Shown piece by piece: positions 1 to 33,646 of a stretch of DNA of 33,646 nt (its first letter is position 1; every line of letters begins with the position of its first letter). Position numbers and translations under genes: made by a program. The DNA is taken from NCBI RefSeq assembly GCF_025353065.1, contig NZ_JANXRJ010000291.1, positions 1-33,646 on the forward strand, in the 5' to 3' direction. The DNA comes from Lapillicoccus sp. Lineage in GTDB: Bacteria > Actinomycetota > Actinomycetes > Actinomycetales > Dermatophilaceae. The notes below the pieces were generated by a model, which had not been told where the DNA came from, ran no database searches, and was given only the letters and a program-made list of their open reading frames with translations.

Positions 1-92
1 CCGTAGGGCTCGCGCTCGGTGAGGAAGAGTCGCCCCTCCTCGTCGCGATTGCCGGCGGTGAACGAGTGCCGAGAGCCGGCAACGGGAGCCAT
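1..92 (-). CDS. 5' end of an unrecognised protein gene, cut by the window edge
   Basis: Reading the minus strand from an ATG at 92-90 gives about 30 residues beginning [20 protein letters not shown] and ending LFLTEREPY at the edge, with no stop. Composition and codon use (third positions mostly G or C) look like real coding sequence, and AGGTG lies about 6 nt upstream of the ATG. It is divergent from the LON-domain remnant that follows. Too little is visible to name a family. Confidence 0.45.
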
Positions 93-122
93 CACGACAC
101 CTGCCTACGCAAACTCTCACTG

Positions 123-410
123 GTGACGCGCGTGTCGAGGATCTCCTCGAAGCTGACCGTCGCGATCCGGGACTACCGCGCCCGCCGAGGGATGCTGCCG
201 AGCGAGCCGCCGTCCGACCCGACCGGCCTGTCCTACTGGGCGGCCCGGGCGCTCGACCTCGCGCCGGCCGACGCGCAGCTGCTCCTCGCCAGCGTCGACA
301 CGGCCACCCGTCTCGGCGTGGCGCTACGGATGGTGCAGCGGGAGACCGCCCTCGAGGCCAGCCTCGGGGTGATGGGCACCTTGCCCGGGGGGCCACCGAG
401 CCTCAACTGA
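123..410 (+). pseudogene. 5'-truncated LON peptidase substrate-binding domain gene
   Basis: The C-terminal 75 or so residues ([44 protein letters not shown]) resemble the helical end of stand-alone LON substrate-binding domain proteins, which in actinobacteria are usually about 200 residues or more. Only about 95 residues can be read here from a GTG at 123. The beta-rich N-terminal half that should precede them is missing, and the sequence upstream is occupied by a different, divergent gene. I therefore infer a remnant left by deletion or recombination near 110-160. A short functional protein cannot be excluded. It ends 2 nt before the next gene. Confidence 0.45.
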
Positions 411-412
411 GC

Positions 413-835
413 ATGGGCGAGACTGGCGTGGTGCCGCACACCGCTCCCCGACTCGACCCTCGCCACCTCCCTCCTGACGCCGTCACGTTCCTCACCGAGC
501 GGCACCTCGCGACGATGACGACCTTGCGCCCCGACGGTTCGCCGCACGTCGTCGCCATCGCCTTCACCTTCGACCCGGCGACGGGCATCGCGCGGGTCAT
601 CACCAACGGCACCAGCCGCAAGGTGCGCAACCTCGAGGGCGGCGGGCCGGTCGTGCTCTGCCAGGTCGAGGGACGCCGGTGGCTGAGCCTGGAGGGTCGG
701 GCGGTCGTCGAGCGCGACCCGGAGGTCGTCGCCGACGCCGTGACCCGGTATGCCGCGCGCTACCGGCAGCCGTCGGTCAACCCCGCCCGGGTCGCCGTGC
801 TCGTCGACGTCACCCGGGTCCTGGGAAACCTCTGA
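413..835 (+). CDS. PPOX-class F420/flavin-dependent oxidoreductase (FDOR-type split-barrel protein)
   Basis: This 140-residue protein has the pyridoxamine-phosphate-oxidase-like split-barrel pattern: an N-terminal helix with [20 protein letters not shown], then VVAIAFTFD, a strand with [12 protein letters not shown], and [18 protein letters not shown]. The '[13 protein letters not shown]' segment and the K-V-R-N-L phosphate-binding stretch are typical of small actinobacterial PPOX/FDOR-B enzymes, which use F420, FMN or heme ligands. The cofactor cannot be decided from sequence alone. It lacks a signal peptide, so it should be cytoplasmic. Its TGA overlaps the ATG of the methionine aminopeptidase (TGATG), so the two are probably translationally coupled. 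Confidence 0.85.
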
Positions 836-1602
836 TGATCGAGCTGCTCACGCCCACCCAGGTCGAGGAGATGCGGCCCGCCGGCCGGTTCGTCGCCTCG
901 GTGCTGACCAGGCTCGCCGAGGTGGCGGACGTCGGCGTCGACCTGCTCGAGCTCGACGCTCTGGCGCACGCGATGATCCGGGAGCGGGGCGCGACCTCGT
1001 GCTACATCGACTACCACCCCTCCTTCGGCGCCATGCCGTTCGGCAAGGTGCTCTGCACCTCGGTCAACGACGCGGTCCTTCACGGCCTGCCCCACCGCTA
1101 CCGGCTGCGGGACGGCGACCTCGTCAGCCTGGACTTCGCCTGCTCGGTGGACGGGTGGGTGTGCGACTCGGCCGTGAGCGTGGTCGTCGGGACGCCGCGG
1201 CCGGACGACCTGGCGCTGATCGCGACCGCGCAGGAGGCGCTCGACGCGGCGATCGCGGTCGCCCGGCCGGGGAACAAGGTCGGCGACCTCTCCGCGGCGA
1301 TCGGGGCGGTGGCCCGCGGTCACGGCCTCTCGGTCAACCTGCAGTTCGGCGGCCACGGGGTCGGGCGCACGATGCACGGCGACCCGCACGTGGCCAACGA
1401 CGGTCGTCCCGGTCGGGGCTACAAGCTGCAGCCGGGTCTCGTCATCGCGATCGAGCCGTGGTTCCTCGGGTCGACCGACGAGATCGTGTTCGACCCCGAC
1501 GGGTGGACGATCCGCAGCGCGGACGGCTCCCGGGGGGCGCACGTGGAGCACACGATCGCGATCACCGAGGGCGACCCGATCGTGATGACGGCGAGGGGCT
1601 GA
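835..1602 (+). CDS. map: Type I methionine aminopeptidase
   Basis: The protein (255 residues) removes the initiator methionine from nascent chains. All five metal ligands of the pita-bread fold are visible: D100 (SLDFACS), D111 (VCDSA), H174 (GGHGVGR), E207 (AIEPWF) and E238 (HVEHT). H83 (VLHGLP) is the conserved active-site histidine. These match the E. coli enzyme residues H79, D97, D108, H171, E204 and E235 with an offset of 3-4. No N-terminal zinc-finger or SH3-like extension is present. The ATG at 835 overlaps the upstream stop; a longer in-frame reading from 679 runs through the previous gene and is not needed. Actinobacteria often carry more than one map, so this need not be the essential copy. 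Confidence 0.93.
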   Translation: MIELLTPTQVEEMRPAGRFVASVLTRLAEVADVGVDLLELDALAHAMIRERGATSCYIDYHPSFGAMPFGKVLCTSVNDAVLHGLPHRYRLRDGDLVSLDFACSVDGWVCDSAVSVVVGTPRPDDLALIATAQEALDAAIAVARPGNKVGDLSAAIGAVARGHGLSVNLQFGGHGVGRTMHGDPHVANDGRPGRGYKLQPGLVIAIEPWFLGSTDEIVFDPDGWTIRSADGSRGAHVEHTIAITEGDPIVMTARG

Positions 1603-1620
1603 GCGAGTCGGGGGGCCGTT

Positions 1621-1675
1621 GACCAGCCAAAGAATCACCCCTCATGGGCCCCCAGAGGTAATTCTTTGGCTGGTC
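1621..1675. terminator. Long hairpin between convergent map and vapC
   Basis: GACCAGCCAAAGAAT (1621-1635) is repeated perfectly inverted as ATTCTTTGGCTGGTC (1661-1675). The 25-nt interior (acccctcatgggc...agaggt) is itself partly complementary, so the full stem is longer. It sits between two convergent genes, where a bidirectional terminator is expected, but there is no T-run. The rest of the gap, 1676-1819, shows no gene. Confidence 0.5.
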
Positions 1676-1819
1676 GCGTCCACCGCGACCAGTCGCAGCA
1701 CCGGCGACTCGTCACGGTGAGTGCCGGTCGACCAGGGTGCCGATCGCTGGTGTCCGCAAAGAACCCGTCAGCTGCCCGGTTTTGAACGGCGCCCTGGCCG
1801 GCTGAACCCGCTCCCGGCG

Positions 1820-2245
1820 TCAGGCGAAGGGGTTGTCCCACGCGACACCGCGGAAGCGACCGAAGTCGGTGTCGGCGCTGACCACGGGCACGCCGTACTG
1901 AATCGCGAGTGCGGCTAGCTGCGCGTCGGGGACGAGGTTGCCGGTGACGCCGTGTGTCTTGATGAGGTCGCGGAGGATCACCCAGGTCGTGGTCGTGACG
2001 TCGGGGAGCCAGCTCGTCGGCGCTGCGAGCCAGTCCTCCACGAATCCGGCGGCCGCGTCTCCGGTGAGCGGGGCGCTCATGATCCGGGGATGGGTCGAGA
2101 TGCGCAGGAAGGCCGAGAGGCTCTGCCACGGAAGGCCGATCCGCACGTTGCCGTTGAGGTGACGCTCGAGGAACGCCTTCGCCGTCAGGTGGTGCGCGGC
2201 GCTCTCGTCGACGGCGCAGAGGAGCACATTGGCGTCGAGGATTAT
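1820..2245 (-). CDS. VapC-type PIN-domain toxin with an unusual start
   Basis: This looks like a PIN-domain ribonuclease of the VapC family. The first conserved acidic motif is coded as ILDANVLLCAVDE, the central part has WQSLSAFLRISTHPRI, and the C-terminal active-site part reads VPDAQLAALAIQYGVPVVSADTDFGRF. The oddity is the start. The codon at the usual methionine position (2245-2243) is ATA, not ATG. The next standard start is the GTG at 2227-2225, which would begin after the catalytic Asp of LDAN. No other start exists in frame before the antitoxin gene. Either ATA initiates, perhaps by coupling to the antitoxin whose TGA lies about 13 nt upstream, or a start-codon mutation has disarmed the toxin. 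Confidence 0.8.
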   Translation of the reverse strand: MILDANVLLCAVDESAAHHLTAKAFLERHLNGNVRIGLPWQSLSAFLRISTHPRIMSAPLTGDAAAGFVEDWLAAPTSWLPDVTTTTWVILRDLIKTHGVTGNLVPDAQLAALAIQYGVPVVSADTDFGRFRGVAWDNPFA

Positions 2246-2258
2246 TCGTCGTCGACGA

Positions 2259-2480
2259 TCACTCGTCGTCCAGGATCTCGAGCACGTCGCCGATGTTGGT
2301 GACGTCGACGCGGGCGCCGACGGAGGCGGTGCGCTGCCGGAACGGCGTGGGGACCTCGGGCTGGTTCAGGCCGCGCCGGGCCAGGAGGACAAGGGCCTCA
2401 CTGGTGCCCAGACCCTGCTCCCGCCGGAGACGCGCCAGCTCGGCTTCGATGTCGGGGGTGAGATTGACTGTGGTGCGCAC
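2259..2480 (-). CDS. Ribbon-helix-helix antitoxin, partner of the adjacent PIN toxin
   Basis: From the GTG at 2480 the protein starts VRTTVNLTPDIEAELARLRREQ, a ribbon-helix-helix pattern: a short beta strand, then amphipathic helix, turn (LGTSEA) and second helix (LVLLARRGL). The acidic tail (VTNIGDVLEILDDE) would bind and block the toxin. In-frame starts also exist at 2498 (ATG) and 2516. The GTG is preferred because family members begin just before the RTT-V strand, but the ribosome site is weak. It lies immediately upstream of the PIN toxin on the same strand, the usual vapBC order, and such dimers normally autorepress the operon. Confidence 0.8.
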   Translation of the reverse strand: MRTTVNLTPDIEAELARLRREQGLGTSEALVLLARRGLNQPEVPTPFRQRTASVGARVDVTNIGDVLEILDDE

Positions 2481-2561
2481 CACTACACCGTACGGCATCA
2501 CTGATGCGCAACACACGACATCAATGATGTCGATGAGCTGCCCGGGTAGTCACGCCCGGGC

Positions 2562-5500
2562 TCAGTCCGGGAGCAGCAGCCCGCGGATGTCGTCGGCCGT
2601 CATCGTGCCGCTCTGGAGCGCGCCGCCGTCGATGACCTGCCCGAAGAGCTCGCGCTTCCGGTTCTGCAGCGCCACGACCTTCTCCTCGATCGTGTCGGCC
2701 GACACCAGGCGATAGACCATGACGTGCTTGTCCTGGCCGATCCGGTGGGTGCGGTCGATGGCCTGGGCCTCGGCGGCGGGGTTCCACCAGGGGTCGAGCA
2801 GGAAGACGTAGTCGGCCTCGGTGAGGTTGAGGCCGAAGCCGCCCGCCTTGAGACTGATCAGGAAGAGCGGGGCGGCTCCGTCGCGGAAGGTCGAGATCGC
2901 CGCGGCCCGGTCACGGGTGGAGCCGTCGAGGTAGGCGTGGTCGATGCCCGCCGCGCCCAGCCGGGTGCGCAGCCGGGCGAGGAAGGAGGTGAACTGGCTG
3001 AAGACCAGCACCCGGTGCCCCTCGGCGATGATCGGCTCCACCATCTCCAGGAGCGTGTCGAGCTTGGCCGAGCCGACCTGCTCGTGCTCGGGGTCGATCA
3101 GAGCCGGGTCGAGGCTCAGCTGCCGCAGCCGGGTGAGGGAGCGGAAGATCGCGATCCGGTTGTGGTCGGCATCGGCGAGCAGCCCGAGCAGCTTCTGGCG
3201 CTCGCGCTGCAGGTGGGTGTCGTAGATCCGGCGGTGCTTCGGAGAAAGCGTGACCTCGATGATCTGCTCCTGCTTCGGCGGCAGCTCGGTCGCCACCGTC
3301 TCCTTCCGGCGGCGCAGGACCACCGGGCGGATCCGGCGGCGCAGGATCTCGAGCCGCTCCGGCGCGGCGCCGCTCTCGATCGGCCGTCGGTAGAGCTCGC
3401 TGAAGCGCGTCGGGCTGGGGAACAGCCCGGGCGCGACGATCGACAGGAGCGACCACAGCTCCATGAGGTTGTTCTCCATCGGTGTCCCGGTGATCGCGAG
3501 CTTGACCCGGGCCGGCAGCCGTCGCGCGCACTGGTGCACGAGCGACTGGTGGTTCTTGGCGAACTGCGCCTCGTCGAGGACGAGCGCCGTCCACGACATC
3601 TCCCGGAAGCCGGGAGCATCGAGTCTGAACACGGCATACGAGGTGAGGACGAGGTCGGCTCCCGCCACTGCGGCGGCGACCGACGTGCCCCGCTTGCGGC
3701 TGGTCGCGCCGAGGGTGACCACCCGCAGGTCGGGGCAGAAGCGCGCCACCTCGCCCTCCCAGGTCGTCAGGACACTCGTCGGTGCGACCACGAGCACCGG
3801 TGTGGCAGAGGGGTCCTCAGCGCGGACGTCGAGGATCATCGCCAGGGTCTGGAGGGTCTTGCCGAGCCCCATGTCGTCGGCGAGGATGCCGCCCAGCCCG
3901 GCCCGGCGCAGGCGGGTCAACCACTCGAAGCCCTCCACCTGGTAGGGCCGGAGGGTGGCCCGCAGGCCCGCGGGCACGACGGGGGTCGGGAGGCCGTCGC
4001 GTCCGCCGAGGGCGGCGACCGACGTCGACCACCGCTCGCTCTGCTCGGCGACGACGCCCAGCTCGACGAGCTCGGCCCAGAGGTCGGCCTGGTAGGGCGT
4101 GAGCCGGATGGGGGCATCCGGGTCGTCCTGAATCGCCCGGGCCTCCTCGAGCAGCCGCCGCAGTTCCTCCAGCTCGGGCGTGTCGGTGCGGAACCAGGTG
4201 CCGCTGTCGAGGATGACGTGCCCCTCGCCGTGGGTCAGCGCCGTGAGCAGCGTCGCGAGCGGCACCTTCTGGTCGCCCACGGTGACGTCCACGCCGAGGT
4301 CGAACCAGTCGGTGCCGCCCGCTCCGACGCCGGCTGCAGGGCGGCCTGGGTCGGTCACCGTGAGACGCACGACCGGTGCCTCTTCGGCCTGGGCGTAGTC
4401 GAGCCGCTCCCCCTCGACGACCACCGTGATGTCAGGGTCGTCCTCGAGGGCGGGGAGGACGTCGTCGAGGAAGTGCAGCATCGAGAGCCCGGTCAGGCGC
4501 ACGACCGGGACGAGTCGGGGGCGGCCGCCCGTCACGATGCGGGAGCCCGGCAGCCGCGTCATCACCTCGGGCCCGACGAGCAGCTCGCGCTCCACGGCCG
4601 GGTCGCGCGGCACGCCGGCCGAGCCGACGGCGTCGGGCGGCACGATCGCCGTCTGCTCGCCGAGGTGGTATCGCAGGTGCCACGACAGGACGAGTCGGTG
4701 GCCGGGAAGGTGGGTCACGGTCAGCCCCAGCGTCGGCGCCACCGGCTCGGGGAAGTCGATGCTGCCGTCCGACGAGACGAGGGTGACCTGACGGCGCAGC
4801 CCGGGGGCGTGGGTCGCGAGGAACCGGTCGACGTCGTGGGCGGGGATGCGGACGTTGCCGAGGGCGAGGAAGCGCGCCTGGTTGCGGTCGAGCGGCGGGT
4901 CGAGGCGGGCGAGGAGCAGATCGGCCCCGTCGACGGCGAACGCGCCGAAGGGTGGGTCCCCGATGAGCACCGGGGGAGGGGCGCCGTCGGCGACGACCTC
5001 CTCGATCTCGGGCGGATGGGCCAGCAGCGGTGTCAGTCGGGCGTCCCCCGTCGCCGGGTCCCGTTGCACGTCGAGGACGAACCCGATGCTCCCCTCGATG
5101 AGGTGCACCTCGCCGTGGTCGGCGACGTCGGCGACCAGGGGTATGCCGCGTTGCACCAGCTCGGACAGCGTCGCCCACCAACCCGGCCCGAGGTCGTCGA
5201 CGTGGATCTTGTCGGAGGCACCGATGTAGTACTTCCGGTTCCTCCGTTGGTAGGTCTGGGCGAGGTCGGTGAGCAGCCGCCGCTCGTCGGGGTCGAGCTG
5301 GGCGCGGTTGGTCCGGTCGTGCTCGATGTTGGTCCACGTGACGACGTTGCGCACCCAGGCCTGCTTGCCGCGCGCGAGCGGCCGCAGCTGTAAGCGCTGG
5401 CGGCTCCCCGGCCCGGCCACCGGCTCGATGAGCAGTGCGACACGGGTATGCCGCGGCGCCTCCTCCTCCTGCGGCGCCAGGCCCGCGACCACCTGCTCCC

Positions 5501-5957
5501 AGTCGGGTTCGGGCAACGCCTCCCAGCCGGCGCCCCTCAGCCGGCCTGTGGGTGCGCTCGTGACGGCCGCGCGCCCGGTGTCGGTGGTTGCCGCGGCTTC
5601 GGACGCGGCGGCCAGCCCCGGCACGCTCCCACCGAGCCGGGCCCGGGCCGCGGCGACGAGGGCCACCGTGTGCTTGCAGTGCTGCGTCATCGGGCAGGTG
5701 CAGGTGCTGTGCCAGTAGGTCAGGTCGGTCGTGTCGTCGGGCTCGAGCCACACGGTGGTGCGGTAGTCCTGCCCACGGCTGCCGTGGACCACGCCCGTGA
5801 GCTTGGCCCCGTCGGCGCTCGGCGTCACGACGACGACGTGACCGCGCTTGGCGTAGATCAGCCCCCGGGCCAGGGTCGCCGGCCCGGCGATCGACTCGAG
5901 GTCGTCGTCGTCGAGGTCGATGAGGGCGTCGGCGACGACCGGATGACTGAAGTCCAC
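2562..5957 (-). CDS. SNF2-family DEAD/DEAH-like helicase with N-terminal SWIM zinc finger
   Basis: A Swi2/Snf2-type DNA translocase of 1131 residues. An N-terminal SWIM zinc finger is visible (C86-x-C88-x5-C94-x-H96 in STCTCPMTQHCKH). A long central region (about 110-650) has no recognised motif. The two RecA-like lobes follow: Walker A DDMGLGKTLQT near residue 695, motif II LDEAQ (Gln rather than His) near 793, ITGTPMENN, and the C-terminal lobe with VFSQFTSFL, SLKAGGFGLNL and DRTHRIGQ near 1070. The start is GTG at 5957 with a perfect AGGAGG at 5967-5962. Such SWIM-SNF2 proteins are thought to act on DNA-protein complexes during repair or transcription; the substrate of this one is unknown. 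It forms a single-gene unit. Confidence 0.93.
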   Translation of the reverse strand: MDFSHPVVADALIDLDDDDLESIAGPATLARGLIYAKRGHVVVVTPSADGAKLTGVVHGSRGQDYRTTVWLEPDDTTDLTYWHSTCTCPMTQHCKHTVALVAAARARLGGSVPGLAAASEAAATTDTGRAAVTSAPTGRLRGAGWEALPEPDWEQVVAGLAPQEEEAPRHTRVALLIEPVAGPGSRQRLQLRPLARGKQAWVRNVVTWTNIEHDRTNRAQLDPDERRLLTDLAQTYQRRNRKYYIGASDKIHVDDLGPGWWATLSELVQRGIPLVADVADHGEVHLIEGSIGFVLDVQRDPATGDARLTPLLAHPPEIEEVVADGAPPPVLIGDPPFGAFAVDGADLLLARLDPPLDRNQARFLALGNVRIPAHDVDRFLATHAPGLRRQVTLVSSDGSIDFPEPVAPTLGLTVTHLPGHRLVLSWHLRYHLGEQTAIVPPDAVGSAGVPRDPAVERELLVGPEVMTRLPGSRIVTGGRPRLVPVVRLTGLSMLHFLDDVLPALEDDPDITVVVEGERLDYAQAEEAPVVRLTVTDPGRPAAGVGAGGTDWFDLGVDVTVGDQKVPLATLLTALTHGEGHVILDSGTWFRTDTPELEELRRLLEEARAIQDDPDAPIRLTPYQADLWAELVELGVVAEQSERWSTSVAALGGRDGLPTPVVPAGLRATLRPYQVEGFEWLTRLRRAGLGGILADDMGLGKTLQTLAMILDVRAEDPSATPVLVVAPTSVLTTWEGEVARFCPDLRVVTLGATSRKRGTSVAAAVAGADLVLTSYAVFRLDAPGFREMSWTALVLDEAQFAKNHQSLVHQCARRLPARVKLAITGTPMENNLMELWSLLSIVAPGLFPSPTRFSELYRRPIESGAAPERLEILRRRIRPVVLRRRKETVATELPPKQEQIIEVTLSPKHRRIYDTHLQRERQKLLGLLADADHNRIAIFRSLTRLRQLSLDPALIDPEHEQVGSAKLDTLLEMVEPIIAEGHRVLVFSQFTSFLARLRTRLGAAGIDHAYLDGSTRDRAAAISTFRDGAAPLFLISLKAGGFGLNLTEADYVFLLDPWWNPAAEAQAIDRTHRIGQDKHVMVYRLVSADTIEEKVVALQNRKRELFGQVIDGGALQSGTMTADDIRGLLLPD

Positions 5958-6094
5958 GACACCTCCTGTTGCTACGCGTGCGGTCGTCTCATCGGGACCG
6001 ACGACACCCCAATGCTAGGCACTGTGGCCGACACCCGTCCGCCGTCATCCACAGGGTCGGTCGCGGGACAACCCCATGGACTAACGGTGCACCA

Positions 6095-6162
6095 CTTGAC
6101 TCCGAGTCGACCAGGTTGACTCCCCGTGCACGGGGAGTGGAGCGGCTCGACGCTGAGTCGAG
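6095..6162. promoter_or_regulatory. Cluster of three palindromes upstream of the SNF2 helicase
   Basis: Three dyads are packed between the stop of the small membrane gene and the helicase start: CTTGAC-N5-GTCGAC (6095-6111), the perfect 20-bp palindrome ACTCCCCGTGCACGGGGAGT (6119-6138) and CTCGAC-N5-GTCGAG (6146-6162). The first and third share the arrangement CTYGAC-N5-GTCGAS, which recurs at 23235-23251. The 20-bp palindrome could terminate the upstream gene; the matched dyads look like operator sites. No regulator is encoded nearby. Confidence 0.45.
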
Positions 6163-6167
6163 TGGGG

Positions 6168-6392
6168 TCAGGTCGGCCGGTTGCCGACGCCGCGCTTGCC
6201 GAGGCCGCGCCACCCGAGGACGGCACCGACGATGACGACGATCGGCCCGATGATCGCCCACAAGGTCTTGCCGCTCATGGCGCTGCCGCCGACGTAGTTC
6301 AGTCCCTGCAGTGTCCACAGCGCGCCGATGAGGACCAGCAGGACCCCGATCGCGATCAACATGGGTCGTCTCATGAATCCATCATGCGCCAT
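6168..6392 (-). CDS. Small two-helix membrane protein
   Basis: A 74-residue protein with two hydrophobic helices: PMLIAIGVLLVLIGALWTLQGL (about 11-32) and LWAIIGPIVVIVGAVLGWRGL (about 44-64). The helices are joined by a Gly/Ser loop (NYVGGSAMSGKT), and the tail is basic. The 'G.LW..QGL.Y..GS.M' pattern is shared by many short uncharacterised actinobacterial membrane proteins. The ATG at 6392 has AGGGG about 5 nt upstream; a second ATG at 6374 is possible. Function is unknown. Confidence 0.75.
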   Translation of the reverse strand: MAHDGFMRRPMLIAIGVLLVLIGALWTLQGLNYVGGSAMSGKTLWAIIGPIVVIVGAVLGWRGLGKRGVGNRPT

Positions 6393-6415
6393 GACCCCTG
6401 TGCACGCCCCGGGCG

Positions 6416-7228
6416 TCAGCGCCGGCCGAGCAGCCGTGTCCAGAACCCGCCGCGACCGGGTGAGGGCGCCGCGGTCTCGAGCTCGTCCTCGGGTGAGGCG
6501 AAGGGGTCGTTCAGCACCATGAGGTCGACCATCGCCACGGCCACGGACCCGTCGGCGGCCAGCCCGAGCCAGGTGGGGTAGACCCCGTCGCCCCAGCCGC
6601 TCGAGAACACCGCGACCGGGAGGGCGCCGGGCCTGGGCGCCACGACGCCGGCGTCGAGGTCCGACTCGAAGACCGTCACCGACAGGGGGTCCTCGAGCAT
6701 CCCCTCATCGTCGTCCAGCACCTCGGCGACGTCGGGCATGGCCAACGGGCTGGCGAGACAACCGGTACCGGCGTCCACGCCGAACCCGGTGTACTCCCCG
6801 GCCTTCGTCGGCAGCACCTCCTCGCCGACCCGGCCCATCGACCAGCTCGACACCGGCCCTGGCCCCGTCGCGAGGACCACCGCCATGACACGCCAGTGGT
6901 CGTCGGTGATCCGCGTCCGCGCGAGGTATGCCGGGTGCTTGCCCCTGGGCAGCAGCGTCCGGAAGGGCGCGGCACCGGCGCCCCCGACGTAGGGGTCGCA
7001 CGCGACGAGGCGGCCGTCGGGCAGCGGCACGGTCCCGATCTCGTCCACCGCCACCTCGTGGCGTTCGTGGCTCGTGGAGGTCCGATCCGCCACCGTCCCG
7101 GCGAGCAGGCCGGCATACAGCCAAGTGGGGTGCTGCTGCTGCCACTCTCGCGCGGACCTCGCGACCGGTCCCGGAGCGACCGTGCACGTGGGGAGGGAAG
7201 TGTCCGTCATGTCCCGCACGGTAGCCAT
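6416..7228 (-). CDS. DUF4241 domain-containing protein
   Basis: A soluble protein of about 270 residues. The C-terminal part carries the signature of DUF4241: GEYTGFGVDAGTGCLA and then SSGWGDGVYPTWLGLAADGSVAVAMVDLMVL, the family's 'G.G.YP.W.G.d..G....l..D' pattern. The N-terminal half (PDGRLVACDPYV) also fits. The family has no established biochemical role. I chose the ATG at 7228 (AGGAC about 9 nt upstream) over the upstream in-frame ATG at 7318, which would add a basic, low-quality N-terminus. An ATG at 7210 is also possible. It is divergent from the desaturase. Confidence 0.8.
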   Translation of the reverse strand: MATVRDMTDTSLPTCTVAPGPVARSAREWQQQHPTWLYAGLLAGTVADRTSTSHERHEVAVDEIGTVPLPDGRLVACDPYVGGAGAAPFRTLLPRGKHPAYLARTRITDDHWRVMAVVLATGPGPVSSWSMGRVGEEVLPTKAGEYTGFGVDAGTGCLASPLAMPDVAEVLDDDEGMLEDPLSVTVFESDLDAGVVAPRPGALPVAVFSSGWGDGVYPTWLGLAADGSVAVAMVDLMVLNDPFASPEDELETAAPSPGRGGFWTRLLGRR

Positions 7229-7438
7229 CGCCTGCGTCCTCAGGGGTCGGAGGATGCTGACGATCTGATTGCAGTTGGGTGTGGGCCGGACATCGGCACG
7301 GGCCGACACGCGCGTCACCCTCCCGGGCGGTAGCGCGGGCCGCTCCGTCCGTGGTCCACTCTGTGCACCAGCATGCCGCGCCCGAGACCCCGGCCCATGC
7401 GACCGTCGCGCAGGACCACGCGGGAAGAAGGTGTAACG

Positions 7439-8554
7439 GTGGCTTCACAGCCAACGGCAATGACGATGGAGGACGGCGGCGAGGACCGCCGACCCCGCGC
7501 CCGGACGCGGGCCCGGGACCACGTCAGCACGTATGCCGTGCTGCTCCAGCAGATGCGCGACCACGGCCTCATGCGCCGGCGGCTGGGCTTCTACTGGGTC
7601 TACGCCGCCATCCTGTTCGGTTCGCTGGGGCTGCTCGGAGTGGCGTTCGCGCTGCTCGGCGACTCGTGGCTGCAGCTGCTGGTGGCGACCGGTCTGGCGG
7701 TCATCTTCGCGCAGTTCGGCTTCCTCGGGCACGACGCGGCGCACCGGCAGATCTTCGCCTCCTCGCGCTGGAACGTCTGGAGCGCCCGCATCATCTCGAC
7801 GCTCTTCATCGGCCTCAGCCACGGCTGGTGGGTGCACAAGCACAACAAGCACCACAACAGCCCCAACCAGCTGGACACCGACCCCGACATCGCCCCGGGC
7901 GTGCTCGCCTTCACGCCTGAGCTGGCGACCGCCCGCGCAGCCATCCCCGGTTTCGCCGGCTGGTTCACCCGGCACCAGGGCTGGTTCTTCTTCCCCCTGC
8001 TGATGCTCGAGGGCCTCGCCCTCCACGTCGCCGGCATCCGCACCCTGATCGAGCGCCGTGACCTCCCCCACCGCCTCCTCGAGGCGGTCCTGCTGACGGT
8101 CCGCCTGGTCGGCTACGTCGCAGTCCTCTTCGTCTTCCTGCCGCCGTCCAAGGCGGTCGCCTTCCTCGGCCTCCAGCTGGCGGTCTTCGGCGTGCTCCTC
8201 GGCGGCTCGTTCGCGCCGAACCACAAGGGGATGCCGATCGTGCCGCGCGGGATGCGGCTCGACTTCGTGCAGCGCCAGGTGGTGATGTCCCGCAACATCC
8301 GGGGGAGCTGGTTCGTCGACTCGGCGATGGGCGGGCTGAACTACCAGATCGAGCACCACCTGTTCCCGAGCATGGCGCGGCCGAACCTGAAGCGCGCCAA
8401 GCCGCTCGTCGAGGCCTTCTGCCGGGAGCACGGCATCACCTACACCGAGGTCAGCCTGCCCGCGTCCTACGGCATCGTCGTGCGCTACCTCAACACCGTC
8501 GGCCTGTCCGAGCGCGATCCCTTCGCCTGCCCGCTGATGGCCGACCTGCGCTGA
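7439..8554 (+). CDS. Membrane fatty-acid desaturase (acyl-CoA/acyl-lipid type)
   Basis: A di-iron membrane desaturase of 371 residues. The three histidine boxes are present: HDAAH (about residue 98), HKHNKHH (about 131) and QIEHHLF (about 304). Two pairs of transmembrane helices separate them (for example YWVYAAILFGSLGLLGVAFAL and LLTVRLVGYVAVLFVFL). The QxxHH form of the third box is typical of front-end and related acyl-lipid desaturases as well as mycobacterial DesA3-like enzymes, so regiospecificity cannot be assigned. The GTG start at 7439 is supported by GAAGAAGG at 7424-7431; the longer reading from 7373 has a basic, unconvincing N-terminus. Its stop codon lies inside the first unit of the minisatellite at 8551. 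Confidence 0.9.
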   Translation: MASQPTAMTMEDGGEDRRPRARTRARDHVSTYAVLLQQMRDHGLMRRRLGFYWVYAAILFGSLGLLGVAFALLGDSWLQLLVATGLAVIFAQFGFLGHDAAHRQIFASSRWNVWSARIISTLFIGLSHGWWVHKHNKHHNSPNQLDTDPDIAPGVLAFTPELATARAAIPGFAGWFTRHQGWFFFPLLMLEGLALHVAGIRTLIERRDLPHRLLEAVLLTVRLVGYVAVLFVFLPPSKAVAFLGLQLAVFGVLLGGSFAPNHKGMPIVPRGMRLDFVQRQVVMSRNIRGSWFVDSAMGGLNYQIEHHLFPSMARPNLKRAKPLVEAFCREHGITYTEVSLPASYGIVVRYLNTVGLSERDPFACPLMADLR

Positions 8555-8678
8555 GTTTCCGGCGGCGCTGAGTTTCCGGCGGCGCTGAGTTTCCGGCGGC
8601 GCTGAGGTCCGGCGGCGCTGAGGTCCGGCGGCGCTGAGGTCTGGCGGTGCTGAGGTCTGGCGGTGCTGAGGTCCGGCT
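8551..8678. repeat. Minisatellite of 16-17 bp units overlapping the desaturase stop
   Basis: Three copies of CTGAGTTTCCGGCGGCG (17 bp, 8551-8601), two of CTGAGGTCCGGCGGCG (8602-8633), two of CTGAGGTCTGGCGGTG (8634-8665) and a partial unit. The first unit contains the TGA of the desaturase, and every unit contains a TGA. Copies are identical in adjacent pairs or triples, which points to recent slippage or unequal exchange. Confidence 0.9.
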
Positions 8679-8699
8679 CGGCTGTCGTCGCCGGACGGC

Positions 8700-8951
8700 T
8701 CTGCCAAAGGTCACCTTTCGCGTCAGGGGTCGGGACGGTCGCGCCTCTTGGCGCGAGTGGTCACCTTCGGTCGGATTGAGGGGGTCGGAACGACCTGACG
8801 TGACCTCTCGATCCCTCGCGGACAGGGATGCTCGCGACAGGGCACCTTTGGCGCCGGGTATGCCGCGCGCCCCAGGCATGCCGCGCCCGCCCCGAGTTCG
8901 TGGTACCGCCCAGGTATGCCGCGCGCCCCAGGTGAGAGCCGCCATCCCGGC
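8700..8951. repeat. Gene-free region rich in small dyads and GGTATGCC repeats
   Basis: No convincing gene lies between the minisatellite and nagB. The region holds the dyad AAAGGT-C-ACCTTT (8706-8718), the stem CGCGCC-tctt-GGCGCG (8740-8755), one copy of TGACCTCTCGATC (8801-8813), and two identical 20-mers GGTATGCCGCGCGCCCCAGG at 8857-8876 and 8913-8932 with a degenerate GGCATGCCGCGC copy between them. Any terminator for the convergent desaturase and nagB genes should lie here. Confidence 0.7.
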
Positions 8952-9737
8952 TCAGAAGGCCTGCCAGTCCGGCTTCGCCTCGTAGGTCTCCGTGTAGTAG
9001 CCCGCCAGCTGCAGCCGGGAGGCCGCACTCTGGTCGACGACGACCGTCGCGTGCGGGTGCATCTGCAGGATCGTCGCCGGCCACATCGCCGAGATCGACC
9101 CCTCCACGAGGTGGTGGACCGCCTCGGCCTTGTGTCGACCGGTGGCGACCAGCACGATGTGCCGGGCCTCCATGATGGTCCCGATGCCCTGCGTCAGGCA
9201 GTGCCGCGGGACCGCCTCGACATCGCCCCCGAAGAAACGCGCGTTGTCACGCCGGGTCTGGCTGGTCAGGGTCTTGATCCGGGTGCGGGAGGCCAGTGAC
9301 GAGCCGGGCTCGTTGAAGGCGATGTGCCCGTCGGTCCCGACCCCGAGGATCTGCAGGTCAACCCCTCCCGCGGCGCGGATCGCCTCCTCGTATGCCGCGC
9401 ACGCCCCGCGCAGGTCGCTCGCCGCGCCGTCCGGGCCATGGACCCGACCGCTGTCGATGTCGACGCGGGCGACGAGCTCGCGCTCGATGACGGTGCGATA
9501 GCGCTCGGCGTGGTCGGCCGCCAGCCCGACGTACTCGTCGAGCATGAAGGCGCTGGCCTGCGCCAGGCTCAAGGTGCCGGCATCGACCCGCCGACCGAGG
9601 TCGGCATAGATCGCCAGCGGGCTCGAGCCGGTTGCGACGCCGAGGACGGCAGCGGGCTTCGCGGCATACAACCGCTCGATCGCCTCGGCCGCGATCGTGC
9701 CGGTCGCCTCGGCGCTGTCGGTGATGATGACCTCCAC
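8952..9737 (-). CDS. nagB: Glucosamine-6-phosphate deaminase
   Basis: Converts glucosamine 6-phosphate to fructose 6-phosphate and ammonia, the last step of amino-sugar catabolism. From the GTG at 9737 the protein has 261 residues, the usual length. Catalytic positions are intact: D67 (FMLDEYVGL), D136 and H138 (LGVGTDGHIAFNEP) and E143, each exactly five less than E. coli D72, D141, H143 and E148. The phosphate-binding loop is GVATGSSP. The in-frame extension to 9812 adds residues outside the family. No nagA or transporter gene is adjacent, so it stands alone. Upstream there is an inverted-repeat pair (9774-9832). Confidence 0.94.
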   Translation of the reverse strand: MEVIITDSAEATGTIAAEAIERLYAAKPAAVLGVATGSSPLAIYADLGRRVDAGTLSLAQASAFMLDEYVGLAADHAERYRTVIERELVARVDIDSGRVHGPDGAASDLRGACAAYEEAIRAAGGVDLQILGVGTDGHIAFNEPGSSLASRTRIKTLTSQTRRDNARFFGGDVEAVPRHCLTQGIGTIMEARHIVLVATGRHKAEAVHHLVEGSISAMWPATILQMHPHATVVVDQSAASRLQLAGYYTETYEAKPDWQAF

Positions 9738-9773
9738 GCGGTCATTGTGTCGGTCCGACGTGTCGAGCACCGA

Positions 9774-9832
9774 TCGAGAGGTCAGAACTGGTCGATTGCA
9801 GCCGCTCCCCACGACCGTTGGTGACCTCTCGA
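9774..9832. promoter_or_regulatory. Inverted-repeat pair TCGAGAGGTCA / TGACCTCTCGA upstream of nagB
   Basis: TCGAGAGGTCA (9774-9784) faces TGACCTCTCGA (9822-9832) across 37 bp. A further copy, TGACCTCTCGATC, lies beyond the 3' end of nagB (8801-8813) and is the inverse of 9772-9784, so nagB is bracketed by 13-bp inverted copies. The role is unknown: operator, hairpin or remnant of a small mobile unit. Confidence 0.5.
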
Positions 9833-9845
9833 CGAAGGGGCCGCC

Positions 9846-10553
9846 CTACGAACCCTCGCCGGCCAGCGGTTCCTCCGGGAGGTCACCGAGCAGGGCGAAG
9901 GCCTCGAGATAAGGGCCCACGTCGCCCCGGGTCGCCCAGCCCCGCAGCTGGTCCGCCGTGCGACGGCTGGTCAGGGCGCGCGAGAGATCGAAGCCGGAGG
10001 CCCGCACCACGACCCGCGCCCCGGTGGCACCGTCGTCCGCGGTGTCTCCGTGGGACACCCAGACCCATCCGGAGTCTGTCGGTCCGTCGTTCTGCACGAG
10101 CGCGATCGGCGGCAAGCCGTTGATGGTGCGGCCGAAGCGTGCCGCCATCCGGTCTCGGACGATGGCAATACCCTTGCTGTCACGCCCTCCTGGCAGCCCG
10201 AGCGCGCCCCGCAGGTCCTGCTCGTGGATGACGATGTCGTTGAGGGGTCGGCTGTCGTGCTCGCGCATCAACGCCATCAGGGGGCGGGCGACCTCGGCCC
10301 ACTCGGCCAGGAGCTCGTCCGCCCCGTGGTCGCGGCGCGCAGTCACGTGGGCCGCGGTCCAGGCCGGGTCGTGGTCCTCCGGCTCGTTGCCGGCGAGGAC
10401 GTCGGCGCCCAGACCGACCATGTGCGAGAGGAGGTCGCGCACGCTCCAGTCCGGGCAGGCCGGCACCGTGGTCGCGAGCCGCTCGTCGTCGAGGTCGGCC
10501 ACCACGAGCCGCACGCGGTCGTAGGCGGCCTGCCACTGGTTCACGGGGTCCAT
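9846..10553 (-). CDS. Maleylpyruvate isomerase family mycothiol-dependent (DinB-like) protein
   Basis: A 235-residue protein of the actinobacterial TIGR03083/MDMPI family. The N-terminal four-helix DinB-like half has CPDWSVRDLLSHMVGLGADV, with one metal-ligand histidine, and further on IVIHEQDLRGALGLPGG with a second. The C-terminal half is an SCP2-like domain (DGATGARVVVRASGFDLSRALTSRRTADQLRGW). Members use or are predicted to use mycothiol as a thiol cofactor; the substrate is usually unknown and this one has no pathway neighbours. The start is the ATG at 10553 (MDPVNQWQAAYDRV); a GTG six codons earlier is less likely. Confidence 0.88.
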   Translation of the reverse strand: MDPVNQWQAAYDRVRLVVADLDDERLATTVPACPDWSVRDLLSHMVGLGADVLAGNEPEDHDPAWTAAHVTARRDHGADELLAEWAEVARPLMALMREHDSRPLNDIVIHEQDLRGALGLPGGRDSKGIAIVRDRMAARFGRTINGLPPIALVQNDGPTDSGWVWVSHGDTADDGATGARVVVRASGFDLSRALTSRRTADQLRGWATRGDVGPYLEAFALLGDLPEEPLAGEGS

Positions 10554-10675
10554 GCCCCGAGCCAAGCACACGCCCGGTCCGTATGCCGGGTGAGCGGCCC
10601 CGGGTGCGGCGAGCCCGATGACTTTCGGCGCGGACCGCAGCCACCATCAGGACCACCGCTCGGGAAGCGAACGTC

Positions 10676-11833
10676 ATGACCGCACTCCTCGACCTCCTCC
10701 AGCCGCACGTCGACTCCGGCGCCGTGCCCGGGGCCGTCGCCCTCCTGACCCACGACGCCGACGCCGACGCTGGCGCCAGGGTCGAGGTCGAGGTCGTCGG
10801 GAGCCAGGACGCCGAAGGCACCACGCCGATGACCCGCGACTCCATCTTCCGGATCGCCTCGATCACCAAGCCGATCACCGCTGCGACGGTGATGATGCTG
10901 GTCGAGGACGGGCTGCTCGGGCTCGACGACCCGGTCGACACCTGGCTGCCCGAGCTCACCTCCCCGATGATGTTGCGCACTCCCGACGGCCCGCTCGACG
11001 ACCTCGTCCCCGCGGCGCGGGCGATCACGGTCCGCGACCTGCTGGAGTCGCGGGCCGGGTGGGGCTTCCCCGACGCCTTCGACTGGCCGGCGGTGCAGGC
11101 GCTGTTGGCCGTCCAGCCCGTTGGCCGCGAGGTGGCGGCATACCCCGCGCATGTCTGGCTCGAGAAGCTCGCGAAGGTCCCCCTCGTCCACCAGCCCCGC
11201 GAGTGCTGGCTCCACAACACGTGTTCCGACCTGCAGGGCGTCCTCGTCGCGCGGGTGACCGGTCAGTCCCTCCCCCAGGTCTTCGCCGAGCGGGTCTTCG
11301 AGCCCCTCGGCATGGTCGACACGGGGTTCGTCGTGCCGACCGCAGCCGTCACCCGGCTGACGAGCTCTTACCGCGCCACCGATGTGGGTCTGGAGCTGGT
11401 CGACGGCCCGGACGGTCAGTGGGCTCGAACGCCCGAGTTCCCCTCTGGCGCAGGGGGACTCGTCTCCACCGCCGACGACTACCTCGCCTTCAACCGGATG
11501 CTGGCGGGGCGAGGAGAGGTCGACGGGATCCGGCTGCTGTCATCCGACGCCGTCCGCCTGATGACGACCGACCACCTCACCCCGGCCCAGCGGGCCGCCA
11601 GTCGCCTCTTCCTCGACGGACAGGGCTGGGGTTACGGCGGCTGCGTCGACGTCGACCCCATCGACCCGTGGGTCGTCCCGGGTCGCTACGGCTGGGTCGG
11701 CGACACCGGCACCTCGGCCCACCTCGTCCCCGCCACCGGCGACATCGCCATCCTGCTGACCCAGCGCGCCACGGACAGCCCGGTCCCCTCGAGCCTGATG
11801 GCCGAGTTCTGGACGTCTGCCGCGGGGGCCTGA
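10676..11833 (+). CDS. Serine beta-lactamase-like hydrolase with altered YxN motif
   Basis: A 385-residue protein of the beta-lactamase/penicillin-binding (class C, EstB-like) family without a signal peptide. The nucleophile motif is S62-I-T-K65 (RIASITKPITAATVMMLVEDG), followed by DLLESRAGWGF and the glycine-rich segment GAGGLVSTADDYLAFNRML. The segment expected to hold the Tyr-x-Asn motif reads WLHNTCSDLQG (L179-H180-N181), so the catalytic Tyr is absent from that position and from the neighbouring one. The K-T-G-like motif is also not obvious; the best candidate is WVGDTGTSAHL. It may be a hydrolase with changed chemistry or a weak enzyme. It is divergent from the MDMPI gene. Confidence 0.85.
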   Translation: MTALLDLLQPHVDSGAVPGAVALLTHDADADAGARVEVEVVGSQDAEGTTPMTRDSIFRIASITKPITAATVMMLVEDGLLGLDDPVDTWLPELTSPMMLRTPDGPLDDLVPAARAITVRDLLESRAGWGFPDAFDWPAVQALLAVQPVGREVAAYPAHVWLEKLAKVPLVHQPRECWLHNTCSDLQGVLVARVTGQSLPQVFAERVFEPLGMVDTGFVVPTAAVTRLTSSYRATDVGLELVDGPDGQWARTPEFPSGAGGLVSTADDYLAFNRMLAGRGEVDGIRLLSSDAVRLMTTDHLTPAQRAASRLFLDGQGWGYGGCVDVDPIDPWVVPGRYGWVGDTGTSAHLVPATGDIAILLTQRATDSPVPSSLMAEFWTSAAGA

Positions 11834-11849
11834 GAGGTGAGGGCGGAAC

Positions 11850-12233
11850 TCACAGGACGGAAGCGATGTCGGTCTGGTGGAAATCGTCGCCCTTGAAGAG
11901 CAGAGGCTCCCCGCGCACCTGCGCCAAGGCATACGCGAAGCTATCGCCGTATTTCAGCGCCGCCGGGTGACGTCCCTTGCCGAAACGCCGCCACGCGGCG
12001 GCGGCCGCGATCGCCTGCGCGTGATCGACGGGGACGATCTCGGCATGCAGGCCGTCGAGGAGCAGAGACAGGTCACGGGTGGCGTCGGGTCCTTGGCGCG
12101 ACTCGACCACCATGGTGGTCTCGACGAGGGATGCAGCGGACACGGCGACGGATCCGGTCATGGCGCTGAGGAACCGGTTGGCATCGTCCTCTCCGAGGAC
12201 GACGGCGACGAGGGCTGACGAGTCGACGATCAT
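11850..12233 (-). CDS. VapC-family PIN-domain ribonuclease toxin
   Basis: A 127-residue PIN toxin with all four acidic positions: D4 (MIVDSSALVAVVLGE), E38 (SLVETTMV), D97 (YGDSFAYALA) and D116 (LFKGDDFHQTDI). The sequence type (AAALKYGDSFAYALA, LLFKGDDF) is that of VapC proteins that cut specific tRNAs or rRNA. The ATG at 12233 follows the antitoxin stop by 3 nt, so the two are co-translated. The stop lies 16 nt from that of the convergent hydrolase gene, with no clear terminator between. Confidence 0.93.
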   Translation of the reverse strand: MIVDSSALVAVVLGEDDANRFLSAMTGSVAVSAASLVETTMVVESRQGPDATRDLSLLLDGLHAEIVPVDHAQAIAAAAAWRRFGKGRHPAALKYGDSFAYALAQVRGEPLLFKGDDFHQTDIASVL

Positions 12234-12236
12234 GCG

Positions 12237-12488
12237 TCAGCCCGGCAGACCGTCCGCGTCGTAACCCAGGATCTCGTCGTCGGTCCTCCCGTCGAGAGTG
12301 GCGCGAGCGCGGCCCCGGAGAATGATGGCGTGGAGCGCATCGGGGTCGGCACGCAGCGTCTGTGCCCGAACGCGCACCAGTCGCTCCTCGATCGCTATCC
12401 GGGTGGCTGTGGTGATGGGTTCTCCGGTGAGGTCGGCCAGCTCGCGCGCCGCTCGGTCGGTCGCCGCGTCCTTGATGTTCAGGGCCAT
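12237..12488 (-). CDS. VapB-family antitoxin
   Basis: An 83-residue antitoxin of the Rv0623/PSK type. The N-terminal MALNIKDAATDRAARELADLTGEPITTATRIAIEERL is the DNA-binding segment common to this family, which precedes a toxin-binding tail (RTDDEILGYDADGLPG). It is the first gene of the pair. The palindrome at 12491-12510 overlaps the region where its promoter must lie, consistent with autorepression by the VapBC complex. Confidence 0.92.
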   Translation of the reverse strand: MALNIKDAATDRAARELADLTGEPITTATRIAIEERLVRVRAQTLRADPDALHAIILRGRARATLDGRTDDEILGYDADGLPG

Positions 12489-12490
12489 AG

Positions 12491-12510
12491 AGGAAGATTA
12501 TCATCTTCCT
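12491..12510. promoter_or_regulatory. Probable VapB operator
   Basis: A perfect inverted repeat, AGGAAGAT-tatc-ATCTTCCT, begins 2 nt upstream of the vapB ATG (12488). A further GTCTTCCT half-site follows at 12511. Its AT-rich core stands out from the GC-rich surroundings. Binding here would block transcription or translation start of the operon. Confidence 0.75.
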
Positions 12511-12607
12511 GTCTTCCTCACGATGCTCATGATGGGTCCGTCAGCAACATCGACGTGGTCGGGGGCTCGACCCCCAGAGGCGAAGAACGGGTCCTACAGT
12601 CAGCACC

Positions 12608-12964
12608 ATGACCACCGCGGCCGACCTCCCGGACATCGATCCCGCCATCGCCCCGAGCGGGGCCGGCTGCGTGGAGTGCGACGCGGCCGGCGGCTGGTGG
12701 GTGCACCTGCGCCGGTGCGCGGCCTGTGGTCACGTCGGCTGCTGCGACAGCTCCCCGAGCCACCACGCGACGAAGCACCACGAGGCCTCGGGGCATCCCG
12801 TGATCACCAGCTTCGAGCCCGGCGAGGACTGGTTCTACGACTACCGCACCGACGACATGGCGAACGGTGTGGACCTGGCCCCACCGACGAGCCACCCTCT
12901 CGACCAGCCGGTCCCGGGTCCCGCCGGTCGGGTCCCGAGCGACTGGCAGGCCCAGCTCGGCTGA
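12608..12964 (+). CDS. UBP-type zinc finger protein
   Basis: A 118-residue protein with a bacterial ZnF-UBP-like domain. Cysteine pairs are at C21/C24 (GCVECDAAGG) and C37/C40 (RRCAACGHVGCCD), with C45/C46 next. The histidines of SHHATKHHEASGHPV (about 52-63) complete the zinc sites. In eukaryotes the fold binds ubiquitin C-termini; in actinobacteria the proteins are common, short and uncharacterised, so the partner is unknown. The C-terminal 40 residues are Pro-rich and probably disordered. It is monocistronic, divergent from vapBC and convergent with the SDR gene. Confidence 0.87.
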   Translation: MTTAADLPDIDPAIAPSGAGCVECDAAGGWWVHLRRCAACGHVGCCDSSPSHHATKHHEASGHPVITSFEPGEDWFYDYRTDDMANGVDLAPPTSHPLDQPVPGPAGRVPSDWQAQLG

Positions 12965-12991
12965 CCGGTCCGCGGACCCCCGACGCAGCAC

Positions 12992-13768
12992 CTACTCGAT
13001 GTGGGACTGCCCCGTCGAGGCCGTCGTCCCCCCGTCCACGACGAGGGTCGAGCCGGTGATGTATGCCGCGTCGGCACTCGCGAGGAACAGCACCGCAGGT
13101 GCGACGTCCTCGGGTCGGCCGGGCCGACCAAGGGCCACGCGGTTGTTGACCTTCGCCATCAGGGCGTCGTCGTGCGTCAGGCCCTCCGTCAGCTCCGTGA
13201 TGGTGAAGGCCGGCGCGACCGCGTTGATCCGGACCCCGCGGCTGCCGTAGTCGAGGGCCAACGACTGGACGAAGTTGAGCACCGCGGCCTTGCTCGCGTT
13301 GTACATCGCCTGTCCCCAGTCGCCGCGCATCGCCGAGACCGACGAGGTCACGACGAGGTTGCCGCCGACGCGCTCGAGCTCCGGCAGGGCCTCCCGGGCG
13401 AGGTAGACGAAGCCGTCGATGTTGGTGCGACTGATCCGCCGCCACTGCTCGAGCCCCAGGTCGACGAAGTCCCCGCTGGCGTAAGCCGCGGCGTTGCTCA
13501 CCAGGACGTCGAGGGCGCCGAACCGCTCCACCACGGCACGCACCAGGGCGGCCGCGGCGTCCGGGTCACCGACGTCGGAGGCCACCGCCATCGACCGCTC
13601 TCCGGGCTGTCCCTCGAGGGCCGCCAGGAGCTTGTCCTCGGTGCGCCCGGAGATGGTGACGTTGGCCCCGTTGTCCAGGAAGGCGAGTGCGATCGCCTTG
13701 CCGATGCCGCTCCCCCCGCCGGTCACGAGGACGCTCTTCCCGCTGAAGTCGTAGCTGTTGTGGGTCAT
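12992..13768 (-). CDS. SDR-family oxidoreductase
   Basis: A classical short-chain dehydrogenase/reductase of 258 residues. It has the cofactor motif TGGGSGIG (16-23), an acidic patch ASDVGD, the NNAG-equivalent VSNAAAYASG (with Ala for Gly), catalytic Ser in VVTSSVSAM, and YNASK with Tyr and Lys. The C-terminus ends ITGSTLVVDGG. The residue after strand 2 is Arg (ISGRTEDK), which suggests NADP(H). It is the second gene after the alpha/beta hydrolase (44 nt gap), so the pair may act on one substrate, possibly a ketone or ester; the substrate is not visible. Confidence 0.9.
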   Translation of the reverse strand: MTHNSYDFSGKSVLVTGGGSGIGKAIALAFLDNGANVTISGRTEDKLLAALEGQPGERSMAVASDVGDPDAAAALVRAVVERFGALDVLVSNAAAYASGDFVDLGLEQWRRISRTNIDGFVYLAREALPELERVGGNLVVTSSVSAMRGDWGQAMYNASKAAVLNFVQSLALDYGSRGVRINAVAPAFTITELTEGLTHDDALMAKVNNRVALGRPGRPEDVAPAVLFLASADAAYITGSTLVVDGGTTASTGQSHIE

Positions 13769-13812
13769 GGCCCCGACAACCTCCGGCTGGTGGCCTTTAT
13801 GCCGACCGGACC

Positions 13813-14580
13813 TCAGTCGAGGAAGGCGGCGAGCATCGGGATGAGCAGGTCGTCGCGGGTGCTGGCCGCCATGTGGGTGGTGCCCGGCAGGACCGCGAGC
13901 TGGGACCCGGGGATGAGCTCGAGCATCAGGGCCCCGTGCTCGACGGTGACGAAGTCGCGGTCGCCCATGACGATGAGCGTGGGCGCAGTGATGGCGGCGA
14001 GCTGCTCGTCGGACCAGCCCCGGAGGTCGGCGGCCGACGCCGAAACCGCGCCGAGCCACTCGTCGAAGTGTTCCGGGTGCGGTGACAGACGGGCATACAC
14101 CTCCTTCATCGCGACGAAGTCGTCCTGCGTCGGCATGAGGGTCGAGGTCGCCATCTTGGCCGGGTCGCTGAAGTCCTCGTGCATCCCCTCGGGTCGCACG
14201 GTCGCCGAGATCGGCACGATGGAGCGCACCCGGTCGGGATGGGACACGGCCAGCTCGAGGGTGACGGCGGCGCCGAAGCTGTGGCCCATCACGTGCGCCC
14301 GGTCGATGCCGAGGTGGTCGAGCAGCCCGACGACGTCGGTCGCGAGCACGGCCGGGCTCATCGTCCGATCGGTGTCTGCCGTCCGCCCGTGCCCCTGCAT
14401 CTCGATCCCGATGACCCGATGACGCGTAGCCAGCTCGGGGATGACGGTCGCCCAGCTGAGGTCGATGGTGAGGATGCCGCCGTGCAGCAGCACCAGGGGC
14501 GAGCCATCCTGGGGGCCGTACTCCTCGTAGTACATGTGCAGGCCGTTGACGTCGACGTATCCCGTGCTCGTGGTGTCCAT
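13813..14580 (-). CDS. Alpha/beta hydrolase
   Basis: A 255-residue alpha/beta hydrolase. The oxyanion-hole motif LVLLHGGI is at 29-36, the nucleophile elbow GHSFG holds S101, the acid is in VMGDRDFV and the histidine in LPGTTHMAA near the C-terminus. The EMQGHGRTADTD stretch after strand 4 is typical of the epoxide hydrolase/proline iminopeptidase-like branch, but no specific substrate is indicated. It has no signal peptide. It is the first gene of a two-gene unit with the SDR enzyme. Confidence 0.9.
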   Translation of the reverse strand: MDTTSTGYVDVNGLHMYYEEYGPQDGSPLVLLHGGILTIDLSWATVIPELATRHRVIGIEMQGHGRTADTDRTMSPAVLATDVVGLLDHLGIDRAHVMGHSFGAAVTLELAVSHPDRVRSIVPISATVRPEGMHEDFSDPAKMATSTLMPTQDDFVAMKEVYARLSPHPEHFDEWLGAVSASAADLRGWSDEQLAAITAPTLIVMGDRDFVTVEHGALMLELIPGSQLAVLPGTTHMAASTRDDLLIPMLAAFLD

Positions 14581-14680
14581 GCTGCTGTTGACCGTCCTTG
14601 TCCCGGAAACTCATCGGCCGCGCACGGTAGCGCCCGCAGCAGGGTGATCCTGCCACGCGCCGGTGTCTGTCCGACGGACC

Positions 14681-14973
14681 TCAGTCCGTCGCGCCCGCAC
14701 CCCCGAGACCGAGGAGCTCGACGGGGCAGCGAGGTCCGGGCGCGCGAGCCAGTCGGGCATCCGCTGACGGGAGGCTGACGTCCAGGGCCTCGGCCAGGGC
14801 GACGTATGCCGCGTCGTCGGCCGTGAGGTTGGTCCGCAGCTCCCAGCACCGAGCGAGGAACGGCAGGTGGGGCGCGGACTGCATCGGCAGGTCGGCCAGA
14901 TCGTCGAGTGCCTGACCGGCTCGTCGACGGTGAACGCGCCGACGAGGGTGAGTCGGCGCAGCACGGCCGACAT
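14681..14973 (-). pseudogene. Frameshifted, N-terminally degraded PIN-domain (VapC-like) toxin
   Basis: The C-terminal half reads QSAPHLPFLARCWELRTNLT and then DDAAYVALAEALDVSLPSAD, ARLARAPG, the standard PIN segment with its conserved Asp residues. The preceding segment, MSAVLRRLTLVGAFTVD (from 14973), is in another frame. Joining them with one inserted base near 14919-14927 restores a continuous ...VDRAGQALDDLADLP..., a typical VapC helix. The N-terminal strand with the first catalytic Asp cannot be found upstream in any frame. I infer an inactivated toxin; no antitoxin gene remains next to it. Confidence 0.7.
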
Positions 14974-15135
14974 GTCATCGCGACTGGTCCAACGCCGTTG
15001 AACCTGCCGCAACCCCGTTGGTCGTCGCGGTGGAGGACGTGCGGTCGGCAGGCAGGGCGGCGACCGGCAGGCAATCACGCGAGAGGTCAGCTGCGCACCG
15101 CGTCACCAGGGCCGGACGTCCGACGCGCCGCGTCG
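14974..15135. other. Gene-free decayed stretch
   Basis: No reading frame here has convincing protein-like content. It lies between the broken PIN toxin and the broken CxxC gene, and probably contains the degraded 5' part of the former. GAGAGGTCA near 15080 resembles the repeat next to nagB. Confidence 0.4.
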
Positions 15136-15415
15136 TCAGTGCAGCCCGCCCCCGGCGACCCAGGCGCTGAGGTCGTCGGCCTTGGGTGCGCCGTGCCAGT
15201 CGTCCTTGACGCGTCCGCACCGGGTGCACACGTGGCTGGTGAACCGGCGGTCGTCCGGGTTGTCCTGGACGGAGACGTCGTGGTGGAGGTGCAGCCTGCC
15301 GCGCAGCGGCCTCCGCGACATACCGGTCACGGAGGGTGCCGGGAAGCACTCGTGCCGCCACCCGGCAGAGGCCCCGCGACGCTGCCAGGGTGGTGGCGGC
15401 CTTCCGGCTGGTCAT
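15136..15415 (-). pseudogene. Broken small gene: permease-prefix-like start and CxxC tail in different frames
   Basis: From the ATG at 15415 one frame reads MTSRKAATTLAASRGLCRV, AARVLPGTLRDRYVAE, a helix pattern seen at the start of actinobacterial 'prefix' domains. From about 15330 another frame reads ...GMSRRPLRGRLHLHH, VQDNPDDRRFTSHVCTRCGR, VKDDWHGAPKADDLSAWVAGGGLH and stops at 15136; it has a CTRCGR zinc-ribbon-like knuckle. Both frames look like real protein but are offset by one base and overlap near 15300-15330. Either one gene is frameshifted, or the tail is a separate 61-64 residue protein with a poor ribosome site. No homologue is recognised with certainty. Confidence 0.4.
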
Positions 15416-15570
15416 GTCGGGCCGCCCGCCGCGAGCGGATCGGGACGCAGCAGCAGCGACCGTCGCCGACTGCGCTCGAGCTCGACCCGGGACAGCGCCG
15501 CACGGGTGGCGTGAAGTCCCCCCTCGGTGAGGCGGGAAGACCGTGCCGCGGGGCAACTCTGGGAAGGGCT

Positions 15571-16293
15571 CTACATAGGGCCGTCAACCACGTCAACGGA
15601 GGGGCGTCCTCGCCGGGTCGGGATGGCGCGCACCAGGGGAAGCGCGATCGCCACAGCCATCAGCATCAACAGGATCGGCGCGATCGCCGTCCAGCCCAGG
15701 AGCGCGAACGGGACCGTCCCGATCAGGACCAGATCCAGAAACGTCGACCGTTGCGTCATCGGCACCCAGGCGACCGCCACGAGGACGGCGCCGCCGAGGC
15801 CGCCGACCGCCATCAGCAACGGCCCGGCGCCGGCGGCCATCAGGATCTCCGAGCCGCCGAGCACCGTCAGCAGGCAGCGGGCCCAGTTGTCGCGGATCGC
15901 GCGAATACTGTCGTGCGTGTTGTCGATCGTGAGGCTGCCGGCCGCGAAGAGCAGCGGTGCGGGCAGCCACCACCAGAGCCAGCCCACGGTCGTGAAGCAG
16001 AGCAGGGCGGTGGCGATGATGATGGCGGCGTATGCCGTGCGATGACCGGTCGAGAGGTTGGCGTCCCGCTGACGGAGCGCGGCGAGCCCGGCGAGCAGGG
16101 ACAGGACCATGGTCAGCAGCCCGAGGGCGCCGGGCGAGGACTTCGCCCCGGTCCACTCGGGGATGCTGGGTCCGAGGGTGAGCTGGATGAGCCCGGCGAC
16201 GACGCCGGCGACCGCACCAGCCCCTCCGAGTCGGGCGGCGAGCCGGTGGTTGCGTGTCCGGGCGACGATGTCGGTCCTCCTGGTGCCAGTCAT
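15571..16293 (-). CDS. Multi-spanning membrane protein, unknown function
   Basis: A 240-residue protein with about six or seven hydrophobic helices (for example LGGAGAVAGVVAGLIQLTLG, LGLLTMVLSLLAGLAAL, AYAAIIIATALLCFTTVGWLW, VGGLGGAVLVAVAWV, LVLIGTVPFALLGWTAI and APILLMLMAVAIALPLV). A conserved-looking loop, SLTIDNTHDSIRAIRDNW, lies in the middle. The family was not recognised. Its ATG overlaps the Acg stop as ATGA (16293-16290), so it is translated with the Acg nitroreductase and may anchor or serve it. The region 15416-15570 upstream of the broken gene shows nothing else. Confidence 0.8.
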   Translation of the reverse strand: MTGTRRTDIVARTRNHRLAARLGGAGAVAGVVAGLIQLTLGPSIPEWTGAKSSPGALGLLTMVLSLLAGLAALRQRDANLSTGHRTAYAAIIIATALLCFTTVGWLWWWLPAPLLFAAGSLTIDNTHDSIRAIRDNWARCLLTVLGGSEILMAAGAGPLLMAVGGLGGAVLVAVAWVPMTQRSTFLDLVLIGTVPFALLGWTAIAPILLMLMAVAIALPLVRAIPTRRGRPSVDVVDGPM

Positions 16294-17564
16294 CGGAGCA
16301 CGTCCGCGAGGGCTCGTCGGGGGCTGGGTCTGGCGTCCTGCGTGGGGTGGCCGACGCGGAACGTGAGCACCGGTTGAGAGCCGATGGGCAGCAGCGCGGC
16401 GAAGTGCTGCCCGAAGGTCGACGAGGCGCCCGTGGTCCGTTCCCGGTCGATGCGCTCGGTGATCTGGTTCATCGGCTGCAGAGCGAGACCGCGGTCGGTG
16501 GCGGTGAGATGGATGCGCTGCAACAGCCGTCCGGCGGCGAGCTGGGTGAAGCGGTCGCCGGCGTGAGCCGCGGTGATGACCCCGTAAGCGGATGCGGTGC
16601 GGGTCTGCACGGTCAGTGTCTGGTCCACCCAGAACGTGTCGCCAGCGGCGCGGGAGTAGGGCGGGAGGAGCTTGCCCAGGCTGAGCATCAGTGGGCTGAG
16701 TCCCTGGGCGTCCAGGGTCAGCCCGTCCCGCTTCCGCTGCACGTCGTCGTGGGTGCCGGTGAACCAGGCGAAGCTGTCTCGCGACTGCTGCTCGTCATGG
16801 GTCAGCGCCGTTGCCGCGTCGACCAGGAGCTGACCCAGGGACGCCTTCTGGCTCGGCTCGGTGACCCAGTGGACGGAGACCCCGTCGAGGCCCGTGCTGT
16901 TGACGAGCGCGGCCAGCTCCGTCGCGGTCAGGGGCTGCCCGGCATACGGGCCACGGTCCGTATGCCGCCGACCGATCGCGTCGTAGAGTCCGGAGGTGGC
17001 GGGGAACGTCGGCACCAGGGCGACGTGGGCGACGCGCCCACCCTCCACCCCATCGGGCAGCAGCGTGATGGTGGGCCGCAGTCCGCGCGCGAGGCAGCCG
17101 AGGCTGAGGTTCTCGAGGGCGCACCCGAGGCCGATGTGCTGCTCGCGCAGCAGCGGGTCGACGGTGCCGATGGTCCGGGTGGGATCGGCGAGGACGTCGA
17201 CGGCGGTGTCCGTGACGTGGAAGGTCCACGGCTGGGTGTTGTGGGGGTTGGCGGCCAGGATCGCGCAGGCGACGGCGCCCATCAGCCCCAGGGGTTCCCG
17301 CCACTGCTGCCAGGGGTCGTAGGCGTGACCGCCCCCGGGTGAGAGGGCGCCGCTGTCGAAGACGCGACAGCTCAACGCCCCGGTGCCCGCGACGACGACG
17401 GTCGCACCGCCGAGGCCGAAGGCCCTGAGGACGTGACGACGGGAGGGACGCGGATCCCTCGTGACCGGCGCTGCAGGGCCGGACGGCCCGGTCGCTGCGG
17501 CGGATCGGGTCAGGGGGTGTCGGGGGTGTAGGGGGTGTCGGGTGGGTTCGACGGTCGTGCTCAT
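16290..17564 (-). CDS. Acg-family FMN-binding nitroreductase-like protein with Tat signal
   Basis: A 424-residue double-nitroreductase-fold protein of the Acg (Rv2032) family. Motifs include ILAANPHNTQPWTFHV, the typical FMN/phosphate-contact segment, and RRHTDRGPYAGQPL. In mycobacteria Acg binds FMN but lacks normal nitroreductase activity and belongs to the DosR dormancy regulon. The N-terminus carries a twin-arginine motif, S41-R-R-H-V-L, and a hydrophobic stretch (LGGATVVVAGTGAL), predicting export of a folded, flavin-loaded protein; Acg itself is cytosolic as far as I know. A DosR/OsdR-like box lies 73 nt upstream of the ATG. GGAAG precedes the start. It is followed in overlap by a membrane protein gene. 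Confidence 0.88.
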   Translation of the reverse strand: MSTTVEPTRHPLHPRHPLTRSAAATGPSGPAAPVTRDPRPSRRHVLRAFGLGGATVVVAGTGALSCRVFDSGALSPGGGHAYDPWQQWREPLGLMGAVACAILAANPHNTQPWTFHVTDTAVDVLADPTRTIGTVDPLLREQHIGLGCALENLSLGCLARGLRPTITLLPDGVEGGRVAHVALVPTFPATSGLYDAIGRRHTDRGPYAGQPLTATELAALVNSTGLDGVSVHWVTEPSQKASLGQLLVDAATALTHDEQQSRDSFAWFTGTHDDVQRKRDGLTLDAQGLSPLMLSLGKLLPPYSRAAGDTFWVDQTLTVQTRTASAYGVITAAHAGDRFTQLAAGRLLQRIHLTATDRGLALQPMNQITERIDRERTTGASSTFGQHFAALLPIGSQPVLTFRVGHPTQDARPSPRRALADVLR

Positions 17565-17636
17565 GACGGCTTCCAGCGTTCTCGGATGGCTCTGCCTGGA
17601 TGGCTCAAGCCTGCAGCCGGGCGGCTCGGCCGGTCA

Positions 17637-17650
17637 GGGTCGAACGTCCC
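17637..17650. promoter_or_regulatory. DosR/OsdR-like palindrome upstream of the Acg gene
   Basis: GGGTCGAACGTCCC fits GGG-n-CG-nn-CG-n-CCC, close to the palindrome described for Streptomyces OsdR (GGGCCGNNCGGCCC) and to the GGG...CCC core of mycobacterial DosR boxes. It lies 73 nt upstream of a gene whose family is a classic DosR target. The regulator is not in the window. Confidence 0.55.
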
Positions 17651-17659
17651 CCGGGTGCA

Positions 17660-19564
17660 TCACACCGGAGCCGGCCACGGTGAGCGTGTCAGCCCGTCAG
17701 TCAGGTGGTCGGTCGGGTGGTCGGTCGGTCCGTCCATCGGTTGCCGGGCGTCCCACGAGTGGATGTGGCGCATCAGCGTGCGGCTCTTGTACTGGACCTC
17801 GCTCATCCGGACGAGGATGTCGTCGAGGGTGCGGATGGCGTCGAGGATGTGGGGACCCTTGTTGAGCATCACGCACTCGGCGCGTTGAGCGGCGGCGGCG
17901 TCGGTGATCTCGGCCCGCGAGGGTTGGCCGGTCCGGGCGAGGGTGTCGAGGACCTGGGTGGCCCAGATGGTCGGCACGTGGGCCGCCTCGCAGAGCGCCA
18001 GGATCTGGCCGGGGATCTCGGCGAGACGCTCGAAGCCGACCTCGACGGCGAGGTCGCCCCGCGCGATCATCACGCCGAGCCGCGGGTGTCGCATCGCGGT
18101 CATCAGGATCGACGGGAGGTTCTCGAACCCCTGGCGCGTCTCGATCTTGAGCAGCAGCCCCAGATCAGCGGCCCCCGCCTGCTGCAGCCGCTCGAGGACG
18201 TGGTCGATGTCCGCGGCCGTCCGCACGAAGGAGATCGCGACCAGGTCCGCGTGCGCCGCCACGAACGGCAGACGTGCCTCGTCCTCGGCCGTCAGCGCGG
18301 GCACCGGGAGCACCGTCTCGGGAAGGTTGATCCCCTTGGCCGCGCCCAGCTTCTGGCCGCCGGGTTTCGTCCGGGTCACCCGCAGCGTCACCTCACCCGT
18401 GTCGACGGAGTCGACCTCGGCGACGATGGTGCCGTCGTCGAACAGGACCGGGTCTCCCGCCCGGAGAGCCGGAATCGCCTCGGGCAGAGCGCAACCGATG
18501 CGCGCGACCCCTCCGGGTCCGGGCGGGTCCACCGCCGTCTCGTCTCCCGTGAGGATGAGCGTGTCTCCGGTCGCGAGGGTCAGCCGCCGGGGGATCCGCG
18601 GTATGCCGCACGCGAGGACCGCGTCGCCGCGGCAGGAGAGCGACGCGCCGGCGGCCACGTAGGCATTGTGCTGGCCCTCGAGGAGGACGCCCCCCGGGTC
18701 GACCGTGGTGACCTCGAACCGGCGTCGCGGCCCGCGGGCATCGGCGACGGAGACCGTGTCTCCGGGTCGGCGCTCGGACAGCCACACGGCCCGGACCTCG
18801 ACGACCAGGGTCGCCGGCCGGGCCAGTGGTGCCGGGACCGGCGGCGTCGTGCGGGCGCCATTGGCGCAGAGCCAGATTCGCGCGGGGGCGATGACCATAC
18901 CGGAGTCGTCGCGGGTCACCCGGGCTCTTCCCACCGCCGGGCCGTCCGTGATCTCTCCGGTCCTCAGCTTGGGTCCGGGAAGGTCCATCGAGATGAGCAC
19001 CTGGCGTCCGGCCGCCTCGGCAGCGGCCCGCACGTGAGCCGCCATCCGCGACCATGCCGCCGGGTCGTCGTGTGCGCAGTTGATGCGGGCGACGTCCATC
19101 CCGGCGTCGACCATCCGGGCGACGAGCCGAGGCTCGTCTGCCGCTTCGCTCGGCAGAGTGACCATGATCCGGGTCGGCCGCCCGGCTCGCATCGGTCCGA
19201 ACAGGTTGCGGGCGTTGGCGTCCAGGATCTCGTCGCCCCTGGCCAGGGCCTGGTCGATCGCGTCGATCGGCCACGGTCCCGGGTCGCCGCTGAGGGCGCC
19301 CAGCACGTTGCGGGCGGCGTGGACCTTGGCCGAGACGTCGGCCTCGGTCGTCGCCAGCGACGTGGCGCCGATATCCAGGAGGTCGTTCTGCAGCTGACGT
19401 CGGTCATGCCGGCGAAGGGTCGTGTAGTTCACCAGGTTCTCGGCCCCTGCGCGGTGAGTCTCCGCAACGGACGCGATGACCCCGGCATGCTCGTGCTGGG
19501 CGCGTGCCAGGTCGTCGAGCAGCGCATCGAGGCGCGTGGTCATGCCCTCCAGGGATGGCGCCAT
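17660..19564 (-). CDS. pyk: Long-form pyruvate kinase
   Basis: A pyruvate kinase-family protein of about 634 residues, against about 470 for housekeeping forms. Residues 1-125 form an extra helical domain (HRAGAENLVNYTTLRRHDRRQL, DIGATSLATTEADV) found in a distinct group of bacterial long pyruvate kinases. The barrel follows: TRIMVTLP (131-138), MDLPGPKLRTG (193-203), KIETRQGFENL near 472 with the catalytic Lys, MIARGDLAVEVGFE and IWATQVLDTLARTGQPSRAEITD. The B domain between about 205 and 400 is enlarged. The C-terminal allosteric domain seems to be missing: the barrel is followed by a short TDHPTDHLTDG-type repetitive tail. The ATG at 19564 overlaps the upstream stop (TGATG), coupling it to the glycosyltransferase. 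Confidence 0.88.
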   Translation of the reverse strand: MAPSLEGMTTRLDALLDDLARAQHEHAGVIASVAETHRAGAENLVNYTTLRRHDRRQLQNDLLDIGATSLATTEADVSAKVHAARNVLGALSGDPGPWPIDAIDQALARGDEILDANARNLFGPMRAGRPTRIMVTLPSEAADEPRLVARMVDAGMDVARINCAHDDPAAWSRMAAHVRAAAEAAGRQVLISMDLPGPKLRTGEITDGPAVGRARVTRDDSGMVIAPARIWLCANGARTTPPVPAPLARPATLVVEVRAVWLSERRPGDTVSVADARGPRRRFEVTTVDPGGVLLEGQHNAYVAAGASLSCRGDAVLACGIPRIPRRLTLATGDTLILTGDETAVDPPGPGGVARIGCALPEAIPALRAGDPVLFDDGTIVAEVDSVDTGEVTLRVTRTKPGGQKLGAAKGINLPETVLPVPALTAEDEARLPFVAAHADLVAISFVRTAADIDHVLERLQQAGAADLGLLLKIETRQGFENLPSILMTAMRHPRLGVMIARGDLAVEVGFERLAEIPGQILALCEAAHVPTIWATQVLDTLARTGQPSRAEITDAAAAQRAECVMLNKGPHILDAIRTLDDILVRMSEVQYKSRTLMRHIHSWDARQPMDGPTDHPTDHLTDGLTRSPWPAPV

Positions 19565-21036
19565 CAGGACAGCCGTCCCGGGCGAGCCGTGGTGAGGCCG
19601 GAGGCCGCGGTCGGGACCGCGCCGAGCAGATCCTCGAAGAGGTCGACGAGCTGGATCAGGTGTCGGTCGCCGATGAAGTCGTCCTCGACGCGCTGATGCC
19701 CGGCGCGGCCCAGGTGCTCGGCCATCGCGGGGTCGTCGAGCAGCATCTGCAGGCGAGCGGCGAACCCGGGCAGATCGCGCGGATCCGTGAGCAGCAGGCC
19801 CTCCCGGCCGTCGACGATCTGTTCCTGGATGCCTCCGACCGCGCTGGCCAGCATCGGACGGCTCTTCCACATGGCCTCGGTCACGGTCAGGCCGAAGCCC
19901 TCCTGGAGGCTCTTCTGGACCACCACGGTGGCCCGCCGCTGCAGGGCGTTGACGATGATCGCGTTCTCGTCGACGTCGTCCATCGGGATGCACGCCAGGT
20001 GGCACCGGGCACGTACCGGATCCGGGAGCCGTGCCCATGCGGCCCGGCAGGCGGCGAGGACCTGCGCGCCCTCCGGGTCGTCGCTGACCCCGGCGACCGC
20101 GGGGCCGGCCAGGATCAGGTGCACGTCCGAGGTGGCCGGCACGATGAAGTCGGCGAAGGCCGACAGCACGCCGGCCATGTCCTTGAGCAGGTCCCATCGA
20201 CTGACCTGCACGACCAACCGTGCGTCGGCGGGCGGTGGCGGGCCCGACAGCAGATGCGTATGCCGGCGCACGACACCGGTGGTGCCGTCACGGCGGGTGA
20301 ACTCGAGCGAGGGGCTGGCGTCACGCCCGGCGATCAGCCCGACCTGGCGAAGTACGGTGTCGACCTCGACGTCGTCGAGGTCGCGGTTCTTGGTCGAGAA
20401 CGGGTCGATCGAGGGCGCGATGGCCCGCACCCGGTCGGAAACGACCCACGTCGGGACGTAGGCCCGGCGGGAGAAGACGAAGGCGTCGGCGTCCTGGAGA
20501 TAGCCCCGCAGGAAGTCCCAACCCCGCGCGGTTGCGGCAGTGGGGTCGTCCCGCCCGATGTGACACCGCCACACGACGTGCGCTCCGACCGCATGCATCG
20601 CCTCGACGAACCCGGCCGTCTGGGGGTCGTGCAGCAGCACGATGTCGCCGGGCCGGACCAGGGTCGTCAGCTCGGCCAGGTTGCCGCGAAGAACCCGCTC
20701 GTAGTGTTCGTGCTCGGCAGCGCCCAGGCGATGTCCGTCATCCTCCGCACCGTGGAGGGCGTTGTGGATCCGCTTGGTGATCGCGAAGAACTCCGGGTCT
20801 CCGTCCAGCACGAGCCACCGCAGGTCCACCCCGGCCCCGCGACCGTAGGCGAGGAGCGTGTGCAGCATCTCCGCGACACCACCCCCCTCCGCGGTGGCGC
20901 TGACGTTCCACACCACGCGGTCGGAGAGCAGGTCACGAGCGTGGGCAGCTTTTTCCTTCAGGCGAAACCACCGTTCGGCAGGGAGGAGCAACGCCAGAAC
21001 CTCGAGTGGTGCCGCTGGAATGTCGACCTGTTGCAC
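19564..21036 (-). CDS. GT4 glycosyltransferase, trehalose synthase (TreT)-like
   Basis: A 490-residue GT-B fold enzyme of family GT4. The N-terminal SDRVVWNVSATAEGGGVAEML matches the acceptor-site signature of TreT-type trehalose glycosyltransferring synthases, which join glucose from an NDP-glucose to free glucose. The C-terminal lobe has VVQVSRWDLLKDMAGVL (donor phosphate binding), KSLQEGFGLTVTEAMWKSRPM (the E-x7-E type motif) and SAVGGIQEQI. The start ATG at 21036 begins MQQVDIPAAPLEV. Trehalose made here would be a compatible solute or reserve. The overlap with the pyruvate kinase gene suggests joint control of sugar storage and glycolysis under stress. Confidence 0.86.
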   Translation of the reverse strand: MQQVDIPAAPLEVLALLLPAERWFRLKEKAAHARDLLSDRVVWNVSATAEGGGVAEMLHTLLAYGRGAGVDLRWLVLDGDPEFFAITKRIHNALHGAEDDGHRLGAAEHEHYERVLRGNLAELTTLVRPGDIVLLHDPQTAGFVEAMHAVGAHVVWRCHIGRDDPTAATARGWDFLRGYLQDADAFVFSRRAYVPTWVVSDRVRAIAPSIDPFSTKNRDLDDVEVDTVLRQVGLIAGRDASPSLEFTRRDGTTGVVRRHTHLLSGPPPPADARLVVQVSRWDLLKDMAGVLSAFADFIVPATSDVHLILAGPAVAGVSDDPEGAQVLAACRAAWARLPDPVRARCHLACIPMDDVDENAIIVNALQRRATVVVQKSLQEGFGLTVTEAMWKSRPMLASAVGGIQEQIVDGREGLLLTDPRDLPGFAARLQMLLDDPAMAEHLGRAGHQRVEDDFIGDRHLIQLVDLFEDLLGAVPTAASGLTTARPGRLS

Positions 21037-21076
21037 GGCGCCGCCTTCCGACTCGGGCCGTTGTCACGGCGCAGTG

Positions 21077-21144
21077 TGGTGATGAGCTGTGGTGATGAGC
21101 TGTGGTGATGAGCTCAGACCCGGTGGTGATGAGCTCAGTCCCGG
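21077..21144. repeat. Tandem TGGTGATGAGC repeats between SDR and glycosyltransferase genes
   Basis: TGGTGATGAGCTG occurs at 21077 and 21090 with a 13-bp period. Then two 21-bp copies of TGGTGATGAGCTCAGNCCCGG follow at 21103-21123 and 21124-21144 with one mismatch. The array fills most of the 115-bp leader of the glycosyltransferase/pyruvate kinase operon, so copy number could change promoter spacing. Confidence 0.85.
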
Positions 21145-21151
21145 CTGACGA

Positions 21152-21913
21152 CTAGCGCGCGAGGTAGCCGCCGTCGATGGGGTAGTAGGTGCCGGTCGCG
21201 AAGGACGCACCGTCGCTGGCCAGCCAGGCCACCAGCTCGGCCACCTCCTCGGCCTCGCCGAGGCGCTGCAGGGCGTGCTGGCCCGCCAGCATCTCGAGGG
21301 TCGCCTTGTCGAGGTGGTCATCCACGAGCGGGGTGCGGATGAATCCGGGCCCGACGGCGTTGATCCGGATGTGGTCGGCGGCATACTCCCAGGCGGCGAC
21401 CTGGGTGAGTCCGACGACGCCGTGCTTGGCCGCGGTGTAGGCGCTGGCGGAGGCGAACCCGACCGCGCCGAGGATCGAGGCCATGTTGATGATCGAGCCG
21501 CCGCGGCCGCCGTGGCGCATCGCGCGGATCGCCGCGCGCTGGGTGTAGAAGACCCCGTCGAGGTTCACCCCGGTGACCTGGTGCCACTGCTCGTCGGTGT
21601 AGTCGGCGCTGGGCGCGGCCGTCCCGCCGATGCCGGCGTTGCAGACGGCGATGTCGACGTGGCCCAGGGTGTCGAGCACGTGCTGCATCGCGAGATCGAC
21701 CGCAGCCGAGTCGCTGACGTCGACGACCGCACTGTGCGCTCGGTAGTCGTAGGCCTCCAGCTCCTTGATGACCAGCTCGAGGCCGTCCTTGTCGAGGTCC
21801 CAGATCGAGATGTCCGCACCTGAACGGGCCAGGGTGTGGGCACACGCCCGACCGATGCCGGAGGCGCCTCCCGTGATGACGGCGACCTTGCCGCCGAGCC
21901 CATACGTGTTCAT
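21152..21913 (-). CDS. SDR-family oxidoreductase
   Basis: A 253-residue classical SDR. Motifs: AVITGGASGIGRAC, D at the end of strand 2 (IWDLDKDG), which favours NAD(H), VVDVSD, CNAGIGG, NMASILGAVG with catalytic Ser, YTAAKHGVVGL with Tyr and Lys, and a C-terminal GTYYPIDGGYLAR. It resembles 3-oxoacyl-ACP reductase- or diol-dehydrogenase-type enzymes; the substrate is not defined. The ATG at 21913 is chosen because AAAGG lies about 12 nt upstream and the protein then begins at the usual MNTYGLGGKVAVITG; the ATG at 21949 overlaps the upstream gene. A GGGCCGAAGGGCCC box lies 64 nt upstream (21977-21990). Confidence 0.9.
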   Translation of the reverse strand: MNTYGLGGKVAVITGGASGIGRACAHTLARSGADISIWDLDKDGLELVIKELEAYDYRAHSAVVDVSDSAAVDLAMQHVLDTLGHVDIAVCNAGIGGTAAPSADYTDEQWHQVTGVNLDGVFYTQRAAIRAMRHGGRGGSIINMASILGAVGFASASAYTAAKHGVVGLTQVAAWEYAADHIRINAVGPGFIRTPLVDDHLDKATLEMLAGQHALQRLGEAEEVAELVAWLASDGASFATGTYYPIDGGYLAR

Positions 21914-21945
21914 GATGCACGACCTTTCGTTGGCTCCTGAAGTCC

Positions 21946-23130
21946 TCATGCTGGTTGCCGCAGGAGCACGGCACTAGGGCCGAAGGGCCCGGGCTTGCCG
22001 CGTCGCCCGCTGCCCGCGTTGTAGGCGATCTGCTCGAGGTGGAACTCGAGATAGGTGAACGCTCCCTCTGGTGAAGGGGCGTGCCACCGGCCTTCCCCCG
22101 CGGTTGCGACTCGGCGGGACTCGACCACGCGGTAGTCCCGGATCGGCGTCGACCACCGTTGGGCGACAAAGGTCCTGCCGTCCCGCGAGGCGCGCAGCCG
22201 GTCGTCGGAGACGAAGTCGATCAGCTCGTGCCGCGCGTTGAAGGCCAGCACGGCGGTCACGGTGTGCGGCCCGTTGGTGAAGGTGCCTCGGGCATGGTCG
22301 GCGTCGAGGGGCTCCCAGGTGATCCGCGCGTCGATGAGGGCAGCGGGCGCGAGGATGCAGAGGTCGTTGAAGACGGTGACGGTCTCGGCGCGGTCCAGGT
22401 CCGGCCCGACGGCGTCGACCATCGGCAGGAGGGAGCAGGCCTTGACGCGCATCGTGGCGACGGCTCCGACGTAGGTGTGCAGGACGTCCACCGGCAGGCC
22501 CCACGGGGTGGCGTCCATGATGAACAGTCGGCAGGGTTCGGGCCCGTACGTGTTCACCTGCTCGCCGGTGAAGGTCATCCACGTCGCGTCGGTGCCGGCC
22601 CGGATGCGGCCGCGGATGGTGGCCCGGACGCTCTCCACCCGAGGCTGCCCGACGGCGCCGCTGCTCCGGACGTAGGCGGCGACCGGCGCAGGTAGACGGG
22701 CCAGGTCGGCCTCGGTCACCACGGCGCCGTTCGGCAGTGCGGAGAGGGCCGTGGTGACGCAGTGGTCGTAGGCGGCGCGGAACCTGACCGGTCCGTGCGC
22801 GGCATACCCGTGGATGACCGCGACCAGGAGGACGAGGTTGGCGAGAGAGCCGGCCCTGGCGTCGTCCCACGAGGTGAGGATGACTGCCTGCGACGCCACC
22901 ACGGCGCCGGCACCGACGATCCACCACCAGCGGACGGCACGGGCCAGCAGCAGCCCGGCGACGACGACCAGGGCGCCGGCGATGAGCCACCCGGCCCCCG
23001 GGACGGGGCCGATCGGCTCCGTGAGCTGGCTGACCTCCGCCCAGCCGAATCCCTTGGCGGCACCGAGCAGGTGCAGCAGCCCGTGCGCGACCACGACGAC
23101 GACGACCAACCACTTCAGCACGCGCCTCAT
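21946..23130 (-). CDS. Membrane-anchored DUF6544/DUF6920-like protein
   Basis: A 394-residue protein. About four N-terminal hydrophobic helices (WLVVVVVVAHGLLHLLGA, GWLIAGALVVVAGLLLARA, WWIVGAGAVVASQAVIL and SLANLVLLVAVIHGYA) precede a soluble domain of about 260 residues. That domain contains LPAPVAAYVRSSGAVGQPRVESVR, EPCRLFIMDATPWGLPV, MRVKACSLLPMVDAVG, TVFNDLCILAPAAL, and ELIDFVSDDRL. This pattern resembles an uncharacterised family (DUF6544 or DUF6920; I am not sure of the number). The start has GGAGGAG about 6 nt upstream, which excludes the longer reading to 23940. A DosR/OsdR-like box is 78 nt upstream. Confidence 0.78.
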   Translation of the reverse strand: MRRVLKWLVVVVVVAHGLLHLLGAAKGFGWAEVSQLTEPIGPVPGAGWLIAGALVVVAGLLLARAVRWWWIVGAGAVVASQAVILTSWDDARAGSLANLVLLVAVIHGYAAHGPVRFRAAYDHCVTTALSALPNGAVVTEADLARLPAPVAAYVRSSGAVGQPRVESVRATIRGRIRAGTDATWMTFTGEQVNTYGPEPCRLFIMDATPWGLPVDVLHTYVGAVATMRVKACSLLPMVDAVGPDLDRAETVTVFNDLCILAPAALIDARITWEPLDADHARGTFTNGPHTVTAVLAFNARHELIDFVSDDRLRASRDGRTFVAQRWSTPIRDYRVVESRRVATAGEGRWHAPSPEGAFTYLEFHLEQIAYNAGSGRRGKPGPFGPSAVLLRQPA

Positions 23131-23207
23131 CAGAACTCCTCCAGCCGGGCACCGAGAGGTTGCCCTCTCGTCGACCTCAGGCTGGTCCGGCTGCCGGTGC
23201 GTCGGTA

Positions 23208-23221
23208 GGGCCGAACGTCCC
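23208..23221. promoter_or_regulatory. DosR/OsdR-like palindrome in the divergent promoter region
   Basis: GGGCCGAACGTCCC differs by one base from the Acg-gene box at 17637-17650. It lies 78 nt upstream of the DUF6544-like gene and 151 nt upstream of the divergent MprF-like gene, so it could serve either. Confidence 0.55.
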
Positions 23222-23234
23222 CGCCCACGGGCGA

Positions 23235-23251
23235 CTCGACTCGGAGTCGAG
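23235..23251. promoter_or_regulatory. 17-bp palindrome CTCGAC-N5-GTCGAG
   Basis: CTCGACTC-G-GAGTCGAG is a perfect odd-length palindrome in the divergent promoter between the DUF6544-like and MprF-like genes. It has the same half-sites and spacing as 6146-6162 and nearly the same as 6095-6111, upstream of the SNF2 helicase. Confidence 0.5.
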
Positions 23252-23371
23252 GTGGCGCGGTTTCTCAGGGTGGGCTCAGCGGGTCTGTGCCACTCTGAGG
23301 GACAGCGGTTCTGGCCCGCATCGATCACGGGGAAGGCGCTGGGCCGACCGCACGATGACAGAAGGTGGACG

Positions 23372-26008
23372 TTGACGTCACGGCTGGGCTCCTTGGGGAG
23401 CCCGCGGGGCAGGGCCGCGGCTGGAGGCCTGGGGGGAACGCACCGGGCCGCCCGGCTCAGCCGTGCCGTTGCCCGCGGTCTGCGTGGCGCTCCGGCGACC
23501 CTGGTCATCGTGACGGTCCTGGTGCTCGGAGCCACCGGTGCCGTGTCGGCCGGACTCCGGGCCCATGGCCTCGTGCGGCTGGACATCACCACGCTCCACC
23601 CGCTGTCGGTCCTGGCCAATCTCGTCGTCGCGCAGAACCCGATCGCGTACGTCAGCTCGATCGGCGCGCTGCTGACGTGCGGGCTGATCGCGGAGCGCCT
23701 GCTCGGCTCCCTGCGGTATGCCTTGGTGCTGGTGTCGATCCAGGTCGTGGCCCTGCTCGTGGCGACCCTGCATGCCGCCCTCATCGCCAGCGTGTTTCCC
23801 CGGTGGAGCCACGCCCTGACCGAGACGCCCTTCGGGGGGCCGGGTTCTGCCGCCCTGGGCGCGCTCCTGGTCTCGAGCGCCGGGATGTCGACGCTGTGGC
23901 GTCGCCGGGTCCGGGCCGCAGCGGTCGCCTTCGTCGTCACAGCGGTGCTCTATGACGGCGACGCCGGCGGGGTGGTGACGTTCTGGGCGGCCTTGATCGG
24001 TCTGGCTGCCGGCGCGGTGATGCTTCCGGAGCCGGCCGAGAGGTCCCCGGTGCCCAAGGTCGGCGAGGCGCGGATGCTGGTCGCGATCGTCGTCGCGTGC
24101 TCCGCGCTGGGCCCGGTGGTCGCGGCCCTGTCGGCGGCCGCAGGACCGTTGACGTCCCTCGGGTCCCTCCTCGACCTCGCGTCACCGTCCGCCTCCGAGG
24201 TGGGCCAGGTGTGTCTGCATGCGAGTGCGGCGGCGTGCACGTTCGCTCACGTCGAGCAGCACCAGGGCCTCGGTGGCGTGCTCAAGGCCTGCGTCCCCAG
24301 CTTCGTGCTGCTGGCGATCGCGACCGGCCTGGCGCGCGGCCGACGGGCGGCGTGGTTGGCGAGCCTGGTGGCGACCGGGGTCATGGCCGCAGCCTCGGCG
24401 GCGGTGTTCGTCATCCTTCCGTTGCTGGCCAGCCGCGGTCGCGTCGGGGGCCTCGGAGTGCCGCCGGGGGTGGGGATGCCCGAGCGGGTCGGGCAGCTGC
24501 TGACCCAGCACGCCCTGCCGACCCTGGCGCCGTTGTTCGTGCTCGGCCTGCTCGTCGTCAGCCGGCGACTCTTCGTCATCCGGGCGCCGGCGGTTCAGTA
24601 CCAGCGACTGGCGAAGCGGTGTGCGCTGATCCTGGTCGGCGCCTCCGCGGCATACGTGGGGATCGGTCTGCTCTTCGGCGACGACTGGAGCCCGAGCGCG
24701 AGCGCAGCGGCGCTGGCCCGTGACCTGGTGATGCGGCTGCTCCCGCTCGATCTGTTCGGCGCCGACCAGCCGACCCTCCTCCCGGTCGGCACGGATGCGG
24801 TCTTCCTCTTCTACTGGATCGGTCCGCTGACCTGGGCAGCGGTGTTGCTGCTGGTCGCTCACGCGCTGCGCGTGGACGTCGACCCGGGCCGCGCGGAGCA
24901 CGAGCGGCTCCGCGCCCTGCTCACCGCGTCCGGTGGCGGTCCGCTGTCCTGGATGGCCACCTGGGCCGGCATCCATCACTGGTTCAGCAGCGCCGGCACG
25001 GCAGCCGTCGGCTACCGGCTCGAACGTGGTGTCGCGCTCACGGTCGGTGACCCGATCGGTGGCGCGGCCACGCACCATGAGGTGCTGCGCGAGTTCGCGG
25101 CACACTGCGACCGGATGGGCTGGACGCCCTGCTTCTACTCCGCCGGCGCCGAGTTCGCCGCGTTGGCACGCGAGGACGGCTGGAAGACGCTCCAGGTCGC
25201 CGAGGAGACTCGGCTGCCCCTGGGCGCAATCGCGTTCTCCGGCAGGCAGTTCCAGGACATCCGCACCGCGATGAACCATGCTGGGCGCGAGGGCCTGACC
25301 ATCGAGTGGACCCATCTGGCGAGCACTCCGGAACGACTCGCTGCCCAGGTGCGCTGGATCTGCCACGACTGGCTCACCGCGCAGGCCCTGCCCGAGCTCG
25401 GCTTCACCCTCGGCGGCCTCGCGCAGATGCTCGACCCCGCGGTGCGCTGCGAGCTCGTCGTCGACGCCGAGGGGACCGTCCACGCCGTCGCGTCGTGGCT
25501 CCCCATCCACCAGGACGGGGAGGTCGTCGGGTGGACCCTCGACGTGATGCGCCGCCGGAGCACCGGGTTCCGGGGCTCCATCGAGCTGCTCATCGGTCAG
25601 GCCGTCCTCGACTTCCAGTGCGAGGGGTATGCCGTGATGAGCCTGTCCGGTGCCCCGCTCGCCCGCGTCGAGCGCCCCGATGCCGCGAGCGCCGCCCAGG
25701 ACGGCTTCGCGCCGCCCCTCGACCGGCTGCTCGACATCATCGGACGCACCCTCGAGCCGGTCTACGGGTTCCAGTCCCTGCTGCGTTTCAAGGCGAAGTT
25801 CCAGCCCGAGTTCCGACCCATGTACATCGTCTATCCCGACCCCACCAACCTGCCCAACATCGGCCAGGCCGTGGCTCGCGCCTACCTGCCCGATGCCGGC
25901 CGAGGGTCATGGTGGCGGCTCGCCTCCACCATCGCCACGGCACGACGGCGCTCGCGCGCGTCAGCACCCGCCGCACCCGTCCCGGACCGCCCGAGCCGCG
26001 TCGCGTGA
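23372..26008 (+). CDS. MprF-like aminoacyl-lipid synthase (lysyl/alanyl transferase and flippase)
   Basis: An 878-residue membrane protein. The N-terminal two thirds contain many transmembrane helices, beginning with a rhomboid-like block (LVIVTVLVLGATGAVSAGL, LSVLANLVVAQNPIAYVSSIGALLTCGLIAERLLG). The C-terminal DUF2156 domain has tandem GNAT folds (YRLERGVALTVGDPIGG, FYSAGAEFAALAREDGWKTL, EETRLPL, FRPMYIVYPDPTNLPNIGQA). Such enzymes transfer an amino acid from aminoacyl-tRNA to phosphatidylglycerol or diacylglycerol, altering surface charge. Amino acid and lipid are not predictable. The start is TTG at 23372, supported by GAAGGTGG just upstream; the long in-frame reading from 22814 overlaps the divergent gene. 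Its TGA overlaps the next start (GTGA). Confidence 0.87.
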   Translation: MTSRLGSLGSPRGRAAAGGLGGTHRAARLSRAVARGLRGAPATLVIVTVLVLGATGAVSAGLRAHGLVRLDITTLHPLSVLANLVVAQNPIAYVSSIGALLTCGLIAERLLGSLRYALVLVSIQVVALLVATLHAALIASVFPRWSHALTETPFGGPGSAALGALLVSSAGMSTLWRRRVRAAAVAFVVTAVLYDGDAGGVVTFWAALIGLAAGAVMLPEPAERSPVPKVGEARMLVAIVVACSALGPVVAALSAAAGPLTSLGSLLDLASPSASEVGQVCLHASAAACTFAHVEQHQGLGGVLKACVPSFVLLAIATGLARGRRAAWLASLVATGVMAAASAAVFVILPLLASRGRVGGLGVPPGVGMPERVGQLLTQHALPTLAPLFVLGLLVVSRRLFVIRAPAVQYQRLAKRCALILVGASAAYVGIGLLFGDDWSPSASAAALARDLVMRLLPLDLFGADQPTLLPVGTDAVFLFYWIGPLTWAAVLLLVAHALRVDVDPGRAEHERLRALLTASGGGPLSWMATWAGIHHWFSSAGTAAVGYRLERGVALTVGDPIGGAATHHEVLREFAAHCDRMGWTPCFYSAGAEFAALAREDGWKTLQVAEETRLPLGAIAFSGRQFQDIRTAMNHAGREGLTIEWTHLASTPERLAAQVRWICHDWLTAQALPELGFTLGGLAQMLDPAVRCELVVDAEGTVHAVASWLPIHQDGEVVGWTLDVMRRRSTGFRGSIELLIGQAVLDFQCEGYAVMSLSGAPLARVERPDAASAAQDGFAPPLDRLLDIIGRTLEPVYGFQSLLRFKAKFQPEFRPMYIVYPDPTNLPNIGQAVARAYLPDAGRGSWWRLASTIATARRRSRASAPAAPVPDRPSRVA

Positions 26009-27360
26009 GCGGCCTGGTCGAGGGGTTCCTCGCCGTTCACATCCAGGACCCCCGAGTCCTCGCGATCGCCTACGCCTGCGGCGCGTCTGCGTCCCTGTTC
26101 GTGGCCCTCCGCCGCCGCCCGCACCGGCTGCGCCAGGTCGTGATCGCCTCGGCGGCCGGGGCGGCGGTGGGAGTCGCCGCGCTCTGGCTCGTCGAGGGCC
26201 CGCTCAACCTCACCGGTGTGCCCCTGCTCTGGCCGGCCCGCTACTGGGTCCTGGCCTGCTTCGCTGCACTGGCCGTCGCCGCCGCAGCGTTGCGGCGTTC
26301 CCGCTGGTGGCACCGTGCCGTCACCCTGGCTGCGGCGGCGGTCCTCGTCGCGACGACCGGCCTCGGCATCAACGCGGTCTATGGCGTCAACCAGACCATG
26401 GCGGCCGCCCTGGGCCTCTCGGCCGGGACCCCGATCGCCCTGCCACCCACCGCAGACCCGTCCGCCCTGCTGCCCGTCGTACCGCGGAACCCGCTCGGGC
26501 ACAGGCGAATACGGCCCGATTGGCCTCTACCGCTAGCCGTCACCTGGCGCCCTCCGAGCGACCTGCCCGCCGCCGGCCGGGTCGGCACAGTGGTGATTCC
26601 CGGGACCGTGTCGGGTTTCACCGCTCGTCCTGCCGGCATCTACCTGCCACCGGCGGCGCTCGTGGCCCATCCACCGCCGCTACCCGTGGTCGTGTTCATG
26701 TTCGGGCAACCCGGCAGCCCCGACACCTTCCTGGCCCGCGAGAGCCTCGACGCACTCGCCCGCCAGCATCATGGTCTCGCGCCGATCGTCGTCGTGGCGG
26801 ACCAGCTCGGGAGTCCCGGCCAGGACACCCTGTGCCTCAACACGCCCACCTACGGCAACGTCGAGACCTACATCGACACCGACGTCGTGTCCTGGGTCAG
26901 GCACCACCTCAACGTCAGCCCGCTGCGCTCGGCGTGGACCGTCGCCGGCTTCTCCAACGGCGCCCAGTGCGCCGTCTCCTTCGCCGCCAAGCACCCCGAG
27001 ACCTGGGGCAACCTCGTGAGCATCTCCGGTGAGGCCTTCCCCGGTTTCGAGCACCAGTCACAGACTCTCGCGGACATCTTCCACGGCAACGAGGCGGCAT
27101 ACGACGCCCAGAAGCCGGTGACCCTGCTGGGCCGCCGCGTCCGCCTCGTCGGCAACGCCTTCTTCTCCTACGGGAGCAACGACGACTACTTCGCCCCCGG
27201 AGTGGTGCGGGTCATCGCGGCCGCGCGTGCGGCCGGTCTGCACGTCACCGTCGACGTCATCCCCCAGGGCGGCCACGTCGAACCCGCCCTGAGCCTGGGC
27301 AACGCGGCCGCGATGGCCTGGCTCTACCCACGGCTCGGACTCGCAGCGCCACGCGGATGA
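26005..27360 (+). CDS. Membrane-anchored alpha/beta esterase
   Basis: The protein has 451 residues from the GTG at 26005, which overlaps the upstream stop. About four N-terminal helices (VLAIAYACGASASLFVAL, VVIASAAGAAVGVAALWLV, YWVLACFAALAVAAAAL, AVTLAAAAVLVATTGLGINAV) are followed by a secreted esterase domain of the antigen-85/putative-esterase type. Nucleophile Ser is about 317 in VAGFSNGAQCAVSFA, an acidic residue lies in YGSNDDYF, and His in PQGGHVEPA. The domain should face outside. Known MprF-type operons in Corynebacterium and Enterococcus include hydrolases that remove amino acids from lipids (AhyD), so this enzyme may reverse or tune the neighbour's reaction; that is inference. Confidence 0.85.
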   Translation: MSGLVEGFLAVHIQDPRVLAIAYACGASASLFVALRRRPHRLRQVVIASAAGAAVGVAALWLVEGPLNLTGVPLLWPARYWVLACFAALAVAAAALRRSRWWHRAVTLAAAAVLVATTGLGINAVYGVNQTMAAALGLSAGTPIALPPTADPSALLPVVPRNPLGHRRIRPDWPLPLAVTWRPPSDLPAAGRVGTVVIPGTVSGFTARPAGIYLPPAALVAHPPPLPVVVFMFGQPGSPDTFLARESLDALARQHHGLAPIVVVADQLGSPGQDTLCLNTPTYGNVETYIDTDVVSWVRHHLNVSPLRSAWTVAGFSNGAQCAVSFAAKHPETWGNLVSISGEAFPGFEHQSQTLADIFHGNEAAYDAQKPVTLLGRRVRLVGNAFFSYGSNDDYFAPGVVRVIAAARAAGLHVTVDVIPQGGHVEPALSLGNAAAMAWLYPRLGLAAPRG

Positions 27361-28262
27361 CCCGACCTCGGGTCACCCGACGACGACGCACGTCCGGTGC
27401 CGGCCGTCGGCGCGTCGCCCTCGGGTGCGCGCTCGTGCTGGCGCTGTATGCCGCCGGGTGCGAGCGAGTCGGCCAGCAGTCGGTTGACGCCGACCCTCCA
27501 CCGACTGCTGCGCCGGTCGCAGCGCCGGTCCTCCTGCCTCCGCCGGGCGGCCGGTTCAGCTACCAGATCGGCGGTGCCTACCCGCCACCCGCCGGCGTCA
27601 CGATCGTCGATCGCGACCACACCACCGCCCCGGACCCGAGGGTCTTCTCGATCTGCTATCTCAACGCCTTCCAGGCCCAACCGGACGCCGTGACCTGGTG
27701 GACCACCCACCACCCCGATCTGCTGTTGCGCGACGCGGGCGGCAGTCTGGTCATCGACCAGCAGTGGCACGAGCCGCTGTTCGACATCAGGACCGCCACC
27801 CGGCAGGACGAGCTGATGACCGTCGTCGGGAGCTGGGTCGACGACTGCGCCGCCCGCGGCTACCGCGCCGTGGAGGCCGACAACCTCGACTCCTACACCC
27901 GCTCCGACGGGCTCCTCTCCGCGAACGACGCCCTGCTGCTCGGCCGGCGGCTCGCCGAGCGGGCCCACCGCGCCCGGCTCTCTCTGGGTCAGAAGAACGC
28001 CGCAGAGCTCTCCGCGGCGGCCCGCGGGCTCGGCTTCGACTTCGACTTCGCGGTCGCCGAGGAGTGTCAGGCCTACTCCGAGTGCGAGACCTACACCGCC
28101 GCCTACGGTGCCCACCTCATCGAGATCGAGTACACCGACGGACCGTCGTCCGCCTTCACGACGGCGTGCGGCCTCCGCGGCAAGGACGTCTCCGTGGTGC
28201 TCCGCGACCGCGACGTCACCCCGCTCGGCGACCCCAGGTATGTCGAACGCTATTGTCCCTGA
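27357..28262 (+). CDS. GH114-type (endo-alpha-1,4-polygalactosaminidase-like) lipoprotein
   Basis: A 301-residue lipoprotein. A basic start and hydrophobic stretch (VALGCALVLALYAAGC) end at the lipidated Cys35. The mature part matches the GH114 barrel: FSYQIGGAYPPPAGVTIVDRD, FSICYLNAFQ, YRAVEADNLDSY with the conserved acidic residues, LSLGQKNAAEL, FAVAEECQAYSECETYTAAYG and HLIEIEYTD. GH114 enzymes cleave galactosamine-rich polysaccharides such as Pel-like polymers. The ATG at 27357 overlaps the esterase stop (ATGA), so the three genes form one tightly coupled operon with a cell-envelope theme. The substrate in this organism is unknown. Confidence 0.88.
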   Translation: MTRPRVTRRRRTSGAGRRRVALGCALVLALYAAGCERVGQQSVDADPPPTAAPVAAPVLLPPPGGRFSYQIGGAYPPPAGVTIVDRDHTTAPDPRVFSICYLNAFQAQPDAVTWWTTHHPDLLLRDAGGSLVIDQQWHEPLFDIRTATRQDELMTVVGSWVDDCAARGYRAVEADNLDSYTRSDGLLSANDALLLGRRLAERAHRARLSLGQKNAAELSAAARGLGFDFDFAVAEECQAYSECETYTAAYGAHLIEIEYTDGPSSAFTTACGLRGKDVSVVLRDRDVTPLGDPRYVERYCP

Positions 28263-28295
28263 ACGGTTTTCGATCCCCAGCCAACCGGCGTCAGG

Positions 28296-28631
28296 TCAGG
28301 TGGTCGCCGTGGCCGAGGGGGTCTGGTCGACCGCGATGGTGAAGTTCAGCGTGGCCCCGGACACCGACGTCACGGTGACGGTGAGCCCGAACGTGTTGCC
28401 GGCGGCCGAGACGAGCGTGCACCTCTCGGTCTTCCCGACCGTTGCGTCGAGCGGCCCAGGGCACACGACGCTGCTCGGTGACTGCCCGACCGTCTTCGCC
28501 AGCTGGGCCGAGATCCGACTCTCGAGCTCCGCCTTGGAGAGACTCGGCGTCCCCGTCGACGCCGAGAACGAGCACGCTCCCAACAGCCCGGTCAGGACCA
28601 CCGCACACGCCGCAGCTTTTGCTGTCATCAT
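28296..28631 (-). CDS. DUF4333 lipoprotein
   Basis: A lipoprotein of about 111 residues. The signal AAACAVVLTGLLGAC has a clear L-G-A-C lipobox. The mature part has SKAELESRISAQLAKTVGQSPSSVVCPGPLDATVGKTERC, then a beta-rich tail, matching DUF4333 with its paired Cys residues. The family is common in actinobacteria and has no known function. A GGGGG ribosome site precedes a double ATG (28631 and 28628). It is convergent with the GH114 gene, 33 nt apart, with only a weak CGGTT/AACCG stem between them. Confidence 0.85.
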   Translation of the reverse strand: MMTAKAAACAVVLTGLLGACSFSASTGTPSLSKAELESRISAQLAKTVGQSPSSVVCPGPLDATVGKTERCTLVSAAGNTFGLTVTVTSVSGATLNFTIAVDQTPSATATT

Positions 28632-28886
28632 CAGACCCCCTGGTCACGTTCACGTCGCCGAGTCGCGACGCGAACGCCGGATGCCGTGCATCAGGGGCTG
28701 AGTGTCGCACGACGACATCCTGCGCACCTGTATGCCGCCCGCCTCGTCGGCCCGATCAGTCGCGTCCGTCATCCTGAGATCCCGAGAAGTTCTCGGACGC
28801 GACAACCCCGGCCTGCCGTCCGGCGTCTTAGTGATGTGAAAAACTTCCGACCTCAGACGAACGGCACCAAGCGGCTGAGCCCCGGC

Positions 28887-29645
28887 ATGAGACGTCAGAG
28901 ATCCGCCCTCATCCTCCTGACGGCGTCGGCCGCTGTCGGCCTCGCCGGCTGCACGACGACGGGAGCGGTCGCCGCTTCGGGGACGACCGTCTCGTCCTCG
29001 GTCGACACGGCGACCACCGATTCGCATCCTGGTTCGCTGCCCGCCCCGACGACGACATCAACGTCTCCGTCGACCACCGCGTCGGCGCCCACCGTGGTGA
29101 CCAGCTCTTCCACTGCACCGCCCGGGGCCATCTCGCTGCACGGGATCGACTGGGGCTCGGTGACCCTGCCGGGTGCAGTGTGTGGTCTCCAGGCTCCGGT
29201 CCGGTTGGCGAAAGGTGCGGCGCGTGTCCCGGCGCCGTCAGGAGTCGACGTCGGCAGCTCTCAGGTCGACGTCACGACGGCGGACGGCCCTGTCTTCGGG
29301 AACCTCGACGGTGGCGAGAAGGACGAAGCAGTCCTGCACGTCCGGTGCTACAACACCGGCGGTACGGCGGTCGGGCACGTCCAGGACTCGATGGTCGTGT
29401 TCTCCGGGTCGACCGGCGCGGTCAGGGCGATCGGTGTCCTGCACCCCCAGCACCCCGGAGCCCCGGTGCTTCCGAGCCTGGGCTACTTCAGTCCCGAGGT
29501 GACCATCGCGGCCGGCACGATCACGGTCCACGAAAACCGCTACGTCCTTCCGCAGGACCCCACCTGCTGTCCGTCGCTCCACCCCACGACGGTGTGGACC
29601 TATCGGAACGGCGTCCTCTCCGTGTCGACCACGAAGACCCGGTAA
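28887..29645 (+). CDS. Thr/Ser-rich lipoprotein, unknown function
   Basis: A 252-residue lipoprotein. The signal peptide SALILLTASAAVGLAGC has an L-A-G-C lipobox, followed by about 60 residues rich in Thr, Ser and Pro, a likely wall-spanning linker. A globular part with VFGNLDGGEKDEAVLHVRCYNTGGTAVGHVQDSMVVFSG follows; the sequence 'D-G-E-K-D-E-A-V' resembles a FG-GAP/LpqH-like beta repeat. The C-terminal part has ENRYVLPQDPTCCPSLHPTTVWTYRNG, a pattern seen in uncharacterised actinobacterial secreted proteins. The ATG at 28887 is preferred over the upstream in-frame start at 28686, which lacks signal features. The gap 28632-28886 holds a GTATGCC copy and otherwise nothing clear. Confidence 0.78.
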   Translation: MRRQRSALILLTASAAVGLAGCTTTGAVAASGTTVSSSVDTATTDSHPGSLPAPTTTSTSPSTTASAPTVVTSSSTAPPGAISLHGIDWGSVTLPGAVCGLQAPVRLAKGAARVPAPSGVDVGSSQVDVTTADGPVFGNLDGGEKDEAVLHVRCYNTGGTAVGHVQDSMVVFSGSTGAVRAIGVLHPQHPGAPVLPSLGYFSPEVTIAAGTITVHENRYVLPQDPTCCPSLHPTTVWTYRNGVLSVSTTKTR

Positions 29646-29813
29646 CGCCATCCGATCGGCCGATCGCTCACGGTCGGCATCGTGCGCCCGGGGCGCGGAT
29701 GGGCCTATCCCTGCGGAGACGTATGTCCGGTTTAGGTTGCTTTCTGAAGTTCTGCGTGATGTCCTGAGGGTCACGATGTCCGTCATCGGCAAAATGTCAG
29801 GGGGTGAGAGCAG

Positions 29814-30266
29814 ATGAGTGCAGTACGTGTCTCCGCGAAGCGGGTGGTCCGTCTGGGTCTGCTCTCCGCCGTGGCCGGGGCCGGGTGGTTCCTGCTGGGG
29901 ACCTCCGCCGCCCACGCCGACACTCCCGCGCCGGGCCTGCTGAACGCGGTGAGCTCAGTCGGCTCGGTGGGCTCGGTGGCGCAGACCGCCGGAGCCGGTC
30001 TCGGACGTGTTGTCGGCCACGTCGTCACCCTGCCAGCCAGCCCGGCAGCTGCTGCGACGAGCGTGTCCGTGCCGCCCGTCGCGCCTGCCTCCCCGGCCCG
30101 ACCGGCTGCGCCCACCCCGGCCAAGGCGGCGCCAGCCGCGCTCGCGCCGGTCGTGCCCATCACGGTGAAGCTCGTCTCGGCCAACCCGGCACCGTCGGCA
30201 CCGTCGGCACCGTCGGCACCGTCGGCACCGTCGGCACCGTCAAGGCGGCCGTTGGATCTTTGGTAA
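29814..30266 (+). pseudogene. N-terminal part of a secreted low-complexity surface protein, frame broken at a 9-bp repeat
   Basis: A good ribosome site (GGGGGTGAG) precedes the ATG. The protein starts with a signal peptide (LGLLSAVAGAGWFLLGTSAAHA, cleavage before DTPAP) and continues as Ala/Pro/Val-rich sequence to PAPSAPSAPSAPSAPS, then hits a stop after RRPLDLW (30266). The natural continuation (KAAVGSLVTEVAKATTSVVTTTTS and onward) lies in another frame immediately downstream. A one-base difference near or inside the 30188-30241 repeat would join the two. It could be a true frameshift mutation or an assembly error in the repeat. Confidence 0.65.
30188..30241. repeat. Six perfect copies of GGCACCGTC
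   Basis: A 9-bp unit is repeated six times without change. In the first frame it encodes Pro-Ser-Ala repeats, in the second Gly-Thr-Val. Because the unit is a multiple of three, simple copy-number change would not restore the frame. Confidence 0.95.
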
Positions 30267-31049
30267 CGGAGGTGGCCAAGGCCACCACGTCCGTGGTGAC
30301 CACCACGACCAGTTCCGCCACCACCGCCGCTGCCGGGCTCGTGCAAACCGCGGCAACGACCGCAACGAACGTGGTGACCCCGGTCAACCGGACGGTCAAC
30401 CAGGTGGTCACCCAGACCCTGGGTGCCGCCGGTTCAGTCCCGGTTCTGGGTCCGGTCGTCACACCGGTGAACACCGTTGTCACAGGCGTCGTCACGGGCC
30501 TCGCGGGCGTTGTCACCGGCCCGACGAACGCCGCTTTCGGCGCCGACGCGACCCTGCTCCGGAGGCCCTCGACGACCCCCGGTCCTGCCACCGATTCCGT
30601 TGTGCCAGGCAGGATCACGTTCATCGCTGCGGTGGACGTCGGGACCAACGTCGGCACCACTGCGGACCCCGTCACGACGACCGGCGCCACCCGTGTCGCG
30701 AGTGCTTTCGTGGGCCGGCCGGTTGTCGATGTGGCGACCTGCGGCGAGTGGCGGCAGCCCCATACCGTGCGCACCTCGGCGTCGGTGGAATCCAGGGCGG
30801 CTGGTGCCGTTCAGGTCCGTCCGTCCGATCGTCCGGTGGCGCCTGCGCCGTCGGTGCCGGGCTCGGGTATGCCGGCGGCGACGACCGGGGTCTCGTTCTC
30901 TGCTGGCGGTGGTTCCGGTTCCGGTGGTGCGCCGGTGGCGGTTCTGTCGTCGTCGTGGTCACCCTCGGCCGCTCTGGCCGGTGCGGTCATCCCTGGTAGC
31001 TGGGCGTTGCCCGGCCAGGTCGGCCTGCGTCCGAGCGTCTCACCCGATT
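30242..31049 (+). pseudogene. C-terminal part of the broken surface protein
   Basis: In the second frame the sequence reads KAAVGSLVTEVAKATTSVV, then Val/Thr-rich repeats (TPVNRTVNQVV, GPVVTPVNTVVTGVVTG, LAGVVTGPTN), a segment with VATCGEWRQPHTVRTSA, and a Ser/Gly-rich linker ending in SWSPSAALAGAVIPGSWALPGQVGLRPSVSPD. The composition continues the signal-bearing fragment before it, so both were probably one secreted protein of roughly 410 residues. No stop occurs where the surface protein would be expected to end; the frame runs straight into ROK-family sequence. Confidence 0.6.
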
Positions 31050-31870
31050 CAGTACTGGAAGCCTGTGTGGCAGAGGGGATCTCGTCGGAGATGGTCCTTG
31101 CCGTCGGGGTGGGGTTGCCGGCCCCGGTGGGAAGCGACGGGCGGACGGTCACGAGGACCAATGCGTTCTGGAACCGGATCAACGCCGACATCGGCGCCCA
31201 TCTGTCCGCGGCGCACGGGTGGACCGTCCTGGTCGACAACGACGCCAACCTCGCGGCCCTGGCCGAGCGATGGGTCGGCAGCGGCGGAAGCAGCGACCAC
31301 TTCGTCACCCTGCTGGCCGGCGAGCGCCTCGGAGCCGGAGTCATCGAGGCCGGCCGGGTCTTCCGCGGCAGCTCGGGACGAGGCGGGGAGATGAGCTGGC
31401 TCAACCTGGTCGAGGGCGTGGGCTCGGCCGACGGCATCGGCCTGTTGAGCCGCCGATGGACCCTCGAGGCGCTGGCCGCTGGTCGTGGCGCGCGCAACTC
31501 CAGCCTGCGGCAGCTGGGTGCGAACGACCTCACGACGGAGCTCGTGTTCGACGCCGCCCGGGACGGCGATCCCCTCGCGGCCGCGGTCGTCCGACGACTG
31601 GGCGAACAGTTCTCCCGCGTCTGCGCCGCCATCGCCAAGGCCTTCGACAGCGACCTCATCATCATCGCCGGCGGCGTCGCGGCTGCGATCGTGCCGATCC
31701 TGGAGATCATCCGGCAGGAGCTGCCCGCGCTCGTCGAGCCGCCCGTCCCGCAGGTGGTCGCGTCACTGCTCGGCGACGGCGTCGTCTCGACGGGAGCCCT
31801 CCGTCACGTGATCGACCACGTCCAGGAGCACGCGCTCGAGATCGCGCTGCCCCACCACGCAGGGCTCTGA
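31050..31870 (+). pseudogene. C-terminal two thirds of a ROK-family protein, fused in frame to a surface protein
   Basis: The sequence VLAVGVGLPAPVGSDGRTV, then GWTVLVDNDANLAALAERWVG, LLAGERLGAGVIEAGRVFRG, SSGRGGEMSWLNLVEGVG and IAKAFDSDLIIIAGGVA is the sugar-kinase-like ROK domain. The usual N-terminal winged helix and first phosphate-binding strand (D-x-G-G/T) are missing. The CxCGxxGC zinc motif is also absent, as in some ROK subgroups. The reading frame is continuous with the secreted protein upstream, joining near 31030-31050. A ROK repressor or kinase cannot work outside the cell, so I infer a deletion joining two unrelated genes. Expression as such is doubtful because the upstream part is frameshifted. 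Confidence 0.7.
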
Positions 31871-31959
31871 GCCGGTCGAACGGCGGCGGTCATCGTGGAG
31901 GATGAAGGTCGTGCCGAGTCCTCGGGCAGATGGACTGCACGGGCGTGGCGCCCGGCAGA

Positions 31960-32052
31960 GTGCTCGGCCAAACAGACAAAGGGCCGGAAGGTTTCGGCTT
32001 TTGTCCGGGTATGCCGTGCCGCCGGCGTCCCTTTGTCTGTCTGGCGGCGCAC
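31960..32052. repeat. 93-bp inverted-repeat element
   Basis: A 24-bp sequence ending CCAAACAGACAAAGGG (31960-31983) is repeated inverted as CCCTTTGTCTGTCTGG... (32029-32052) with three mismatches in 24. The 45-bp interior contains one GTATGCC copy. It follows the ROK stop by about 90 nt. It could be a strong terminator or a MITE-like insertion; a T-run and an obvious target duplication were not seen. Confidence 0.6.
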
Positions 32053-32251
32053 CCGCAGTCAGGTGGCGCGGCGCGGGTGGGATCTTCGGGCAGCGTGCGG
32101 CAGCTGGGTCGCGGTCGGTTGGCCATCTGACGTAGCGTGCTCCCGCTCAGAAGATGATTCGTGGTGGGCATAGTGAACGCTGACGCGCTCGAGCGATCCG
32201 GCGTCGTTGGGAAGTCCGGAGTCCGGCTGGGCGAAATCAGTGGGCAGCAGC

Positions 32252-32279
32252 GGGAACACCGACGCCGTGCCCAGAGTTG
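32252..32279 (+). promoter_or_regulatory. Sigma-H/E-like promoter of dnaK
   Basis: GGGAACA (32252-32258), a 17-bp spacer and GTTG (32276-32279) fit the GGAA/GTT pattern of actinobacterial stress sigma factors such as SigH, which drives dnaK in mycobacteria. The -10 overlaps the HAIR element. The match is short, so moderate confidence. A possible TTGACA lies further downstream at 32313-32318. Confidence 0.45.
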
Positions 32280-32296
32280 AGTCGGGTGAACGCAAG
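32276..32296. promoter_or_regulatory. HAIR element (HspR operator) upstream of dnaK
   Basis: GTTGAGT-N7-ACGCAAG matches the HspR-associated inverted repeat CTTGAGT-N7-ACTCAAG in 12 of 14 positions with correct spacing. In actinobacteria HspR, encoded at the end of the dnaK operon, binds such sites together with DnaK and represses the operon at normal temperature. Confidence 0.8.
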
Positions 32297-32361
32297 TTTG
32301 CCGAGCGCGGTTTTGACAACCAGGGCCGTTCCGGAGCAGATTTGTCACCGAGCCCCAGCCC

Positions 32362-32384
32362 GTATGCCGCGCCACACGGCATAC
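32362..32384. repeat. Hairpin made of two inverted GTATGCCG copies in the dnaK leader
   Basis: GTATGCCG (32362-32369), 7-nt loop cgccaca and CGGCATAC (32377-32384). It lies 45 nt upstream of the dnaK ATG and would be in the mRNA leader if transcription starts near the HAIR site. Confidence 0.7.
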
Positions 32385-32429
32385 CGGCGGGCCACCAGAC
32401 CACAGCAGCAAGCAATGAGGAGAGTCACC

Positions 32430-33646
32430 ATGGCACGTGCGGTCGGAATCGACCTGGGCACCACCAACTCGGCCGTCGCCGTCCTCGAGGGCGGGGAGCC
32501 GACGATCATCGCGAACGCGGAGGGCGGGCGCACCACGCCGTCGGTCGTCGCGTTCTCCAAGAGCGGCGAGGTGCTGGTCGGCGAGATCGCCAAGCGCCAG
32601 TCCGTGACCAACGTCGACCGGACGATTCGCTCCGTCAAGCGCCACATGGGCACCGACTGGAGCACCGAGATCGACGGCAAGAAGTACACGCCGCAAGAGA
32701 TCAGCGCCCGGATCCTGCAGAAGCTGAAGCGTGACGCGGAGTCCTACCTCGGCGAGCCCGTCAGCGACGCCGTCATCACCGTGCCGGCCTACTTCGACGA
32801 CGCCGAGCGCCAGGCCACCAAGGAGGCCGGCGAGATCGCGGGCCTCAACGTCCTGCGCATCATCAACGAGCCGACCGCCGCGGCGCTCGCCTACGGCCTC
32901 GACAAGGGCAAGGAGGACGAGCTCATCCTCGTCTTCGACCTCGGTGGCGGCACCTTCGACGTGTCCCTCCTCGAGGTCGGCAAGGACCCGGAGGACGGCT
33001 TCTCGACCATCCAGGTCCGCGCCACGAGCGGTGACAACAAGCTCGGCGGCGACGACTGGGACGAGCGCATCGTCAACCACCTCCTCACCACGGTCAAGAA
33101 CAGCAGCGGCGTCGACCTGTCCAAGGACAAGATCGCCATGCAGCGGCTGCGTGACGCCGCGGAGCAGGCCAAGAAAGAGCTCTCCTCCTCGACCTCGACC
33201 GGCCTCAACCTGCAGTACCTCTCGATGTCCGAGAACGGCCCGATCCACCTCGACGAGACCCTCAGCCGCGCGCAGTTCGAGCAGCTGACCCAGGACCTCC
33301 TCGAGCGCACCAAGGGCCCGTTCAACAAGGTCATCGCCGACGCAGGTATCAAGGTCGGCGACATCGACCACGTCGTGCTGGTCGGTGGCTCCACCCGGAT
33401 GCCCGCCGTGAGCAAGGTCGTGACCGAGCTGACCGGCGGCAAGGAGCCCAACAAGGGCGTCAACCCCGACGAGGTCGTCGCCGTGGGCGCGAGCCTGCAG
33501 TCCGGCGTCCTCAAGGGCGAGCGCAAGGACGTCCTGCTCATCGACGTCACCCCCCTCAGCCTGGGCATCGAGACCCAGCACGGCCGCTTCACCAAGCTCA
33601 TCGAGCGCAACACCGCGATCCCGACCAAGCGCAGCGAGATCTTCAC
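32430..33646 (+). CDS. dnaK: Chaperone DnaK (Hsp70), 3' end beyond the window
   Basis: Begins [22 protein letters not shown] with GAGGAGA 7 nt upstream of the ATG. The actin-like ATPase domain is complete in outline: phosphate-1 motif [40 protein letters not shown], phosphate-2 motif [17 protein letters not shown], and the adenosine motif [12 protein letters not shown]. The linker [16 protein letters not shown] is followed by the start of the substrate-binding domain ([24 protein letters not shown]), where the window ends after about 405 residues. The Q-H-G-R-F stretch differs from the common K-G-G-V-M. No stop is present. grpE, dnaJ and hspR are expected downstream, outside the window. Confidence 0.97.

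Follow-up and report, generated by a model that had tools for sequence, protein, structure and literature searches.

Lipid aminoacylation alters membrane charge, and AhyD of Enterococcus, an extracytoplasmic hydrolase of aminoacylated lipid, is comparable to the esterase considered here. In C. glutamicum, AlaDAGS reportedly has a partner esterase that is required for the formation of Ala-PG, a finding credited to Smith et al. in 2015. The discussion in PMC10580965 agrees with such a role, and passages of the same paper state that actinobacterial homologs produce Ala-DAG or Lys-DAG and propose a transferase step onto PG for actinobacteria. In Agrobacterium, the lpiA-acvB operon encodes a Lys-PG synthase together with a hydrolase, as described in an excerpt of PMC13197417. 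GH114 enzymes, on the other hand, act on sugar polymers; an excerpt of PMC12054363 describes the GH114 of P. putida as an endo-hydrolase and Ega3, also a GH114, as a membrane-bound enzyme specific for deacetylated galactosamine stretches. No account of Ala-DAG together with an esterase, or of MprF together with GH114, was found in the open-access literature.

The locus described here would bring all three activities together in a putative operon of Lapillicoccus sp. Within the window, i.e. the whole stretch of 33,646 nt that was analysed, three plus-strand genes follow one another in the order synthase, esterase, GH114, and each junction is a 4-bp overlap, as the initial annotation had it:

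23360..23365, plus strand: AGAAGG, resembling a ribosome-binding site in sequence, 6 nt upstream of the TTG start at 23372
23372..26008, plus strand: predicted aminoacyl-lipid synthase, 878 aa, TTG start, made up of an N-terminal rhomboid-like membrane part, more TM helices and LPG_synthase_C
23489..24025, plus strand: rhomboid-like region, about residues 40-218, assigned by homology to relatives reaching PF20401 and by alignment columns
24911..25834, plus strand: LPG_synthase_C (PF09924), residues 514-821, from the Pfam profile and conserved columns
26005..26008, plus strand: GTGA, synthase stop and esterase start, read from the sequence
26005..27360, plus strand: esterase of 451 aa, in which four predicted TM helices precede a PF00756 alpha/beta hydrolase, from profile and hydropathy
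26953..26955, plus strand: Ser317 within GFSNG, presumed nucleophile of the esterase, from motif and alignment
27357..27360, plus strand: ATGA, esterase stop and GH114 start, read from the sequence
27357..28262, plus strand: GH114 protein, 301 aa, probable lipoprotein, from profile and fold match, the lipobox being seen by eye
27879..27881, plus strand: GH114 Asp175, equivalent of Ega3 Asp189, from the alignment to 6oj1
28059..28061, plus strand: GH114 Glu235, equivalent of Ega3 Glu247, from the same alignment

No tRNA or Rfam match was found within the window. Visual inspection of L399 suggested the 3' end of a tRNA, but ARAGORN did not call it, and a dedicated tRNA beside the pair was rejected.

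The synthase had been called MprF-like, which holds for its catalytic part, as it matches PF09924 over the cut-off (3.1e-72), this region matches structures 4v36 and 4v34, and E612, D724, R727 and K807 are invariant in all nine aligned proteins. The membrane part, however, is not that of MprF. The synthase shows no match to the flippase domain LPG_synthase_TM (PF03706), which has three matches in its own genome, none on contig C29, and it scores 155 bits against the MprF family NF033480, for which the cut-off is 600. The position of the flippase is occupied instead, judging from relatives, by a diverged rhomboid-like region devoid of the rhomboid Ser and His. Taken alone, this region of the window synthase gives only a DUF1751 match below the cut-off, and the predicted model of the region is poor (pLDDT 49); the type-b relatives reach PF20401 over the cut-off in 4/4 cases, and the A2 profile matches GlpG with an E value of 0.007. 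When two synthases of another genus, g3, were scanned singly, L080 fell just under the PF01694 cut-off and L078 had no rhomboid match. The GxSG serine and the TM6 histidine of rhomboid proteases are missing at the aligned columns in the window synthase and in all four g3 relatives. The LysX-type C-terminal lysyl-tRNA synthetase domain, which the proteins of L082 and L144 carry, is also absent from the synthase. Neither an architecture of rhomboid-like region and LPG_synthase_C nor a rhomboid combined with a lysyltransferase was found in the open-access literature, and the sections of PMC11630815 and PMC8131360 covered here contain nothing on a rhomboid-like synthase.

The synthase-esterase pair is a real, recurring module. 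In genus g3, the two genes overlap by 4 bp (ATGA or GTGA) at all four loci, with 39-42% identity to those of the window. Across the family, synthase and esterase matches lie at most 4 kb apart in 25 of the 62 genomes matching both, against about 0.32 expected under uniform placement of matches, and 22 of these 25 close pairs are on one strand. At 30 further esterase loci, 29 of which come from the class sample and the other from an Arthrobacter plasmid, most with flanks of only 1.5 kb, a same-strand synthase match adjoins the esterase in eight. The esterase itself matches PF00756 over the cut-off (7.9e-8), a family that takes in the antigen 85 mycolyltransferases. Its hydropathy predicts four N-terminal TM helices, and the loops at 36-44 and 97-104 are basic; therefore, the catalytic part should face outward, in keeping with the proposal of an outward-facing membrane esterase. 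Ser317 and His424 are invariant in all six aligned proteins, and the alignment columns give N392/D393 as candidates for the catalytic acid.

On this basis, the pair is predicted to charge membrane lipids with amino acids and then to move or remove the amino acids. We consider it probable, if by no means certain, that the pair is an actinobacterial lipid-aminoacylation module and that GH114 joined the end of the operon in the window lineage. The synthase would move an amino acid from aminoacyl-tRNA onto a membrane lipid, either PG or diacylglycerol, at the inner side of the membrane, and its rhomboid-like membrane part would probably anchor the enzyme and may aid lipid crossing. The translationally coupled, outward-facing esterase would then have the outer-leaflet aminoacyl ester as its substrate and either pass the amino acid on to a different lipid, for example PG, or hydrolyse the ester. 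The second of these outcomes corresponds to the making and removing of aminoacylated lipids put forward earlier, with an esterase of the plain AhyD/AcvB type stripping amino acids from the lipid. The coupling of synthase and esterase bears out the general idea, and the predicted outward orientation of the esterase with its Ser and His suits a hydrolase, but removal is not the sole option: PF00756 is shared with mycolyltransferases, and transfer to PG rivals removal because the nearest precedent is the actinobacterial AlaDAGS with its esterase. A plain hydrolase is a serious contender, to which we give somewhat less than an even chance. The window resembles the AlaDAGS-esterase and LysX systems (PMC10580965, as excerpted) in having an actinobacterial LPG_synthase_C-type enzyme, an adjacent esterase in the former case, and possibly a lipid other than PG; it differs in that its genes overlap with the esterase downstream, the comparison with AlaDAGS and its esterase being drawn on their description, and in that its synthase has a rhomboid-like N terminus and no lysyl-tRNA synthetase domain. 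With LpiA-AcvB (PMC13197417, as excerpted), it shares a synthase and an extracytoplasmic hydrolase encoded together, whereas the window synthase lacks the MprF flippase domain, and the window esterase is a PF00756 protein with four predicted TM helices.

The third protein matches PF03537 at 6.3e-44 (150 bits against a cut-off of 27). The initial annotation had left room for a GH114 without catalytic acids; both acids are intact, D175 and E235 being invariant in 40/40 aligned proteins, the window protein among them. The best fold match is Ega3 of Aspergillus fumigatus (6oj1; E 6.9e-14, TM 0.63 on the query), and in a phmmer alignment the two residues pair with 6oj1 chain positions 148 and 206, which a single offset of 41 converts to the Asp189 and Glu247 named in an excerpt of PMC12054363. 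The two proteins are alike in fold, in both acids and, by prediction only for the window protein, in being membrane-bound; the window GH114, on the other hand, is bacterial, and the fold alignment gives about 20% identity to Ega3. An AAGC35 lipobox recognized by eye makes it a probable lipoprotein. It would be an endo-galactosaminidase that is secreted and probably anchored to the membrane, its clade occurring in a variety of genomic settings, and we know of no member of this clade with a known substrate. The substrate is uncertain because FsGH114, a fungal GH114, is inactive on Pel (PMC12054363, in the part covered). A Pel-like polymer system was considered and rejected, PelF having eight matches in the window genome (about 92% complete), none over the cut-off.

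GH114 was searched in overlapping samples of 149 genomes from the family, 297 from the order and 296 from the class, and in named genomes, for which the best 80 of at least 579 relatives were taken. The loci were then inspected by tblastn and profile; their flanks measured between 1.5 kb and about 8 kb, several ending at contig ends, and three weak places (in G197, G289 and G383) were left out of the locus set. The overlapping triplet, on whose conservation the initial annotation had staked its proposal, is not conserved in what was examined: among the matches listed, it does not occur in any of the 248 further GH114 stretches that include 1,200 nt or more of upstream sequence. GH114 looks like a local addition to the pair, which would have joined the operon end in the window lineage and be co-translated, with no strict functional link to its partners. 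By crude gene calls, the gene upstream of GH114 lies on the same strand and no more than 20 nt away at 38 of 225 loci, and because overlap with some upstream gene is thus not rare for GH114, the esterase/GH114 overlap alone says little. Neighbour clustering revealed no dominant partner, the largest clusters comprising 17 loci across positions and strands.

A single envelope-remodelling system handling lipid aminoacylation and a galactosamine-rich polymer together, as first proposed, would agree with the 4-bp overlap at both junctions and with two cases elsewhere. In Pseudokineococcus, the only place outside the window where a synthase is directly upstream of GH114 among the loci examined, the stop of a canonical MprF lies 4 nt before the GH114 start (L145); this order is seen in two of four genomes, and in a third the two genes share a strand but are 7.3 kb apart. 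In G743, GH114, esterase and synthase follow in that order on one strand. A rough gene-count estimate, not a computed test, gives about 0.05 chance cases per roughly 250 GH114 loci, and the Pseudokineococcus and G743 associations may be more than accident. Against this, no GH114 match lies within the 18-19 kb around the four g3 pairs, and the 15 of 149 family genomes in which GH114 is matched include none of these four; the G743 GH114 is distant (32% identical to that of the window) and lies 100-260 nt before the pair, and of 392 genomes of its genus, nine have the esterase (E 1e-60), with GH114 within 1.5 kb in G743 only. Four other loci were not counted as coupled: in L144 the LysX end is about 2.6 kb upstream of GH114 with one gene in between, in L124 a synthase lies 7.3 kb upstream, in L223 one lies 5 kb downstream, and in L254 there is a weak esterase-like match at 252 nt on the downstream side. 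The link between lipid aminoacylation and a GalN polymer is therefore a weak one, counting also the lack of PelF over the cut-off, and because GH114 genes stand close behind varied other genes too, the combined system is only possible, and in our judgement unlikely.

Less likely again is that charged lipids lessen the binding of foreign cationic galactosamine polymers, e.g. fungal galactosaminogalactan, while GH114 cuts the polymer. This would account for the occurrence of GH114 beside synthases of two distinct types, but it meets the lack of a known substrate in this GH114 clade. The specificity of Ega3 speaks for it, but attempts at bacterial GH114 enzymes did not yield properly folded protein (both from the excerpt of PMC12054363). 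That the inactive rhomboid-like domain replaced the MprF flippase and itself moves the charged lipid, or passes it on, to a coupled transacylase of the outer leaflet, the co-translated galactosaminidase forming a second layer against cationic galactosamine polymers, is the most doubtful suggestion of all.

C. pseudotuberculosis tolerates cationic agents less well once LysX (Lys-DAG) is lost, with no such effect for Ala-DAG, as stated in a passage of PMC10580965. The lipid-aminoacylation module favoured here provides a defined case for asking how aminoacyl lipids cross the membrane without an MprF flippase, and which of the two reactions, amino-acid transfer or removal, the esterase carries out. 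The link to GH114, if true, would connect the charge of membrane lipids with cationic polysaccharides.

The initial annotation's description of three genes overlapping by 4 bp at both junctions held, and every product scored over the Pfam cut-off for its domain (LPG_synthase_C, Esterase, and Glyco_hydro_114):

23372-26008, + strand, synthase (P0001, 878 aa)
26005-27360, + strand, esterase (451 aa)
27357-28262, + strand, GH114 protein (P0003, 301 aa)

The likely next gene, an ORF at 28296-28631, is convergent; GH114 is therefore the last gene of the unit. The source genome is a 5.1-Mb draft in 343 contigs (91.8% complete), the window being bases 1-33646 of contig C29. Two small gene pairs at 1820-2516 and 11850-12488 appear VapBC-like by eye (PIN-domain-like plus antitoxin-like).

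The C-terminal domain of P0001 matches solved Lys-PG and Ala-PG synthases, and Glu-612, Asp-724, Arg-727, and Lys-807, which we take to be active-site residues in known enzymes, are unchanged in all nine proteins aligned. The membrane part is unlike that of MprF: a Pfam scan of P0001 did not find PF03706, which Pseudokineococcus MprF carries; the genome's three PF03706 matches all lie on contigs other than C29. P0001 can instead be aligned across the rhomboid-like region of a group of synthases that we call type b (tblastn identity 27 and 31%), of which four of four exceed the cut-off for PF20401 (Rhomboid-like protein). The synthase alignment profile matched GlpG weakly (E 0.007), P0001 alone reached no rhomboid model, and of two synthases scanned singly from another genus of the family (g3), L080 fell slightly below the PF01694 cut-off and L078 lacked a rhomboid match. 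Because the rhomboid Ser and His columns are not conserved in P0001 and four g3 relatives, protease activity of such synthases is unlikely. The type-b proteins, which join a rhomboid-like region to LPG_synthase_C, have Ser at the rhomboid position in three of four and His in all four; no esterase match occurs in the 13-19 kb around each. Among the genus's three genomes, only that of the window has a P0001-type synthase, the best matches in the other two being at most 30% identical.

The esterase has four predicted transmembrane helices with basic inner loops, which would place the hydrolase part outside, and its Ser-317 (GFSNG) and His-424 are unchanged in six of six proteins. Esterase and synthase matches are linked in family genomes: they lie within 4 kb in 25 of the 62 matching both (same strand in 22), versus ∼0.32 genomes under uniform placement. 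Many of these synthase matches sit in open frames of at least 1,100 codons, as LysX would; one whole protein, L082, has a lysyl-tRNA synthetase domain and an esterase gene upstream. All four g3 loci keep the window's order, esterase downstream, with overlaps ATGA, ATGA, GTGA, and GTGA. The pair also occurs in 7 of 29 additional class loci (1.5-kb flanks), in five of nine genomes with an esterase match in the genus of genome G743, where the esterase is upstream, and on an Arthrobacter plasmid, on which two tRNA-Asn genes lie directly 3' of it (L398, 7789-8050). A putative esterase beside the synthase was reportedly required for Ala-PG in the work of Smith et al. in 2015. Actinobacterial MprF homologs are described in PMC10580965 as distinct, producing Ala-DAG and Lys-DAG; PG may then receive its amino acid from a transferase acting downstream, on the model of C. 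glutamicum. On these two grounds, amino acid transfer would be at least as likely a role for the esterase as the AhyD-type removal initially proposed, for which lpiA-acvB offers a precedent (PMC13197417).

Regarding the third gene, the catalytic acids of P0003, which the initial annotation had left for alignment to settle, map to those of Aspergillus fumigatus Ega3 and do not vary among the 40 proteins aligned; its predicted model (pLDDT 87.8) retrieved Ega3 as the best fold match, followed by GH191 enzymes and PelA. PMC12054363 describes a P. putida GH114 as an endo-hydrolase and FsGH114 as without activity on Pel, and states that properly folded bacterial GH114 enzymes were not obtained. Of the genomes sampled, 15 of 149 from the family and 95 of 297 from the order have a GH114 match at E 0.001, and 72 of 296 from the class have one at E 1e-20. 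One genus sibling has two matches (31-33% identity) and the other none; at L091 (8198-9620), in a genus sibling, two adjoining convergent GH114-like genes encode products 30-32% identical to P0003. Divergent GH114 genes at L093 and L364 lie directly behind a second, glycosidase-like gene (spherulin-4-like by eye), with a glycosyltransferase that is PelF-like by eye also near in L093; these are possible Pel-like actinobacterial clusters.

Tight GH114 operons are not rare, since a same-strand upstream neighbor lies within 20 nt in 38 of 225 cases (crude gene calls) and 61 of 117 same-strand upstream genes end within 150 nt, these being varied and including gyrase B-like and MazG-like genes (by eye). 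An Actinomadura GH114 overlaps a MazG-like gene by 4 bp (L144, 7564-7911, by eye), so such overlaps arise with other partners too. Among 249 GH114 stretches with at least 1200 nt upstream (257 distinct in all), a synthase directly precedes GH114 in the window, where the esterase intervenes, and in two genomes of Pseudokineococcus. The MprFs of these two share 96% identity; in one (L145), GH114 starts 4 nt past the MprF end. A third Pseudokineococcus genome has both on the same strand, 7.3 kb apart, with a related gene following GH114; in the fourth, GH114 is not behind MprF. In G743, an esterase-synthase pair is preceded by a GH114 gene from a different branch, whose product shares 32% identity with P0003; the gap is 100-260 nt, according to which start is chosen for the esterase. 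The intervening stretch (L399, 1240-1500) resembles a tRNA 3'-end by eye, perhaps an integration scar; ARAGORN called no tRNA there. GH114 was absent within 1.5 kb in the other eight of nine esterase-bearing genomes of that genus, and at L379 it was not found either, within a shorter flank. No GH114 lies near the overlapping pair in the g3 genomes, none of which figures in the set of family genomes with a GH114 match.

Conservation of the triplet, which the initial annotation had set as a check, did not emerge, the overlapping arrangement being seen in no other locus examined. A rough estimate by gene counts gives ∼0.05 chance synthase-GH114 adjacencies, against one independent lineage and the looser G743 case beyond the window; the case for a real link is suggestive, not strong. 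The proposed single envelope system uniting lipid aminoacylation with a galactosamine polymer would be a possible but less probable reading. Together, the window unit is probably an actinobacterial lipid-aminoacylation pair of known kind to which a GH114 gene has been appended in this lineage, and what sets the pair apart is the unusual rhomboid-like membrane region of its synthase.
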